The notes under the pieces: generated by a model
Database searches by the model: none
What the model saw: only the letters and a program-made list of their open reading frames with translations
What the model was told of the DNA's origin: nothing
DNA from: Hoeflea ulvae
GTDB lineage: Bacteria; Pseudomonadota; Alphaproteobacteria; Rhizobiales; Rhizobiaceae
NCBI RefSeq assembly: GCF_026619435.1
Contig: NZ_JAOVZQ010000001.1
Location: 565,501-629,500 of the forward strand
DNA length: 64,000 nucleotides
Reading direction: 5' to 3'
Program-made: the position numbers and the translations under genes
In this document: positions 1 to 64,000 of the stretch, one piece after another
How the letters are laid out: each line of letters starts with the position of its first letter
Position numbering within the stretch: the stretch's first letter is position 1

Positions 1-10
1 AGGAGTTCAT
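1..10 (-). CDS. Possible first codons of a divergent cytochrome c gene (partial)
   Basis: Only three codons (M-N-S) are in the window, read leftward from position 10. In rhizobia a membrane-anchored cytochrome c beginning MNS is commonly divergent from kdsB-pheA, and that context is the whole argument. No domain can be seen, so this is an inference from gene order. Confidence 0.3.
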
Positions 11-97
11 GTTCCGTCGCTCCGTTTCGGTCCGGCGTCCCGCGCTGTTTTCAGCAATGTCCGAACCAGTCTTGAAATCGCGCGGAACCTATGTCTT

Positions 98-114
98 TTG
101 CAAGTTCGTTGCAA
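98..114. promoter_or_regulatory. Two TTGCAA boxes 11 bp apart upstream of kdsB
   Basis: The self-complementary hexamer TTGCAA occurs at 98-103 and again at 109-114, so the copies lie one helical turn apart. They sit about 70 bp before the kdsB start, in the gap between the leftward gene at the window edge and kdsB. This could be an operator, but no regulator is known to me for this exact arrangement. Confidence 0.25.
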
Positions 115-182
115 CACCGTTTGTAACGACGGCCATGAGACTTTTTGACACTTGTGCCGAATAACCCGAGGAAGAGACCCCC

Positions 183-929
183 ATGGCAGAAGGCCCGGAG
201 CATACGCTCGTCATCATCCCGGCCAGAATGGCCTCCACCCGCCTGCCCGGAAAACCGCTGGCCGATATCGGCGGAGAGCCGATGATTGTCCGGGTGGCGC
301 GGCAGGCAACCCGTGCCGCTGTCGGTCGTGTGGCCGTCGCCACTGATTCGCGCGAGATTGCCGATGCGGTCGAGGCGGCAGGCTTCGAGGCGGTGATGAC
401 CCGCGCCGACCATCCCTCGGGATCCGACCGGGTGTTCGAGGCGGCGATGAAAATGGATCCCGAGGCGCGCGCTCGTGTCATTCTCAATGTCCAGGGCGAC
501 ATTCCCGCCATCGAGCCCGAAGCCATCCGCAAGTCCGCGCTGCCGCTTCTGACCTCCGCGGCCGATCTCGCCACGCTGGCGGTGGAAATTTCCGACGAGG
601 CCGAGAAAACCAATCCGAGCATCGTCAAGGTGATCGGCACGCCGATCGGCGAGGGGCTGTTGCGGGCGCTGTATTTCACCCGCGCCAACGCCCCTTATGG
701 CGACGGACCGCTCTACCACCACATAGGTCTTTATGCCTGGCGCCGCCCGGCGCTTGAGCGCTTTGTGGCGCTGCCGCCGTCACCGCTGGAACGGCGCGAA
801 TCGCTCGAGCAATTGCGGGCGCTTGAAAACGGCATGCGCATCGATGTGGCCATCGTTGACTCCGTTCCCCTCGGTGTCGATACTCCCGCCGATCTCGAAC
901 GCGCCCGCCAGATCCTGGCAGCCAAATAG
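183..929 (+). CDS. kdsB: 3-deoxy-manno-octulosonate cytidylyltransferase
   Basis: KdsB activates KDO as CMP-KDO for lipopolysaccharide inner-core synthesis in the cytoplasm. The 248-residue protein has the usual family length. The N-terminal nucleotide-binding motif is [20 protein letters not shown], followed by the sugar-binding SGSDRV region and the NVQGD metal-binding motif near residue 103. The ATG at 183 is preceded by a purine-rich GAGGAAGAGA stretch at good spacing. pheA follows 29 bp later on the same strand, as is usual in rhizobia. Nothing unusual is seen. Confidence 0.95.
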
Positions 930-958
930 GCACGCATTTCTCAAAACGGACCCCTATC

Positions 959-1843
959 ATGACCGCTCCCACCAACCGCATCGCCTTCCAGGGCGAGTTT
1001 GGCGCAAATTCAGACATGGCCTGCCGCGACATGTTTGCCGACATGGAGCCGTTGCCTTGCGCCACCTTCGAGGATGCATTCAACGCTCTCTCCCAGGGAG
1101 ACGCGGATCTGGCGATGATCCCGATCGAGAACACCATCGCCGGCCGGGTGGCCGACATCCACCACCTGCTGCCCGAATCGAAACTGCATATCGTCGGCGA
1201 ATATTTCATGCCGATCCATTTCCAGCTGATGGTCCTGCCGGGAGTGGACAAATCCGAAGTCCGCACCGTGCACAGCCATGTCCACGCGGTCGGCCAGTGC
1301 CGCAAGATCGTCCGCGCCAATGGCTGGAAGGCCGTGGTCGCCGGCGACACCGCCGGTGCTGCGCGGCTGGTCTCGCAAAGCAATGACCGCACCATGGCGG
1401 CGCTGGCGCCGCGGCTGGCCGCAGACCTTTACGGTCTCGAGATCCTCGAGGAAAATGTCGAGGACACCGAAACCAATGTCACCCGTTTCGTGGTGCTGTC
1501 GCGGGAGGCCAGGATTCCGCCGCGCCCGGTGGCGGGCGAGGTGGTCGTCACCACCTTCGTCTTCAAGGTCCGCAACATTCCGGCAGCGCTCTACAAGGCG
1601 ATGGGCGGTTTCGCCACCAATGGCGTCAACATGACCAAGCTGGAAAGCTACCAGATCGGCGGCAAGTTTTTCGCCACCCAGTTCTATGCCGACATCCAGG
1701 GCCATCCCGACGAGGCGCCGGTGGCGCGCGCTCTGGAAGAGCTTGGCTATTTTTCCAAGGAACTGCGCATTCTCGGCGTCTATCCGGCGCATCCGTTCCG
1801 GCTGGTGCAAAATGGCACCCACGCCGAAGAGGCCGAGGGCTGA
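959..1843 (+). CDS. pheA: Prephenate dehydratase
   Basis: This enzyme converts prephenate to phenylpyruvate in phenylalanine synthesis. The 294 residues comprise a prephenate dehydratase domain (about 1-185, beginning IAFQGEFGANSDMA and ending in the NVTRFVVLS catalytic motif) and a C-terminal ACT domain (about 200-280, with KLESYQIGGKF) that would bind phenylalanine for feedback inhibition. There is no chorismate mutase domain, so this is the stand-alone alphaproteobacterial form. It probably shares a transcript with kdsB. The downstream neighbour nudC is convergent. Confidence 0.95.
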   Translation: MTAPTNRIAFQGEFGANSDMACRDMFADMEPLPCATFEDAFNALSQGDADLAMIPIENTIAGRVADIHHLLPESKLHIVGEYFMPIHFQLMVLPGVDKSEVRTVHSHVHAVGQCRKIVRANGWKAVVAGDTAGAARLVSQSNDRTMAALAPRLAADLYGLEILEENVEDTETNVTRFVVLSREARIPPRPVAGEVVVTTFVFKVRNIPAALYKAMGGFATNGVNMTKLESYQIGGKFFATQFYADIQGHPDEAPVARALEELGYFSKELRILGVYPAHPFRLVQNGTHAEEAEG

Positions 1844-1891
1844 GCCACCGGCGCATTTGTCAGTGAGCAACCCTGTCGGGAAGCCGCGGCT

Positions 1892-2854
1892 TTACTTGCC
1901 CCAGTCCAGCCAGTCGCGCATCAGCCGGTGCGCGATGGCGCCAGGCGGCGGAGCCGAGGCGTTTTCCTCGCCCAGTACGCTGGCCAGCATCGCCTCGGTT
2001 TGGGCGCGGTCGAACCAGCGGCAATCCTCGAGCTCGGCGGTGTCGCGGGCAATTTCCAGGCTTTGCGCCTCGGCATAGACCCCGATCATCAGGGTATGCG
2101 GCATCGGCCAGGGCTGGCTGGCATGGTAGCGCACCCGCCCGACCCTGATGCCCGATTCCTCCAGCGTTTCCCGCCGCACCGCGTCTTCCATGGTTTCGCC
2201 GGGTTCGATGAAGCCTGCCAGGCATGAAAACATGCCGGGCGGAAAATGCGGACTGCGACCAAGCAGGCAGCGGTCGCGGGCCTCGTCGACCACCAGCATG
2301 ATGCCGACCGGGTCGGTGCGCGGAAACACGGTGTGGCCGCACGCCGTACATTTGCGCCGGTAGCCACCCGCTTCCGGGGTCATCGGCCCGCCGCAGACAC
2401 CGCAGAACCGGTGCACGAGCGCCCAGGAGACAAGGCTGGTGCCCTGCGCATAGGCGCCGAGCGTTTCCTCGTCGACCAGCGCCTGGCGATAGACCGAGCG
2501 GGTATCGATCGCCTTGAAGGGCTCGGGCAGGTCGTCGGGCGCGACGCCCACCGGCATGGCGATGCGCGCGGCATTGGTGTCGGTCCAGCCGATCAGGATG
2601 GCGTCGGCATTTTGCGGATTGAGCGCCGCAAGATCCTCCGCCGCCAGCAGCCCGACCGGCGCTTCGCCATCGATCCGCATGGCCAGCCGGCCCTGGGTGA
2701 TGGCGAAATAGCGCGTTGCCGGGTCCCTGAGCGCATCGCCGAGCTCGGTTTCGGTGCGGTGTTCGGAGCGGCGGTCGAGCCGGTTGCCGGAAAAAGCCGT
2801 CAGACGGCTGGCTTCGCCATGAGGAGCATCATGGTCAAACAGGGAAAATGTCAT
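1892..2854 (-). CDS. nudC: NADH pyrophosphatase / RNA NAD-decapping Nudix hydrolase
   Basis: NudC hydrolyses NADH to NMNH and AMP and in some bacteria removes NAD caps from RNA. The 320-residue protein shows a central zinc ribbon (CGVCGG and, 15-20 residues later, CTACG), a complete Nudix box (GFIEPGETMEDAVRRETLEE followed by SGI), and the family marker SQPWPMPHTLM after it. The start lies three bases after the stop of the upstream HIT gene, so the two are almost certainly cotranscribed leftward. It is convergent with pheA. Confidence 0.93.
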   Translation of the reverse strand: MTFSLFDHDAPHGEASRLTAFSGNRLDRRSEHRTETELGDALRDPATRYFAITQGRLAMRIDGEAPVGLLAAEDLAALNPQNADAILIGWTDTNAARIAMPVGVAPDDLPEPFKAIDTRSVYRQALVDEETLGAYAQGTSLVSWALVHRFCGVCGGPMTPEAGGYRRKCTACGHTVFPRTDPVGIMLVVDEARDRCLLGRSPHFPPGMFSCLAGFIEPGETMEDAVRRETLEESGIRVGRVRYHASQPWPMPHTLMIGVYAEAQSLEIARDTAELEDCRWFDRAQTEAMLASVLGEENASAPPPGAIAHRLMRDWLDWGK

Positions 2855-2857
2855 AAA

Positions 2858-3262
2858 TCAGAGGGCCTCAAGCAGTCTTTCGGTAAATTCGGCGCGGGCG
2901 TCCGGGTTCCAGGCGCAGGCGTCGCCATGCCCCCAGACCGGACCGGGCCAGGCGGGATCGCCTTCGTTGCGGGCAATGATGTGAAGATGGAACTGACGCA
3001 CCTGATTGCCGAGCGCGCCGACATTGATCTTGAGACAGCCCGTTGTCTGTTTCAGCGCCTTGGCGGCGATGGCTGTCTCGAAGGTCAGCATGGTCTGGTC
3101 CAGCGGCGTCATGTCGAAAATCTCCGAAATGCCGCTCCTTTGCGGCACCAGCAGCACCCAGGGCCAACGGCTGTCCAGCATCAGTCTCAGCTGGCACAAA
3201 CCCAGCTTGATCAATAATTTGGAGTCGCGGTCGAGGCGCGGATCGATAACAAAATCAGACAT
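2858..3262 (-). CDS. HIT-family nucleotide hydrolase/transferase-like protein
   Basis: A 134-residue histidine-triad superfamily protein. The active-site strand reads QFHLHIIARNEGDPAWPGPVW, with two histidines in H-x-H and isoleucine where the classical third histidine would lie. The rhizobial homologues I remember also read HVHVIAR here, so this looks like a subfamily trait and not damage. The likely activity is on nucleoside phosphoramidates or dinucleotides, but the substrate is unknown. It is the first gene of a leftward pair with nudC, three bases apart, and diverges from the SRP RNA gene. Confidence 0.85.
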   Translation of the reverse strand: MSDFVIDPRLDRDSKLLIKLGLCQLRLMLDSRWPWVLLVPQRSGISEIFDMTPLDQTMLTFETAIAAKALKQTTGCLKINVGALGNQVRQFHLHIIARNEGDPAWPGPVWGHGDACAWNPDARAEFTERLLEAL

Positions 3263-3352
3263 TGGCTATACCGCCGGACACAGTTGAGTGCAAACTCTAG
3301 CAGTTTTTTCAGGCTCTGGCTTGCTTTTGCCTGAGTGATTGACGATATGTGC

Positions 3353-3454
3353 GGTGGGAGGTTGGTGGTGGACGAGCCACTCGCCAACCGGGTCAGGTCC
3401 GGAAGGAAGCAGCCCTAACGAGCCAGGCACGGGTCACCGTGCCAGCCTCCCACC
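3353..3454 (+). ncRNA. ffs: Signal recognition particle RNA, small (4.5S) type
   Basis: The conserved apical SRP domain is visible as GGTCAGGTCCGGAAGGAAGC followed by AGCCCTAACGAGCC, with the GGAAG tetraloop region and the asymmetric AGCA-type internal loop. The ends pair as GGTGGGAGGTTGG with CCAGCCTCCCACC, closing a hairpin of about 102 nt. A CCCTTTTG tract follows and could end transcription. It lies immediately upstream of dnaX, its usual position in rhizobia. Exact ends are inferred from base pairing. Confidence 0.95.
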
Positions 3455-3565
3455 CTTTTGCCCGCGCCATTTCAGTGGCAGCCCCCGTCATTGACGGGGT
3501 TCGACCGGGGTGCAAACATTCAATTTGAATGGCCATCGGGCCAGCGCGAGGGCGGCACGAGGATC

Positions 3566-5410
3566 ATGGACGACATCACCGGCACCAACACAGCCCCCAC
3601 GGGCACAGCCCCTGAGGCCAAGGCGCCGTACCGGGTTCTGGCACGGAAATATCGTCCCAGGGATTTCACCGATCTCATCGGCCAGGAGCCGATGGTCCGC
3701 ACGCTCACCAATGCCTTTTCCACCGGCCGCATCGCCCAGGCCTGGATGCTGACCGGTGTGCGCGGTGTCGGCAAGACCACCACGGCGCGGATCCTGGCGC
3801 GGGCGCTGAATTATCAGACCGCCGAGATCGACCAGCCGACCATCGACCTGACCGTTCCGGGCGAACATTGCCAGGCGATCATGGAAGGCCGCCATGTCGA
3901 TGTCATCGAGATGGACGCCGCCTCGCATACCGGCATCGATGATATCCGCGAGATCATCGAGCAGATCCGCTATCGTCCGGTGTCGGCGCGCTACAAGGTC
4001 TACATCATCGACGAAGTGCACATGCTTTCCAACCAGGCCTTCAACGGCCTGCTCAAGACATTGGAAGAGCCGCCGGCGCATGTGAAGTTCATCTTCGCCA
4101 CCACCGAGATCCGAAAAGTTCCGATCACCGTGCTGTCGCGCTGTCAGCGCTTTGACCTGCGCCGGATCGATTCGGCCCTGCTTGTTGCCCATTTCAAGAA
4201 TGTCTCCGATCAGGAAGGCATTTCGATCGATGACGAATCGCTGGCCATGATCGCCCGCGCCGCCGAAGGCTCGGTGCGTGACGGCCTGTCGCTGCTCGAT
4301 CAGGCCATTGCCCATGGCGGCGGCGCGGTCGACGCCGAAGCCGTCCGCTCGATGCTCGGTCTGGCCGACCGGTCGCGCATTGTCAGCCTGTTCGGATCGC
4401 TGATGACCGGCGACGTCGCGGCCGCGCTGGCAAATTATCGAGACCAGTATGATTCGGGCGCCAGCCCCTCGGTGATCCTCACCGATCTGGCCGATTTCAC
4501 CCATCTCGTCACCCGGCTCAAATTCGTGCCGCAGGCCGGTGAAGATCCTTCCTTGACCGAAACCGAACGCCTCAATGGCGCCGATTATGCCAAGACCCTG
4601 TCGACCGTGATCCTGTCGCGGGTCTGGCAGATGCTGCTCAAGGGCATCACCGAAACCGAGACCTCGAGCCGGCCGGCAGCCGCCGCGGAAATGGCCCTTA
4701 TCCGGATCGGCCATGCCGCCAGCCTGCCCTCGCCTGAGGATGCGGTGAAGGCATTCCAGAATTCCGGCGGCACATCATCCGGCGGAGCTTCGACCAGTGG
4801 CGGTGGCTCGTCTGGTGGCGGTGGCGCCACGGCCCGCGCCGTCGGCGAACGCCGCATGCCGCAAGGCGGCGGTGGCGGCCAGCCGGCAATGCGGCTTGCC
4901 CATTCCGCCGAGCCCACGGTCGCCGCGCCGGCCGTTGCCGAGCCGGTCGAGGAGATCGCCGTCACGTCGCTGGAAGACATGGTGGCGCTGGCCGAGAAAT
5001 TCCGCGACATCGCCATGAAGGTGCAGATCCGCACCGGTGTGCGGCTGGTCCGCATCGAGCCGGGCCGTCTCGAGATCAGCCTGACTCCCGAGGCAAGCCC
5101 CAGCCTGCCGGGCGAACTGATCAAGAAGCTGGCGGACTGGACCGGGGCGAAATGGATCGTGACGCTGAGCCGCGAGGAGGGCGCTCCGACGCTGTCCGAA
5201 CGCGAGACCGCCAAGCGCGAGGCCCTGGTCAGCGACGCCCGCCAGGACCCCGATGTCGCAGCCATTCTGGCAAAATTTCCAGGTTCCCGGATCACCGATG
5301 TGCGCATTGCCGTCACCGAGGAGGAGATCCTGGCCGATACGGTGCTGACGCCGTCCGAGGATGGCGACATCCTGCCGGATGAAACCGATCCCGACGACGA
5401 TTCCGATTGA
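3566..5410 (+). CDS. dnaX: DNA polymerase III subunit gamma/tau
   Basis: DnaX is the clamp-loader ATPase that loads the beta sliding clamp and holds the replicase together. From the ATG at 3566 the protein is 614 residues. A longer reading from a TTG at 3458 would run into the end of the SRP RNA gene and is rejected. Walker A is GVRGVGKTT (about 64-71), a DEVHML Walker B follows, and then SRC (sensor 1 region). A Gly/Ser-rich linker lies near residues 400-425, and the acidic C-terminal end is tau-like. The SRP RNA-dnaX-ybaB-recR order is the standard one. Confidence 0.96.
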   Translation: MDDITGTNTAPTGTAPEAKAPYRVLARKYRPRDFTDLIGQEPMVRTLTNAFSTGRIAQAWMLTGVRGVGKTTTARILARALNYQTAEIDQPTIDLTVPGEHCQAIMEGRHVDVIEMDAASHTGIDDIREIIEQIRYRPVSARYKVYIIDEVHMLSNQAFNGLLKTLEEPPAHVKFIFATTEIRKVPITVLSRCQRFDLRRIDSALLVAHFKNVSDQEGISIDDESLAMIARAAEGSVRDGLSLLDQAIAHGGGAVDAEAVRSMLGLADRSRIVSLFGSLMTGDVAAALANYRDQYDSGASPSVILTDLADFTHLVTRLKFVPQAGEDPSLTETERLNGADYAKTLSTVILSRVWQMLLKGITETETSSRPAAAAEMALIRIGHAASLPSPEDAVKAFQNSGGTSSGGASTSGGGSSGGGGATARAVGERRMPQGGGGGQPAMRLAHSAEPTVAAPAVAEPVEEIAVTSLEDMVALAEKFRDIAMKVQIRTGVRLVRIEPGRLEISLTPEASPSLPGELIKKLADWTGAKWIVTLSREEGAPTLSERETAKREALVSDARQDPDVAAILAKFPGSRITDVRIAVTEEEILADTVLTPSEDGDILPDETDPDDDSD

Positions 5411-5488
5411 CCGGCGCGCCGGTGCCGCAGGCTTGCGCCACGGCACCGGGTCAGCGCCGCCAGCCAACATTCAAACAAGGAGAGTGTG

Positions 5489-5812
5489 ATGAAAGACATC
5501 ATGGGCATGATGGGCAAGATCAAGGACATGCAGTCCAAGATGGAGCAGATGCAGGACGAACTGGCGGCCCTCGAATGCGAAGGCGTTGCCGGTGGCGGCA
5601 TTGTCTCCGTGCGCCTGTCGGGCAAGGGCCAGATGCTGGGCCTGAAAATCGATCCGTCGATGTTCAAGGAAGACGATGTCGAGATTCTCGAGGATCTCAT
5701 CGTCGCCGCCCACAATGACGCCAAGGGCAAGCTCGAAACCACGGTGGCCGAACGCACCAAGGAACTCACCGCCGGTCTGCCGATTCCTCCCGGCATGAAG
5801 CTGCCATTCTAG
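5489..5812 (+). CDS. YbaB/EbfC nucleoid-associated protein
   Basis: A 107-residue DNA-binding protein of the YbaB/EbfC family, thought to bind and bridge DNA. The N-terminal helix ([20 protein letters not shown]) and the [22 protein letters not shown] core (here [18 protein letters not shown]) are typical, as is the length. The ATG at 5489 is preferred over a GTG three bases earlier because AAGGAG lies 6 bases upstream of it. It sits between dnaX and recR, the conserved trio. The role in recombination repair is inferred from that linkage. Confidence 0.93.
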
Positions 5813-5839
5813 GCCTGCCGGCCGAGATCGGAGAACAAG

Positions 5840-6445
5840 ATGCAGAAGCGTGTAACCGGGCCGGAGATCGAGCGCCTGATCCAGCTGCTGGCGCGGGTTC
5901 CCGGGCTGGGGCCGCGATCGGCGCGCCGTGCCGCGCTGCACCTGATCAAGAAGAAGGACCAGTTGATGGGGCCCCTGGGCCTGGCCATGAACGAGGCCTT
6001 CGACAAGGTCCGCATCTGCTCGACCTGCGGCAATGCCGACACCTCCGATCCCTGCACGGTCTGTACCGATCCGACCCGCGACCAGAGCGTCATCATCGTC
6101 GTCGAGGATGTCGCCGACCTGTGGGCTCTGGAACGCGCTGCGGCGATGAATGCCGGCTATCATGTGCTCGGCGGCACCCTGTCGCCGCTTGATGGCATCG
6201 GTCCAGACGACCTGTCGATTGCAGGCCTGGTCGACCGGGTCGCCAAGGGCGAGGTCCGCGAGATCCTGATTGCCGTCAATGCCACCGTCGAGGGCCAGAC
6301 CACCGCGCATTACATCACCGAGCAATTGTCCGGCTTCGACATCAAGGTCACCCGGCTGGCCCATGGCGTGCCGGTCGGCGGCGAACTCGACTATCTCGAC
6401 GAGGGCACGCTGGCCGCGGCGATCCGGGCGCGCACCGCCTTTTGA
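5840..6445 (+). CDS. recR: Recombination mediator protein RecR
   Basis: RecR acts with RecO and RecF to load RecA on gapped DNA. The 201-residue protein has an N-terminal helix-hairpin-helix ([19 protein letters not shown]), a four-cysteine zinc finger near residues 58-73 ([16 protein letters not shown]), and a Toprim domain with [12 protein letters not shown] and [14 protein letters not shown]. Length and motif order match the family. It lies 27 bp after the ybaB-like gene and is probably in the same operon. Confidence 0.97.
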
Positions 6446-6543
6446 GGGGTGGGCCGCCCCGGACTCTGCTCCTTGCGGGTTTGCGGTAGGGGCACCCTGA
6501 ACGCGCCATTTTCCTGACGTGCTGCCCGGGTTAGATTGCTCCC

Positions 6544-7794
6544 ATGATTCGCACCCTGATTCTTGCCTTTGCCCTCCTCTTCGCCGCGGCTCCGTTCGCG
6601 GCCACCTCCTCGCATGCCGCCACCCGGGCCGGCGTCGAGGCCCAGTTCCGGCAATGGCTGGAGACTGATCTTTGGCCCGAAGCCAGGCGCGCCGGCGTCT
6701 CCAAACCGGTCTTCGAAAGCGCTTTTTCCGGCATCAGTCTCGATTGGGATCTTCCCGATCTTGAGCCTCCGGGTTTTGCCAAGCCCAAGCAGCGCTCCCA
6801 GAGCCAGGCCGAATTTCGCAGCCCCGGCGCCTATTTCGATGAAAAACGGCTTCAGGGCCTTGCGGCTTCGGGCCGCTCCCTGATGGCAAAACACGCCAGC
6901 ACGCTGCGCAAGATCGAGGACCGCTACGGTGTTCCGGCATCGATCATCGTGGCGATCTGGGGCCGCGAGTCCGGCTTTGGCCGGGCCAAAATCCCCCATT
7001 CCGCAGTGCGGGTGATTGCCACCAAGGCCTTCATGTCGACGCGGCCCGAGCTGTTCCGCAAGGAAATCCTCGCAGCACTCAAGATCCTTGAGCGCGGTGA
7101 TGTGTCCGCTTCGGCGATGAAAGGCTCCTGGGCCGGCGCCATGGGCCAGCCACAATTCCTGCCGTCGAGCTATCTCGATCATGCGGTCGATTTTGACGGC
7201 GACGGCAAGCGCGACATCTGGAACTCGACCGCCGACTCGCTGGCCTCTATCGCCAATTATCTGGCCCAGTCGGGCTGGGTGCGCGGCCGCGACTGGGGCT
7301 TTGAAGCGGTGATCCCGGAAGGCGTCACCTGCGCACTTGAGGGCCCCGACCGGGCCCGGCCGATCAGCGCGCTGACCGATATGGGCATCATCCGCATTTC
7401 CGGACGGCCCTTTCCCGAACATGAACGCCGCGCGGCGGGCATGGTGCTGGTGCCAGCCGGAACCTATGGCCCGGAATTCGTGGTGACGCCGAATTTCTAT
7501 GTGATCAAGGAATACAACAATTCCGATCTCTACGCCCTGTTCATCGGCAATCTCGCCGATCGCATCGGCCATGGCGGCAGCGCTTTCGTGACGCCCTGGG
7601 GCAAGACCGGTTCGATGCTGCGTTCCGACATCGCCAGGCTGCAGGCATCGCTGGAAAGACAGGGCTATGATGTTGGCGGCGCCGATGGGCTGCCTGGCTA
7701 CAAGACCCGCCGGTCGATCGGAGAATGGCAGGCCAGGACCGGCCAGAAGCCGACCTGTTTTCCGACACCGCAATTGCTTGGCGCGCAAAAATAG
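6544..7794 (+). CDS. Lytic murein transglycosylase, MltB family
   Basis: This periplasmic enzyme cleaves peptidoglycan glycan strands to 1,6-anhydro products. The 416 residues start with a Sec signal peptide (hydrophobic core LILAFALLFAAAPFAA, likely cut after SHA). An SLT_2 catalytic domain follows with the catalytic glutamate in WGRESGFG (about residue 142) and the MGQPQFLPSSY substrate-cleft motif. A C-terminal peptidoglycan-binding domain contains the LQASLERQGYDVGGADGLPG repeat. It is close to but about 100 bp from recR and may have its own promoter. Confidence 0.92.
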   Translation: MIRTLILAFALLFAAAPFAATSSHAATRAGVEAQFRQWLETDLWPEARRAGVSKPVFESAFSGISLDWDLPDLEPPGFAKPKQRSQSQAEFRSPGAYFDEKRLQGLAASGRSLMAKHASTLRKIEDRYGVPASIIVAIWGRESGFGRAKIPHSAVRVIATKAFMSTRPELFRKEILAALKILERGDVSASAMKGSWAGAMGQPQFLPSSYLDHAVDFDGDGKRDIWNSTADSLASIANYLAQSGWVRGRDWGFEAVIPEGVTCALEGPDRARPISALTDMGIIRISGRPFPEHERRAAGMVLVPAGTYGPEFVVTPNFYVIKEYNNSDLYALFIGNLADRIGHGGSAFVTPWGKTGSMLRSDIARLQASLERQGYDVGGADGLPGYKTRRSIGEWQARTGQKPTCFPTPQLLGAQK

Positions 7795-7854
7795 GCGATT
7801 TGCACGAGACGACAATCAAGCAAGCTTGGCGGGTGGAGCCAGAAAACATGAGTA

Positions 7855-7870
7855 AATTTGTCAACAAATT
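7855..7870. promoter_or_regulatory. Perfect inverted repeat AATTTGT-CA-ACAAATT
   Basis: Seven-base arms separated by CA lie in the AT-rich gap between the transglycosylase gene and the glycosyltransferase/ligase fusion, 161-177 bp before the latter. The left arm is followed by TTGTCAAC, so the opposite strand carries a TTGACA-like box. It is a plausible operator or promoter site. No regulator can be named. Confidence 0.35.
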
Positions 7871-8031
7871 CAGATGGCTGTGCCACTGCCAAAGTTTTGC
7901 CGATCACCGGCGAAGAGCAGGCGCGCATTGATAAAGTGACGAAAAGCTGTATGTTTACCCGGCTGAGTGGAACCTGGATTTCGGCGCAATCTCCTGATAA
8001 GTAATTCGAGTTGAAGAGACGCCAAACTGTG

Positions 8032-10158
8032 GTGCAATCGCAAACCCTTCCAGTATTTGTCATCAACCTCGCACGCAGCGCCGATCGTATGGCGGAGGTC
8101 CGCGCCAGCGCGCCTGACGCCGGCGTAACGCTGATCCGCGTGGACGCCGTTGACGGCCGCACCGTGCCCGCGGGTGACTGGGTGGATGTCGATGTCCCGG
8201 AATTTCACCGCCAGAACGGGCGGAAACTTCTGCCCGGTGAATATGGCTGCTACCGCAGCCATATTCTGGCGCTCGAGACCTTCTGCGAGACCGGCGAGCC
8301 CTATGGCGTGATCATCGAGGATGACGTGCTGCTTGATGCCCGGTTTCCGGGCCGTGTCCGTTCCATCATTGAGGCCTATCCCGAACTTGATGTCGTCAAG
8401 CTCGTCAATCACCGCGCCGTCGGCTTCATTCATCACGTCTCCACGGCAGAAGGCGACGATCTCGGCCGGACCGCCTTCGGCCCTCAGGGGTCGGCTGCGG
8501 CCTATCTTGTCTCGCGTGATGCCGCGCAACGGCTTGTCGTTGCCCTGCGGACCATGCAGCTGCCCCGGGATGTCGCCCTTGAACGGTATTGGTCGAGCGG
8601 CATCAATCTTCTCACTGTTCAGAGCAATGTTCTGGAATTTTCCAGCTTTCGCAGCCAGACCAATATTTCCGTCGATCACGAGAACACCAAGTTTCCGAAA
8701 TGGCGGCGGCTTCCCACCGCCTATGCGCGGACATGCGATCACATCGGCCGGTTTTTCCATGCGCTGACCGGTCCGGAAGGGCGCCCGGTCACCCCGTTCC
8801 AGCCGGCCGGCGGTCATTACGGCCGGCATTCCGCCGCCGCCCTGATTGCCGGCATCGCAATCCTCCTGTTCATTTCACCGATCTGGTGGGAGAGCGACCT
8901 CTATCGCTTCGTCGGGCTTGCCTTGGTGTCATGGGCGCTGGTGATCTATTACGCAAAGGATGCCGCCAGCGGCAACCGGATCCTGATCGGATATGGCGGT
9001 CTGCTTTGCCTTGCCTGGGCGCTTTATGCCGCGGCGCGTTTCGGCCTGGATCTGATGCTGCATCCGGAAAATGGCGCCGGCTCGGCCGAGGGCATCTTCA
9101 TGTTGTCGATCGCCTATCCCACCTTCGGATACGCCCTGTGGCGGTTTTGCCGCTATCCATTCGCTGTCGTCGTGGCCGTTGTCGTGATCAGCCTCGGCGC
9201 GCTGATCGCCTCGACAGATTATGCGGCCCTGTCGGAAGGCGTTCTGGCGACGACATTTGCCCATAACAACACCATCCATGCGGCCAATGCATCAGGTTTC
9301 ATGCTGATCTTCGCGGTCTGTTTCGCCGATCATCTCTTCGCCAGACCAGATCTCGGCGGCAAGATCAGGCCGGTCCTGCTTGTCGTGGCCGCGGCAACGG
9401 GCGCGCTGGCTTTCATCAACATTCTCGGCCTCGAATCCAAGGGCGTCTGGCTCGCCCTTGCCGTGGCACTTCCGGTGCTGATCCTCGGCATGGTGTTTCG
9501 CGACTGGCGCCAGGCATCGAAGATCAGCGGACGGACGATCTTTCTTGTCCTCGTCCTCGTCCTTGGTGTCGGCATCGGCATCAGCCAGTTCGGCCATGCG
9601 CTTCTCAACAAGGCCGGCGGCACCACCCTGGTCGCCCTGACAATGCTCGACAAGGTCCTCCACGGGCAGGGCCTGCTCGCCGTCATGAATGAGATGTCAT
9701 CCTCCCCCGATGTCCCGGGAAGCGCCCAGCAGCGGCTGATATTGTGGACCAATGCCGCCTCGATCTGGCTCGAAAGTCCCTGGTTCGGCGCGGGCATCGG
9801 ATGGCGGTCCATCTGGCAGGAAAGGCAGGCTTCCTTCGGTCTGGGCTACGATATTTTCCACAATGGCTATATCGAGATCCTGGTGCGCTACGGCCTCTTC
9901 GGACTGGCCGCCTATGCCGCGATGCTCGGCTTTGCCGTGCGCAAGGTCTATCTTGCGGCCCGGCTCAAACTGGTGGGCGCGTCGGCGTTCAACTGCTATC
10001 TGACGGCGCTCGTCTATTTCCTGGTGTCCAACCTGTCCAACTCGAATATTCGCCTGGCCATCGGCGAATCCTATCTCTGGTTTGCGGTCGGTTTCGGGTT
10101 TTACTGCGCCTATCTGTTGCAGGAAAACGGCATCGAACGACCGAAGACCCTGATCTGA
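8032..10158 (+). CDS. Glycosyltransferase family 25 fused to an O-antigen ligase/polymerase-like membrane domain
   Basis: About 708 residues in two parts. Residues 1 to about 225 look like an LPS glycosyltransferase family 25 domain: VFVINLARSADRM at the start, GEYGCYRSHI, the acidic EDDVLL motif near 96-101, and LVSRDAAQRL. From about residue 264 there are many hydrophobic segments and a Wzy_C/WaaL-like region with LESKGVWLALAVALP and a late WFGAGIGWRS...HNGYIEILVRYGLFG loop. The protein would transfer a sugar in the cytoplasm and join or polymerise a glycan at the outer face of the inner membrane; that joint function is inference. The start is uncertain: a TTG at 8011 is in frame, but the GTG at 8032 leaves the GT25 motif right at the N terminus. 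The fusion is unusual. Confidence 0.8.
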   Translation: MQSQTLPVFVINLARSADRMAEVRASAPDAGVTLIRVDAVDGRTVPAGDWVDVDVPEFHRQNGRKLLPGEYGCYRSHILALETFCETGEPYGVIIEDDVLLDARFPGRVRSIIEAYPELDVVKLVNHRAVGFIHHVSTAEGDDLGRTAFGPQGSAAAYLVSRDAAQRLVVALRTMQLPRDVALERYWSSGINLLTVQSNVLEFSSFRSQTNISVDHENTKFPKWRRLPTAYARTCDHIGRFFHALTGPEGRPVTPFQPAGGHYGRHSAAALIAGIAILLFISPIWWESDLYRFVGLALVSWALVIYYAKDAASGNRILIGYGGLLCLAWALYAAARFGLDLMLHPENGAGSAEGIFMLSIAYPTFGYALWRFCRYPFAVVVAVVVISLGALIASTDYAALSEGVLATTFAHNNTIHAANASGFMLIFAVCFADHLFARPDLGGKIRPVLLVVAAATGALAFINILGLESKGVWLALAVALPVLILGMVFRDWRQASKISGRTIFLVLVLVLGVGIGISQFGHALLNKAGGTTLVALTMLDKVLHGQGLLAVMNEMSSSPDVPGSAQQRLILWTNAASIWLESPWFGAGIGWRSIWQERQASFGLGYDIFHNGYIEILVRYGLFGLAAYAAMLGFAVRKVYLAARLKLVGASAFNCYLTALVYFLVSNLSNSNIRLAIGESYLWFAVGFGFYCAYLLQENGIERPKTLI

Positions 10159-10424
10159 GCCCGGCCTTCCCGTCCTTCCGTGGTTAGCGTCCTGCAGCTG
10201 CGTGTCAAAACCCGGAATGGCCGCGTCCGCGCCGGGTGGCCCTGGCCAAGATCCCCGTTTCGTCATCAATGGCCGTCGCAAGCATCCGGCGGCTTCTGTG
10301 GTCTGAACCGGGAAAATGAATGGATTGTCTTGCCGAATCGAGGTTGCAATCACCGGCTGTTCCCCCCAAATCAGACGAGGCGATTCCCGGCTGCTTTGCC
10401 GGCAAGATACATATGGAGAACGAG

Positions 10425-11870
10425 ATGATTGAGAAGCGTGAATTTTACATCAACGGCGCCTGGGTTTCGCCCGTGTCCGGCCGTGACTGCGACGTCATCA
10501 ATCCCTCGACCGAGGAAACCTGCGCGGTGATTTCGCTCGGCGGCACCGAAGACACCAATGCGGCTGTCGCGGCCGCCAAGGCCGCCTTTGACAGCTGGTC
10601 GCGCACCGATCCCGAAACCCGTCTCGGCTATGTCAGGAAGATCCGCGACATCTATGTCGAGCGCGCCGAAGACATGGCGCAGGCGATCAGCCTGGAAATG
10701 GGCGCGCCTATCGACATGTCCCGCGATGACCAGGTCACTTCGGGAACCTGGCACATCGACAATTTCATCACCGCCTTCAAGGACATCGAATTCATCCGCC
10801 CGCTCGGGCCGCATGCCCCCGATGACCGCATCGCCATGGACCCGATCGGCGTGGTCGGACTGATCACGCCGTGGAACTGGCCGATGAACCAGGTCACGCT
10901 GAAGGTGATCCCGGCGCTGCTTGCCGGCTGCACCATGGTTCACAAGCCGTCGGAAATCGCGCCGCTGTCGTCGATCGTCTTCGCCGAAATCGTCCATGCC
11001 GCGGGCCTGCCTGCCGGCGTGTTCAACATGGTCAATGGCGATGGCGTCGGTGTCGGCACGGACCTGTCGACGCACACCGATGTGGAAATGATCAGCTTCA
11101 CCGGCTCGGCGCGCGCCGGCATTGCCATTTCCGGGGCCGCGGCCGACACGCTCAAGCGCGTCTGTCTCGAGCTTGGCGGCAAGGGCGCCAATGTCATCTT
11201 CGCCGATGCCGATGCCAAGGCGGTCGAGCGCGGCGTCCGGGCCTGCTTCAACAATACGGGCCAGAGCTGCAATGCACCGACCCGCATGCTGGTTGAGCGC
11301 CCGGTCTATGATGAGGCCGTGGAAAAGGCCATTGCGGCGGCTGCTAAGGTCAAGGTCGGTCCCGCGAACCAGGCTGGCGACCACATCGGTCCCGTGGTCT
11401 CGGCGCAGCAGTTCGACAAGATCCAGGGCCTGATCCAGAAGGGCATCGACGAAGGCGCCAGGCTGGTGGCAGGCGGACTGGGGCGGCCCGAGGGCTTCAA
11501 CCGCGGCTACTTCGTCCGCCCGACGATTTTTGCCGACGTCTCCAACGACATGACCATCGCGCAGGAAGAGATCTTCGGGCCGGTGCTGTCGATCATTCCG
11601 TTTGACGACGAGGAAAATGCCGTCGAGATCGCCAATGACACCATCTACGGCCTGACCAATTATGTGCAGAGCCAGGATGGCGCCAAGCGCAACCGCATGG
11701 CCCGCCGCCTGCGCTCGGGCATGGTGCAGATGAACGGCAAGTCGCGCGGCGCCGGCTCTCCCTTTGGCGGCGTCAAGGCTTCGGGCCGGGCCCGCGAAGG
11801 TGGCGTCTGGGGCATCGAGGAATTCCTCGAAGCCAAGGCGATTTCCGGCTGGGCCAGCGACGCCGACTGA
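10425..11870 (+). CDS. NAD(P)-dependent aldehyde dehydrogenase
   Basis: A 481-residue aldehyde dehydrogenase that oxidises an aldehyde to its acid. The cofactor region is TPWNWPMNQ, the general-base glutamate is in LELGGKGAN (about 249), and the nucleophilic cysteine is in NTGQSCNAPTRM (about 282). The EEIFGPVLSI motif is also present. The ATG at 10425 has GGAGA 5 bases upstream, so the longer reading to 10320 is not used; an ATG at 10413 is possible. The substrate cannot be read from the sequence. It stands alone and ends at a strong terminator. Confidence 0.9.
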   Translation: MIEKREFYINGAWVSPVSGRDCDVINPSTEETCAVISLGGTEDTNAAVAAAKAAFDSWSRTDPETRLGYVRKIRDIYVERAEDMAQAISLEMGAPIDMSRDDQVTSGTWHIDNFITAFKDIEFIRPLGPHAPDDRIAMDPIGVVGLITPWNWPMNQVTLKVIPALLAGCTMVHKPSEIAPLSSIVFAEIVHAAGLPAGVFNMVNGDGVGVGTDLSTHTDVEMISFTGSARAGIAISGAAADTLKRVCLELGGKGANVIFADADAKAVERGVRACFNNTGQSCNAPTRMLVERPVYDEAVEKAIAAAAKVKVGPANQAGDHIGPVVSAQQFDKIQGLIQKGIDEGARLVAGGLGRPEGFNRGYFVRPTIFADVSNDMTIAQEEIFGPVLSIIPFDDEENAVEIANDTIYGLTNYVQSQDGAKRNRMARRLRSGMVQMNGKSRGAGSPFGGVKASGRAREGGVWGIEEFLEAKAISGWASDAD

Positions 11871-11887
11871 CCCGATCCGATCCCATC

Positions 11888-11920
11888 ACGGCCCGCTTCT
11901 CACCGGAGCGGGCCGTTTTC
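11888..11920 (+). terminator. Rho-independent terminator after the aldehyde dehydrogenase
   Basis: Ten-base arms ACGGCCCGCT (11888-11897) and AGCGGGCCGT (11907-11916) close a 9-nt loop and run into TTTT. It lies 17 bp after the aldehyde dehydrogenase stop and before the convergent reductase gene. Confidence 0.85.
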
Positions 11921-11938
11921 GTCTCAAAGCCCGGTGGC

Positions 11939-12937
11939 TTATAGGGTCACGATGGCATTGCCGATCAGCTGACCGCTTTCCACGGCCTGATGCGCCGAAG
12001 CCACATCATCGAGCGCAAAGGTCCTGGCCACGATCGGCGTCAGGGCTCCCTCGGCCAGAAGCGCGTTGATGTCCCTTATCGCGTCGGATTTGGCCGCATC
12101 CGACATTGAATAGACATAGACCGGCTGAAGACAGATGTTGCGGAACGCCAGCGGAAAGAACGGCAGCGCCGGGTTCACATCGCTCGCCGAGGCATAGGCG
12201 CCGACCGTGGCGTTGAAGCTCAGCGTTCGCGGGTAGAGATTGATATGCGCCGCCAGATCCACCTCGGCGACATGGTCGATCCCGTCAGGCCCAGCCAGTT
12301 CGGTGATCCGCGCCTCCAGGTTTTCGGTCCTGTAATTGATGATGGCGTCCGCTCCGGCCTGGCGCGCAACAGCGGCTTTCTCGTCGGAACTCACCGTTGA
12401 GATGACGCGCGCTCCCATTGCCTTGGCGATCTGGATGGCCGAATGTCCGACCGCGCCCGCGCCACCCGTCACCAGCACCGTCTTGCCTGCCACCGGCCCG
12501 GCCCACAGCACGGCCCGGTGCGCCGTCATCGCCGGCACACCAAGGCAGGCGCCGGTCTCGAAGCTGGCCTGATCGGGCAGCGGAGCAGCAAGCGCTGCGG
12601 GCACGCAGGCATAGTCCGCGGCAGTACCATTGGTGCCCTGCTTGACCCCATCGGCCGACCGGTTGACGTTGTAGAGCCAGACACGCTCGCCGACGCGGCT
12701 GCCGTCGACACCGTCGCCGACGGCTTCGATGATGCCGGCGCCGTCATTGTGGATCATCACCCTGTCGGCCACCATCGGACCTTGGGCGCCGCTGCGGGTC
12801 TTGACGTCCGACGGGTTGACGCCCGACGTCTTCATCGCAACCAGGACCTTTCCCGGTCCGGGCACTGGCCTGTCGGCCTCGGCCAGGAAAAGTGTATCGG
12901 CGGCAGGTCCGCGGTCCGTGCAATATATGGCTTTCAT
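11939..12937 (-). CDS. Zinc-independent MDR quinone reductase / alcohol dehydrogenase-like protein
   Basis: A 332-residue medium-chain dehydrogenase/reductase of the NADPH:quinone reductase type. The N-terminal GroES-like domain has SGVNPSDVKTRSG and VGDGVDGSRVGERVW. The Rossmann fold shows GGAGAVGHSAIQIAKAMGARVI and VSSDEKAAVARQAGAD. No catalytic-zinc GHE motif is present. The ATG at 12937 is chosen because GGGAGA precedes it at proper spacing; the open frame extends 93 codons further upstream without family similarity. It diverges from a TetR gene and could be its target, acting on a quinone or enone; the substrate is unknown. Confidence 0.88.
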   Translation of the reverse strand: MKAIYCTDRGPAADTLFLAEADRPVPGPGKVLVAMKTSGVNPSDVKTRSGAQGPMVADRVMIHNDGAGIIEAVGDGVDGSRVGERVWLYNVNRSADGVKQGTNGTAADYACVPAALAAPLPDQASFETGACLGVPAMTAHRAVLWAGPVAGKTVLVTGGAGAVGHSAIQIAKAMGARVISTVSSDEKAAVARQAGADAIINYRTENLEARITELAGPDGIDHVAEVDLAAHINLYPRTLSFNATVGAYASASDVNPALPFFPLAFRNICLQPVYVYSMSDAAKSDAIRDINALLAEGALTPIVARTFALDDVASAHQAVESGQLIGNAIVTL

Positions 12938-13142
12938 CGAAATCTCCCTGTTGGCGAATCGGTGGCTGCAGCGCGCAGGCACGACCATCGCCGGTCCGTT
13001 TCCATGCGACCGCTTGCCAGGCGCCGGAGGAATGGTCTTGTGCGCAGCATAGATACCGATCGGGCGTTCAAGGGCAAGCCTGTCCGCCGGCAGCGGCCTT
13101 GGGAAAAGAGCCGCGCCGGCGCATGATTCCCCTTTTATAAAA

Positions 13143-13156
13143 ACCGTCCAGACGGT
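13143..13156. promoter_or_regulatory. TetR-type operator ACCGTC-CA-GACGGT
   Basis: A perfect 6-bp inverted repeat with a 2-bp spacer lies 12 bp before the TetR start and in the divergent region shared with the quinone reductase. TetR-family repressors typically bind such dyads and repress themselves and a divergent neighbour, so this is the obvious candidate site. A TTTATAAAA stretch just upstream could be a -10 region. Confidence 0.65.
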
Positions 13157-13167
13157 ATGTTTGTGCC

Positions 13168-13770
13168 ATGACAACCCGCCCCACCCGCAAGAACAATCCT
13201 GAAGCGTTGCGCGCAAAACTGCTCGACTGCGCGGCCGGAACCATCATCGAACATGGTCTGCCGGCGCTGACCCTGGAAAATGTGGCGCGCCAGGCCGGCG
13301 TCTCCAAGGGCGGCCTGCTGCATCATTATCCGGGCAAGGATGCGCTGATCGACGGTCTGTTCGAGCAGGTCGTCACCTGGTTCGGCGGCCTGATCGAAGC
13401 GGCTCTCGAGCCCGACGAAACCTGTCATGCACGATTCTCCCGAGCCTATCTGCGGGTCATTGCCGGTCTCGACATGGCCCGGCCCGAGGAAAAGCGCCTG
13501 TCGGTGCTGATCCTCATGCTCAGCTCCGATCCGCGCTATTGCACCCGTTGGAACAGCTGGGTCGAGGCGCGGCTTGACGATCACCGCCTGACCGACGGCA
13601 CGCCGCTGGCGCGCAGCCTGCGATTGGCGGCCGACGGGCTCTGGCTGTCCGATCTCGGCGGCGGACCGGATTCCGGCCCCGAGACGCGGCGCGAAATCCT
13701 GCAATTTCTTCAAGACCTTGATGCCTTGCCCGCGCTGCGTGGCGGCGGATCCCCCAGCGGAGAGCGATGA
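13168..13770 (+). CDS. TetR family transcriptional repressor
   Basis: A 200-residue regulator. The N-terminal TetR helix-turn-helix is clear: [32 protein letters not shown], about residues 30-62. The C-terminal part resembles the TetR ligand domain with the sequence [16 protein letters not shown]. Its stop overlaps the start region of the downstream SMR pump (one base between stop and ATG), so the two are cotranscribed. The likely role is sensing a drug or quinone-like molecule and controlling the pump and the divergent reductase. The ligand is unknown. Confidence 0.9.
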
Positions 13771-13771
13771 C

Positions 13772-14101
13772 ATGCCGTGGATTTTTCTGGCGATCGCCAT
13801 CACCGGCGAAGTGGTCGCAACCACCGCGCTCAAGGCGTCGGACGGTTTTACAAAATGGAACTATGGCAGCCTCTCGATCATCGGTTATGCCGTTGCCTTC
13901 TATTTCCTGTCGATCGTGCTCAAGACCATGTCGGTGGGAATCGCCTATGCGATCTGGGCCGGCGCCGGCGTTGCCATGGTGACGCTTATCGGCATTTTCC
14001 TGTTCGACCAGAAACTCGATCTCTATGGCTATCTTGGCATCGGCCTGATCGTTTCCGGCGTTGGAGTCCTCAACCTGCTCTCAAAAACCTCCGCGCATTG
14101 A
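13772..14101 (+). CDS. Small multidrug resistance (SMR) efflux protein
   Basis: A 109-residue inner-membrane protein with four transmembrane helices, the SMR/EmrE architecture. The start [23 protein letters not shown] carries the membrane glutamate of helix 1 that couples proton entry to cation export in this family. [20 protein letters not shown] is the helix 3 motif. It follows the TetR gene with a one-base gap. Members export quaternary ammonium compounds or guanidinium; which applies here cannot be told. Confidence 0.92.
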
Positions 14102-14325
14102 TTGCCTGAAACATCGCCCGGAGCCCTGGCTTCCGGCCGGTGCCTGAGCGGCTGTGCCGCAAAAGCCCCGGGGATCCAGGGCGGAAGCCAGGCTGCACAG
14201 GTGCGCGCCGCAGGGGAACCATCCTACCACCCTGGCGTTGAGGGTGGACGATCACATCTGTTGATTCGGAGCGCTGTTTGCGGATCCCGAAAGAGGTCCG
14301 GCGCCGCGCGAACAATATCACTGGA

Positions 14326-14341
14326 AGGGTATTTTTACCCT
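14326..14341. promoter_or_regulatory. Dyad AGGGTA-TTTT-TACCCT upstream of the LuxR-type gene
   Basis: Perfect 6-bp arms around a TTTT spacer, centred 68 bp before the LuxR-type ATG. The otherwise featureless 300-bp gap 14102-14401 holds only this. Thirteen of 15 bases (GGGTATTTTTACCCT against CGGTATTTCTACCCT) recur upstream of the flagellin gene, so it may be the regulator's own binding site. Confidence 0.5.
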
Positions 14342-14401
14342 ATTGCGAGGCATCGGCCGTTTCGGCTTAGTCGCCACGCTCTACGCAATCAGCAGGTGGC
14401 C

Positions 14402-15097
14402 ATGGCCAAGGAAACCCCCTTTCACATCGTGACGCGTTCGATGCTTGATGCATGGCTGCAGACCAGTCCGGATCAGGCGGTCACGCCCGAGCTGGTCTAT
14501 AACGACGTCATGGACAGGCTTTCGATCAAGATGCGCCTGACGGTGATCTCGATTTCGGGTGACGACCCTCTGGGCTGGCACATGCAGCCGGTCCGCCATT
14601 CCGGTTTCGTCTCGCGGATACTGGACATCAACAGCATTTTTGCCGGCGGCCCGCTCGGCGAGTTCAATGACCAGACCTATATGCGCGATGCCGTGATTCC
14701 GCGTTTGCAGCAGGTTTTTCAGACCCAGCAGCCCTGCATGGAGCTGGTCAAGACGAAGCTTTTCGGGGTCAGTCTCGGCTATGACCGCATTCTGATTCCC
14801 CAACGCAACACCGGCCGCCCGGAATGGATCATATCCTCATCCTGTGCCCGGTTTCTTCTCAGCCCGCCGCGGCGGCAGCAAAGGCTCGACGCCGCCGACG
14901 AGGCCATCGTGCAGCTGCTGATCGAGGGGGCGACGGCGAAGGAAATCGCCGTGATGCTGACGGTGTCCCACCGGACCGTCGAGCACCGGCTCGACCGCCT
15001 GAAGGAGCGGTTCGAAGCCCGCAACACGGTGCATCTCGTGGCGATGCTGATCGCCGCGCATCTGGACCGTCCCGGCTATGGCGATTCGCACGGCTAG
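14402..15097 (+). CDS. LuxR-family transcriptional regulator with PAS-like sensor region
   Basis: A 231-residue protein. The last 70 residues form a LuxR/FixJ helix-turn-helix: LLIEGATAKEIAVMLTVSHR followed by TVEHRLDRLKERF. The N-terminal 150 residues are not the classical acyl-homoserine-lactone domain and look PAS-like (ISGDDPLGWHMQPVRHSGF). The start at 14402 is the first ATG that gives a sensible N terminus; the frame is open for another 100 codons upstream with no similarity. It precedes a flagellin gene, suggesting a role in motility or surface control. The signal is unknown. Confidence 0.8.
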   Translation: MAKETPFHIVTRSMLDAWLQTSPDQAVTPELVYNDVMDRLSIKMRLTVISISGDDPLGWHMQPVRHSGFVSRILDINSIFAGGPLGEFNDQTYMRDAVIPRLQQVFQTQQPCMELVKTKLFGVSLGYDRILIPQRNTGRPEWIISSSCARFLLSPPRRQQRLDAADEAIVQLLIEGATAKEIAVMLTVSHRTVEHRLDRLKERFEARNTVHLVAMLIAAHLDRPGYGDSHG

Positions 15098-15268
15098 GCG
15101 GGTTGCCAGCAGGCCCGGTGCCGCAACCTCCGCGGGCTGGCTTTGCTGGGCTCGGGGCCGTTAGGCACTGCCGGCACGGCAAAGCCGCGCGGACATCTGC
15201 CAGTACCGCCGGAGCCCCGGTTTTCCCTGCCGCCACAAGAGGTTGGGCGAGCGGAAAGCCCGTCGCCC

Positions 15269-15281
15269 GGTATTTCTACCC
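15269..15281. promoter_or_regulatory. Dyad GGTA-TTTC-TACC upstream of the flagellin
   Basis: Four-base arms around TTTC, centred about 123 bp before the flagellin GTG, nearly identical in wider context to the dyad before the LuxR-type gene. The 300-bp gap 15098-15397 otherwise holds AT-rich TTAACCAT and GAACCATAA stretches that may be promoter DNA but no gene. Confidence 0.45.
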
Positions 15282-15397
15282 TGTCACTTTGCTTTGCTTG
15301 TTAACCATTTGTGAACCATAACAGCAGTGAGCAGCTTAGGCCTCTTTGGTGGTTTCATGGTGTCCATTTCTTCAGTGCCGAATCTTCGCGTGCGGGT

Positions 15398-17182
15398 GTG
15401 ACGAGCATCCTCACAAACACGTCAGCCATGGCTGCCCTGCAGAGCCTTCGCATCATTGCGACGGATCTTTCGCAGTCGCAGAACCGCGTCAGTTCCGGCT
15501 TGCGCGTGCAGAGCGCGTCGGACAACGCCGCCTATTGGTCGATCTCCACCACCATGCGCTCCGACAGCCAGGCGCTGTCGACCGTAACCGATGCGCTGGG
15601 ACTGGCCGCTTCCCATGTCGATGTCGCCTATCTGGGCCTGACCTCGGTCATAGAGGTGCTGGACGCGTTCAAGGCGAAGCTGGTCGCTTCGAAGGAACCG
15701 GGCGTCGACCGGGGCAAGATCCAGACCGAACTCGACCAGTTGAACCGTCAGGTCCACAGCATTGCCAAGTCGGCCAGTTTCAACGGGGTCAACTGGCTCA
15801 GCACCAGCATTGCCGAGATTCAGGACGCCGATACCAACAAGACCTCGATCGTTTCCTCGTTCGGACGCGGCACCTCAGGTATCGGTTCGGTTCGAACCAT
15901 GGATTTCCATCTCTCGGAAGTCTCGCTGTTCAACAGCACGGGGGGCGGCTTGCTGGAAGCGGATCCCCGCGATGTCAAATCGATCGCCGGTATGCGCCTG
16001 AACGACAGTTACAACAGTGTCAGCAGGTGGTCGACCTCCAACACCGACACCGGGTCTCGCGCCTATACACAGTTCAGTTTCTCAGGGCCGCTCACCTTCG
16101 ACGACCCGGCTGACAGGATCAGTTTCACTGTCACGGTGGATGCGGACGACCCGGCCACCGGCGTGCCGCCGCCCTACAATCCCGGCCATACCACCACGGT
16201 GGTGATCGACCGGGCGACGCTCGACGCGGCCAATCCCGGTTTGAACGGGGTGATCGAGACCAACACCGACTATGCCCAGGTGCTCAATCACGCGCTCGGT
16301 CAGGCCAATGCCGGTGCGTCCGTCCATGCCAGCCATAAGCTTTGGGACGCCAGCATCAAGGGCTTTGTCCACGACCCGGTGAGGATGTCGCTTTACACCG
16401 ATGAGAATCGCAGCCTCGGCCTGGACGGCTCCTATGTCGAGATCAGCAATTTCAGCTCTACGGTCGGAAGCGGCGGTTTCGGCAATGTTGCCGATTTCGG
16501 AACGCGAGCTCTCCATGAGCTCACCTTCAACTCCTTCACCATGTACAAGAATGGTGAAAGCGAAGACGGCATCGAGATCAATTTCCGCTTCTCGGTGAAC
16601 GGCGAGCCCTCAACAAGCCATTCCTTCAACCGCACCTATGTCAATGACCTGCTCGGCAAGGACAGCGGCGAGGTGGAGACCGTTGCGGAGATGGTCATCC
16701 TGCTGCAGTCGCTGATCCAGCCGGACTGGCCCGATGTCATCATCGAGGACAATGGCGCCGGCAAGGTCAGCATCAAGTTGGATCCGAATGTCGATCGGCT
16801 TTCGGGTTTGCAGACAAGTGTCTCCTTTACCGGCATCAGCGTCAGCATCGAGCCGCTGGTGACCATGGATTTCGACACCATCGACATCGTCGCCCAACCC
16901 GAACTGACCGACAGCTATATCGGCTATCTCGATGCGGCCACGGCCAAGATCATCGACGGGGCCGCTGCCCTGGGCGCGCTGCGCTCCCGGATCGAGATCC
17001 AGTCGGAATTCACCAGGACCCTGATCGATTCGCTCGACAAGGGCGTCGGCCGGCTCGTCGACGCTGACATGAATGCGGAATCGGTAAGGCTCAAGGCCTT
17101 GCAGGCGCAACAGGATCTCGCCACCCAGTCGCTGCAGATCGCCAACTCCTCCCCGCAGGCCATCCTCTCGCTGTTCCGGTAA
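15398..17182 (+). CDS. Flagellin, unusually long
   Basis: The N-terminal D0/D1 region (TSILTNTSAMAALQSLR, then NRVSSGLRVQSASDNAAYWS) and the C-terminal region (DMNAESVRLKALQAQQDLAT, then QSLQIANSSPQAILSLFR) are typical of rhizobial flagellins, which lack a signal peptide and polymerise into the filament after type III export. The GTG at 15398 gives the classical N terminus; an ATG 87 bp upstream adds 29 residues that match nothing. At 594 residues it is well above the usual 300-400, with a variable middle domain of about 370 residues rich in Asp, Ser, Thr and Gly. No other flagellar gene is near. Confidence 0.9.
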   Translation: MTSILTNTSAMAALQSLRIIATDLSQSQNRVSSGLRVQSASDNAAYWSISTTMRSDSQALSTVTDALGLAASHVDVAYLGLTSVIEVLDAFKAKLVASKEPGVDRGKIQTELDQLNRQVHSIAKSASFNGVNWLSTSIAEIQDADTNKTSIVSSFGRGTSGIGSVRTMDFHLSEVSLFNSTGGGLLEADPRDVKSIAGMRLNDSYNSVSRWSTSNTDTGSRAYTQFSFSGPLTFDDPADRISFTVTVDADDPATGVPPPYNPGHTTTVVIDRATLDAANPGLNGVIETNTDYAQVLNHALGQANAGASVHASHKLWDASIKGFVHDPVRMSLYTDENRSLGLDGSYVEISNFSSTVGSGGFGNVADFGTRALHELTFNSFTMYKNGESEDGIEINFRFSVNGEPSTSHSFNRTYVNDLLGKDSGEVETVAEMVILLQSLIQPDWPDVIIEDNGAGKVSIKLDPNVDRLSGLQTSVSFTGISVSIEPLVTMDFDTIDIVAQPELTDSYIGYLDAATAKIIDGAAALGALRSRIEIQSEFTRTLIDSLDKGVGRLVDADMNAESVRLKALQAQQDLATQSLQIANSSPQAILSLFR

Positions 17183-17321
17183 CGGCCAAGCAGATCCACC
17201 ACTCCCCGCTGAACCGCACCGGTAAGGTTTCCGGCCCGCGCAAAGACGCGATCCCATATGTCAGGGCTCGATGAACGGCCTGCTGGCCGATGCAGAAAAT
17301 GCAATGCTTGCAAGGCGACGA

Positions 17322-17411
17322 TGGCGGAGAGAGAGGGATTCGAACCCTCGAGACGGTTCCCCGCCTACACACTTTCCAGGCGTGCGCCTTCGACCACTCG
17401 GCCACCTCTCC
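17322..17411 (-). tRNA. tRNA-Ser (anticodon GGA)
   Basis: On the minus strand a 90-nt class II tRNA reads from GGAGAGGTGGCCGAGTGGTC to CTCTCTCC-G-CCA. The 7-bp acceptor stem, the anticodon loop CTGGAAA (anticodon GGA), a long variable arm and the GGTTCGAATCC T-loop are all present, and the CCA end is encoded. Confidence 0.97.
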
Positions 17412-17827
17412 GCATATCCGTCTGACGGGCAAGTACCCGGACATGCCGGCCGCTGTCAAGGCGGTCGCCCTGCCGAAAAATCATGGGCCAAAAGCGCCAC
17501 AAATTCCCGGTCCGGATCGGGCGGCACTATAGCCAAGACGCCTTGCTTGGCAACCGCTATTTGGTTCCGGCCCGCACATTGTCGGATCTGTGCCGCCGCA
17601 GCGTGCCGATCAGCCTTGCTGCCATGGCCGGAACCGGCCCCGGGTGCCGGGTCCGTGCTGTTCGAATCGCCGGCGCCGGATTGATCTTGTGTGGCGCTGG
17701 CGCGCGGCAACTTGCCATTGCGCCGCGGAGGTGGGGGCTTTATGTCACAGGGGCTGCATGGCTGCCGCGCCGCGCCTGTGCGGCGGTCATGCCGGTGTCT
17801 GAGCCTGGTGTCTTTGCGGAGGGTTGC
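17412..17827. other. Gap without a recognisable gene
   Basis: These 416 bp lie upstream of the leftward tRNA-Ser and of the rightward small membrane protein, so they should hold promoters for both. Open frames across them have no recognisable similarity or ribosome-binding site. No repeat or RNA was seen. Confidence 0.5.
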
Positions 17828-18145
17828 ATGCGGTTTGTCGCACGGTTTTTCAGTCTTGTGTTCCTGGTCTTTGCGGTGATTGCCGGACTGGTCGACGCGA
17901 TCCAGTCGGTGGCCGCCGGCAGGCCGGTGCTGACCCCTATGATGGAGAGCTGGGCCGGCAACAGTCCCGACACGCTGGCGCTTGTCGAGCAGAGCTTCGC
18001 CACCTATCTGCCCGCCTGGGTCTGGGATCCCGGCGCGGTCTGGCTGCTGGCGCAACCGGCCTTCGCCGTGTTCCTGATGTTCTCGCTGCTGTTCTATCTG
18101 GCCGGTTACCGCCGTGCCAAGCCGGCCGGCCGCTTCGCCGCCTGA
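17828..18145 (+). CDS. Small predicted membrane protein of unknown function
   Basis: A 105-residue protein with two hydrophobic segments, one at residues 5-25 (FFSLVFLVFAVIAGLVDAIQ) and one near residues 75-95 (AVFLMFSLLFYLAGY), joined by a soluble stretch. The C terminus is basic (RRAKPAGR). It likely spans the inner membrane twice. The ATG at 17828 has GGAGG 5 bases upstream, which fixes the start against a longer open frame. I do not recognise the family and give no function. Confidence 0.7.
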   Translation: MRFVARFFSLVFLVFAVIAGLVDAIQSVAAGRPVLTPMMESWAGNSPDTLALVEQSFATYLPAWVWDPGAVWLLAQPAFAVFLMFSLLFYLAGYRRAKPAGRFAA

Positions 18146-18406
18146 ACGGCAAAACCGGGCGCGCGCGGGGGTGCGAGGCTTTTGCACAACGGCCCGTGGC
18201 AGCGGCCGCCGGCGGGCCGCCGGGTTGACGTAACGGCAACCGGTTTCTGCCGCGAACAGGTCAAATCGGCGTTGGATTTTTGCCCAAAGCCATGCAAGGA
18301 TGCGCGCTTCCGGCCCCGCAAAGCCGGCAAAATTCCGCAGGTCTGCCCATCCGGGCATGCGGGAGGACCCCTAAAGATCAACACGTAACCTACAGGGCTG
18401 CACATC

Positions 18407-19399
18407 ATGAAACGCACGCTTTTGAGCTTCCTCGCAATGGCCGCGATGTCCGCGACCGCCATGGCCGCCGACATCAAGCCGGCAATCATCTATGACCTCG
18501 GCGGCAAGTTCGACAAATCCTTCAACGAGGCTGCCTATGGCGGCGCCGAGAAATTCAAGACCGAAACCGGCATCGACTATCGCGATTTCGAAATCGCCAA
18601 TGATGCCCAGCGCGAACAGGCGCTGCGCCGCTTTGCCAAGGACGGCAACAACCCGATCGTCATGGCCGGCTTCTCCTGGGGCTCCGCGCTCGAGAAGATC
18701 GCCGACGAATATCCCGACACCGATTTTGCCATCATCGACATGGTGGTGGACAAGCCCAATGTCCGTTCCGTGGTCTACAAGGAACAGGAAGGCTCCTACC
18801 TGGTCGGCGTGATGGCCGCCAAGGCCTCCGAGACCGGCACGGTGAGCTTCATCGGCGGCATGGACATTCCGCTGATCCGCAAGTTCTCCTGCGGCTACAA
18901 GGGCGGCGTGCTGGCCGCAAATCCCGAAGCCAAGGTGCTTGAAGCCATGACCGGCACCACGCCGGATGCCTGGAACGACCCGGTCAAGGGCGGCGAGATC
19001 ACCAAGTCGCAGATCGACCAGGGCTCCGATGTGGTCTATGCGGCCGCCGGCGGTACCGGCATCGGTGTGCTCCAGACCGCCGCTGACGCCGGCAAGCTCG
19101 GCATCGGCGTCGATTCCAACCAGAACGGCCTGCAGCCCGGCAAGGTGCTGACCTCCATGGTCAAGCGCGTCGATGTTGCCGTCTACAACGCCTTCATGGA
19201 TGCCAAGAACGACGCCTTCACCTATGGCTTCAGCTCGCTCGGCCTGGCCGAGGGCGGCGTTGATTACGCCATGGACGACAACAATGCACCGCTTGTCGAC
19301 GAAGACATGAAGGCGGCTGTGGAAGCGGCCAAGGCCGACATCATTTCCGGCAAGGTCACCGTCCACGACTACATGTCCGACAACAACTGCCCTTACTGA
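18407..19399 (+). CDS. BMP-family (PnrA/Med-like) ABC transporter substrate-binding protein
   Basis: A 330-residue periplasmic binding protein of the basic membrane protein family, whose members bind purine nucleosides or related small molecules. A Sec signal peptide (LLSFLAMAAMSATAMAA) is followed by the family motif IYDLGGKFDKSFNEAAYGGAEKF and by SFIGGMDIPLIRKFSCGYKGG. No permease or ATPase gene is adjacent, so its partners must be elsewhere or missing. The 260 bp upstream have no gene. A strong terminator follows, so it is a single-gene transcript. Confidence 0.9.
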   Translation: MKRTLLSFLAMAAMSATAMAADIKPAIIYDLGGKFDKSFNEAAYGGAEKFKTETGIDYRDFEIANDAQREQALRRFAKDGNNPIVMAGFSWGSALEKIADEYPDTDFAIIDMVVDKPNVRSVVYKEQEGSYLVGVMAAKASETGTVSFIGGMDIPLIRKFSCGYKGGVLAANPEAKVLEAMTGTTPDAWNDPVKGGEITKSQIDQGSDVVYAAAGGTGIGVLQTAADAGKLGIGVDSNQNGLQPGKVLTSMVKRVDVAVYNAFMDAKNDAFTYGFSSLGLAEGGVDYAMDDNNAPLVDEDMKAAVEAAKADIISGKVTVHDYMSDNNCPY

Positions 19400-19437
19400 G
19401 GCAGCAAGCGGCCTTCGGGCCGGACCGAGACTTCAGG

Positions 19438-19468
19438 CGGCCGGGCGACATCATGCCCGGCCGTTTTG
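19438..19468 (+). terminator. Rho-independent terminator after the BMP-family gene
   Basis: Nine-base arms CGGCCGGGC (19438-19446) and GCCCGGCCG (19455-19463) with an 8-nt loop run into TTTTG. It lies 39 bp after the stop. Confidence 0.85.
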
Positions 19469-19524
19469 TTGCGCGCGGCGCCGCAGGCGCGTTATAGAGC
19501 ATGACACACAGGGACCTTTTCAGC

Positions 19525-20148
19525 ATGGCCGAAATCCGCACCCACCAGGGCGACATTTCCGACGCCGCAATGGCGCTTTACACCGGCGACATCGCCATCG
19601 ACACCGAGACGCTGGGGCTGGTGCCGCGCCGCGACCGGCTCTGCGTGGTGCAGCTCTCGCCCGGCGACGGCTCGGCCGACGTGGTCCAGATCGCCGGGGG
19701 CCAGGCGCATGCGCCCAATCTGGAGACGCTGCTTGCCGATCCGGCCCGGCGCAAGCTGTTCCATTACGGCCGCTTCGACATTGCCGTGCTGTTTCATGCC
19801 TTCGGCGTCACCGCGGCGCCGGTGTTCTGCACCAAGATCGCCTCGCGGCTGTGCCGCACCTATACCGACCGCCACGGCCTCAAGGACGTCACCCGCGAGC
19901 TTCTCGGCGTCGAGCTGTCCAAGCAGCAGCAATCCTCCGACTGGGCCGCAGAGACGCTGACCACGGCGCAGCTCGACTATGCGGCGTCCGATGTGCTGCA
20001 TCTGCATGCGCTGACCGAGAAACTCACCGCCCGGCTGCTCCGCGACGGGCGCCAGGCCCATGCCGAGGCCTGTTTCGAATTCCTGCCCACCCGCGCCAAG
20101 CTGGATCTGCTCGGCTGGGAGGAGACGGATATCTTCGCCCACAGCTGA
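19525..20148 (+). CDS. rnd: Ribonuclease D-like 3'-5' exonuclease
   Basis: A 207-residue protein with only the DEDD exonuclease domain: AIDTETLGL (first Asp and Glu), FHYGRFDIAVL-type segment (second Asp), and QLDYAASDVLHLH (Tyr and last Asp, DEDDy class). The C-terminal HRDC domains of full RNase D are absent, which is normal for the short rhizobial form. An ATG at 19501 is possible but the 19525 start matches the family N terminus MAEIR. Likely role is tRNA 3'-end trimming or general RNA decay. An IS110 element begins about 25 bp after its stop. Confidence 0.9.
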   Translation: MAEIRTHQGDISDAAMALYTGDIAIDTETLGLVPRRDRLCVVQLSPGDGSADVVQIAGGQAHAPNLETLLADPARRKLFHYGRFDIAVLFHAFGVTAAPVFCTKIASRLCRTYTDRHGLKDVTRELLGVELSKQQQSSDWAAETLTTAQLDYAASDVLHLHALTEKLTARLLRDGRQAHAEACFEFLPTRAKLDLLGWEETDIFAHS

Positions 20149-20162
20149 GCGGATTGGATGTC

Positions 20163-20178
20163 GGGGACAGCGACTGTC
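20163..20178. repeat. Left half of the palindrome split by the IS110 element
   Basis: GGGGACAG-CGA (20163-20173) followed by the ACTGTC core (20173-20178). Joined to CTGTCCCC at 21470-21477 it rebuilds the perfect palindrome GGGGACAG-CGA-CTGTCCCC. It lies 15 bp after rnd, where it may have been a terminator stem or a REP-like unit. Confidence 0.7.
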
Positions 20179-20188
20179 TTGGTTCAGG

Positions 20189-21462
<1,274 letters not shown>

Positions 21463-21468
21463 AATGTA

Positions 21469-21478
21469 AACTGTCCCC
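21469..21478. repeat. Right half of the palindrome split by the IS110 element
   Basis: ACTGTCCCCT. The ACTGTC core repeats that at 20173-20178 and the following CCCC completes the interrupted palindrome. A related TGTCCCCTCAC occurs again near 22527, so the target may belong to a dispersed repeat. Confidence 0.65.
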
Positions 21479-22182
21479 TCACGGCCTTTTCAATTTGCCG
21501 TCATACCAAAACGATTCCGCGCGAAAATTTTCGCCGGGGTGTGAAAGAATTCGGTCCGGAGGGCCGCACGCGGGCTTTGCCTCTGGAAATGGTAGTATTG
21601 GGTGGCGCAGCACGCGCGCGGCCCGAGCATCGCCGGATGATGTCCGCATCCGACAGGCGGTTCCTCGCATCCTCGGGGTTTTACGCCCGCCCGGATTGCT
21701 CCGGCCACAGCCTGGACCGGCCGCGGGAGATGGTTTTCGTGGTCCGACACGTCTTTCCGTCTCGGGAAATCCGCCACAGGCCCGTTCCGGTGCTGCAGTC
21801 TATCTCGCCCGAGGGCGGGATCTGCCGTGAGGCAGGATCTGCCCGAAGGCAGCATGACTGCAAGCCCAGCCCGGTGGCTGGCTTGGCCGGTTTTTATCAA
21901 CCGGCTGCCAGCGGAGCCACGATGGTCACCGCCTCCTTCCGCGATCTGCCGCACGTTCCGGCACACCCCGAAAGGCCTTCCTCCCACCTGGTCCAGCACG
22001 TTCACGTTCCATCCGGCAGCGGGAGCACGCTGATGATGGCACGGGGCTGCGGGATGTGGAAAAAAGGTCGGAGAATATTGATGGGATGGACAGGGCGCTG
22101 TGCCAGATTGCCGTCATGCCGGACCCCGATCCGGCATCCAGCGGGCGAGCGTCCGCGAGCCGGTAAACTCCTGCGGCATCAA

Positions 22183-22258
22183 GGTTTTTGGCAAGACGCT
22201 CTCCCGCGTCCGCAGAAGCGGACGAAGCTGGATCCCGGCTCGGGGGCCGGGATGACGA
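22183..22258. repeat. 76-bp direct repeat, copy 1
   Basis: Starts GGTTTTTGGCAAGACGCTC and ends CCGGGATGACGA. It contains the nested palindromes CGTCCGC-AGAA-GCGGACG and CCCGGCTCGGGGGCCGGG. It matches copy 2 at 22624-22699 with one substitution (A for C in GACGAAGCTG), and weaker similarity continues for about 70 bp further. Confidence 0.85.
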
Positions 22259-22320
22259 AGCGAGAGAGCGGCGTTCGATCTTGCGGTTTTTCCCCGTCAA
22301 TTCAGCAATTGCAGCGCCCG

Positions 22321-22357
22321 ATCTCCCCCTGGTGGGGGAGATGTCGGTGAAACCGAC
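22321..22357. repeat. RIME-like palindromes, copy 1
   Basis: ATCTCCCCC-TGGT-GGGGGAGAT (22321-22342) is followed by TGTCGGT-GAA-ACCGACA. The paired-palindrome design resembles the rhizobial intergenic mosaic elements (RIME). It follows copy 1 of the 76-bp repeat at about the same spacing as the second set does. Confidence 0.7.
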
Positions 22358-22623
22358 AGAGGACGGTATGGTGCGTTTTATACCGACAGCGCAGTGTTCG
22401 CTGAGGCGCAGATTTTTGCGCGATGGTGCGGCGCGCAGCTCTCCCCCTCGGTGGGGAAAATACGAATTTCAGCATCTTGGCGCCGGCCAAGTGTCGGAAA
22501 TTCCAAGAGAGGGCGCCGGTTTCAGTGCCCGAAATTGTCCCCTCACTTGCGATTTCTAGCACTTGGCTGAAGCCAAGGCGCTGAATTCGCTTTCTCTCCC
22601 ACAAGGGTAGAGAAGGAACTTTT

Positions 22624-22699
22624 GGTTTTTGGCAAGACGCTCTCCCGCGTCCGCAGAAGCGGACGCAGCTGGATCCCGGCTCGGGGGCCGGGATGACGA
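22624..22699. repeat. 76-bp direct repeat, copy 2
   Basis: Second copy of the unit at 22183-22258, in the same orientation, 441 bp downstream, one mismatch. The two copies and their flanking palindromes suggest duplication of a composite block of roughly 200 bp. Confidence 0.85.
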
Positions 22700-22765
22700 T
22701 TGAGAGGGAGCGGCGCTCAATCATAGCTCTTTTCCCCCGACAATTCGGTATTTGCACTGCGGCCA

Positions 22766-22900
22766 ATCTCCCCCCTTGTGGGGGAGATGTCACCACAGGT
22801 GACAGAGGGGGGTAAGGTCTCGGTCAACACTGCGCTGTCGGCATAAAACGCAACATGCCCCCCTCTGCCCTGTCGGGCATCTCCCCCGCAAGGGGGAGAT
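22766..22900. repeat. RIME-like palindromes, copy 2, complete element
   Basis: The block opens with ATCTCCCCC..GGGGGAGAT (22766-22788), continues through TGTCACC-ACA-GGTGACA, and closes with ATCTCCCCC-GCAA-GGGGGAGAT (22879-22900). Two outer palindromes framing about 90 bp is the RIME layout. The Pro/Ser-rich frames across it are by-products of the repeats. Confidence 0.7.
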
Positions 22901-23034
22901 TGGGTGCTTTCGGCGAGGGCTTTAAACCGTCTATCCGGTCTATTCTGGAAACGCCCTATCCGGTTTGGGCAACACTTCCTCCTCTCCCGCACCAAGGGGG
23001 AGAGGAGGAAGCCGCGGCTGCCCACCCATCAAAA

Positions 23035-23060
23035 AACCCGCCGGATCGCTCCGGCGGGTT
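23035..23060 (-). terminator. Rho-independent terminator of rpsA
   Basis: AACCCGCCGG-ATCGCT-CCGGCGGGTT, a perfect 10-bp stem. In the rpsA direction it is followed by TTTT (the AAAA at 23031-23034 on the + strand). It lies 30 bp after the rpsA stop. Confidence 0.9.
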
Positions 23061-23089
23061 TCGTATTTCAACGTCAGATCCGGGAAGGA

Positions 23090-24796
23090 TCAGTCGTCGT
23101 TGTTCTGCTTCTTCAGGGCTGCGCCCAGAATGTCGCCGAGCGAAGCGCCCGAGTCGGACGAGCCGAACTGTGCGACGGCCTGCTTCTCTTCGGCGATTTC
23201 CAGCGCCTTGATCGACAGACCGACCTTGCGGTCCTTCTTGGAGAAGTTGGTGACGCGGGCATCGACCGTCTGGCCGACCGAGAAACGCTCGGGGCGCTGC
23301 TCGTCACGGTCACGCGACAGATCCGAACGGCGGATGAACGAAGACAGGTCTTCGTGATCAACCAGAACCACTTCGAGACCACCATCGGTGATCGCTGTCA
23401 CCTTGGCAGAGACGATGGCGTTCTTGCGCAGATCGCCCGAAGCGGCGGCGTCGCCGATCGAGTCCTTGCCAAGCTGCTTGATGCCCAGCGAGATGCGTTC
23501 CTTGTCGACATCGACGTCGAGCACGACGGCCTTGACCATGTCGCCCTTGTTGAACTCCTCGATGACCTGTTCGCCCGGACGGTTCCAGTCGAGATCGGAG
23601 AGGTGAACCATGCCGTCGACATCGCCGTCGAGGCCGATGAACAGGCCGAATTCGGTCTTGTTCTTGACTTCGCCTTCGACTTCGGTGCCTGCAGGATGGG
23701 TCTGCGCGAACACTTCCCGGGGATTCTCGAGCGTCTGCTTGAGGCCGAGCGAAATGCGGCGCTTGTTCGGGTCGACTTCGAGAACGACGACGTCAACTTC
23801 CTGCGTTGTCGACAGGATCTTGCCGGGATGCACGTTCTTCTTGGTCCAGGACATTTCCGAAACGTGGATCAGGCCTTCGATGCCCGGCTCCAGCTCGACG
23901 AATGCGCCGTAGTCGGTGATGTTGGTGACGGTACCGGTGATGCGCTTGCCGGCAGGGTACTTGACGCCGATACCATCCCACGGATCGCTTTCCAGCTGCT
24001 TCATGCCCAGCGAGATGCGGTGTGTGTCCTGGTTGATCCGGATGATCTGGACCTTGACGGTCTGGCCGATCGACAGGATCTCGGACGGATGGTTGACGCG
24101 GCGCCATGCCATGTCGGTGACGTGCAGCAGGCCGTCGATGCCGCCAAGATCAACGAACGCACCGTAATCGGTGATGTTCTTGACCATGCCTTCAACGGTC
24201 TGGCCTTCTTCGAGGTTCTGCACGATTTCCGAACGCTGTTCGGCACGGCTTTCCTCGAGAACGGTCCGGCGCGAGACAACGATGTTGCCGCGGCGCTTGT
24301 CCATCTTGAGGATTTCGAAAGGCTGCGTGATGTGCATCAGCGGAGTGACGTCGCGGATCGGACGGATGTCCACCTGGCTGCGTGGCAGGAAGGCCACGGC
24401 GCCGTCCAGATCGACGGTGAAGCCGCCCTTGACCTGGTTGAAGATGACACCTTCAACACGCTCCTGCGCATTGAATTTTTCTTCGAGACGGATCCAGCTT
24501 TCCTCGCGGCGAGCCTTTTCGCGCGACAGCATGGCTTCGCCCAGCGCGTTTTCGATGCGCTCGACATAGACTTCGACTTCGTCGCCGACCTTGAGCGTGC
24601 CGTCCTTCGACTTGGCGCCGAATTCCTTCAGCGGCACGCGGCCTTCGACCTTGAGACCGACGTCGATGATGGCGACGTCCTTCTCGATGGCAATGACGAT
24701 GCCCTTGGCAACATAGCCTTCGGCAAGGTCCTGCGTGGCAAGCGATTCAGCAAACAGCGATGCGAATTCGTCTGTCATGGATTCAGTGTTAGGCAT
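23090..24796 (-). CDS. rpsA: 30S ribosomal protein S1
   Basis: S1 binds mRNA on the small ribosomal subunit and helps initiate translation. The 568-residue protein has six S1/OB repeats; clear examples are GMVKNITDYGAFVDLGGIDG and GTVTNITDYGAFVELEPGIE. The start at 24796 (MPNTESMTDEF) has AGGAGA 6 bases upstream; the internal Met six codons later has none. It is the last gene of a leftward block with cmk, 139 bp away, and that gap may hold a separate promoter or the autoregulatory leader. A strong terminator follows. Confidence 0.97.
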   Translation of the reverse strand: MPNTESMTDEFASLFAESLATQDLAEGYVAKGIVIAIEKDVAIIDVGLKVEGRVPLKEFGAKSKDGTLKVGDEVEVYVERIENALGEAMLSREKARREESWIRLEEKFNAQERVEGVIFNQVKGGFTVDLDGAVAFLPRSQVDIRPIRDVTPLMHITQPFEILKMDKRRGNIVVSRRTVLEESRAEQRSEIVQNLEEGQTVEGMVKNITDYGAFVDLGGIDGLLHVTDMAWRRVNHPSEILSIGQTVKVQIIRINQDTHRISLGMKQLESDPWDGIGVKYPAGKRITGTVTNITDYGAFVELEPGIEGLIHVSEMSWTKKNVHPGKILSTTQEVDVVVLEVDPNKRRISLGLKQTLENPREVFAQTHPAGTEVEGEVKNKTEFGLFIGLDGDVDGMVHLSDLDWNRPGEQVIEEFNKGDMVKAVVLDVDVDKERISLGIKQLGKDSIGDAAASGDLRKNAIVSAKVTAITDGGLEVVLVDHEDLSSFIRRSDLSRDRDEQRPERFSVGQTVDARVTNFSKKDRKVGLSIKALEIAEEKQAVAQFGSSDSGASLGDILGAALKKQNNDD

Positions 24797-24935
24797 GAAT
24801 TCTCCTGGCGACCGCGTAATCATGGTGCGGTCGGATGCGCCTGGTTGGTGTTGGTCGGACCGGCGATGCCTGTCTGCCCCTGACCTTGATGAAGGCGGGG
24901 CAAATACGGCGCGGGACAAGCTCGCTGGTGTCAGT

Positions 24936-25583
24936 TCAGCGTTCGAGCGCAGCATCCACGAGAATACGGGCGGCTTCGAACGCGGTTTCTATACTCATTT
25001 TGGTTGTATCTAGCAAGTGCGCATCCGCTGCCGGCCTGAGCGGCGAATCGGCGCGTTCGCTGTCGCGTGCATCGCGCTTGACGATGTCGGCCAGAATCCC
25101 CTCCAGATCCGAGCTTGCGCCGCTGGCCCGGATCTCGTCATGACGCCGCCTTGCGCGGACTTCCGGGCTGGCGGTGACATAGAACTTGATCAGCGCCTGC
25201 GGGCACACCACCGTGCCGATGTCGCGGCCATCGAGCACCGCGCCGGGCGCAGTGGCGGCAAAGGCCCGCTGGGCCTCGACCAGGGCGCGGCGCACCTTCG
25301 GCATCACCGCCACCTTCGAGGCGGCCTCGCCGATCTCGTGGGCGGACAGCACCGCGCGGTCGAGATGTCCCAGATCAAGCCCGAGGGCGACGTCGGCCGC
25401 CAGTTCCTCGTCATCAAGCGGCAGGCCGCGATCGAGCAGCGCCTTGGCCGTGGCCCGGTAGGTGAGCCCGGTGTCGAGATGATTGAGGCCGTAATGGCTT
25501 GCCAGTTGCCGCGACAAGGTGCCCTTGCCGGCGGCTGCCGGTCCATCCACCGCAATGACGGTCTGCGAAGTGTTTCTGGTCAT
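24936..25583 (-). CDS. cmk: Cytidylate kinase
   Basis: Cmk phosphorylates CMP and dCMP. The 215-residue protein begins [20 protein letters not shown], a P-loop, followed by [15 protein letters not shown] (the rhizobial form of the LDTGAMYRA motif) and [20 protein letters not shown]. Length is normal. It starts 10 bp after the stop of the PaiB-like gene, so it is cotranscribed with it. In most rhizobia cmk directly follows aroA; here two genes lie between. Confidence 0.96.
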
Positions 25584-25593
25584 CGGGAATGCC

Positions 25594-26229
25594 TCATCTG
25601 TCTGTCAGTCCGCCGTAATCGGCCACCATATCCGCCATCTCCGTGTCTCCGTCGGCCGTCAGCCCGGCGTGAACGCCGCGCCGGTCGGCCTCGGACCGGT
25701 TCTGGCTGACCTTCCATTTGCCGGTGAGTTGCGCGGGCGCAATCTCGATGCCGACAATGCCGCGCAACTGCGCCGCCACGAATTTTTCCGGCGCGTCCTC
25801 GACCTGCCATGGGGTCTGCCGGCGGGCCTCGTGGCGGCTGGTCAGGTCGCGCACCTGCCGGCCCAGCCAGTCGGCCGTCTCGTGCACGCTGGCCCGGCCG
25901 CGGGCCTGGACCATGGCATAGTTCCAGGTCGGCACCACCTTGCCATGCTCGGCCTTGGAGACATACCAGGAGGGTGTCACATAGCTGTCGAAGCCCTGAA
26001 ACACCACCAGCACCTCGGCGCCCTCGCCGATATGGCGCCATTGCTCATTGGCTTTCGAAAGATGGGCGCGCAGCGTGGTGACGCCATCGGTGACGGAGAC
26101 CAGGAACGGCACCGGATTGGCCAGCACGCCCGACGGCGAGGTCAAGATCAGCAGGCCGAGCGGATGCGCGGTGATCAGCGCCCGCAACACGGTCTCGTCG
26201 GTCTCGGCAAAATTCGGCGGCAGATACAT
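25594..26229 (-). CDS. PaiB-family FMN-binding protein
   Basis: A 211-residue protein of the PaiB family (FMN-binding split-barrel, annotated as negative transcriptional regulator). It begins [29 protein letters not shown] and contains [22 protein letters not shown] and the conserved [20 protein letters not shown], then [10 protein letters not shown]. These are FMN and dimer contacts in the family. The role here is not known; it may act on a small electrophile or as a flavin reductase. It lies 37 bp after the isomerase gene in a leftward operon. Confidence 0.85.
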
Positions 26230-26266
26230 GGCGCCTAGTCCTTGATTGCAGATGGCATGCGCGGGC

Positions 26267-26908
26267 TCATTTGCGCTTTATTCCGATGGTGACATTCTCG
26301 AGATGGCGATAGGGCTCGCGGGCAAACAGGGTGTCGTCGTCAAGCCAGGCCAGCAGCATGTCGAAGGCGTCGACGCCCCAGAACACCTCGTGCCCCGTGG
26401 CCGTGGCGCAGGCAAAGCTCGGCACGCCGAAGACGCCGCGGGCGATCGCCTGCTCGGTATTGGCCCTCAATGCGGCCTTGGCGGCGTCGTCAGTGGCGAG
26501 CGCCAGCGGCAGCCCGAGTTCTGCGGCGAAAGCGGCAAGCTCATCCTCGGTGTCGGGCGCCCGTCCCTGGCCGAAGACAAAGCCGAAGCCGCGCCGGACC
26601 GTGTCGAGATCGGCGTCGGAGCCCGCCAGCAGCCGCAGCGCATTGAGCGGATTGAACGGATGGCGCGGCGGAAAACGGATGTCGACGCCATGCTGCTTTC
26701 CCAGAAACACCGACTGGCGGTAGGTGTGCAGCCGCTTGGCCGAAATTTCCGCCGGTCCGCGCTGGCCCCAGTGATTGAGGATCGCCCCGAGCAGCACCGG
26801 CACCGGCCGCACCGTCACACCGGCCGGCAATTCACCAAGCCGCGCCAGCGCCACATGGGCGAAAGGCGAGATCAGGTCGTAGCAGAAGTCGATGTTGCGG
26901 GCGGTCAT
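26267..26908 (-). CDS. 2-hydroxychromene-2-carboxylate isomerase-like DsbA-fold protein
   Basis: A 213-residue glutathione-dependent isomerase of the DsbA/kappa-GST fold. The N terminus IDFCYDLISPFAHVALARL carries the SP(F/Y) motif whose serine contacts glutathione, and GVFGVPSFAC is the cis-proline motif. The founding family member works in naphthalene breakdown, but many bacteria without that pathway carry homologues, so the substrate is open. Its ATG overlaps the stop of the upstream aroA-like gene (TCAT on the plus strand), indicating translational coupling. Confidence 0.85.
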   Translation of the reverse strand: MTARNIDFCYDLISPFAHVALARLGELPAGVTVRPVPVLLGAILNHWGQRGPAEISAKRLHTYRQSVFLGKQHGVDIRFPPRHPFNPLNALRLLAGSDADLDTVRRGFGFVFGQGRAPDTEDELAAFAAELGLPLALATDDAAKAALRANTEQAIARGVFGVPSFACATATGHEVFWGVDAFDMLLAWLDDDTLFAREPYRHLENVTIGIKRK

Positions 26909-28263
26909 GGCTGGCTTATCTCCGCGCCCAGGCCGGTCATCCGGGCGATGAAATCGGGATCATGGGCGGCGAGGGCCGCGGCATCGTCAATCGTGACAGC
27001 ATGCTCGCTGGCAAACCCCATGACAAGAAAGCTCATGGCGAGGCGCGGATCGGGACCGGTGGCGACGACCGCGCCGCCGGCCTGGGCGCCCAGGCCGCGG
27101 CCGCCGGGCCGACCGCGCAGCGACAGCCCTCCGGGCCCCTCGCTGCAGTCGACCCCGGTGAGTGCGAGGCCGCGGGCAAGAGCAGAGAGCCGGTCGCGCT
27201 GCTCCGGCGGCAGGTTTGCGGGGACGGGCATCCGGGTTTCACCTTCGGCAAAGCTCGCGGCGATCGCCAGCGCCGGATAGTCCGCGATCATCGCCGCCGC
27301 ATGCTCGGCCGGCACGGAGGTGGCGGTGAGCGCCGAGGCGCGGACGCGCAGATCGGCCACCGGCTCGCCGACGGACTGGCGCGGGTCGAGGATCTCGATA
27401 TCGGCGCCCATGTCCTGCAGCGTCCGGATCAAGACGTTAAGGGCCGGGGTCATCAGCACCGTGTCGATGGTGATATCGGAGCCCGGCACGATCAGCGCCG
27501 CCACCAGCGCAAATACGGCCAGCGAGGGATCGCCGGGCACATTGATGATCTGGCCGGCCAATGCGCAGCGACCTTCAAGCCGGGTGATGCGGGCGCCATC
27601 GGCGCCGGTTTCGACCGCCAGGCTGGCGCCGAAGCAGGTCAGCATGGTCTCGAGGTGATCCTGGCCCGGGCTCGCCTCGGTGACGCTGGTGATGCCGGGA
27701 ATGTTGAGCCCGGCCAACAGCACCGCGGTCTTGACCCCAGTGTCACCGCCCGGCACGGCATGGCTGATAGGGGCAGGCGCGCGCGGGCCGCGCAAGGTGA
27801 GCGGCAGGCGGGCGCCGGTTGCGCAGCGGATCTGGGTGCCGATCTGCCGCAGGGGCGCGAGCAGCCGGTCCATCGGCCGCTGCGACAGCGGCGCCGCGCC
27901 GGCAAAGCCGGTGTCGAAATCATAGCTGCCGACCAGCCCCATGACCGGCCAGCAGCCGCTGCCGGCGGGGCCGAAATCGAGCGGCGCGTCCGGGGCCAGC
28001 AGGCAGCCATTGCCGACGCCCTGGATGATCCACTCGCCGTTTCGCCTGCGCATGCCGGCGCCGAGCGCCTGCATCGCCGCGGCGGTGGCCAGCACATCGT
28101 CATTTTCAATCAGGCCGGTGATCCGGGTCTCGCCGCTGGCCAGGCCGCCGAGGATCAGGCAGAGATGGGAGATCGAAGTGTCGCCGGCCGGACGGATGCG
28201 GCCCGAGAGCGCCGGGCTTGATGCGGCGCGGGCTGGGCGAATGGATGCGGCTGCGTGGCCCAT
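26905..28263 (-). CDS. EPSP synthase-like protein lacking most active-site residues
   Basis: A 452-residue protein that aligns end to end with class II (CP4-type) EPSP synthases: shared blocks include GGLASGETRITGL, MGLVG-YDFD, AVLLAGLN-PGIT, VPGDPS, VAALIVPGSDITI, MGADIEI, VADLRVR and RLAMSFLVMG. Yet key residues differ. GDKSISHR is GDTSISHL (lysine and arginine lost, about residues 29 and 34). NAATGCR is PAGSGCW. The SAQ shikimate-phosphate contact is DTG. TRDH is GQDH. The catalytic aspartate in MIDEYP is alanine in MIADYP. RVKESDR is PPEQRDR. The frame is intact. It sits in the ancestral aroA place, between the divergent TIGR02300-type gene and cmk-rpsA, and overlaps the next gene. Catalysis is unlikely; its role is unknown. 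Confidence 0.85.
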   Translation of the reverse strand: MGHAAASIRPARAASSPALSGRIRPAGDTSISHLCLILGGLASGETRITGLIENDDVLATAAAMQALGAGMRRRNGEWIIQGVGNGCLLAPDAPLDFGPAGSGCWPVMGLVGSYDFDTGFAGAAPLSQRPMDRLLAPLRQIGTQIRCATGARLPLTLRGPRAPAPISHAVPGGDTGVKTAVLLAGLNIPGITSVTEASPGQDHLETMLTCFGASLAVETGADGARITRLEGRCALAGQIINVPGDPSLAVFALVAALIVPGSDITIDTVLMTPALNVLIRTLQDMGADIEILDPRQSVGEPVADLRVRASALTATSVPAEHAAAMIADYPALAIAASFAEGETRMPVPANLPPEQRDRLSALARGLALTGVDCSEGPGGLSLRGRPGGRGLGAQAGGAVVATGPDPRLAMSFLVMGFASEHAVTIDDAAALAAHDPDFIARMTGLGAEISQP

Positions 28264-28484
28264 GGCAGTATTTCCGGCTGTTTTGCTCTGGACAGGCCCG
28301 GGATCCGGCCTCTGTGCCCGGCTGACTAGCACAGGCTTTGGGGGGCGTCATCCGGATTGGTTGAATATTTGATGAGAATGGCTTTGACAGCCGCGCTCAA
28401 CATCATTATGGGGACCGGACCCGCCGAACCGGGAAGCCGGGCTTGCGAGCCTGAACCTTCCTGACATTTCAAGAGGCTTCGATT

Positions 28485-28916
28485 GTGGCAAAACCGGAAC
28501 TTGGAACAAAACGCGTTTGCCCCGAAACCGGGCGCAAATTCTATGATCTGAATAAGGATCCAATTGTGTCGCCCTATACGGGCAAGACCTACCCGACTTC
28601 ATTCTTCGAGGAAACGGCGAAAGTGGCCGTGATGGCGAAGGCGAAGGCGGAGAAGAAAACCGACGACGACGATGAAGATGATGTACCCGAGGTCGAGGCA
28701 GAATCGGCCGATGTGGAGATCGTCTCGCTTGAGGAAGCCGACGAGGATGCCAAGAGCACCGGCAAGTCCGATGATGTGCCAGACATCGACGATGATGATG
28801 ATGTCGAACTCGACGATGACGATGATGACGACACGTTTCTGGCCGATGACGACGACGACGATGACGATGATGTCAAGGATATCATCGGCGTCAGCGACGA
28901 CGACGACGACCAGTAG
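28485..28916 (+). CDS. TIGR02300-type zinc-ribbon protein with acidic tail
   Basis: A 143-residue protein found across alphaproteobacteria, function unknown. Residues 1-45 (AKPELGTKRVCPETGRKFYD, then KDPIVSPYTGKTYP) form a half zinc-ribbon-like module. From about residue 60 the chain is highly acidic, with long runs of aspartate. The start is a GTG with AGAGG about 9 bases upstream. It is divergent from the aroA-like gene, the usual arrangement for this family, and is followed by a hairpin with A and T runs. The opposite-strand poly-Ser frame is a by-product of the Asp codons. Confidence 0.88.
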   Translation: MAKPELGTKRVCPETGRKFYDLNKDPIVSPYTGKTYPTSFFEETAKVAVMAKAKAEKKTDDDDEDDVPEVEAESADVEIVSLEEADEDAKSTGKSDDVPDIDDDDDVELDDDDDDDTFLADDDDDDDDDVKDIIGVSDDDDDQ

Positions 28917-28934
28917 GTGAATTTCAGTCGCGGC

Positions 28935-28956
28935 CCGAAAAAACAGCTTTTTTCGG
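28935..28956 (+). terminator. Probable terminator after the acidic-tailed protein
   Basis: CCGAAAAAA-CAGC-TTTTTTCGG, a 9-bp stem with a U-rich 3' arm, 18 bp after the stop codon. The A/T-rich arms make it a weak to moderate, bidirectional terminator. Confidence 0.6.
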
Positions 28957-28992
28957 AAACTGCAAAATGGATTGAAATTTCATCTTGATCTT

Positions 28993-29046
28993 GTGCGGCT
29001 GCAGACGTATGAAGCCGCACTTGCCAACCACGGATCAGTGGTTGGC
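28993..29046 (+). other. Two consecutive perfect hairpins before tRNA-Ala
   Basis: GTGCGGCT (28993-29000) pairs with AGCCGCAC (29013-29020) over a 12-nt loop. Two bases later GCCAACCAC (29023-29031) pairs with GTGGTTGGC (29038-29046) over a 6-nt loop. No U-run follows, so these are not simple terminators. They could be a small RNA, part of a tRNA-precursor leader, or a protein-binding DNA site. Confidence 0.4.
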
Positions 29047-29088
29047 CACTCGCAGGGATTGAGGCCGACCGTCAATCCTTCGCGTCCC

Positions 29089-29164
29089 GGGGCCATAGCT
29101 CAGCTGGGAGAGCGCCTGCATGGCATGCAGGAGGTCAGCGGTTCGATCCCGCTTGGCTCCACCA
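29089..29164 (+). tRNA. tRNA-Ala (anticodon GGC)
   Basis: A 76-nt tRNA. The acceptor stem GGGGCCA pairs with TGGCTCC, the discriminator is A and the CCA end is encoded. The anticodon arm CCTGC-ATGGCAT-GCAGG gives GGC, reading GCC and GCU codons. The T-arm is GCGGTTCGATCCCGC. It stands alone, outside any rRNA operon. Confidence 0.97.
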
Positions 29165-29289
29165 TTTCCTTTTTCCGCCTGATGTGCAGCTCACGGGGTG
29201 AGCCAAAACTGTCCGATTCGCATTGCCGCCTGGCTTGCGCCATAAAGACCGGTTTCAGGTCTTTGATGAGTTATTGCGCCGATTCTATC

Positions 29290-29376
29290 GATCAAAATAT
29301 TGTGGTGTTTTGAGCTATAGAAAGGAGTCCTATAGCTCATCACTCTGTGGTATGAATTGATCATACTTTGTGGTGT
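29290..29376. promoter_or_regulatory. Repeats and hairpin in the toxin-antitoxin promoter region
   Basis: Two imperfect direct repeats, GATCAAAATATTGTGGTGT (29290-29308) and GATCATACTTTGTGGTGT (29359-29376), flank a perfect inverted repeat TGAGCTATAG (29311-29320) / CTATAGCTCA (29330-29339). They lie just before the antitoxin start. ParD/CopG antitoxins bind such repeats to repress their own operon, so this is a likely operator. Confidence 0.5.
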
Positions 29377-29397
29377 CCAGTTGAAAAAGGGTCTATC

Positions 29398-29670
29398 ATG
29401 GACAAACGAACCATCAGCCTGCCGAACGAGCATGCGGACTATATCGACCAGAAGGTGAATTCCGGTGATTACGCCTCGGCCAGCGAAGTGGTTCGCGCCG
29501 GGCTGCGCGCCTTGCAAGAGCGCGACCGCGCCATCGAAGAATGGCTGCGCAATCAGGTTGCCCCGGCCCATGATGCGATGCTTGCGGACCCGTCGCGCGG
29601 CATTCCGGCACAGTCGGTTTTTGACGACGTCCGCGAACGGCACGCCCAAAAGACAAATGGCTCCCGGTGA
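29398..29670 (+). CDS. ParD-like antitoxin
   Basis: A 90-residue antitoxin. The N-terminal ribbon-helix-helix is KRTISLPNEHADYIDQKVNSGDYASASEVVRAGLRALQER, the ParD/CopG DNA-binding domain, and the remaining residues are the toxin-wrapping tail. The ATG at 29398 follows AGGG at good spacing. Its stop overlaps the toxin start in a GTGA arrangement, typical of type II toxin-antitoxin operons. It would neutralise the toxin and repress the operon. Confidence 0.88.
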   Translation: MDKRTISLPNEHADYIDQKVNSGDYASASEVVRAGLRALQERDRAIEEWLRNQVAPAHDAMLADPSRGIPAQSVFDDVRERHAQKTNGSR

Positions 29671-29966
29671 AACGGCGCGACGTCGTCTTTGCGCCGGAAG
29701 CGCGCGCAGATGTGCTGGCTCTGTATGACTGGATCAGCGCCAAGGCTGGGTCCGGGATCGCGATCGATTACATCGAGCGAATTGAACGCTTTTGCAACGG
29801 GCTCGATCTCGCATCTGAACGCGGTCATTCCCGTTATGACATCCGGTCAGGGTTGCGCGTAGTCGGTTTCGAAAAGCGCATCACCATCGCATTCATTATT
29901 TCTGATCATAAGGTCACCATTATGCGCCTGTTTTATGGTGGGCAGAATTGGGAAAATGATGTGTGA
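29667..29966 (+). CDS. ParE/RelE-superfamily toxin
   Basis: A 99-residue toxin of the ParE type (VVFAPEARADVLALYDWISA at the N terminus, then IRSGLRVVGFEKRITIAFII and a C-terminal RLFYGGQNWEND). ParE members poison DNA gyrase, while RelE members cut mRNA. The FYGGQNWE ending favours ParE, but this is not decisive. It starts with GTG overlapping the antitoxin stop. All parts appear intact. Confidence 0.87.
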   Translation: MKRRDVVFAPEARADVLALYDWISAKAGSGIAIDYIERIERFCNGLDLASERGHSRYDIRSGLRVVGFEKRITIAFIISDHKVTIMRLFYGGQNWENDV

Positions 29967-30214
29967 TCCTGGTCCGTGCCACCTGGTTGCGCCTTGCCGT
30001 ACAGATCTCGCAATCGGCCAGTTTTACTGCCTCTGACCGATCAGCGGCATCCCGGCTGGCGGTGCCAGCGCAACCTCAGCCTGCAGCTTCGGCAAGGTTC
30101 TGATAACCACACCATAATCAATCACCGGTGAAAAACCGGCGAACCTTACGGGTTTTACCGGAAATCAAGTGTTTGTGTCCTAAGCCGGGTTCGACTGAAG
30201 AGGGGAACCCGACC

Positions 30215-31654
30215 ATGGATGCTGTGAGCGACAACCGGCACGTGCCGCTTTGTATCGATCTCGATGGAACGCTGGTTGCCACCGACACGCTCTGGGAAGG
30301 GCTGGTCTCGGTGCTGATCAGGCGGCCATGGCTGATATTCGCAGCCGTGGCCTGGGCGCTGTCGGGCAAGGCTGTGCTCAAGCGCGAGGTGGCGGCCCGC
30401 TACCAGAGCACGGGCGGCGACTGGCCCTACCGCGCCGAGGTGATCGAGCGGATCAAGCTCGCCCGCGAGGCAGGCCAGCCGGTGTGGCTGGTCACCGGTG
30501 CGGCCGAATCCACCGCCCAGGCGATTGCCGGCCATCTCGGCCTGTTCGACCGTGTGCTGCATTCCTCCGACAGCGAAAACCTGACCTCGCGCCGCAAGCG
30601 CGAACGCCTGATCGGGCTGTGCGGCGACGGCGGATTCGACTATGCCGGCAACAGCCGCGACGACATCGCGGTCTTTGACGCGGCGCGGCGCGCCATCATC
30701 GTCGCGCCCGACACCGCCGCCCGGCGCTGGGGCAAGCAGCACGATGCCGAAATGCTGCCCTTGGCCCGGATCTCGCCGCTGGCGATCCTCAAGTCGATCC
30801 GGGTCCACCAGTGGCTCAAGAACGTGCTGATCGCGGTGCCGCTGGTGCTCAACCACGAATATGCCGTGGCCGGGCTGGTGCTCGCCGTCTGTGCCGCCTT
30901 CTTCTCGTTCAGCTTCCTGGCTTCGGCCGTCTACATCATCAATGACATCGCCGATCTGGCCAATGACCGGCAGCATCCGCGCAAGCGGCTGCGCCCGCTG
31001 GCCAGCGGCGCGGTGTCGATCCCGGTGATCAGCTGGGCCGCCATTGCGCTGGTGATGGCGTCGGTCGGGCTGGCCAGCCTGTTGCCGCCGCAGTTCTGGG
31101 GCGTTCTGGCGCTCTATGCGATGATCACCACCGCCTATACTTTCGTGCTCAAGCGCAAGCTGCTGGTGGATGTCTTCACCCTGGCCGGGCTCTACACCGT
31201 GCGCATCATCGCAGGGGCTGCGGCGACCGGGGTCGAGCTGTCTTTCTGGCTGCTGGCATTCTCGATCTTCTTCTTTCTCAGCCTGGCGCTGGTCAAGCGT
31301 TTCGTCGAACTCGACGAGCTCGCCGACGACAATGCGACGCAGCTCAAGGGACGCAGCTATGTGGGCGGTGACAAGGACATGATTGCCCAGGCGGGCGTGG
31401 CCTCGGCCTTCTCGGCGGCGATGGTTCTTGCGCTTTATGTCGACAGCAAGGAAGTCGCCTCGATGTATCCGCAGCCGGCGCTGCTGTGGCCGCTGTGTCC
31501 GCTGATTCTCTACATGCTGCTCAGGATCTGGATCCTGGCGCGGCGCTCGCAGATGCACGAGGATCCGGTGGTGTTCATCATGCGCGACTGGCGCAGCCAG
31601 ATCACCACGGTGGCGGGCGCCTGCCTTGTCATCCTGGCGACATGGAAGATGTGA
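30215..31654 (+). CDS. HAD phosphatase domain fused to a UbiA-family prenyltransferase
   Basis: A 479-residue protein. The first 190 residues are a HAD hydrolase (CIDLDGTLVATDTLW motif 1 with D15 and D17; VTGAAESTAQAIAGH motif 2; CGDGGFDYAGNSRDDIAVFD motif 4). The rest is a polytopic UbiA domain with the NDIADLANDRQHPRKRLRPL motif near residues 242-261. UbiA enzymes of the decaprenyl-phosphate phosphoribosyltransferase group, including mycobacterial Rv3806c and the Azorhizobium NoeC, make DPPR for arabinose synthesis. The HAD domain could then remove the 5'-phosphate. It overlaps a DprE1-like gene, which supports this reading, but the lipid substrate is inference. Confidence 0.8.
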   Translation: MDAVSDNRHVPLCIDLDGTLVATDTLWEGLVSVLIRRPWLIFAAVAWALSGKAVLKREVAARYQSTGGDWPYRAEVIERIKLAREAGQPVWLVTGAAESTAQAIAGHLGLFDRVLHSSDSENLTSRRKRERLIGLCGDGGFDYAGNSRDDIAVFDAARRAIIVAPDTAARRWGKQHDAEMLPLARISPLAILKSIRVHQWLKNVLIAVPLVLNHEYAVAGLVLAVCAAFFSFSFLASAVYIINDIADLANDRQHPRKRLRPLASGAVSIPVISWAAIALVMASVGLASLLPPQFWGVLALYAMITTAYTFVLKRKLLVDVFTLAGLYTVRIIAGAAATGVELSFWLLAFSIFFFLSLALVKRFVELDELADDNATQLKGRSYVGGDKDMIAQAGVASAFSAAMVLALYVDSKEVASMYPQPALLWPLCPLILYMLLRIWILARRSQMHEDPVVFIMRDWRSQITTVAGACLVILATWKM

Positions 31655-33006
31655 TCCGGATGGGCGCCGAATTCGAAAGCTGGGGCCGGGTGGTGCGCCA
31701 TCCGCGCACCAAGGCGCCTGCCTCCGGTTTTTCGCGGGACGTGCCGCAGGGTTTTCTGGCTTTCGGCAATGGCCGGTCCTATGGCGACAGCTGCCACAAT
31801 GACCGCGGCCGCCTGATCGCCATGCGGCCGGGCGCCGCCATCAGCGCCTTTGATCCCGAGACCGGCATCCTGACCGCCGATGCGGGCGTGCTGCTGTCGC
31901 AGATCCTGGCGCTGGTGATGCCGCACGGTTTCTTTCTCGAGGTCACGCCCGGCACGGCGCAGGTCACGCTTGGCGGCGCCATTGCCAATGATGTGCATGG
32001 CAAGAACCATCATCACCGCGGCACATTCGGCGGATCGGTGCTTTCTTTCGTGCTGCTGGGCAGCGACGGCGCGCGCCGGACCTGTTCGCCGGACAGCCAC
32101 ACGCCGCTGTTTGAAGCCAGCATCGGCGGCATGGGGCTCACCGGCATCATCGAAACCGCCACCATCCGGCTGATGAAGGTCCCCTCCGCCAATGTCCGCC
32201 AGACCGCCTTCCGGTTTGAGTCGATTGACGGCTATTTCGACGCGATCGACGAGATTGATGCCGCGCATGAATATTCCGTGGCCTGGATCGACCAGCTGGC
32301 GCGCGGGCCGCGGCTCGGCCGCGGCGTGCTGATGGCCGGTGATCATGCCGAGGATGGCGGAGCGGCGCGCGCGCCGTCGGCGCCGCGGCTTTCGGTGCCG
32401 GTCGCTCCGCCGGTCAATCTGCTCAACCGGCTGACGCTGAAGGCCTTCAACGGGCTCTATTATGGCCGCGCGCCCGCACAGCCGGCGACGAAGATCGTGC
32501 CCTGGGCCTCCTATTTCCATCCGCTGGATGCGATCAGCGGCTGGAACCGGCTCTATGGCCCGCGCGGGCTGTTCCAGCACCAGAGCGTCTATCCCGCGGC
32601 CAATGCCCGCCGGACCACGATCGCGCTGATCGAATGCGCCCAGAATCATGGCGCCGCCTCCTTCCTGACCGTGCTCAAGCGCTTTGGCGATTTTGCCTCT
32701 CCGGGTCTGATGTCGTTTCCGCGTCCGGGCTTCACCCTGACGCTGGATTTCGCCAATTCCGGCGAGGCGACACTCAAGATGCTCGATGCGCTCGACGACA
32801 TCGTGCTTGAGGCCGGCGGTGCGCTCAATCCCTACAAGGACCAGCGCATGTCGCCGGAAATGTTTGCGGCCTCGTTTCCGCAGTGGCGGCAGATGGAAGC
32901 GATGCGCGATCCGGCGGTGATGTCGGATTTCTGGCGCCGCACGGCGATGGTTCTGGCGCGAGACGAAGACCTGGCGCACCGAAGCGAGCAGGCCGCCCAC
33001 GCCTGA
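31642..33006 (+). CDS. FAD-binding oxidoreductase, DprE1-like
   Basis: A 454-residue oxidase of the FAD-binding-4/ALO type. FGNGRSYGDSC near residue 40 and TPGTAQVTLGGAIANDVHGK are the FAD contacts, followed by NHHHRGTFGGSV and SIGGMGLTGII. DprE1 oxidises decaprenylphosphoryl-ribose to the 2-keto form on the way to decaprenylphosphoryl-arabinose. The start overlaps the UbiA gene (ATG 31642, with GTG 31651 and ATG 31660 as alternatives), so the two are translationally coupled. The partner reductase DprE2 is not in this window. Confidence 0.8.
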   Translation: MEDVIRMGAEFESWGRVVRHPRTKAPASGFSRDVPQGFLAFGNGRSYGDSCHNDRGRLIAMRPGAAISAFDPETGILTADAGVLLSQILALVMPHGFFLEVTPGTAQVTLGGAIANDVHGKNHHHRGTFGGSVLSFVLLGSDGARRTCSPDSHTPLFEASIGGMGLTGIIETATIRLMKVPSANVRQTAFRFESIDGYFDAIDEIDAAHEYSVAWIDQLARGPRLGRGVLMAGDHAEDGGAARAPSAPRLSVPVAPPVNLLNRLTLKAFNGLYYGRAPAQPATKIVPWASYFHPLDAISGWNRLYGPRGLFQHQSVYPAANARRTTIALIECAQNHGAASFLTVLKRFGDFASPGLMSFPRPGFTLTLDFANSGEATLKMLDALDDIVLEAGGALNPYKDQRMSPEMFAASFPQWRQMEAMRDPAVMSDFWRRTAMVLARDEDLAHRSEQAAHA

Positions 33007-33109
33007 GAGGCGCTGATCCTGCTTGCCAGGCCCGGCCCTTGCAAGTAACCCGGACCATGCACAGCGACTGAGGCCGGCCCGCTCCGGCCCAACCCCGAAG
33101 GCCACAGCC

Positions 33110-34102
33110 ATGTCCCGTATCTGCATTCTCGGCGCCGGCGCCTGGGGAACTGCACTGGCCACCGCCTTTGTTGGGCAGGGTCACGCGGTGCGGATCTGGG
33201 GCCGAAACGCTGAGACCTGCGACGAGATCAACCGGCAGCACACCAATCGCGCCTATCTCGGCGAGGCGAAGCTGCCCGAGGACCTGCAGGCCACGCCCGA
33301 CATGGCGCAAGCCGTGACCGGCGCCGAAATCGTGCTGTTCGTCGCCCCGGCACAGTCGACCGGCGCGGTTGCCGCCAGCATTGCTGCGCATCTGGCGGCC
33401 GATGCGGTGCTGATTGCCTGCGCCAAGGGCATCGACAACCGCACCGGCCAGATGCAGAGCGAGGTCATCGCCGCGCAATTGCCCGATCATGCGATCGGGG
33501 TTCTCTCCGGCCCGAGCTTTGCCGCCGATGTGGTGCGCGGCCTGCCGACCGCGGTGACGCTGGCAATGCCGGAGCAGGAAGCGGCGCAATCGCTGGCGCA
33601 GAACCTGTCGGGCGGCGCGGTGCGGCTTTATGCATCGGATGACATAGCCGGCGTGCAGATCGGCGGATCGCTGAAAAACGTCATGGCGATTGCCGTCGGC
33701 ATTTGCCGCGGCGGCGGCATGGGCGCCAGCGCCGAGGCTGCGCTGATCACCCGTGGCTATGCCGAGCTGGTGCGGCTTGGCGTGGCGATGGGGGCGCGGG
33801 CCGAAACCCTGCTCGGGCTGTCGGGCCTGGGCGATCTGGTGCTGACCTGCTCGTCGGAACTGTCGCGCAATTTCGCCTATGGCATTGCCGTCGGCCGCGG
33901 CGAGGATGTCTCCGGCCTGAAGCTGGCCGAGGGTGTGCATACGGTGTCCATCGCCAATGACATTGCCGACCGGCACGGGATTTCCTGCCCGGTGATGCAG
34001 ACCGCCGGCATGGTGCTGTCGGGTGCGATGTCGGCTGAGGAGGCGCGGATCGCGCTGATGTCGCGCCCGGTCAAGGCCGAACACCCGGAGCGCCGGGAGT
34101 AA
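33110..34102 (+). CDS. gpsA: Glycerol-3-phosphate dehydrogenase [NAD(P)+]
   Basis: GpsA reduces dihydroxyacetone phosphate to sn-glycerol 3-phosphate for phospholipid synthesis. The 330-residue protein starts with the Rossmann motif ILGAGAWGTALATAF. It then has CAKGIDNRTG, the lysine-containing NVMAIAVGICRG, and the substrate motif TRGYAELVRLG followed by GLSGLGDLVLTC. It is complete. Its place after the oxidase and before the mannose genes is probably incidental. Confidence 0.95.
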   Translation: MSRICILGAGAWGTALATAFVGQGHAVRIWGRNAETCDEINRQHTNRAYLGEAKLPEDLQATPDMAQAVTGAEIVLFVAPAQSTGAVAASIAAHLAADAVLIACAKGIDNRTGQMQSEVIAAQLPDHAIGVLSGPSFAADVVRGLPTAVTLAMPEQEAAQSLAQNLSGGAVRLYASDDIAGVQIGGSLKNVMAIAVGICRGGGMGASAEAALITRGYAELVRLGVAMGARAETLLGLSGLGDLVLTCSSELSRNFAYGIAVGRGEDVSGLKLAEGVHTVSIANDIADRHGISCPVMQTAGMVLSGAMSAEEARIALMSRPVKAEHPERRE

Positions 34103-34255
34103 GCCGCGTGTCACCGGCTTCGGGTAAGGTCCCGGCTTTTATCTGCAATCAATCCGCAGGATTGCCCGGAGGGTGAGAGGAATTTTCACCTTTTCCGGTT
34201 TTAATCCGGTCAAATCAGGTCAATCGCTGAAAGGCCGCGGCAAGCGGAGCATTTT

Positions 34256-36502
34256 ATGGGCTCAAGCCACACCATCACGCCCGTCATCCTGTGCGGCGGC
34301 GCAGGGTCCCGGCTCTGGCCGATGTCGCGGGATTCGAAGCCGAAACAGTTTCACCGCCTGGTCAATGACAAGACCCTGCTGACCAACACGCTGGAACGGG
34401 TCGATTTCCGCGGCGAGGGGCTGCGCTATCTGCCCACCCGCATTGTCGGCGGGGTGGGATTTGAATCGCTGCTGGTCGAACAGGGCGAAACCGGCAGTGT
34501 CGAAGTCGAGCGCTATGTGCTTGAGCCGCTGATTCGCGACACCGCGGCTGCGATCGCGGCGGCGATTGCCGATCTGGCCGAGAGCGATCCCGAGCGGATG
34601 GTGCTGGTGCTGCCGTCCGACCACCAGATCTCCGATGTCGCAGCCTTCTTCGATGTGATCCGCACCGGGGCGCAGGCGCTGGCCGCACGCGGCGGCATCA
34701 TGACCATCGGCATTGCGCCCACCCGGCCCGAAACCCAATATGGCTATATCGAGCGCGGCGAGGGCGACGGCCCGGTCTATGACGTGTCGCGCTTTCGCGA
34801 AAAACCCGATCTCGAAACCGCCGAAAGCTTTCTGCGCTCCGGACGGTTTTTCTGGAACGGCGGCATCTTCATGTTCCGCGCCGGCGAGATGGGCGCCGAG
34901 CTTGCCCGCCAGCAACCGGAAGTCTGGGCCCAGGCGAAACTCGCCGTCGAACGCGCCGAGGTGGAAGGCAAATGCTACCGGCTCGATGCCGAGGCCTTTG
35001 CCGCCAGTCCGAAGATCTCGATCGATTATGCGGTGATGGAAAACGCCCCGCGCATCGGCGTGGTGACTGCGAGCTTCGACTGGAATGACCTGGGCTCCTG
35101 GAACCAGCTGCATGACGGCTCGCCGCTTGACGAGAGCGGCAATGCCCGCTTTGGCGATGTGCTGACCATTGATGTCTCCAACAGCTATCTGCGCTCCGAG
35201 GACCGGCTGCTCGCCGTTGCCGGGCTCGACAACATCATCGTGGTGTCGCAGCCCGATGCGCTGCTGATCGTGCATCGCGACAAGTCGCATCTGGTCAAGG
35301 ACATTGCCGGGCGGGTCAAGCAGAGCGGCGAGTGGCCGCCGCTGGCGGTGGCCCATTCGGGCCGGCCGGTGCCCTCGTCGCGGCTGATCCGCAAATGGCT
35401 GTTCGACAAGGCGCTGCCGCTCTGGGCCGGCGCCGGCGTCGATCGCGCCCATGGCGGCGTGTTCGAGGCGCTCAATCATGACGGCAGCCCGGCCGATCTC
35501 GGCCACAAGCGGCTGAGAGTGCTGGCCCGGCAGATCTATTGCTACGCCAATGCCGAGCTGCTGGGCTGGGAGGGTGACGCCCGCGCCGTGCTCAGCCATT
35601 GCTTTGCGACCCTGACCCGCACCGGCTGGCATGATGATGGCGGCTGGATCCACCTGTGGAACCCCGACGGCACGGTGAAGGATCCGCAGCGCGACACCTA
35701 TGACCAGTGTTTCGTGCTGCTGGCGCTGGCCTGGCTGTGGAAGGCGACGAAATGGCCCGAGGCGCGCGAATGGGCCGAGCGCACCATCGCCTATATGGAT
35801 GATCACCTGGTCGATCGCGCCAATGGCGGCTTTTACGAATCGAGCCTGCGGCTCGACTATCGCCGCGCCAATCCGCACATGCATTATCTCGAGGCGATGC
35901 AGGCCTGGTACGAAGTCACCGGCGAGCGCGCCTTTCTCGACCGCGCTCAAACGGCGGTGGATCTGTTTACTTCGGTGTTCTTCGATCCCGAAAGCTGGAG
36001 CGTCACCGAGCATTTCGAGCGCGACTGGTCGGTGCGCCAGGACAAGCCGGCCCGGGTCGAGCCGGGGCATCATTATGAATGGGTCTGGTTGCTGTTGCGC
36101 CAGGCACGCTTCGCCGACCAGCCGCAGCTGAAGGAATATGCCCGCAAGCTCTATGCCACCAGCCACGCCTTCGGCCATGCCCGCGGCACCGATGCGGTGT
36201 GTGATTCGATGGCGCCGGACGGCTCGGCCATGATTGGCACGGCGCGGCTATGGTGCCAGACCGAGGCGCTCAAGGCCGGGCTGCTGGCCCGCGCCGAAGG
36301 CCTGCCCGGCGACGAGACGCTGTTCATCCGCATGCTCGACGTGATCTTCAACCGCTATCTGGTCACACCGGCCGAAGGCGGCTGGTATGATCAGATCGAC
36401 CCCAATGGACGGGTGATCTCCAAGGACATGCCGACCAGCACGTTTTACCATGTGTTCTGTGCGCTGGTGGAATATCTCAGGCACGAGGACATGCTGCCCT
36501 GA
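34256..36502 (+). CDS. Mannose-1-phosphate guanylyltransferase fused to an AGE-family sugar isomerase
   Basis: A 748-residue bifunctional protein. Residues 1 to about 350 are a ManC-type nucleotidyltransferase: VILCGGAGSRLWPMSRDSKP, followed by KQF, FREKPD, and WNGGIFMFRAG. From about 375 to the end is an N-acylglucosamine-2-epimerase (AGE) fold with a barrel of paired helices (HDDGGWIHLWNPDG, YDQCFVLLALAWLW, HHYEWVWLLLRQARF). In rhizobia the AGE domain is believed to interconvert mannose- and fructose-phosphates in place of the usual type II PMI domain, giving GDP-mannose from fructose-6-phosphate; this is inferred from the pairing. GGAG lies 6 bases before the ATG. Confidence 0.88.
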   Translation: MGSSHTITPVILCGGAGSRLWPMSRDSKPKQFHRLVNDKTLLTNTLERVDFRGEGLRYLPTRIVGGVGFESLLVEQGETGSVEVERYVLEPLIRDTAAAIAAAIADLAESDPERMVLVLPSDHQISDVAAFFDVIRTGAQALAARGGIMTIGIAPTRPETQYGYIERGEGDGPVYDVSRFREKPDLETAESFLRSGRFFWNGGIFMFRAGEMGAELARQQPEVWAQAKLAVERAEVEGKCYRLDAEAFAASPKISIDYAVMENAPRIGVVTASFDWNDLGSWNQLHDGSPLDESGNARFGDVLTIDVSNSYLRSEDRLLAVAGLDNIIVVSQPDALLIVHRDKSHLVKDIAGRVKQSGEWPPLAVAHSGRPVPSSRLIRKWLFDKALPLWAGAGVDRAHGGVFEALNHDGSPADLGHKRLRVLARQIYCYANAELLGWEGDARAVLSHCFATLTRTGWHDDGGWIHLWNPDGTVKDPQRDTYDQCFVLLALAWLWKATKWPEAREWAERTIAYMDDHLVDRANGGFYESSLRLDYRRANPHMHYLEAMQAWYEVTGERAFLDRAQTAVDLFTSVFFDPESWSVTEHFERDWSVRQDKPARVEPGHHYEWVWLLLRQARFADQPQLKEYARKLYATSHAFGHARGTDAVCDSMAPDGSAMIGTARLWCQTEALKAGLLARAEGLPGDETLFIRMLDVIFNRYLVTPAEGGWYDQIDPNGRVISKDMPTSTFYHVFCALVEYLRHEDMLP

Positions 36503-36578
36503 TTTTCGAGGGTGGCACTGCGGGCGCGACCGGGCCGGACATTGCATCGAGACGGCGTCATCAATGGGAGAGACAATC

Positions 36579-38005
36579 ATGGCCGCCAAATTCGGCACCA
36601 GCGGGCTTCGCGGCCTGGTCGGGGATCTGACCGACGGCACCGCCGCCGCGCATGCGGGCGCCTTTGCGCGCCATCTCCGGCGCTCTGACAGGGTGAGCGC
36701 GGGCGCGCCGGTGTTTGTCGGGCGCGATCTGCGTTCCTCCAGCCCGCAGATCAGCGGCCAATGCGCCGCGGCGCTGGTGGCCGAGGGGCTGGAACCGGTC
36801 GATTGCGGCGTGCTGCCGACACCGGCGCTGGCGCTGCATGCCATGGCCAGGGGGCTGCGGCGCTGATGATCACCGGCTCGCACATCCCCGATGACCGCAA
36901 TGGCGTCAAGTTCTACCGTCCCGACGGCGAGATCGACAAGGAGGACGAGGCGGCGATTTCGGAGCTTGCGCCGCAGCTCCGTGCCGCAGCGCTGCCGGCG
37001 CCGAAAGGCCTGCGCGACGACACGGATGCGGCCACCGACGCCTTTGTCGATCGCTATCGCGGCTTTGCCGACAACGGGCTGCTGTCCGGCCTGCGCATCG
37101 GGCTCTACGAGCACAGCTCGGCAGCAAGCGGGGTGCTGGCGGATATTCTTGAAGAGGCCGGCGTCGAGGTGGTGCGGTTGGGCAGGTCGGATGTGTTCGT
37201 GCCGGTCGACACCGAAGCCGTGTCGGACGAGACCCGGGCGCTGGTCGCCGGCTGGGTCGGCAGTCACCGGCTCGACGGTCTGGTCTCTGCCGATGGCGAC
37301 GGCGACCGGCCGCTTGTCGCCGATGAAACCGGCCAGGTGCTCAGGGGCGATGCGCTGGGGCTGATCACGGCGCGTTATCTTGAGGCCGATGCGGTGGTTA
37401 CGCCGGTCACCTCCAATTCCGGCATCGAAAGCCGCTGCCAGGCCCAAGTCCTTCGCACAAGGGTCGGCTCGCCGCATGTCATTGCCGGCATGGCGCAGGC
37501 GCTGGCTGCCGGCTGCAAGCGGGTGATCGGCTTCGAGGCCAATGGCGGCGTGCTGACCGGCAACGAGATCGAGGTGGGCGCGGCCAGGCTCGCAGCGCTG
37601 CCGACGCGCGACAGCGTGCTGCCGATTCTCTGTGCGCTCGCCGCGGCCCGGTCCCGGGGCGAAAGCCTTTCGGCCCATGTCGCCGGTCTTGGCCTGCCGG
37701 TGGCCGTCAGCGCCCGCATCGAGAGTTTTCCCACCGCCAAAAGCCGGGCGCTGGTCGCCAGCCTGTCGGAAGATGCGGCTCTGCGCGCCAGCTTCTTCGA
37801 ACCGGCCGGAGCCGTGGCGGCGGTCGATCTGACCGACGGTCTCAGGGTGACGCTCGACACCGGCGCCATCATCCATCTGCGCCCCTCGGGCAATGCGCCG
37901 GAAATGCGGGTCTACAGCGAGGCTGCAACCCGGGCCCTGGCCGAAGACCTGGTGACACGCACTATCGCGCGGGTTGCCGAAGTTTCCGGCGGTCCTGCGG
38001 AATAG
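36579..38005 (+). pseudogene. manB: Phosphomannomutase/phosphoglucomutase with a one-base frameshift
   Basis: The first 90 codons (AAKFGTSGLRGLVGDLTDGT, with FVGRDLRSSSPQ) and the remainder (ALMITGSHIPDDRNGVKFY, then ADGDGDRPLV and FEANGGVLTG) are one phosphohexomutase, but they lie in different frames. The reading stops at 36864-36866. The break maps to the run of five G at 36850-36854: with six G the two parts join as HAMARGAAALMITGSHIP and give 475 residues. The phosphorylated serine (TGSH) lies just beyond the break. It follows ManC-AGE by 76 bp, so it should supply mannose-1-phosphate. A sequencing error in the G run is possible. Confidence 0.85.
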
Positions 38006-38144
38006 GGGTGATGGCGGTTGTGACTTTGGCTGCGGCTTCTGTCCACGATTTCGCCGCAAAGCACAGGCCTGTCTCCGGCCGCATGGCGGCCCGGTCCTGC
38101 GTGCGCCGGAAAGAGAAACTTGCCACACCGAACGTGTTGACAGT

Positions 38145-38165
38145 TGTGTGATAAGACCTCACACA
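38145..38165. promoter_or_regulatory. Dyad TGTGTGA-N7-TCACACA before the LysR gene
   Basis: Perfect 7-bp arms with a 7-bp spacer end 13 bp before the LysR start. TTGACA lies at 38137-38142, just ahead. LysR regulators usually bind a dyad of about this size at their own promoter, so autoregulation is likely. Confidence 0.5.
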
Positions 38166-38178
38166 GCGAGGATGGGTG

Positions 38179-39123
38179 ATGTTGAACCTGACAGCAGCGA
38201 AATATTTCCTGGAGGTGGCGCGGCTGCGGTCGATCCGCCTGGCCGCGGACCGGTTGCATGTGGCGCCATCCGCGATCAGCCGTCAATTGTCCAAACTGGA
38301 ACATGAATTCGACGTGCAGCTGCTCGAGCGCCATTCGGGTGGCATCCGGCTCACCGCCGCGGGCGAATTGCTGACCCGGCATCTCGCCATGGTCTTCAAC
38401 ACGATCGATGTTGCCAAGGGGCAGATCTCCGATCTCAAGGGTCTGCGCAGCGGGCAGGTGTCGATCGCCACCGTCGAGGGCGTGTCCGGGCCGTTCCTGT
38501 CCGACAACATCGCCACCTTCCGGCAGGATTACCCGTCAATCGATTTTCGGGTCCGCATCCGCGGCCGGGAAAGGGTGCTGGAAGCGCTCGAACAGCATTT
38601 GTGCCAGATCGGCTTCATCTATGACCATTTCTCCCATCCCTCCCTGGAGACCATGGGCAAGTGGCGCCAGCCGCTGCTGGCGCTGGCCCGCCCGGATCAT
38701 CCCCTTGCCGACGGCCGTCCCCTGCAGCTCAAGGATCTGGTGCCGGTGACATGCGTGCTTCCCGATGACGGCTTCGGAATCCATCATCTGGTCAAGCGCG
38801 CCTTTGCCAAGCTGGGCGCCACGCCGAACACGACACTGGTGGCGGACCAGTTCCACTTTCTCATCGCCCATGCGGTGCGCACAAACGCGATCGTCTATCT
38901 GCCGCTTCAGGCTGCGCTGTCCGAGGTGCAGGCGGGCCAGATCGTGCCGCTTAACCTCGAGTGCAAGGACTTCGATTACCGCTATATCTATGCCGTCGTC
39001 CGCCGGGACCAGCAGCTTGCGCCAGCGGCATCCGCGTTTCTGCGTTTCATCCTGGCGGAATTCCAGGCGGGCGAGAAATCCGACGCGGAGCTGCTGGCAA
39101 AGCTGCGTGGAAATCAGGCGTGA
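38179..39123 (+). CDS. LysR family transcriptional regulator
   Basis: A 314-residue regulator. The N-terminal winged helix is typical: AAKYFLEVARLRSIRLAADR, then LHVAPSAISRQLSKLEHEF. The effector domain starts near residue 90 (GQVSIATVEGVSGPFLSDNI). ATG at 38179 follows GAGG. It overlaps the convergent RidA gene by 10 bp, and the RidA/amidase/TRAP genes beyond are its most likely targets, since a LysR next to a catabolic and uptake cluster usually senses the substrate. The ligand is unknown. Confidence 0.9.
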   Translation: MLNLTAAKYFLEVARLRSIRLAADRLHVAPSAISRQLSKLEHEFDVQLLERHSGGIRLTAAGELLTRHLAMVFNTIDVAKGQISDLKGLRSGQVSIATVEGVSGPFLSDNIATFRQDYPSIDFRVRIRGRERVLEALEQHLCQIGFIYDHFSHPSLETMGKWRQPLLALARPDHPLADGRPLQLKDLVPVTCVLPDDGFGIHHLVKRAFAKLGATPNTTLVADQFHFLIAHAVRTNAIVYLPLQAALSEVQAGQIVPLNLECKDFDYRYIYAVVRRDQQLAPAASAFLRFILAEFQAGEKSDAELLAKLRGNQA

Positions 39124-39599
39124 AGTTCGATGGTGATGTCGGCCTCGACCGGCGCGTTGAGGCCGAGCTCGTGCTGGGTCAATGCGGCGCGGGCATGTTT
39201 GCCGTTGTCTTCACCCCATAGGGCGACAAACAGATCGGACGCGCCATTGAGCACAAGATGGGGTTCGGCAAAACCGGGCGCGCAGGAGACATAGCCGATC
39301 ATCTTGACGATCCGCTTGACCCGGTCGAGATCGCCCAGCACCTTCTTCATCATCGCCAGATGGTTGATCGCCATCAGACGGGCAGATGCGTAGCCCTCCT
39401 CGATGGTCAGGTCGGAGCCGACCTTGCCGACATAGGGCAGCACATCATTGTCGTTTTCGTCCGGCTGCGTGCCCAGCGTTCCGGAGGTGTAGAGGATGTT
39501 GCCGACGACAACGCCGGGCAGATAGTTGCCGATCGGCTTGGGGACCCGCGGCAGGATGATTCCCATTTCTTTCAGGCGGCCTTCGGTCTGGTGGGACAT
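39114..39599 (-). CDS. RidA-family protein
   Basis: A 161-residue member of the RidA/YjgF/UK114 superfamily, which hydrolyses reactive imine and enamine intermediates. IGNYLPGVVVGNILYTSGTLG and GEDNGKHARAALTQHELG are family positions. The strict RidA arginine before the C terminus (IPxxARxxVEV type) is not seen; PVEADITIEL is in its place, as in the YjgF paralogue group, so imine deaminase activity is uncertain. Start 39599 is preceded by GAGGAG. It is divergent from the amidase gene. Confidence 0.85.
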   Translation of the reverse strand: MSHQTEGRLKEMGIILPRVPKPIGNYLPGVVVGNILYTSGTLGTQPDENDNDVLPYVGKVGSDLTIEEGYASARLMAINHLAMMKKVLGDLDRVKRIVKMIGYVSCAPGFAEPHLVLNGASDLFVALWGEDNGKHARAALTQHELGLNAPVEADITIELHA

Positions 39600-39678
39600 G
39601 TGATGCACTCCTCGTTTCAACTGGCGTGAAATTAGCCGGAACCGGCCGCGGAGGGAGCGCGAAACATGCAACACTGCT

Positions 39679-39693
39679 TTGCCGAAACGGCAA
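39679..39693. promoter_or_regulatory. Inverted repeat TTGCCG-AAA-CGGCAA between ridA-like and amidase genes
   Basis: Perfect 6-bp arms lie in the 268-bp divergent gap, 80 bp before the RidA-like start and about 175 bp before the amidase start. A shared operator for both divergent transcripts would sit about here, possibly for the nearby LysR, though the sequence differs from the LysR dyad at 38145. Confidence 0.4.
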
Positions 39694-39867
39694 CGCGTAA
39701 CTTTGATCGGCCCCTGATGTCCTGTTTAAATCCAGCAAAAACAACAAGATGAGAGATCCGCGTTGTGGCGGTGTCAAAACCCGGTCGTCTTGCCGCCTTA
39801 TTTCGGCGCTGGCGTTTTCCGGCGCCGCTCATAAGGTTTGGACTTCACGGAACGAGAAAGTGGCGTC

Positions 39868-41259
39868 TTGAAACATCAGTCCCTTGCCCAGATCGCGCAG
39901 AATCTTCGACAGCACAAGCTTTCGGCAGCCGAGCTGGTTGCCAAAGCTGTTGCCGGCTTCGATTCATCGGAATCCGTTGTCCACGCCTACAAGCACTGGG
40001 CGGGCACGCAAGCCGCCCGGCAGGCTGACGCGGTCGATGTCTTTTTCGAGGCCGGCCAGGATCACGGACCGCTGATGGGAATGCCCGTGTCGGTCAAGGA
40101 TCTGTACGGCGTGCCGAACATGCCGGTATTTGCCGGCACCGACACCGCCTTTGCCGAGAGCTGGCAAGCTCCCGGTCCCCTGGTGCAGTCGGTGATCTCG
40201 CAGCTCGGCATCGTCATGGGCAAGACCCACACGGTCGAGTTCGCCTTTGGCGGCATCGGCACCAATCCGCATTGGGGCGCGCCGGTCAATCCGTGGTCGG
40301 GCAAGGATGCGCCGCGCGTGTCGGGCGGTTCGAGTTCCGGCGCCGGCGTATCGCTGGCCCAGGGGTCGGCCCTGGTTGCGCTGGGAACCGACACGGCAGG
40401 CTCGGTCCGGATCCCGGCCGCCTTTACCGGCCAATGCGCGCTCAAGACCACCCATGGCCGCTGGTCCACCCAGGGCATCGTGCCCCTGTCCCCGTCGCTT
40501 GATACGCCCGGCGTGCTGTGCCGCACCGTCGAGGATCTGGCCTTTGCCTTTGCCGCCCTTGATGGCAGCGACAAGGACCCGGTCGGGCCGCGCGGGCTTT
40601 CGGGGCTGCGCATCGGTGTCATCGAGAATGTGGTCTGGGACGAGATCGACCCGACCATCGCCGCCAACACCGAAGCCGCGCTTTCCACGCTGGAAGCCAA
40701 GGGCGCGATCGTTTCCGGGCTCACGCTGCCCGGCGTTGACGCGGTGCTGGAGATCTTCCGCCAGGGCGGACTGGCGGCTCCGGAGCTGCGCAGCTTCATG
40801 GATGCCGATTGTCCCGACCGCATCACCCGGCTTGACCCCATGGTGCGGGCCCGCGTCGAGGGTGCGGACCAGATCTCATCGACCGAATATCTGCGCCGCC
40901 GCGACGTGCTGGCAAAGACCGGGCGGGACGGCCTGTCGGTCTTTGACCGGTTTGATGTGCTGCTCTCGCCAACGGTTCCCGTCAGTGCGCCCTTGCAGTC
41001 TGACATGACCGACGGCGCGGCCTACCGCACCGCCAACATGCTGGCCTTGCGCAACACGGCCATCGTCAATCTGTTTGGCTGGTGTGCCCTGACCCTGCCT
41101 TCGGGCATTGACGGCAATGGCATTCCATCCGGAATCCAGCTGATCGCCCCACCCATGCAGGAGACGCGTCTCCTGGCGATCGCGCTCGGCGTCGAAGCTG
41201 CTGTCGGCCGTGCGCCGGAGCTGCTTGGCCGGCCACCGCTTCTTTCATCCGCAACCTGA
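39868..41259 (+). CDS. Amidase signature family hydrolase
   Basis: About 463 residues. The catalytic Ser-cisSer-Lys set can be read: lysine in GMPVSVKDLYGVP, and the amidase signature VSGGSSSGAGVSLAQGSA with both serines, then GTDTAGSVRIPAAF. Such enzymes cleave linear amides or act in Glu-tRNA amidotransfer; the lack of gatC and gatB nearby and the TRAP genes downstream argue for catabolism. The start is uncertain: TTG at 39838 or TTG at 39868, with the latter closer to a purine-rich GAGAAAG. The TRAP genes follow 26 bp later. Confidence 0.85.
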   Translation: MKHQSLAQIAQNLRQHKLSAAELVAKAVAGFDSSESVVHAYKHWAGTQAARQADAVDVFFEAGQDHGPLMGMPVSVKDLYGVPNMPVFAGTDTAFAESWQAPGPLVQSVISQLGIVMGKTHTVEFAFGGIGTNPHWGAPVNPWSGKDAPRVSGGSSSGAGVSLAQGSALVALGTDTAGSVRIPAAFTGQCALKTTHGRWSTQGIVPLSPSLDTPGVLCRTVEDLAFAFAALDGSDKDPVGPRGLSGLRIGVIENVVWDEIDPTIAANTEAALSTLEAKGAIVSGLTLPGVDAVLEIFRQGGLAAPELRSFMDADCPDRITRLDPMVRARVEGADQISSTEYLRRRDVLAKTGRDGLSVFDRFDVLLSPTVPVSAPLQSDMTDGAAYRTANMLALRNTAIVNLFGWCALTLPSGIDGNGIPSGIQLIAPPMQETRLLAIALGVEAAVGRAPELLGRPPLLSSAT

Positions 41260-41285
41260 CTCAAACACCACCTACAGGAGACACC

Positions 41286-42275
41286 ATGTCCATCAAAACA
41301 CTTGGTCTGACCTTGGCGACAGCGCTGACCTTCAGCTTCTGCGGCGCAGCCTACGCCGCTGATTTCACCTTCACCTTCGCCCATGTGCTGACCGAAGACA
41401 CCCCCAATGCCCGCGCCGCCGTGCGCTTCAAGGAAGAAGTCGAGGCCAAATCCGACGGCCGCATCGAGATCAACATCCGCCCTGCCGCGCAGCTCGGCGG
41501 CGATGTGGAAATCATCGAACAGACACAGATGGGTCTGGTCCACATCTCCATTCCGCCGACCGGCAACCTGGCCAACTTCAATGAGAAGATGTACCTGTTC
41601 GACCTGCCGTTCCTGCTCAGCGACAATGAGGCGATGAAGCGCGTTCTCGACGGCGAAGTCGGAACCGAACTGCTCGGCACGCTCGGCGGCAACAATCTGC
41701 ACGGCATCGCCATGTGGGGCGCAGGCTTCCGTCACATGACCAACAATGTCCGTCCGATCAATGGCCCGGAAGACCTCAACGGCATCAAGATGCGCACATT
41801 GCAGGCGCCGACCATCCTGTCGACCTACCGTGCCTATGGCGCCAACCCGACCGCGATGGCCTATGTCGAAGTCTATAACGGCCTGCAGCAGGGCGTTGTC
41901 GAAGGCCAGGAAAATCCCCTCGCCAACATCAACTCGATGCGCTTTCATGAAGTGCAGAAATACATGACGCTGACCGGCCACGCCTATCACACCTATGCAG
42001 CCGTCATGAACAAGCAGGCCTGGGAAAGCCTGCCGGAAGACCTGCAGACAGTGGTCGAGGAAGCAATGATCGTCGGCCGTGATGCGGCGCGTGAATACAC
42101 CAATGAAGACGAGGCCCGCATTCTCGACGCAATCAAGGACCAGATCGAAATCCAGGAACTGTCCGAAGAGGGCCGCGCTGCATTCATCGAGGCATCCAAG
42201 CCGATCTATGATGAATTCCGTCCGAAGGTTTCGCCTGAGCTGATGGACAAGGCGCTCGCCGCCTCCAAGGGTTAA
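41286..42275 (+). CDS. TRAP transporter solute-binding protein
   Basis: A 329-residue periplasmic DctP-family protein. The signal peptide runs to about residue 23 (TLATALTFSFCGAAYAA). Mature motifs are FAHVLTEDTPN, AAVRFKEEVEAKSDGRIEIN, the LGGDVEIIEQTQMG ligand region and the PTAMAYVEVYNGLQQGVVEGQENP specificity loop. The conserved arginine for a carboxylate is in GIKMRTLQAP. It would bind a carboxylate- or amide-containing substrate. It is first in the dctPQM set. Confidence 0.93.
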   Translation: MSIKTLGLTLATALTFSFCGAAYAADFTFTFAHVLTEDTPNARAAVRFKEEVEAKSDGRIEINIRPAAQLGGDVEIIEQTQMGLVHISIPPTGNLANFNEKMYLFDLPFLLSDNEAMKRVLDGEVGTELLGTLGGNNLHGIAMWGAGFRHMTNNVRPINGPEDLNGIKMRTLQAPTILSTYRAYGANPTAMAYVEVYNGLQQGVVEGQENPLANINSMRFHEVQKYMTLTGHAYHTYAAVMNKQAWESLPEDLQTVVEEAMIVGRDAAREYTNEDEARILDAIKDQIEIQELSEEGRAAFIEASKPIYDEFRPKVSPELMDKALAASKG

Positions 42276-42297
42276 TTCACGTGAAGGGGGCTGGTCT

Positions 42298-42807
42298 ATG
42301 ATCGAAGGATTGAACCGCATTGTCGACTGGATTGAAAATGTCTCGGTCACCTTGCTCATTCTGACCGCAACGGTTGTCGCCATCGTGCAGGTTATCGCGC
42401 GCTATGTCTTCAACAACTCGCTGTACTGGTCGGAGGAACTGATCCTCTATTCGCTGATCACCATGAGCTTTCTGACCATGGGCATGGGGGTGCGTTACGC
42501 CTCCCATATCAGCGTCGAGGCGGTCTATGCGATCGCCAGCCCCCGCATGACCCGCGCACTCCAGATCGGGGCTGCCAGCCTCGGTCTGATCTTTGCCGGC
42601 GCGTTGATCTATTACGGCAGCAAGCTGTCGATCAACACGTCGCGCATGGGGCAGCTGTCGCCCGCGATGCGCGTACCTGTCGGCTATATCTACATGATCA
42701 TTCCCCTTGCAGGCAGCTTCATGGTGTTGCGGTACCTGCTGATCATGCAGTTCCTTCTGACCGGGCGCGACTATGTCGCGCCGCAGGTCGACATCAAGAC
42801 AAGCTGA
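42298..42807 (+). CDS. TRAP transporter small permease (DctQ)
   Basis: A 169-residue membrane protein with four hydrophobic segments, the TRAP small-subunit form: LLILTATVVAIVQVIARYVF, WSEELILYSLITMSFLTMGM, LGLIFAGALIYYGSK and YIYMIIPLAGSFMVLRYL. The WSEEL motif is characteristic. It is 22 bp after the binding protein and 10 bp before the large permease, so all three are one operon. Confidence 0.9.
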   Translation: MIEGLNRIVDWIENVSVTLLILTATVVAIVQVIARYVFNNSLYWSEELILYSLITMSFLTMGMGVRYASHISVEAVYAIASPRMTRALQIGAASLGLIFAGALIYYGSKLSINTSRMGQLSPAMRVPVGYIYMIIPLAGSFMVLRYLLIMQFLLTGRDYVAPQVDIKTS

Positions 42808-42817
42808 GGCCGCCACC

Positions 42818-44092
42818 ATGTTATCAGCCCTTGTTCCGGCCTTTTTCGGCCTGTTGCTCTTCGGCCTGCCGATCTTTGCGGCGCTCGCCCTGTCCGTCGG
42901 GCTGGTGTTCTATTTCTGGAGCGGAATAGACCCCGTTGTCGTGCCGATGCGGATGTTCTCCGGCATGAACAACTTCTCGCTCATGTCGATCCCCTTCTTC
43001 ATTCTCGCAGCCGAACTGATGCGCATCGGCGGATTGTCAGACCGTCTCATCGGCCTCGCCCGGGCGTTGATCGGCTGGCTGCCCGGCGGCCTTGCTGCCG
43101 CCGCCGTGGTCGCCTGCCTGATGTTCGGATCGATCTCCGGGTCGAGCCCGGCCACGGTGATTGCCATCGGTGCGATCATGTATCCGGCGATGGTCTCGGC
43201 CGGCTATGACAGGTTTTTCTCGATCGGGCTGATCACCACGGCGGGCACATTGGGTCCGATCGTGCCGCCGTCGATCGCGCTGATCATCTACGGCTCGGTG
43301 ACCGGAACCTCGGTGGGCAAGCTGTTTGCGGCCGGCCTGCTTCCGGCCCTGCTGATCGGCGGAATCCTGATCATCTATGCCTGCGCCTATTCGCTGCGCA
43401 AGGGCTATCCGCGCGATGCATTCCCGACGGTCAGCAGCGTGCTTGTTGCCTTCAAGCGTGCCGCCTGGGGTCTGGGCCTGCCGGTGATCCTGCTGGGCGG
43501 CATCTATACCGGTGTCTTCACCCCGACCGAATCGGCGGCCACCGCCTGTCTTTACGGCTGGTTTGTCGGCGTCGTGGTCTACCGCACCATCTCATTGAAG
43601 GGCATGCTGATCGTGCTGCGCAACACCGGTCTGATCTCGGGGCCGCTTCTGCTGATCACTGCCGGCGCCTCGGCCTTCTCCTGGCTTCTGGCCAGCACCG
43701 GAGCGCCATCGCAACTGGCGACCTATATCCTCTCGGGCACCGAAAATCCGGTGATCGTGGTGGCGCTGTTCAACCTGATCCTGCTGATCGCCGGCTGTTT
43801 CCTCGACAGCGCCTCGGCAATCATCATTCTCGGGCCGCTGATGCAGCCGATTGCCGCCCAGGTTGGCGTCGATCCGATCCATTTCGGCATCATCATGCTG
43901 GTCAATCTCTCGGTCGGCATGCTGACGCCGCCGGTGGGGCTGAACCTGTTCGTGGCGATGGGGGTCGCCAAGATGACGCTGTTCGAGATTTTCCGCGCAG
44001 CCATCCCGACCATCCTGCTGATGGTGGTGGCGCTGATCATCCTGTCCTATGTGCCGCTGTTCAGCATGTGGCTGCCCAACCTGATGTACTGA
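42818..44092 (+). CDS. TRAP transporter large permease (DctM)
   Basis: A 424-residue permease with about 12 membrane segments. SIPFFILAAELMRIGGL and the SGSSPATVIAIGAIMYPAM signature belong to the large TRAP subunit, as does GTLGPIVPPSIALIIYGSVT near residues 143-163. It completes a DctPQM sodium-coupled uptake system with the amidase upstream, so the imported compound may be the amidase substrate. The ATG at 42818 has no strong Shine-Dalgarno but matches the family N terminus. Confidence 0.92.
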   Translation: MLSALVPAFFGLLLFGLPIFAALALSVGLVFYFWSGIDPVVVPMRMFSGMNNFSLMSIPFFILAAELMRIGGLSDRLIGLARALIGWLPGGLAAAAVVACLMFGSISGSSPATVIAIGAIMYPAMVSAGYDRFFSIGLITTAGTLGPIVPPSIALIIYGSVTGTSVGKLFAAGLLPALLIGGILIIYACAYSLRKGYPRDAFPTVSSVLVAFKRAAWGLGLPVILLGGIYTGVFTPTESAATACLYGWFVGVVVYRTISLKGMLIVLRNTGLISGPLLLITAGASAFSWLLASTGAPSQLATYILSGTENPVIVVALFNLILLIAGCFLDSASAIIILGPLMQPIAAQVGVDPIHFGIIMLVNLSVGMLTPPVGLNLFVAMGVAKMTLFEIFRAAIPTILLMVVALIILSYVPLFSMWLPNLMY

Positions 44093-44237
44093 CCAATCGG
44101 CTCTGATGCTGATTGCGGCAGACCTGCCGTGACCGGATCCCCGGGCGCCATTGCCGGCGCCCGGATGCTGGGCAGCGCGCCCGCTTCACGAGGCTGGCCG
44201 GCGCGATCCGCACCCTGATTCTGATCGTGCCGGCATT

Positions 44238-44252
44238 TTGTGCGTTGCACAA
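44238..44252. promoter_or_regulatory. Palindrome TTGTGC-GTT-GCACAA before nasT
   Basis: Perfect 6-bp arms with a 3-bp spacer, 26 bp before the nasT ATG, and so near or downstream of its transcription start. It contains GTGC and GCAC half-sites spaced closer than in the classical NtrC box, so it may be another nitrogen or repressor site. Confidence 0.45.
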
Positions 44253-44278
44253 TTTCCGCAATTGCGCAGAATGCGGCG

Positions 44279-44878
44279 ATGACTGACCGGCTTCCCTCTG
44301 TGCTGATCATTGATGAAAACGCCACCCGCGCCTCGATCATCGAGGCGGGACTGGCGGCGGCCGGGCACAGCCAGGTGATGGTGATCAACGAGATGCACGG
44401 CATCGCCGCCAAGATCGCCCTGCACGAACCGGACGTGATCGTCATCGATCTGGAAAACCCCAACCGCGACATGCTCGAAAGCATCTTTCAGCTGTCGCGG
44501 GCGGTGAAACGGCCGATCGCCATGTTTGTCGACCGCTCCGACACCGAAGCCATGCAATCGGCCATTGATGCCGGGGTTTCGGCCTATGTGGTGGACGGGC
44601 TGCGCCAGGAGCGGGTCAAGAGCATTCTGGATATGGCCATCAGCCGCTTCAACGCGTTTTCGCGGCTTGAGCGCGAACTGAAAGAAGCCCGCGGCGCGCT
44701 CGAGCAGCGCAAGGTGATCGACCAGGCCAAGGGGCTGATCATGACATCGCGCGGGGTCGACGAGGACGCCGCCTACAAGCTGCTGCGCAAGGCGGCGATG
44801 AACACAAACCGCAAGATCGTCGATGTCGCCGAAAGCCTGGTGATGTCGGCGCGGTTGCTTGGGGATGAGGGCAAGTAG
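44279..44878 (+). CDS. nasT: NasT-type ANTAR antitermination regulator
   Basis: A 199-residue protein with an N-terminal receiver-like domain (VLIIDENATRASIIEAGLAA, then DVIVIDLENPNRDML) that keeps a phosphoacceptor-like aspartate, and a C-terminal ANTAR RNA-binding domain from about residue 135 (ALEQRKVIDQAKGLIMTSRG, then AYKLLRKAAMNTNRKIVDVA). With nitrate present NasS releases NasT, which binds two-hairpin leader RNA and prevents termination. nasS begins right after its stop, and the target leader lies 1.4 kb downstream. The longer frame to 44240 is not used because it would cover the palindrome. Confidence 0.92.
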   Translation: MTDRLPSVLIIDENATRASIIEAGLAAAGHSQVMVINEMHGIAAKIALHEPDVIVIDLENPNRDMLESIFQLSRAVKRPIAMFVDRSDTEAMQSAIDAGVSAYVVDGLRQERVKSILDMAISRFNAFSRLERELKEARGALEQRKVIDQAKGLIMTSRGVDEDAAYKLLRKAAMNTNRKIVDVAESLVMSARLLGDEGK

Positions 44879-46093
44879 ATGATCACGGAACTCAGCGCCG
44901 GGTTTTTGCCCCTGACCGACAGCGCCATCCTGATTGCCGCGAAGGAGCGCGGCTTCGCCGAGGCAGAGGGCATTGCGCTCAACCTGGTGCGCGAAACCTC
45001 CTGGGCCAATGTCCGCGACAAGCTGGCCGTCGGTCAGTTCGAGATTTCCCATGCGCTGGCGCCGATGCCGATAGCCGCCAATCTGGGGCTCACCCCGTTT
45101 GACACGCGGCTGATCGCGCCGATGGCGCTCGGCCTTGGCGGCAATGCCATCACGGTGAGTACTGCGCTGCTGGCAAAGATGCAGGACGAGAGCGGATTCC
45201 TGGGCCTTGATGCGGAAGCTGCCGGGCGGGCCCTTGCAGATGTCGTCGCGGCCGGCCGGTCGGGCGGTGACAAACTGCTGCAATTTGGCGTGGTGCATCC
45301 GTTCTCCGGGCACAATTTCGAACTGCGCTACTGGCTCAGCGCCTCGGGCATCACCCCGGACAGTGATATCGAGATCGTCATCCTGCCGCCCTCGCTGATG
45401 GCGGACGCGCTGGCCTCGGGTCAGATCGACGGCTATTGCGTCGGTGAACCGTGGAATTCGGTCGGCGTCGCCAGAGGCGCAGGCCACATCATCACCACCA
45501 AATCCTCGATCTGGGCCTCGAGCCCGGAAAAGGTGCTGGCCGTGCGGGAAGACTGGGCCGGCGAAAATGCCGAGACGCTTCATGCCCTGTTGCGCGCGCT
45601 CTACCGCTCGGCCGAATGGTGCGGCCAGCCCGAAAATCATTCCGAGCTCGCCGCACTTCTGGGCTCGCCCGCCTATCTTGGCCAGCCGGCCGAGTTCATC
45701 CTGCCGGCGCTGGACGGCTCCATCCTCGGGGCGTCGCCCCCAGGCGGCGGGCGCGATTTCTTCCAGCCGCATGCCCGCGCCGCGACCTTTCCCTGGCAGA
45801 GCCACGCCCTGTGGTTCTATTCGCAAATGGTGCGCAGCGGGTATGTCGGCCATTCCGCAGCACACGCAGAGATCGCGCGTCAAAGCTACCGGCCGGATAT
45901 CTACCGCGCGGTGATGACCGGGATCGGCGTGCCGGTGCCGTCCGCGAATTCCAAGGTGGAAGGCGCGCTCAAAGAGATGGTCGCGGTCGGCGCCTCCTCG
46001 CAATTCCTCTATCTCGGCCCGGACGGTTTCTTCGACGGCGCGGTCTTCGATCCTGACCGGCTCGATGCCTATATCGCCAGCCAGACCGCATGA
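44879..46093 (+). CDS. nasS: NasS-type nitrate sensor protein
   Basis: A 404-residue relative of the nitrate-binding proteins NrtA/CmpA but without a signal peptide, so it stays in the cytoplasm. Matching blocks include LTDSAILIAAKERGFAEAEG, NLVRETSWANVRDKLAVGQF, HPFSGHNFELRYWLSASGI and GYCVGEPWN. NasS holds NasT inactive until nitrate or nitrite binds. The ATG directly abuts the nasT stop (TAGATG), implying coupled translation, as expected for proteins that form a complex. Confidence 0.9.
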   Translation: MITELSAGFLPLTDSAILIAAKERGFAEAEGIALNLVRETSWANVRDKLAVGQFEISHALAPMPIAANLGLTPFDTRLIAPMALGLGGNAITVSTALLAKMQDESGFLGLDAEAAGRALADVVAAGRSGGDKLLQFGVVHPFSGHNFELRYWLSASGITPDSDIEIVILPPSLMADALASGQIDGYCVGEPWNSVGVARGAGHIITTKSSIWASSPEKVLAVREDWAGENAETLHALLRALYRSAEWCGQPENHSELAALLGSPAYLGQPAEFILPALDGSILGASPPGGGRDFFQPHARAATFPWQSHALWFYSQMVRSGYVGHSAAHAEIARQSYRPDIYRAVMTGIGVPVPSANSKVEGALKEMVAVGASSQFLYLGPDGFFDGAVFDPDRLDAYIASQTA

Positions 46094-46150
46094 CCCGACA
46101 GGGGCAGAATCCAAATCTGTCTGTTTTTTAGCCTTTGATTTATGCTGCTT

Positions 46151-46167
46151 TGCACAATGCATGCGCA
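46151..46167. promoter_or_regulatory. NtrC-like enhancer site
   Basis: TGCAC-AATGCAT-GCGCA resembles the NtrC consensus GCAC-N7-GTGC with one mismatch (GCGC). It lies about 78 bp upstream of a sigma-54 promoter, a usual enhancer distance, and before a nitrogen operon. No second clear site was seen. Confidence 0.5.
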
Positions 46168-46243
46168 GCCGCCAAAGGCATCCGCATTCCCGCGCCTTTC
46201 CCAACCGATTGATTTCATAAGTAATAATCAGTTTTCGTCAAAC

Positions 46244-46259
46244 TGGCACGCCCATTGCA
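46244..46259 (+). promoter_or_regulatory. Sigma-54 promoter of the nitrate operon
   Basis: TGGCAC-N5-TTGCA is a perfect match to the -24/-12 consensus: GG at 46245-46246 and GC at 46257-46258, 10 bp between. This predicts initiation at about 46269, just before the leader hairpins. Nitrogen control through RpoN and NtrC fits the genes that follow. Confidence 0.85.
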
Positions 46260-46268
46260 TTACCTTGG

Positions 46269-46377
46269 ACAGCTTTCCACGGCTGAAATCAGGTCCAATG
46301 ACGGACCCACTTAGGCAACGCCGCCAAATCGAAGTTACCCGCATCCTCCCGCGGCACTTCGATTTGGCGGCTTTTTT
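46269..46377 (+). ncRNA. NasT-responsive leader with terminator
   Basis: From the predicted start, hairpin 1 is CAGCT-TTCCAC-GGCTG (46270-46285) and hairpin 2 is GGTCC-AATGAC-GGACC (46292-46307). The second has the six-base loop with A at 1 and G at 4 known for ANTAR targets; the first has a six-base loop but lacks those bases. A 16-bp perfect terminator stem (46320-46335 with 46356-46371) and TTTTTT follow. The layout matches nasF-type leaders, where the RNA protein stops terminator formation when nitrate is present. Confidence 0.8.
46320..46377 (+). terminator. Regulated terminator in the nitrate leader
   Basis: GCCGCCAAATCGAAGT pairs with ACTTCGATTTGGCGGC without mismatch over a 20-nt loop, then runs into six T. 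It lies 35 bp upstream of nrtA, so it would block the whole operon unless NasT prevents it. Confidence 0.9.
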
Positions 46378-46412
46378 GTTGCGGTCACACGACACCGCAA
46401 AAGGAGACAGGA

Positions 46413-47792
46413 ATGACCATGACATTCACACGGCGCACCGCTCTTGCTCTCAGCGCGCTGGCCCTGGCGTCGGCCACCATGCTGACTCCCGGCCAGGCCG
46501 AGATGCTTGAGGTCGAGAAGGACGAGCTGAAATTCGGCTTCATCAAGCTCACCGACATGGCACCTTTGGCGATCGCCTATGAGAAGGGCTATTTCGAGGA
46601 CGAGGGCCTGTTTGTCACGCTGGAGCCGCAGGCCAACTGGAAGGTGCTGCTTGACCGGGTGATTACCGGCGAACTCGACGGCGCCCACATGCTGGCAGGC
46701 CAGCCGCTGGCCGCGACCATCGGCTTCGGCACCAAGGCCCACATCGTCACTCCGTTTTCCATGGACCTCAACGGCAACGGCATCACCGTGTCCAACGAGG
46801 TCTGGGAGCTGATGAAGCCGCATCTGGAAAGCGGTCCGGACGGCAAGCCGGTGCACCCGATCAAGGCCGACGCGCTGAAGAAGGTGGTCGACAAGTTCAA
46901 GGCCGAGGGCCGCCCCTTCAACATGGGCATGGTGTTCCCGGTCTCCACCCACAATTACGAATTGCGCTACTGGCTTGCCTCGGGCGGCATTCACCCCGGC
47001 TTCTATTCGCCGTCCGATGTTTCCGGCCAGATCGGCGCCGATGCGCTTTTGTCGGTGACGCCGCCGCCGCAGATGCCGGCGACGCTCGAGGCGGGCACCA
47101 TTGATGGTTATTGCGTCGGCGAGCCCTGGAACCAGGCTGCCGTATTCAAGGGCATCGGCGTGCCGGTGATCACCGATTACGAGATCTGGAAGAACAATCC
47201 GGAAAAGGTCTTCGGCCTGACCAAGGAATTCACCGAGGAAAACCCCAACACCACGCTGGCTCTGACCAAGGCGCTGATCCGCGCCGCCAAATGGCTTGAC
47301 GAGAACGACAATGCCAACCGGCCCGAGGCCGTCGAGATCCTGGCCCGGTCGGAATATGTCGGGGCCGACGCCGAGGTTATCGCCAATTCGATGACCGGCA
47401 CTTTCGAATACGAGAAGGGCGACAAGCGCGAGGTTCCCGACTTCAACGTGTTCTACCGGTATTTTGCCACCTATCCCTATTATTCGGATGCGGTCTGGTA
47501 CCTGTCTCAGATGCGCCGCTGGGGCCAGATTTCAGACGCCAAATCGGATGAGTGGTTCGATGAGACCGCCAAATCGGTCTATCTGCCGGACATCTATCTC
47601 AAGGCCGCGCGCATGCTGGTCGAGGAAGGCCATGTCGCTGAAGCCGACTTCCCCTGGGACAGCGATGGCTACCGCGCGCCGACCCCTGCCGCCGATATCA
47701 TCGACGGCATCGCCTATGACGGCAAATCCCCCAACGCCTATCTCGACAGCCTGACCATCGGCCTCAAGGGCGATGAAGTTGCCGGCGGCTGA
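46413..47792 (+). CDS. nrtA: Nitrate ABC transporter substrate-binding protein
   Basis: A 459-residue periplasmic nitrate-binding protein. The N terminus [20 protein letters not shown] has twin arginines and a hydrophobic core, suggesting Tat export. Matching NrtA blocks are [60 protein letters not shown] and [15 protein letters not shown] lies 8 bases before the ATG. It is the first gene after the regulated leader and shares ancestry with NasS upstream. Confidence 0.93.
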
Positions 47793-47866
47793 GGCCTCTC
47801 CCGACACTCCGGAGCGCCTTGCCGGGCGCTCCGCACCTGATTGTCTTCTCACAAGGATCTGAAACG

Positions 47867-48934
47867 ATGGCAAACGCCACCGATACCGCACCAATCGACC
47901 TCAGCGGCCGCGAGAAAGTCTTCTCCGCCATCACCAAGGCCAGCGGCTGGCTCGATGCACTGGGCTTTTCATGGCTGGTCCCGATCCTGCGCATGATTGC
48001 CGGCGACAGCCCGCGGACGCAGCTCCACGAGCTCAAGCGCGTGCTGCTCATCCCGCTGCTGGGCATTCTGGCCTTTGTCGTTGCCTGGGGTGTGCTGGCG
48101 CCCAAGGTGCAGACCTCGCTTGGCGCGGTTCCCGGACCGGTGGAAGTCTGGGAGCAGGTTGAAAACCTGTGGGACGACCACGTCCGCGAACGGGAAAAGG
48201 CGGCGCAGTTCTACGAGCGACAGGACCAGCGCAACGAGAAGCTGGTGGCCGCCGGCAAGGAGCCGAAATTCCGCACCTATACCGGCAAGCCGACCTATTT
48301 CGACCAGATCATCACCTCGCTGTTCACCGTCGGTCTCGGCTTCGGCATCGCCACGCTGATCGCGGTTCCGCTGGGGATCGGGTCGGGATTGTCGAAAACC
48401 TTCAACGGCGCGATCAACCCGCTGATCCAGATCTTCAAGCCGGTGTCGCCGCTGGCCTGGCTGCCGATCGTGACCATGATCATCTCGGCCACCTATGCCA
48501 ATCCCTATGACTGGATGCCGAAATCGCTGCTGATCTCGGCGGTCACCGTCACGCTGTGCTCGATGTGGCCGACACTGATCAACACCGCCCTTGGCGTGGC
48601 CTCGGTCGACAAGGACCTGATGAATGTCGGCCGCGTGCTGCAGCTGCCGACCTCGCGCACCATCACGCAAGTTGTGCTGCCCTCGGCGCTGCCGCTGATC
48701 TTCACCGGATTGCGGCTGTCGCTCGGCGTCGGCTGGATGGTGCTGATCGCGGCCGAAATGCTGGCGCAGAATCCAGGCCTCGGCAAGTTCGTCTGGGACG
48801 AATTCCAGAACGGCTCGTCGCAGTCGCTGGCCAAGATCATGGTCGCTGTGCTGACCATCGGCATCATCGGCTTCATGCTCGACCGGCTGATGTTTGCCCT
48901 GCAGCGCGCCTTCACCTTTTCGGCCAACCGCTAG
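47867..48934 (+). CDS. nrtB: Nitrate ABC transporter permease
   Basis: A 355-residue inner-membrane permease of the BPD type. Membrane segments include LLGILAFVVAWGVLAP and VGLGFGIATLIAVPLGIGSG, and the coupling motif region is RVLQLPTSRTITQVVLPSAL (EAA-like loop) followed by LIFTGLRLSLGVGWMVLIAAEML. It forms the channel with the two-domain ATPase that follows 9 bp later. An N-terminal extension of about 60 residues precedes the first membrane segment. Confidence 0.92.
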   Translation: MANATDTAPIDLSGREKVFSAITKASGWLDALGFSWLVPILRMIAGDSPRTQLHELKRVLLIPLLGILAFVVAWGVLAPKVQTSLGAVPGPVEVWEQVENLWDDHVREREKAAQFYERQDQRNEKLVAAGKEPKFRTYTGKPTYFDQIITSLFTVGLGFGIATLIAVPLGIGSGLSKTFNGAINPLIQIFKPVSPLAWLPIVTMIISATYANPYDWMPKSLLISAVTVTLCSMWPTLINTALGVASVDKDLMNVGRVLQLPTSRTITQVVLPSALPLIFTGLRLSLGVGWMVLIAAEMLAQNPGLGKFVWDEFQNGSSQSLAKIMVAVLTIGIIGFMLDRLMFALQRAFTFSANR

Positions 48935-48943
48935 GGGATTGCG

Positions 48944-50704
48944 ATGACCATTCTCGAAATCTCCGGCCTGTCGAAATCCTATGGCGAAGGCGAAACCCGC
49001 ACCGAGGTGCTGAGCAACATCAACCTGAAGGTCGCGGACGGTGAGTTCATCGCCATCGTCGGCTTCTCGGGCTCGGGCAAGACAACCCTGATCTCGCTGC
49101 TGGCCGGGCTGATCGCGCCCGACGAGGGCGGCGTGATCTTCAAGGGCACCGAAATCGACGGCCCGGGACCCGAACGCGGCGTGGTGTTCCAGTCCTATTC
49201 GCTGATGCCCTGGATGACGGTGGCCGGCAATGTCAGCCTCGCCGTCGACAGTGTCTTCAGGAAAAAGTCGCGCGCCGAGCGGGCCGCCATCGCCGACACC
49301 TATATCGACATGGTGGGGCTCAGCCATGCCCGCGACCGCAAGCCGGCGGAACTGTCGGGCGGAATGCGCCAGCGTGTGGCCGTTGCCCGGGCGCTGGCAA
49401 TGCGGCCGGAAGTGCTGCTGCTTGACGAGCCGCTGTCGGCGCTTGACGCGCTGACCCGCGCCAAGCTGCAGGACGAGTTCGCCGACATCTGCCAGAAGGA
49501 AAAGAAGACCATCATCCTCATCACCAATGATGTCGATGAGGCCATTCTACTGGCCGACCGGATCATCCCGCTCAAGCCGGGTCCGAACGCGACGCTCGGC
49601 CCGGATTTTCCGGTCAATATCGCGCGGCCACGCAACCGTGCCGACATGAATTCGGATACGGATTTCATCCGATTGCGCGGCGAGATCACCAGCTATCTGA
49701 TGGAAGTCGGCGCCGAACGCGGAGCCGAGGACGAGCGCGAAATCCGCCTGCCCAACATCGTGCCGATTTCGCTCGGTAAGCAGAAGCTGCCGAAGGCCTA
49801 TCTCGAGGCGTCAACCGCGCTGAAGGATGACAACTATCTCGAATTCAGCCAGCTCAAGAAGGTCTATCCGACACCGAAGGGGCCGCTGACCGTTGTCGAC
49901 GGCTTCGAGATGAAGATGAAGAAGGGCGAATTCACCACGCTGATCGGCCATTCCGGCTGCGGCAAGTCGACCGTGCTGTCGATGGTGGCGGGCCTCAACC
50001 CGATCACCGAAGGCGCAATCATCCTCGACGGCAAGCACATCACCGAGGCCGGTCCGGACCGGGCGGTGGTGTTTCAGGCGCCGTCGCTGATGCCGTGGCT
50101 GACGGCTTACGAGAATGTCGCGCTGGGCGTCGACCGGGTCTACCCGAATGCGACCGGGGCCGAGCGCAACGACGTGGCGGAATACTATCTGCAGCGCGTT
50201 GGCCTGATTGATTCCATGCACCGCGCCGCCTCGGACCTGTCTAACGGCATGAAGCAGCGGGTCGGCATCGCCCGGGCCTTCGCATTGTCGCCCAAGCTGC
50301 TGCTGCTTGATGAACCCTTCGGCATGCTCGACAGCCTGACACGCTGGGAGCTGCAGGATGTGCTGATGGATGTGTGGAAACGCACCCAGGTCACGGCCAT
50401 CTGCGTCACCCATGATGTCGACGAGGCGATCCTGCTGGCGGACCGGGTGGTGATGATGTCGAACGGGCCCAATGCGAGGATCGGCAATGTCATGGAGGTC
50501 GATCTAGAGCGTCCGCGCTCGCGCAAGGCGCTGCTCAATCACCCTGACTACTACGCCTACCGCGAAGAACTGCTTGAATTCCTCGAAGCCTATGAGGGCG
50601 GCGCCAATCCGTCCGAGGCACAGCTGAAATCCATTTCTCAAAAACGGTCCGAACGGGTCGCCCGCCAGAAAAGCGCGGCCACCCGTCTGACCGCAGCGGA
50701 GTAA
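48944..50704 (+). CDS. Nitrate ABC transporter, tandem ATPase domains in one chain
   Basis: A 586-residue protein with two complete ABC ATPase domains. The first has GFSGSGKTT (about 43), [10 protein letters not shown] and [11 protein letters not shown]; the second has GHSGCGKST (about 336), [10 protein letters not shown] and [11 protein letters not shown]. Cyanobacteria use separate NrtC and NrtD; here both ATPases are fused and the NrtC sensor domain is absent. The fused form is common in rhizobial nitrate operons. All Walker A, signature and Walker B motifs are intact. Confidence 0.92.
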
Positions 50705-50708
50705 GCTC

Positions 50709-53162
50709 ATGACTGAGAAACAAAAGCTTGTCGTCATCGGCAATGGCATGGCCCCGGGGCGGATGCTCGAGCATCTGTTCGAGACGGCGCCTGATGCCTA
50801 TGACGTGACCATCTTCAACGCCGAGCCGCGCGTCAATTACGACCGCATCATGCTCTCGCCTGTGCTCTCGGGCGAGAAGAGTTTTGAGGACATCATTATC
50901 CACGGTGACGGCTGGTACGTCGACCATGGCGTCATGCTCTACAAGGGCCACAAGGTGGTCGAGATCGACCGTGAGGCGAAGACCGTCCGGTCCGAGCATG
51001 GCGAGGTTGCAGCCTACGACAAGCTGGTGATCGCCACCGGTTCGGCGCCCTTCATCATTCCGGTTCCGGGCCACAAGCTGCCCGGCGTGCTGACCTATCG
51101 CGATCTCGATGATGTCGACGCGATGCTGCTTGCGGCCCAGTCGCGCGGCAAGGCTGTGGTCATCGGCGGTGGATTGCTCGGACTTGAAGCCGCCGCGGGA
51201 CTGAAAGAACGCGGCATGGATGTCACCGTCATCCACCTGATGCCGTCACTGATGGAGCGCCAGCTCGATCCCGCCGCCGGCTACCTGCTCGAACAGGAGC
51301 TCGTAAGCCGCGGCATCAAGGTGATCACCAAGGCCAGCACCAAGCAGATCCTTGGCGAAGCCCGTGTTGAAGGCATCGAGCTCGAGGACGGCACCATTAT
51401 CCCGGCAACGCTGGTGGTGATGGCGGTCGGCATCCGGCCCAGTGCTGCGCTGGCGAAGGAAGCCGGGCTCTCGGTCAATCGCGGCATCGTGGTCTCCGAC
51501 CACATGCAGACCAGCGATCCCGACATCTATTCGGTGGGGGAATGCGTCGAGGTCAACGGCAATGTCTACGGGCTGGTCGCACCGCTCTACCAGATGGCGG
51601 AAGTTGCCGCGGCCCATCTCAGCGGTGACACGGGCAAGCGTTTCGTCGAGACCTCGACGGCGACCAAGCTCAAGGTCACCGGCATCAATCTCTATTCCGT
51701 CGGAGACTTCGCCGAGGCCGAGGGCCGGGAGGAGATCGTGCTGCGCGATGCCGCCGCCGGGGTCTACAAGCGGCTGGTGCTCAAGGACAACAAGATCCTT
51801 GGCGTGGTGCTTTATGGCGAAACCGCCGATGGCGCCTGGTTCTTCGATCACCTGAAGAAACAGATCGACATTTCGGAGATGCGGGAATCACTGATCTTCG
51901 GCCAGGCCTATCAGGGAGGGTCCCCCATGGACCCTATGGCAGCCGTTGCAGCCTTGCCGGATGATGCGGAAATCTGCGGCTGCAACGGCGTTTGCAAGGG
52001 AAAGATCACCACAGCCATCACCTCGAAGGGGCTGACGGGCCTTGATGAGGTGCGCGCCCACACCAAGGCCTCCGCATCCTGCGGCACCTGCACCGGGCTG
52101 GTCGAGCAGCTGCTCGCGCTGACCCTGGGGGATGCGTACAACCCGGCGGCGGTGACGCCGATGTGCGGCTGCACCGGGCTCGGCCATGACGACGTGCGCC
52201 GCCTGATCAAGGCCAAGGAACTCAAGACCATTCCGGCGGTGATGCAGGAGCTGGAGTGGAAAACCTCCTGCGGCTGCGCCAAGTGCCGTCCGGCGCTCAA
52301 TTACTACCTGGTCTGCGACTGGCCGGATGAATATGCCGATGACTATCAGTCGCGCTTCATCAACGAGCGCGTCCACGCCAACATCCAGAAGGACGGCACC
52401 TATTCGGTGGTGCCGCGGATGTGGGGTGGCATGACCTCGTCGACCGAGTTGCGCGCGATTGCCGATGTGGTCGACAAGTTCGACATTCCGGCGGTCAAAT
52501 GCACCGGTGGTCAGCGTATCGACATGCTCGGCATCAAGAAGGAGGATCTCCCGGCAGTCTGGGCAGACCTCGGCAAGGCCGGTTTTGTTTCGGGTCAGGC
52601 CTACGCCAAGGGGCTCAGAACCGTCAAAACCTGCGTCGGCACCGACTGGTGCCGGTTCGGCACGCAGGATTCCACAGGACTCGGCATCAAGCTGGAAAAA
52701 TTCATGTGGGGCTCCTGGACCCCGGCGAAGCTGAAGCTGGCTGTTTCCGGTTGCCCGCGCAATTGCGCCGAAGCCACCTGCAAGGACATTGGCGTCATCT
52801 GTGTCGACAGTGGCTACGAGATCCATTTCGCCGGTGCTGCCGGTCTCGACATCAAGGGCACCGAGATCCTCGGTAACGTGAAGACCGAAGACGAGGTGAT
52901 GGAACATGTTGTCGCGCTTGCGCAGATGTACCGCGAGCAGGGCCGCTATCTCGAGCGCATCTACAAATGGGCCAAGCGCATCGGTCTCGACGAGATCCGC
53001 GACCAGATCATGCAGCAGCATGACAAGCGGAAAGGCTATTACGAGCGTTTCGTCTTCAGCCAGAAATTCGCTCAGGTCGATCCCTGGTCGGAACGGGTGT
53101 CAGGCAAGGACAAGCACGAGTTCAACCCGATGGCGACACTCAGCCTGGAGGCAGCGGAATGA
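50709..53162 (+). CDS. nirB: Nitrite reductase large subunit (NADH)
   Basis: NirB reduces nitrite to ammonium with siroheme. The 817-residue protein has an N-terminal FAD/NAD domain (KLVVIGNGMAPGRMLEHLFE, then VVIGGGLLGLEAAAGLKERG), two BFD-type [2Fe-2S] motifs (CGCNGVCKGKI...CGTCTG and CGCTGLG...CGCAKC), and a siroheme/[4Fe-4S] reductase domain (CTGGQRIDMLG, then TDWCRFGTQDS and SGCPRNCAEATCKDIGV). All parts are intact. nirD overlaps its stop by four bases. Confidence 0.96.
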   Translation: MTEKQKLVVIGNGMAPGRMLEHLFETAPDAYDVTIFNAEPRVNYDRIMLSPVLSGEKSFEDIIIHGDGWYVDHGVMLYKGHKVVEIDREAKTVRSEHGEVAAYDKLVIATGSAPFIIPVPGHKLPGVLTYRDLDDVDAMLLAAQSRGKAVVIGGGLLGLEAAAGLKERGMDVTVIHLMPSLMERQLDPAAGYLLEQELVSRGIKVITKASTKQILGEARVEGIELEDGTIIPATLVVMAVGIRPSAALAKEAGLSVNRGIVVSDHMQTSDPDIYSVGECVEVNGNVYGLVAPLYQMAEVAAAHLSGDTGKRFVETSTATKLKVTGINLYSVGDFAEAEGREEIVLRDAAAGVYKRLVLKDNKILGVVLYGETADGAWFFDHLKKQIDISEMRESLIFGQAYQGGSPMDPMAAVAALPDDAEICGCNGVCKGKITTAITSKGLTGLDEVRAHTKASASCGTCTGLVEQLLALTLGDAYNPAAVTPMCGCTGLGHDDVRRLIKAKELKTIPAVMQELEWKTSCGCAKCRPALNYYLVCDWPDEYADDYQSRFINERVHANIQKDGTYSVVPRMWGGMTSSTELRAIADVVDKFDIPAVKCTGGQRIDMLGIKKEDLPAVWADLGKAGFVSGQAYAKGLRTVKTCVGTDWCRFGTQDSTGLGIKLEKFMWGSWTPAKLKLAVSGCPRNCAEATCKDIGVICVDSGYEIHFAGAAGLDIKGTEILGNVKTEDEVMEHVVALAQMYREQGRYLERIYKWAKRIGLDEIRDQIMQQHDKRKGYYERFVFSQKFAQVDPWSERVSGKDKHEFNPMATLSLEAAE

Positions 53163-53491
53163 ACGCGATGACACAGGCATGGGTTCGGGTCGGCAGCATC
53201 AACGACATCCCGCGGCGCGGCGCGCGCTGTGTGAAAAGCGGCGAGATGAGCATCGCCATCTTCCGCACCGCCGACGACCGGGTGTTTGCGCTCGAAGACA
53301 AGTGCCCGCACAAGAACGGGCCCTTGAGTCAGGGCATCGTCCATGACGGCTGCGTCACCTGTCCCTTGCACAACTGGGTCATCAGCCTCGAAACAGGGAC
53401 TGCGCAAGGGGCTGATGAGGGGCAAACCATGTCGATCCCGGTGCGGCTTGACGGCGACGAGATCATTCTCGGCCTCGGTCCAGCGAAATGA
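53159..53491 (+). CDS. nirD: Nitrite reductase small subunit
   Basis: A 110-residue Rieske-like protein that completes NirBD. CPHKNGPLSQGIVHDGCVTCPLHNWVI carries the C-x-H and C-x2-H ligand set, so a [2Fe-2S] Rieske cluster may be present. Many NirD proteins have lost these ligands; this one keeps them. It overlaps nirB by four bases (ATGA) and the nitrate reductase gene overlaps its stop in the same way. Confidence 0.93.
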   Translation: MNAMTQAWVRVGSINDIPRRGARCVKSGEMSIAIFRTADDRVFALEDKCPHKNGPLSQGIVHDGCVTCPLHNWVISLETGTAQGADEGQTMSIPVRLDGDEIILGLGPAK

Positions 53492-56164
53492 CCGCCGGCC
53501 CGGCCCGCACGGTCAAGACCACCTGCCCCTATTGCGGGGTGGGCTGTGGAGTCCTGGCGACCCTGGAGGAGGGTGGCGCCGTCACGATTAAGGGCGACCC
53601 GGACCATCCCGCAAACCTGGGGCGGTTGTGCTCCAAGGGCTCGGCGCTGGGCGAAACCGTCGATCTCGATGGACGGCTGCTGTTTCCGGAGGTGGGCGGC
53701 AAGCGTGCATCCTGGGACGCCGCACTCGATCTCGTGGCGTCCACCTTCTCCGAGACGATCGCGGAGCACGGGCCGGACAGCGTGGCCTTCTATGTCTCGG
53801 GCCAGATCCTCACCGAGGATTATTACGTCGCCAACAAGCTGATGAAGGGCTTCATCGGCTCGGCCAATATCGACACCAATTCCCGGCTCTGCATGGCGTC
53901 CTCCGTTGCCGGCCACCGCCGCGCCTTTGGTTCCGACACGGTGCCGGGAACCTATGAGGATCTGGAGCTTGCCGATCTGGTGGTGCTGACCGGGTCGAAC
54001 CTCGCCTGGTGCCACCCGGTGCTCTACCAGCGCATCGCCGCAGCCAAAGCCGCACGTCCGGAAATGAAGATCGTCCTCATTGATCCGCGCCGGACAATGA
54101 CCGCCGACCTTGCCGACCTGCATCTGGCCATTGCGCCCGATGGCGATGTCAGCCTGTTTCTCGGCCTGCTGGCGCATCTTGCCGACAACGGGTTTGTCGA
54201 TGAGGCCTATGTCAAATCCCATACCAGCGGGATCGATCAGGCGCTGGAGAGCGGCCGCGCTCAAAGCCCGGCCGATCTGGCCGCGCAAACCGGGCTCGAT
54301 ACCGCCCAGCTCGCGCAGTTCTACGGGCTCTGGGCCGGGTCCGAGAAAGTGGTCACGGTCTACAGCCAGGGCGTCAACCAGTCGCGCAGCGGCACCGACA
54401 AGGTCAATGCCATCCTCAATTGCCATCTCGCGACCGGCCGCATCGGCAGGCCGGGCATGGGCCCGTTCTCGGTGACCGGCCAGCCCAATGCCATGGGCGG
54501 CCGCGAAGTGGGCGGTCTTGCCAACACGCTCGCAGCCCATATGGAGATCGAGAACCCTCAGCATCGCGACCGGGTGCAGCGCTTCTGGAACTCGCCGAGG
54601 ATTGCGGAAACAGCCGGGCTCAAGGCCGTCGACATGTTCCAGGCGGTGGCGGACGGCAGGATCAAGGCGATCTGGATCATGGCGACCAACCCGGTCGATT
54701 CCATGCCCGATGCGGTTGCGGTCGAGGCAGCGCTTGCAGCCTGTCCCTTCGTGGTCGTGTCGGACATCATGGTGGAAACCGATACGATCCGGCATGCGGA
54801 TGTGAAACTGCCGTCGCTCGGCTGGGGCGAAAAGGACGGCACGGTGACCAATTCCGAGCGCCGGATCTCGCGCCAGCGCGCCTTCCTGCCCGCGCCGGGC
54901 GAGGCCAGGGCCGACTGGTGGCAGATGACTGAGGTCGCCAGTGCGCATGGGCCATGTCACGGCGTTCGATTTTCCCAATGCGGCATCGGTGATGCGCGAA
55001 TATGCGGCGCAGACAGCGTTCGAGAATGAGGGCACGCGCGATCTCGATATCGGGGCGCTCGCGGGCATGGAAGATGCCGCCTATGAGGAGCTTGCGCCGT
55101 TCCAGTGGCCAAGGCCGGCTGATGATCTCTCGCTTGCCTCCGACACGCGCTTCTTTGCCAATGGCGGTTTCTTCACGCCCGACCGGCTCGCCCGCTTCGT
55201 CGCGGTTGTGCCACCCGGCAAGGCGGCCAAGGATGACAGGCACGCCTTCACGCTCAACACCGGCCGCATTCGTGACCACTGGCACACCATGACCCGGACG
55301 GCGAAAAGCCCGCGCCTTTCCGCCCATATCGCCGAACCCTTTGCCGAGATTCATCCGGCAGACGCCAGGGCCTTGGGCATCGGAAAAGCAGATCTGGTCA
55401 GGGTTGCGAGCGCGCGCGGCGAGATCGTGGTGCGGGCGCTGATCACCGACCGCCAGCAACGCGGCCATGTCTTCGTGCCGATGCACTGGACCGATCAATG
55501 GGCCTCGAACGCACGGGTCGACCGGCTCGTGGCACCGGTGGTCGATCCGGTTTCCGGACAGCCTGCCCTGAAGAACACGGCGGCCGGCCTGGCGAGATAT
55601 GCAGCCTCGCAGTATGGCTTTGTGGTCAGCCGCAACAAGCCGGTGCTCGAGGCCGCAGCCTATTGGGCGATCGCCCACAGCGCCGGCGGCTGGCGGGCGG
55701 AATTTGCGCTGGCGGAAGATCATGATGAAGTTCAGTCCTTCATCCCGGCAGCTCTCGGAATTGATGCGGGCACGCCGCTGCTCTCCTTCACCGATCCCAC
55801 CAACGGGGTGACCCGCCATGCCGCCTTCGACGGCACCTCGCTCTTGGGCGCGGTCTATCTGTCGCGGCAGCCGGTCACGGTGTCGCGCAGCTGGGCCGCC
55901 GATCAACTCGAGCAGGACTATGCCAATCTGTCCTCGCGCTGGCGCATCATCGCCGGCCGCCCGGCCAATGACATGCCCGACAAGGGCGCCATCGTCTGCG
56001 CCTGCATGAATGTCGGCGTCAACGACATCATCGGTGCGGTGCGCGGCGGCTGCGGCAGTGTCGACGCCGTCGGCCGCGCCACCAGCGCCGGCACCAATTG
56101 CGGCTCCTGCAAAGCGGAAATCAAGGTGATACTCGATGAACATCAGATCATTGCAGCCGAATAA
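53488..56164 (+). pseudogene. nasA: Assimilatory nitrate reductase large subunit, one-base frameshift
   Basis: NasA reduces nitrate to nitrite with bis-MGD molybdenum cofactor and a [4Fe-4S] cluster (KTTCPYCGVGCGVLATLEEG, then LCSKGSALGE). The first frame matches through WWQMTEVA at about 54939 and then goes wrong, stopping at 55029. The second frame continues properly from RMGHVTAFDFPNAASVMREY to the end at 56164. Removing one base near 54942 restores EVARRMGHVTAF and a protein of about 891 residues. The C terminus adds a BFD-like [2Fe-2S] domain (CACMNVGVNDIIGAVRGGCG, then CGSCKAEI). Real or sequencing artefact cannot be told here. Confidence 0.88.
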
Positions 56165-57293
56165 GTCCCGGCGCGGCCCGGCACGCCACGAGCGGATGGC
56201 GCCGCTGGCCACATTGCCGGTGTTCTACAAGCTTAAGGGCAAGAAGGTGCTGATCGCCGGTGGCTCCGAAGCGGCGGCCTGGAAGGCGGAACTGCTCGCC
56301 GCAGCCGGCGCGGAGGTGCATGTCCATGCCGAGCGGCTTGATCCGGTCTTCGCCGATCTCATCGCAGCACCTGCGGTGTCCGGCGCCTATGTCCGGCACC
56401 AGAGGCCCTGGTCGGCGCAAAGCTTTGTCTTGATGCAGATCGCCATCTGTGACGCGGAGAGCGAGGGCGAGGCGCAGGCATTTTACTGTGCGGCGCGGGC
56501 CGCGGGCGTGGCCGTCAATGTGATCGACAGACCGGCCTGGTGCGAGTTCCAGTTCGGCTCCATCGTCAACCGCTCACCCGCCGTCATTGCCATTTCGACC
56601 GACGGGGCAGCGCCCATTCTCGGCCAGGCGATCAGGCGCCGGATCGAGACCCTGCTGCCGCCGGCGCTGGCAGCCTGGGCGCAGCTGGCGCAGACCATCC
56701 GCAAGACGGTCAACGACCGGCTGGCGCCGGGGCCGCAACGGCGCGCCTTCTGGGAGTTCTTCGTTGACCGTGCCTTTGGCGCCGAGCCGGAGCGGCATGC
56801 AGCGCAGGAGATGCTGCGGCAGGCAAGGGTGATCAGGACGGCGGGAACGCGGGTCGCGGGCAGGGTGACGCTGGTCGGCGCCGGGCCGGGGGATGCGGAG
56901 CTTCTGACCCTGAAGGCGGTTCGCGCGCTGCAGGCCGCCGACGTGATCCTGTTTGATGATGGTGTCTCCGGCGAGGTGCTGGAACTGGCCCGCCGCGAGG
57001 CCCGGCGCATGCTGGTGGGCAAGGGCGGCGGCCGCGACAGCTGTGACCAGCACGACATCCACGCCACCATGATCGCGCTTGCAAAGGCGGGCAAGCATGT
57101 GGTGCGGCTGCAGGGCGGTGATCCGGTGATCTCCGGCCAGACCGGCCAAGACCTCGCCAGGCTTCAGGAGCAAGGAATTGCCGTCACCATCGTCCCCGGC
57201 ATTGCCTCTGCCGCGGCGATACCGGCAGACGTCGCGGCCGCGCCGCCGCCTCGCGTTGCTGCCGGCCACAGCCGCAACAGCGCTGTGTCCTGA
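56136..57293 (+). CDS. cysG: Siroheme synthase with truncated SUMT domain
   Basis: CysG makes siroheme, the NirB cofactor. Residues 20 to about 235 are the dehydrogenase/ferrochelatase half (VFYKLKGKKVLIAGGSEAAA, then RPAWCEFQFGSIVNRSPAVI). From about 240 is a uroporphyrinogen methyltransferase (SUMT) domain: GRVTLVGAGPGDAELLTLKA, then VVRLQGGDPVISG and VPGIASAAA. After that the sequence loses similarity and stops at residue 385, about 90-100 residues short of the usual 460-480. GGDPFIFGR is also changed to GGDPVISGQ. The methyltransferase half is probably inactive. The start with AAGGTG upstream overlaps nasA by 29 bp. Confidence 0.8.
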   Translation: MNIRSLQPNKSRRGPARHERMAPLATLPVFYKLKGKKVLIAGGSEAAAWKAELLAAAGAEVHVHAERLDPVFADLIAAPAVSGAYVRHQRPWSAQSFVLMQIAICDAESEGEAQAFYCAARAAGVAVNVIDRPAWCEFQFGSIVNRSPAVIAISTDGAAPILGQAIRRRIETLLPPALAAWAQLAQTIRKTVNDRLAPGPQRRAFWEFFVDRAFGAEPERHAAQEMLRQARVIRTAGTRVAGRVTLVGAGPGDAELLTLKAVRALQAADVILFDDGVSGEVLELARREARRMLVGKGGGRDSCDQHDIHATMIALAKAGKHVVRLQGGDPVISGQTGQDLARLQEQGIAVTIVPGIASAAAIPADVAAAPPPRVAAGHSRNSAVS

Positions 57294-57458
57294 GACCGGG
57301 CTGACCCGGCCTCGGTCAGGCCAAGGGCCTCGGTGACTTCCGTATCAGGCCGGCCCAGCCGCCTGCGCTGGACGACATTGAGGGTCGGGCGCCCGAATTG
57401 GTCCGGGACAAGCCCTTGTTCAAGCGGGCCGGTGCAGGGGTCAGCGTTGCCGGGATCA

Positions 57459-60050
57459 TCATGCTCGTGCGGCGGTGGCAACGGGTGGGTCGGCCTTGAG
57501 CCAGTTTCTGGCTGTGATGAAGCTGACCAGGTCGGCCTCCGGCATCGGACGGGCGAAATGGAAGCCCTGCAGCGAGTCACAGCCGATATCGCGGAGGATT
57601 TCAACATGGCGGGCGCTTTCCACGCCCTCGGCGCAGACTTCGATGCCCTGCGATTTTCCGATGTCGACGATGGAGCGGATCAGCCGCCGCTGCTGTTCGC
57701 TGCGCACGATCGGCGCGACCAGCTGGCGGTCGATCTTCAATCGTTGCGGGCTCAGCCTGATGAGGCTGACAATGGAGGCATGGCCCGAGCCGAAATCGTC
57801 GATATCGATGTCGATGCCCATCTTGCGGATGCCGTCGATATTGAAGGAAATGATGTCGTTGCTTTCGTCCAGAAAGATCGATTCCAGCAGTTCGAACGAG
57901 ATCCGGCCGGGCTCTATCGGCAGCGATCTGAGCGTGTCGATCAGCTTCTCGTCGCCCAGCCTGCGGGCTGACACATTGACGGAGAGCTTCGGAACGCCGA
58001 GCCCGATCTCGTCCCACCGTGCTAGATCGACGAGCGCGCGCTCAAGAATGGCGCGGTCGATATTGCTCACGGCATTCAGATCCTCGGCGACGGGCAGGAA
58101 CTTGTCCGGAGTCAGCAGCCCGCGCTGCGGATGGTTCCAGCGCGCCAGCGCCTCGACGCCGATGACCTCGAGGCTGCGGGCATCGAATTGCGGCTGGTAG
58201 AAGGGGACGAATTCGCCCCGTTCAAGCCCGTTGAGAATGTCGTCGGCGCATTGCTTGCTGAAGATCACCTCGGCCTGCAGCTCTTCGGTGAAATAGGCCG
58301 CGCAGTTGCGCCCGTTGCGCTTGGCGCGGTAGAGCGCGATGTCGGCATTGATCAGCAGCTGCCCCGGATCGATGCCGGCGCCAGCCACGGCAATCCCGAT
58401 GCTTGCGCCGGTCCGGCATTCCTTGTTGTTCCACAGCATGGGCCTGCCGGCGCTGCTGATGATCTGCCGGATCAGGCGCTGGAGCTCGTCATTGCCGAGC
58501 GCCGCGGGCAGGACAATGACGAATTCGTCACCGCCGATCCGCGCCACCATGTCGGTTTCGCGCACCGTGGCTTTCAGAAGGTCGGCGATATGGCAAAGCA
58601 TCGCGTCGCCGGCGGCGTGCCCCATCGTGTCGTTGATCTGCTTGAAGCGGTCGAGATCGATATGCAGGATCGTGAGATCAGAGGCCGCTGCGGCGTTGCT
58701 TGAAGAGTGCGACAGCTTTTCATCCAGACAGCGCCGGTTCGGCAGGCCGGTCAGGGAATCGTGCAGGGAGGCGAATTCCATGTTCGCCCTGGCGATTTCG
58801 AGATCGCTGTTGCGTTCCTCGGCAAGCTGATTGGCAAACCGGAGCGCGTCGGCGCGTTGCACGTCAACCGTGATGTCCCAATTGACCCCCATGATGGTCT
58901 CGCGTCCATCGGCATTGGTGAGGAAGCGTCCATAGCTGCGGATATGGCGGCACTCGCCCGCCTGGGTCATGATCCGGTATTCGCAGGTGTAGTCGGAGCG
59001 GCTCGCCAGGGCCGCCTCGCATGTCGCCAGGGTCGCCTCGCGGTCATCCGGATGCACCAGATCCACCCAGGCCGTGGCCGGCTGCCGTGTCGTCGGGTTG
59101 CTGGCCACGCCGAATATCTCGCAGGTGCGCGCGTCCCATGTGGGCTGCATGGTTTCGATGTCGGTCTCCCACACGCCCACCCGGGAGGTGCTCAGCGCCA
59201 GTTCCAGCCGCCGCGACACCGCGGCGAATTCCATTTCCCGCTGCTTGAATTCGGTTATGTCGGTGTCCGTGCCGATGATCCGCTTCGGTCGGCCGTCGGC
59301 CTGCCACTCGATGCAGCGGCCGCGCGCCAGAATCCAGATCCATTCGCCGGTCCGGCTTCTTTCCCTGTAGACATAGGTCACATCCTCCAGCTCGCCGGAG
59401 TTCTGCTTGCGGACGGTCTCGCTGACATGCTCGAGGTCTTCGGGATGGATCTCCTTGAGCCACTGGTCATAATCGCCGCTGACCGGCTCGGTCTCCGGAA
59501 TGCCGCGGATCCGCTTCCAGGTGGATGAAAAGAACCATACGGAATTCTCGTAGTCGAAATCCCACACGCCCTGGTCGGCGCTCTCGAGCGCGAAATTCCA
59601 CCGCTCCAGCGCCTCGATCGCGGCCGCTTCCGCGTGTTTCTGCTTGTCTATGGCGGTGATCTGGGCCGCATAGGCCGGGCTGCCCGGCCCGCGCAGGCCC
59701 GGCAACAGTGATACCGAGCCGATGATCCAGATCGTGCTGCCGTCGCGATGCAGGTAGCGCCGTTCCGCGGTGTAGGAGCGTTCGCCCGTAGTCAGCAGCG
59801 ACAGCAATGTCTTTGTCGCGATCGGCCTGTCATCGGCGTGGATCAGGCAGTCGAGGCTGCGGCCGATGAGTTCGGCGCGAGCATAGCCCAGCAGATCGCA
59901 CAATCCGCGGCCGACATCGACGATCCTCAGTTCCAGATCGAGAAGCAGAATGCCCACAGCGGCATTGCTCATCACCGCTTCCAGAAGGTTCTCGGTGGCC
60001 GGGTCTGCCGCAACGGGCATGGATCTGGACAGTGTTGCAGACTTTCTCAT
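57459..60050 (-). CDS. PAS-containing diguanylate cyclase/phosphodiesterase
   Basis: An 863-residue signalling protein. Three PAS domains can be seen in the first 420 residues (LLEAVMSNAAVGILLLDLEL; WNFALESADQGVWDFDYENS; RLELALSTSRVGVWETDIET), the later ones with PAC-like GTDTDITEFK and GVNWDITVDVQ. A GGDEF domain follows (DSLTGLPNRR, ARIGGDEFVIVLP near 503), then an EAL domain (GVEALARWNHPQRG near 631, with DDFGSGHAS). Both catalytic motifs are intact, so it could make and break c-di-GMP. There is no transmembrane segment, so it is cytosolic. Start at 60050 is the best ATG, but 60020 is possible. Confidence 0.9.
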   Translation of the reverse strand: MRKSATLSRSMPVAADPATENLLEAVMSNAAVGILLLDLELRIVDVGRGLCDLLGYARAELIGRSLDCLIHADDRPIATKTLLSLLTTGERSYTAERRYLHRDGSTIWIIGSVSLLPGLRGPGSPAYAAQITAIDKQKHAEAAAIEALERWNFALESADQGVWDFDYENSVWFFSSTWKRIRGIPETEPVSGDYDQWLKEIHPEDLEHVSETVRKQNSGELEDVTYVYRERSRTGEWIWILARGRCIEWQADGRPKRIIGTDTDITEFKQREMEFAAVSRRLELALSTSRVGVWETDIETMQPTWDARTCEIFGVASNPTTRQPATAWVDLVHPDDREATLATCEAALASRSDYTCEYRIMTQAGECRHIRSYGRFLTNADGRETIMGVNWDITVDVQRADALRFANQLAEERNSDLEIARANMEFASLHDSLTGLPNRRCLDEKLSHSSSNAAAASDLTILHIDLDRFKQINDTMGHAAGDAMLCHIADLLKATVRETDMVARIGGDEFVIVLPAALGNDELQRLIRQIISSAGRPMLWNNKECRTGASIGIAVAGAGIDPGQLLINADIALYRAKRNGRNCAAYFTEELQAEVIFSKQCADDILNGLERGEFVPFYQPQFDARSLEVIGVEALARWNHPQRGLLTPDKFLPVAEDLNAVSNIDRAILERALVDLARWDEIGLGVPKLSVNVSARRLGDEKLIDTLRSLPIEPGRISFELLESIFLDESNDIISFNIDGIRKMGIDIDIDDFGSGHASIVSLIRLSPQRLKIDRQLVAPIVRSEQQRRLIRSIVDIGKSQGIEVCAEGVESARHVEILRDIGCDSLQGFHFARPMPEADLVSFITARNWLKADPPVATAARA

Positions 60051-60309
60051 GGCCCCATCTGTAACGGCCAAAAGGTAAATATTGCTTCCACCTCGGCCCG
60101 GGCCGGAATGAACTTGAAACCGGAGTGCGGTGCGGCTGCGGGGGCAGGGTGAATGGCATTGAAGGCCGGTTCCCTGTCGGTGCTGCCGACCGGCGTTGCG
60201 CGGTCGCAGGGACACCCAAGCGATCTTCCGCTTTCAGATCCGGCCGGGGCCGGGTACCGTCATTTCCGTGTCAGCACCGTCACCCGAGTTTGTATCAAGG
60301 CCCTGTTTC

Positions 60310-61212
60310 ATGTCCCGTCTCAACATCGAACAACTGCGCACATTCCTCGAGGTTGTGCGCCTGGGCGGGGTGCGCAAGGCGGCGCAAAGCCTCAGCATCA
60401 CCCAGCCCGCCGTCAGCGCCAGGATCAAATCACTTGAGGACTCGCTGGCGGTCGAACTTTTCTACCGCAACTCAGGCGGCCTGACCCTGACCAAGCGTGG
60501 CGAAATGCTGATCCGTTATGCCGAACAGTTTGAACATCTCTCCGAACAGGTGACGGCCAACATCATTTCGCCCGACGCGATCGAGCAGCAGCTTCGCCTC
60601 GGCGTCGCAGAAACCGTGGCGCAATCCTGGTTGCCGGATTTCGTCTCTGCGCTGCACCACCGGTTTCCGAAGGTGGAGATCGAGATCGATGTCGATGTCT
60701 CCACCAATCTGCGCGAACGGCTGCTCGACCGCGAGATCGACCTTGCCATCCTGCTCGGCCCGGTGTCGGAAGCGACGATCAGCAACATCATGCTGCCCGG
60801 CTTCGACATGGCCTGGTACGTGGCCGCGCAAACCGGCAGCCCGGACGGCGATGATGGCGCCCTGATCGCCACCCGGCCGGTGATCACATTCGCCCGCAAC
60901 ACCCGTCCCTATCGCGAGCTCAAGCGCGCCTTGTTCGAACGGGTGGGACCCAGGGTGCAGATTTTCTCGTCCTCGTCGCTGTCGGCCTGTTTCCGGCTGG
61001 TCGAGGCCGGGCTGGGGGTGGCGGCCTTGCCGAAAATCCTGGGTCTCGACCCGGTGGCGCGCGGGGCCCTGCGTACCTTCGATCCGGGCTGGTTGCCGTC
61101 GCCGCTGCAATTCACCGCATCCTATCTCGGCGACCCGAAAAGCCACGTCGTGGAAGTCGCGGGACAGCTGGCGCTGGCCACGGCGCGCAGCCACAGTGAT
61201 AAAAATATGTGA
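60310..61212 (+). CDS. LysR family transcriptional regulator
   Basis: A 300-residue LysR protein: FLEVVRLGGVRKAAQSLSIT, then QPAVSARIKSLEDSL, is the winged helix-turn-helix, followed by a substrate-binding-fold effector domain. It sits 91 bp before the hydantoinase genes in the same direction and divergent from the GGDEF-EAL gene, so it most likely controls hyuA-hyuB. The frame extends further upstream to 60196, but the ATG at 60310 matches the family N terminus. Confidence 0.9.
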   Translation: MSRLNIEQLRTFLEVVRLGGVRKAAQSLSITQPAVSARIKSLEDSLAVELFYRNSGGLTLTKRGEMLIRYAEQFEHLSEQVTANIISPDAIEQQLRLGVAETVAQSWLPDFVSALHHRFPKVEIEIDVDVSTNLRERLLDREIDLAILLGPVSEATISNIMLPGFDMAWYVAAQTGSPDGDDGALIATRPVITFARNTRPYRELKRALFERVGPRVQIFSSSSLSACFRLVEAGLGVAALPKILGLDPVARGALRTFDPGWLPSPLQFTASYLGDPKSHVVEVAGQLALATARSHSDKNM

Positions 61213-61303
61213 TCAACAATTCCAAGTATTTTCGATTTGATTTGATTGGCCTTGCCTGCGACGCTGCCGGTGTCACGCCCCTTGCCGGAAGATGTAAAAC
61301 CTG

Positions 61304-63358
61304 ATGCCAAGCTCCCGTATTACCATTGCCGTCGACATCGGTGGAACCTTCACCGACCTGGAGTTCCGCGATTCCAGCACGGGTGCCGCCCACAGTCTGA
61401 AGTCGCCGACGACCCCGGACAACCCGGCGCGCGGCCTGACCGACGCCATCGCACTAGCGGGCGCGCGGTTCGGCTTCACCACCGCCGATATCGGCCTGAT
61501 CCTGCATGGCACGACGATTGCGACCAACGCCGTTCTCACCCGCGACCTGCCCGCCGGTGCCCTGATCACCACCGAGGGCTTCGAGGACGTGCTCGAAATC
61601 GGGCGTCATGCCCGCAGCGACATCTATGCCTTGCGCGGCCCCGACCGCAGCATCCTGGTCCCCCGCCGTCACCGGTTTGGCGCGCCGGGTCGCATTGCCG
61701 CGTCAGGCGAGGTTGTGCGTGAGATCGATATGACGGCACTGGACGCGATGATCGACCGCGTGGCCGCCTCTGGCGCCAAGGCGACAGCCATCTGTCTGCT
61801 CAATGCCTATGCCAACCCCACCCAGGAAATTACCATCCGCGACCGGCTGCTGGCGCGTTGTCCAGACATGGCCGTGTCCTGCAGCCATGAGGTGTCGCCC
61901 GAAATCCGCGAATTCGAGCGGACGGCAACGACCGTTTTGAACGCTCTGCTCGTTCCCGTCATCGCCCGCTATGTCACCGCTTTGCGCGCACGGTTGACCG
62001 AGGCGCAGATCGCCGCTCCGGTCTATCTCATTCAGTCCAATGGCGGGGCGATCAGCCTTGATGCGGCGGTGCAGGCGCCGGTCAAGCTGCTGCTCTCAGG
62101 CCCCTCCGGCGGTGTTCTGGCAGCACAAAAGCTGGCCAATACGCTCAAGACTCCGGATGTCGTCGGCGTTGATATGGGCGGCACAAGCTATGATGTGGCG
62201 GTTGTGGCCGGCGGCGAACGCACGGTGGTCACCCAGGGCGAAATCGACGGGTTGCCGGTCCGCGTTCCCATGGTGGAAATGAACACAATTGGCGCGGGCG
62301 GCGGTTCGATCGCCTTTGTCGATCCCTCGGGCCGGCTGCAGGTCGGGCCGCGCAGTGCGGGAGCCGTGCCGGGGCCGGTCTGCTACAACCGCGGCGGCAC
62401 CGAGCCGACGGTCACCGATGTGAACCTGATCCTCGGCCGGTTGGACCCGGCCACCTTCCTGGGTGGACGCTTTGCGCTTGATCTGGATGGCGCGCGGGCT
62501 GCATTGCGCGACCGGATCGAACAGCCGCTTTCGCTGACGCCGGATCATGCCGCGGCTGGTATCCTTGCCGTGGTCAACGCGAAACTTGCCGCCTCGATCA
62601 AGTTTTCGCTGTTTGCCAAGGGGCTTGATCCCCGCGATTTCGCGCTGATGAGTTTTGGCGGGGCCGGCGGCCTGCACGCCATCGAGGTGGCCGAAGAACT
62701 CGGCATCACGCGAGTGATCTTTCCCCGCGATCCATCGACCTTTTCCGCCCACGGCATCCTGTTTTCCGACATCCAGCACGATCTGTCGCGCACCGAGATC
62801 CTGCCGCTGGCGTCCGAAAGCCTGCCGGCCCTCAATGCAATGGCTGACGATCTGCGCACACGCGGCAGTGCGCTGCTGGATCAGGACAAGATGCCCGAGG
62901 ACAAGCGCATCCTCACCCTCACTGCCGATCTGCGCTATCGCGGGCAGGCGTTTGAACTGATGACCGCCGTGCCCGACGGTCCCTTGAGCGTGGACACCCT
63001 TGCCATCCTGCGCGCGCGTTTCGAGGATCAGCATCGCCAGCGCTTTTCCTTCGATGACCCGAAGGAGGCGGTCGAGCTTGTCACCTTGCGGCTGACCGCG
63101 ATCGGAGTGCTGGGTGACACGAATCTGCCTGCGGTCGCTTACGCCCCCAGCGAAACCGCCCCTGTCACCCGCCGGCCCGTGCATGTGGATGGTGCCTGGT
63201 TTGACACGCCGGTGCACCGTCAGCTTTCGCTCGCACCCGGCACTACTGTGACCGGCCCGGCCATCATCGAACAGGAATACACCACCCTGCTGATCCCCGG
63301 CCGCTGGACCCTGACCATGGCCGCGACCGGTGACATGACCGCAAGGAAACAGCCATGA
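61304..63358 (+). CDS. Hydantoinase/oxoprolinase subunit A
   Basis: A 684-residue protein of the HyuA/oxoprolinase N-terminal group, which uses ATP to open cyclic amides such as hydantoins or 5-oxoproline. The actin-like ATPase starts with ITIAVDIGGTFTDLEFRDSS, then GTTIATNAVLTRD, and later GVDMGGTSYDVAVVAGGE, and NTIGAGGGSIAFVDPSGRLQ. Length is normal. The stop overlaps the subunit B start (ATGA). LysR lies upstream. The exact cyclic amide cannot be told. Confidence 0.92.
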   Translation: MPSSRITIAVDIGGTFTDLEFRDSSTGAAHSLKSPTTPDNPARGLTDAIALAGARFGFTTADIGLILHGTTIATNAVLTRDLPAGALITTEGFEDVLEIGRHARSDIYALRGPDRSILVPRRHRFGAPGRIAASGEVVREIDMTALDAMIDRVAASGAKATAICLLNAYANPTQEITIRDRLLARCPDMAVSCSHEVSPEIREFERTATTVLNALLVPVIARYVTALRARLTEAQIAAPVYLIQSNGGAISLDAAVQAPVKLLLSGPSGGVLAAQKLANTLKTPDVVGVDMGGTSYDVAVVAGGERTVVTQGEIDGLPVRVPMVEMNTIGAGGGSIAFVDPSGRLQVGPRSAGAVPGPVCYNRGGTEPTVTDVNLILGRLDPATFLGGRFALDLDGARAALRDRIEQPLSLTPDHAAAGILAVVNAKLAASIKFSLFAKGLDPRDFALMSFGGAGGLHAIEVAEELGITRVIFPRDPSTFSAHGILFSDIQHDLSRTEILPLASESLPALNAMADDLRTRGSALLDQDKMPEDKRILTLTADLRYRGQAFELMTAVPDGPLSVDTLAILRARFEDQHRQRFSFDDPKEAVELVTLRLTAIGVLGDTNLPAVAYAPSETAPVTRRPVHVDGAWFDTPVHRQLSLAPGTTVTGPAIIEQEYTTLLIPGRWTLTMAATGDMTARKQP

Positions 63359-64000
63359 CCCGCCCCGATCCCGTCCTTCTGGAAATCGTCTCAGCCGCGC
63401 TCGTATCGGTGGCCGAGGAAATGTCGGTTACCGTCTGGCGCACATCCCGGTCGACCACCGTGCGCGAGTTGCTCGATTACTCCACCGCCGTGTTTGACGG
63501 CCAGGGCCGCAACGTCGCCCAGGCGGCGCGCATGCCGGTGCACCTCAATTCGATGGAGCTGTGCCTGCACCACATCGCCGCCCACCATATTCCGCTCGAC
63601 GAATGGCGCGACGGCGAAGTGATCGTGACCAACGATCCCTATTGCGGTGGCCAGCATTTGCCGGATTTCATCGCGTTCAAGCCGGTGTTCAGGGATGGTC
63701 GGCGCATCGCCATCACCTGTGTGCTGATCCACCATGTCGATGTCGGAGGCGGTGCCGCGGGCGGCTACAACGCCAAGGCGGTCGAGGTGTTTCAGGAAGG
63801 CTTGCGCCTGCCGCCGGTGCGGATCGTGCGCGATGGCAAGATGCAGGAGGACCTGTTCGCCACCATCCTGCAAAACGTCCGCGAGCCGGAAACATTCCGC
63901 GGCGATTTTCTGAGCCAGATCGCTGCACTCGATGTCGGCGCGCGGGCGATGCTCCGGCTGGCTGACCGCTATGGTGTCGAGGCACTCGACGAGATCGGCG
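63355..64000 (+). CDS. Hydantoinase/oxoprolinase subunit B (runs off the window)
   Basis: The first 215 residues of a HyuB-type subunit: DPVLLEIVSAALVSVAEEMS, then the metal-binding-like region GEVIVTNDPYCGGQHLPDF, and THVLIHHVDVG-type segment (here CVLIHHVDVGGGAAGGYNA). It is in the same operon as subunit A with a four-base overlap, and the two form the active enzyme in this family. Only the start is in the window, so completeness is unknown. Confidence 0.92.
   Translation, partial: MTRPDPVLLEIVSAALVSVAEEMSVTVWRTSRSTTVRELLDYSTAVFDGQGRNVAQAARMPVHLNSMELCLHHIAAHHIPLDEWRDGEVIVTNDPYCGGQHLPDFIAFKPVFRDGRRIAITCVLIHHVDVGGGAAGGYNAKAVEVFQEGLRLPPVRIVRDGKMQEDLFATILQNVREPETFRGDFLSQIAALDVGARAMLRLADRYGVEALDEIG

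Follow-up and report, generated by a model that had tools for sequence, protein, structure and literature searches.

The open reading frame at positions 26905-28263 (minus strand) of the window, the 64,000-nucleotide stretch of Hoeflea ulvae DNA analysed here, belongs to the class II (CP4-type) EPSP synthases by sequence, fold and operon position. EPSP synthase is the enzyme targeted by glyphosate. The 452-aa product, referred to here as pseudo-EPSPS, is a homologue with a dismantled active site, as judged from its sequence, fold, residue scoring and structural model. On present sequence evidence, it is probably a true pseudoenzyme that gene displacement left behind and on which selection still acts at the protein level. 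Loss of residues, an intact frame, preservation of the start and of the upstream region, and purifying selection across the remainder of the protein are all observed.

The top solved relative of the protein is the EPSPS of CP4 (2ggd), with 521.8 bits over residues 2-450, and EPSP_synthase is its sole Pfam domain. The EPSPS fold spans the full length in the Pfam match, the 2ggd alignment and the predicted structure, which bears out the initial annotation in its claim that the class II scaffold is kept throughout. The AlphaFold2 model, made with 35 aligned sequences as input, is confident (pLDDT 86.8, pTM 0.86), and its three top structural matches are CP4 entries (2ggd, 2gg6 and 2gg4). Of these, the unliganded 2gg4 lies closer to the model (TM 0.92 by target, with 0.85 for the S3P complexes), a contrast that may stem from the modelling and carries no weight as evidence. 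Among the best 120 of 2118 matches, the nearest named relative is a protein of Hoeflea sp. IMCC20628 with 66% identity, and no within-species-grade relative above this value was found in the same 120. The frame is unbroken by stops and aligns without gaps to the other Hoeflea copies, so the broken reading frame of a pseudogene is absent and a frame error is ruled out. A chance match or misalignment, which the initial annotation had itself raised as a danger, is likewise ruled out by the CP4 score together with the ungapped Hoeflea alignment. The ORF, its coordinates, the motif changes quoted for it and the absence of stops and frameshifts were all found as first described.

On the aroA model TIGR01356, the protein scores 261.4 bits, below the cut-off of 287.25, and three intact class II proteins score 406-442. 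The three other dead Hoeflea copies clear the cut-off (314-339), which makes it a weak test of function. Automatic annotation can therefore label dead copies as EPSP synthase, as this model would do for three of the four in Hoeflea. Such mislabelling of a dead class II aroA matters for the prediction of glyphosate tolerance or aromatic synthesis.

For scoring of the active site, 25 positions were chosen on the basis of structural work on the CP4 and E. coli enzymes, and we take these to represent the site; they are given in CP4 numbering, counted on the 2ggd alignment. In the window copy, 15 of the 25 are changed, and the alignment places most of them in six blocks on the minus strand. GDKSISHR (28162-28185) has become GDTSISHL (K28T, R33L), and the NAGTGCR block (NAATGCR in native CP4; 27949-27969) has become PAGSGCW (N98P, T101S, R104W). 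Further, SAQ is replaced by DTG (27736-27744; S173D, A174T, Q175G), TRDH by GQDH (27655-27666; R200Q), MIDEYP by MIADYP (27274-27291; D326A, E327D) and RVKESDR by PPEQRDR (27190-27210; R351P, K353E, E354Q, with R357 kept), and H404P completes the list. The positions retained are S29, A99, G100 (A100 in native CP4), R128, D201, H202, D356, R357, D403 and R405, and the three PEP-site arginines R128, R357 and R405 thus persist. With S29 and these arginines in place, the PEP side would be partly kept, and the S3P side appears mostly lost, along with D326, K353 and E354, the residues presumed to do the chemistry. All seven of the residues taken here as the key substrate-binding and catalytic ones (K28, R33, Q175, R200, D326, K353 and E354) are altered. 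Glu354 of CP4 is described as important for catalysis in a passage of PMC3371024.

The losses are concentrated at the active site: 15 of its 24 conserved positions are affected, against 32 of 181 other conserved positions (Fisher p = 9.5e-6). The latter reach a conservation of at least 98% across 147 sequences taken to be functional, namely 165 minus 18 judged degenerate, borderline or from two-gene genomes, and some loci and protein matches among the 147 are the same gene. The initial annotation was right that catalytic residues are lost, but its statement that nearly all such positions differ is too strong, since 15 of 25 are lost and the three PEP-site arginines are kept. The copy therefore has the enzyme fold and the lost catalytic residues that define a pseudoenzyme, and we infer that it is probably not an EPSP synthase. 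A separate difference was seen in the four dead Hoeflea copies (window positions 27520-27522; L005, L041 and L048), all of which carry GDPSL, where the intact Hoeflea copies have GDPSS; either shared ancestry or convergence would account for it.

The genome itself (5.1 Mb, two contigs, 100% complete) contains three PF00275 genes: murA, the window copy and a class I-like EPSPS (aroA) of 422 aa at G000:C1:1888917-1890182. The last was identified by a pass on TIGR01356 (334.7 bits) and by motif alignment with a solved class I enzyme, against which GSKS, GNAGTA, SSQ, RVKE-DR, DHR and the C-terminal lysine are all retained. It shares 33% identity with the window copy over residues 17-185. By its sequence, it could supply the EPSP synthase activity of this genome. 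The presence of another EPSPS gene, as initially expected, is thus borne out, and the absence of any other aroA is ruled out by this intact gene. In the proposed course of events, the class I-like EPSPS would take over catalysis and thereby free the ancestral class II enzyme, which heads the aroA...cmk-rpsA operon, to lose its S3P-binding and catalytic residues by drift. The product would still be made as a folded, non-catalytic protein with some function in the cell, and one guess is that this is a binding, regulatory or structural role already held by class II EPSPS at the locus.

The distribution of the two genes fits into this picture. The class I gene was found in 64 and the class II gene in 235 of the 297 sampled genomes of the family, and a comparison of the two lists places both genes in 14 of the 64 class I carriers; within Hoeflea, the class I gene is present in 9 of 18 genomes. 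Altogether, 34 two-gene genomes were scored (Hoeflea 8, g71 16, g58 5, g31 4 and g97 1), of which 11, from five genera, carry a class II copy with changes at 3 or more of the 25 sites. Reading frames remain unbroken in these copies. No site was changed in any of the 35 class II-only genomes scored, a difference with Fisher p = 1.6e-4 when kinship is ignored. These 35 copies (27 non-Hoeflea, 8 Hoeflea) are a subset of all class II-only genomes found; the absence of class I is less sure in G038 and G043, which are 88% and 76% complete, and G272, also class II-only and intact, lies outside the 35.

The numbers of sites changed are 16 in G161, 15 in the window genome (G000), 11 in G323, 10 in G046, 8 in G066, 7 in G245 (counted despite 9% contamination of its genome), 5 in G169, 4 each in G210 and G315, and 3 each in G283 and G318. 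A further genome, G316, has 2 changes and was scored as not degenerate, and the remaining 22 of the 34 have 0 or 1; decay of the class II copy is, therefore, not inevitable. The replacements differ among the lineages, which, together with the five genera affected, indicates that catalytic loss arose repeatedly. In one more Hoeflea genome, G069, the class II copy is dead with 13 changes, and no class I gene was found in its 77%-complete assembly; it is nested within the two-gene Hoeflea group in the class II tree. G069 was left out of the 34/35 table, as were G072 (75% complete, class I only), G189 (a fragment) and two further class II proteins, P0107 and P0115, which are metagenomic or unplaced and have 6 and 4 of the 25 sites changed.

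The rate of change of the class II copies was considered on trees. In the class II protein tree (34 tips), 10 of the 11 longest terminal branches belong to two-gene genomes, and the other to G069. The terminal branches of G000, G066, G161 and G245 measure 0.52, 0.45, 0.71 and 0.49, against 0.07, 0.10, 0.18 and 0.11 for the same genomes in a neighbour-gene tree, which has weak nodes (support 47 for G066). Omega was estimated with a purpose-written codon model on 452 alignment columns, which begin three codons upstream of the ATG and cover codons 1-449. It is 0.072 in the background, 0.111 in intact two-gene copies and 0.203 in the four dead Hoeflea copies. On the window branch, it is 0.27 (dS 0.62), a value that blends the time before and after the catalytic loss. 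Omega = 1 is rejected there (2dlnL 35.2); the dN/dS check suggested initially thus came out in favour of constraint, and omega is not near 1 across the gene as in a pseudogene.

This constraint is unevenly placed. Along the window branch, in fits by site class with branch lengths held fixed, omega is 0.83 at the active site (CI 0.47-1.46), which is near-neutral, and 0.256 at all other codons (CI 0.21-0.30), and each of six segments of the gene lies at 0.16-0.35. In fits of this kind, the dead Hoeflea branches give 0.48 (0.35-0.66) at the active site and 0.095 (0.078-0.114) at other conserved sites, both against 0.004 in the background, and 0.264 against 0.136 at variable sites. For G161, G323 and G169 pooled, with dS saturated for G161 (2.29), the values are 0.395, 0.083 and 0.166 against a background of 0.001, 0.019 and 0.176 in the same order. 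Relaxation thus extends to the conserved scaffold sites (about 4- to 24-fold), although it is far stronger at the active site. The contrast with the active site points indirectly to purifying selection on the window protein after its catalytic loss, as befits a pseudoenzyme. Protein-level selection after the loss is well supported.

Such selection has to be read against the position of the gene. The divergent gene of a FYDLN_acid protein (28485-28916, plus strand; PF09538) marks the locus, and the upstream region between the two genes (28264-28484) is a putative operon start, with blocks common to dead and intact Hoeflea copies in the eight loci aligned and in their start contexts. The start context of the window copy and several of these blocks match the intact Hoeflea copies. 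On the minus strand, pseudo-EPSPS is followed by a DSBA-fold protein gene (26267-26908; PF01323, synteny), whose start overlaps the pseudo-EPSPS stop as ATGA, as the claim of coupling to the next gene had held. Beyond it lie an FMN_bind_2 protein gene (25594-26229; PF04299, synteny), cmk for (d)CMP kinase (24936-25583; TIGR00017, 177 bits) and a listed ORF conserved downstream of cmk (23090-24955), which we take, from its sequence and gene order, to be rpsA for ribosomal protein S1, and whose true start may lie further in. The order FYDLN-aroA-cmk-rpsA holds in 22 relatives and the window, as far as each sequence stretch extends, with the DSBA and FMN_bind_2 genes sitting between aroA and cmk in Hoeflea and extra gaps in some relatives; the placement at the ancestral aroA position is therefore sound. 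A passage of PMC1173090 also describes the order aroF(=aroA)-cmk-rpsA as stable in alphaproteobacteria.

Some other elements of the region may be mentioned. A block of ~40 bases (CCCATAATGATGTTG...GCGGCTGTCAAAGCCA) in the divergent FYDLN/aroA region (28264-28484) is almost invariant in all eight Hoeflea loci aligned and is perhaps a promoter or operator. An IS110-family transposase (Pfam; 20189-21181, minus strand) separates an RND-like gene from the rpsA end of the cluster, and tblastn gave no counterpart of it in the 22 relatives. A ParD-type antitoxin gene (PF03693; 29368-29670, plus strand) occurs shortly past a tRNA-Ala gene (29089-29164).

The main rival to the pseudoenzyme reading takes the copy as a passenger, a functionless first gene of the transcript that feeds cmk and rpsA, held in place by polarity, coupling and foldability. 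Selection would remove stops and frameshifts because of polarity and the coupling lost, and misfolding would be costly as the product is still made. We consider this unlikely, though the strongest of the alternatives. It agrees with the position of pseudo-EPSPS at the start of its cluster and its ATGA overlap with the following gene, with the lack of a common replacement pattern among lineages, and with the fact that the gene is missing in many relatives. Within ~1.5 kb upstream of cmk, no class II remnant was found at E 1e-3 in 11 of 12 class-I-only genomes, the one exception, G115, having a short one; the class II protein is therefore dispensable in many relatives. Pure coupling, however, predicts a mid-gene omega near 1, and the values of 0.16-0.35 in the six segments rule it out as a sufficient explanation; the ungapped alignment also speaks against the passenger. 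A cost of foldability alone, on the other hand, fits the protein-level selection that is seen.

The genus g99 bears on this rival from both sides. A class I gene with 64-68% identity to that of the window genome is present in each of its five species searched, and all five carry at the aroA locus, flanked by FYDLN, cmk and rpsA, a one-domain mini-EPSPS (L256, L257, L258, L259 and L260) that matches only about the first 240 EPSPS residues and is without the catalytic residues. In four of the five loci, the mini overlaps cmk by ATGA, which again suits the passenger. The family comprises at least 17 database proteins, including the query's own (P0121-P0137; E up to 1e-10, 7997 candidates scored), and 13 of the 17 are 212-233 aa long. 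One member is named 'hypothetical protein' at NCBI, and two distant members are named EPSPS by JGI. P0135-P0137, at 33-37% identity to the first mini-family protein, may be separate reductions. The mini is confidently modelled as one EPSPS domain (pLDDT 87.8), with the isolated N-terminal EPSPS domain 1p88 among its matches. Its omega is 0.18 over the five species, dS being saturated for G299 (2.92), and 0.22 over three close species, with omega = 1 rejected in both cases (2dlnL 193 and 103). If the C-terminal half was lost once, then all branches within g99 postdate that loss. In that case, omega has stayed at about 0.2 in the minis ever since they were reduced, at a locus where the gene can also be lost, which counts against the passenger, and the minis are the cleanest sign of protein-level selection on a non-catalytic, EPSPS-derived protein. 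To the window copy, this evidence would extend by analogy. The confident EPSPS-fold models predicted for both proteins would also favour the pseudoenzyme reading.

It is quite improbable that the copy was inactivated recently and is decaying into a pseudogene, with the constraint as the residue of an active past. The omega of the window branch is indeed above the background (0.27 against 0.072), and the catalytic losses are lineage-specific. The active-site omega of 0.83 on this branch, beside 0.256 for the remainder, nevertheless indicates that much of the branch postdates the loss. If 48% of the branch is assumed to be neutral, then 6 stops (P of none 0.0025) and 20-40 indels are expected, and at 21%, 2.6 stops (P of none 0.07) and 9-18 indels; none were observed. 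The nonsense share, 1.5% of neutral changes, was counted directly, and the indel ratio is an assumed value. A nonsense rate from the codon-frequency model was dropped because it looked too low, with stop codons weighted by composition. A new enolpyruvyl-transferase-like enzyme acting on a different substrate is least probable of all: R128, R357 and R405 are retained in the window copy, but K353, E354 and D326 are lost, and with R128 lost in G046, G069 and G161 and replacements varying between copies, no conserved new site is seen.

The pseudoenzyme reading thus remains the best explanation, and several observations count against it as well: the lack of a remnant in 11 of the 12 class-I-only loci, the different residues lost in different lineages, the relaxation of scaffold sites and the 22 of 34 two-gene genomes with 0 or 1 change. 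Owing to the differing losses and the absence of the gene from many relatives, a single shared new function is not demonstrated. The new role put forward in the initial annotation does not follow, as the selection could reflect an old non-catalytic role, or constraints of foldability and operon only. A broader proposal, somewhat short of probable, is that, at the aroA-cmk-rpsA locus of Rhizobiaceae, class II EPSPS has a further function besides catalysis. This function could outlast the class I takeover on its own, carried by full-length pseudoenzymes in Hoeflea and several other genera and, in one genus, by the one-domain mini that overlaps cmk. A natural aroA-cmk fusion is modelled in NCBIfam (NF008816), which makes Cmk a partner worth testing and nothing beyond.

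At this one locus, a core metabolic enzyme can be followed through a series of natural states: intact beside a redundant partner, dead at full length, cut down to a single domain, and lost altogether. As related genomes carry every state, the circumstances and reasons for which dead enzymes are retained can be tested directly. A pseudoenzyme is an ordinary evolutionary outcome, found here in an enzyme for which the literature searched, with most subscription journals outside its scope, describes no pseudoenzyme.

Compared with the AroA of Agrobacterium sp. CP4 (2ggd, 2gg6 and 2gg4), the window copy has the same full-length fold, with 58% identity in the structural match, and the same alphaproteobacterial aroA-cmk-rpsA position, according to the order given in a passage of PMC1173090. 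It differs in the 15 of 25 sites changed, including K353, E354 and D326, and in falling below the TIGR01356 cut-off. A similar pair, class I-like and class II in one genome, appears in the passages of PMC7840833 on two-EPSPS Rhizobium strains, whose authors hypothesise a class II gene without a functional product. That hypothesis is based there on tolerance levels, and the CP4-related class II sequences are said to keep the critical domains; unlike the present case, these passages contain no dead active site, selection or reduced form. PMC12451606 concerns single class II genes.

In the TyrA-AroF fusion of Pseudomonas syringae, as a passage of PMC1173090 relates, the EPSPS domain was broken after the gain of a stand-alone EPSPS; in the authors' view, what is left of it might evolve into a regulatory domain. 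By this account, the fusion has lost ~200 N-terminal residues, whereas the window copy is stand-alone and full-length, and the g99 minis keep the very N-terminal part that the fusion lost. The deoxyhypusine synthase of trypanosomatids, as portrayed in an excerpt of PMC3663545, is likewise a case of an inactive homologue beside an active enzyme. There, the dead paralogue activates the active one; the two EPSPS of the window genome, in contrast, are a distant pair, with 33% identity over residues 17-185.
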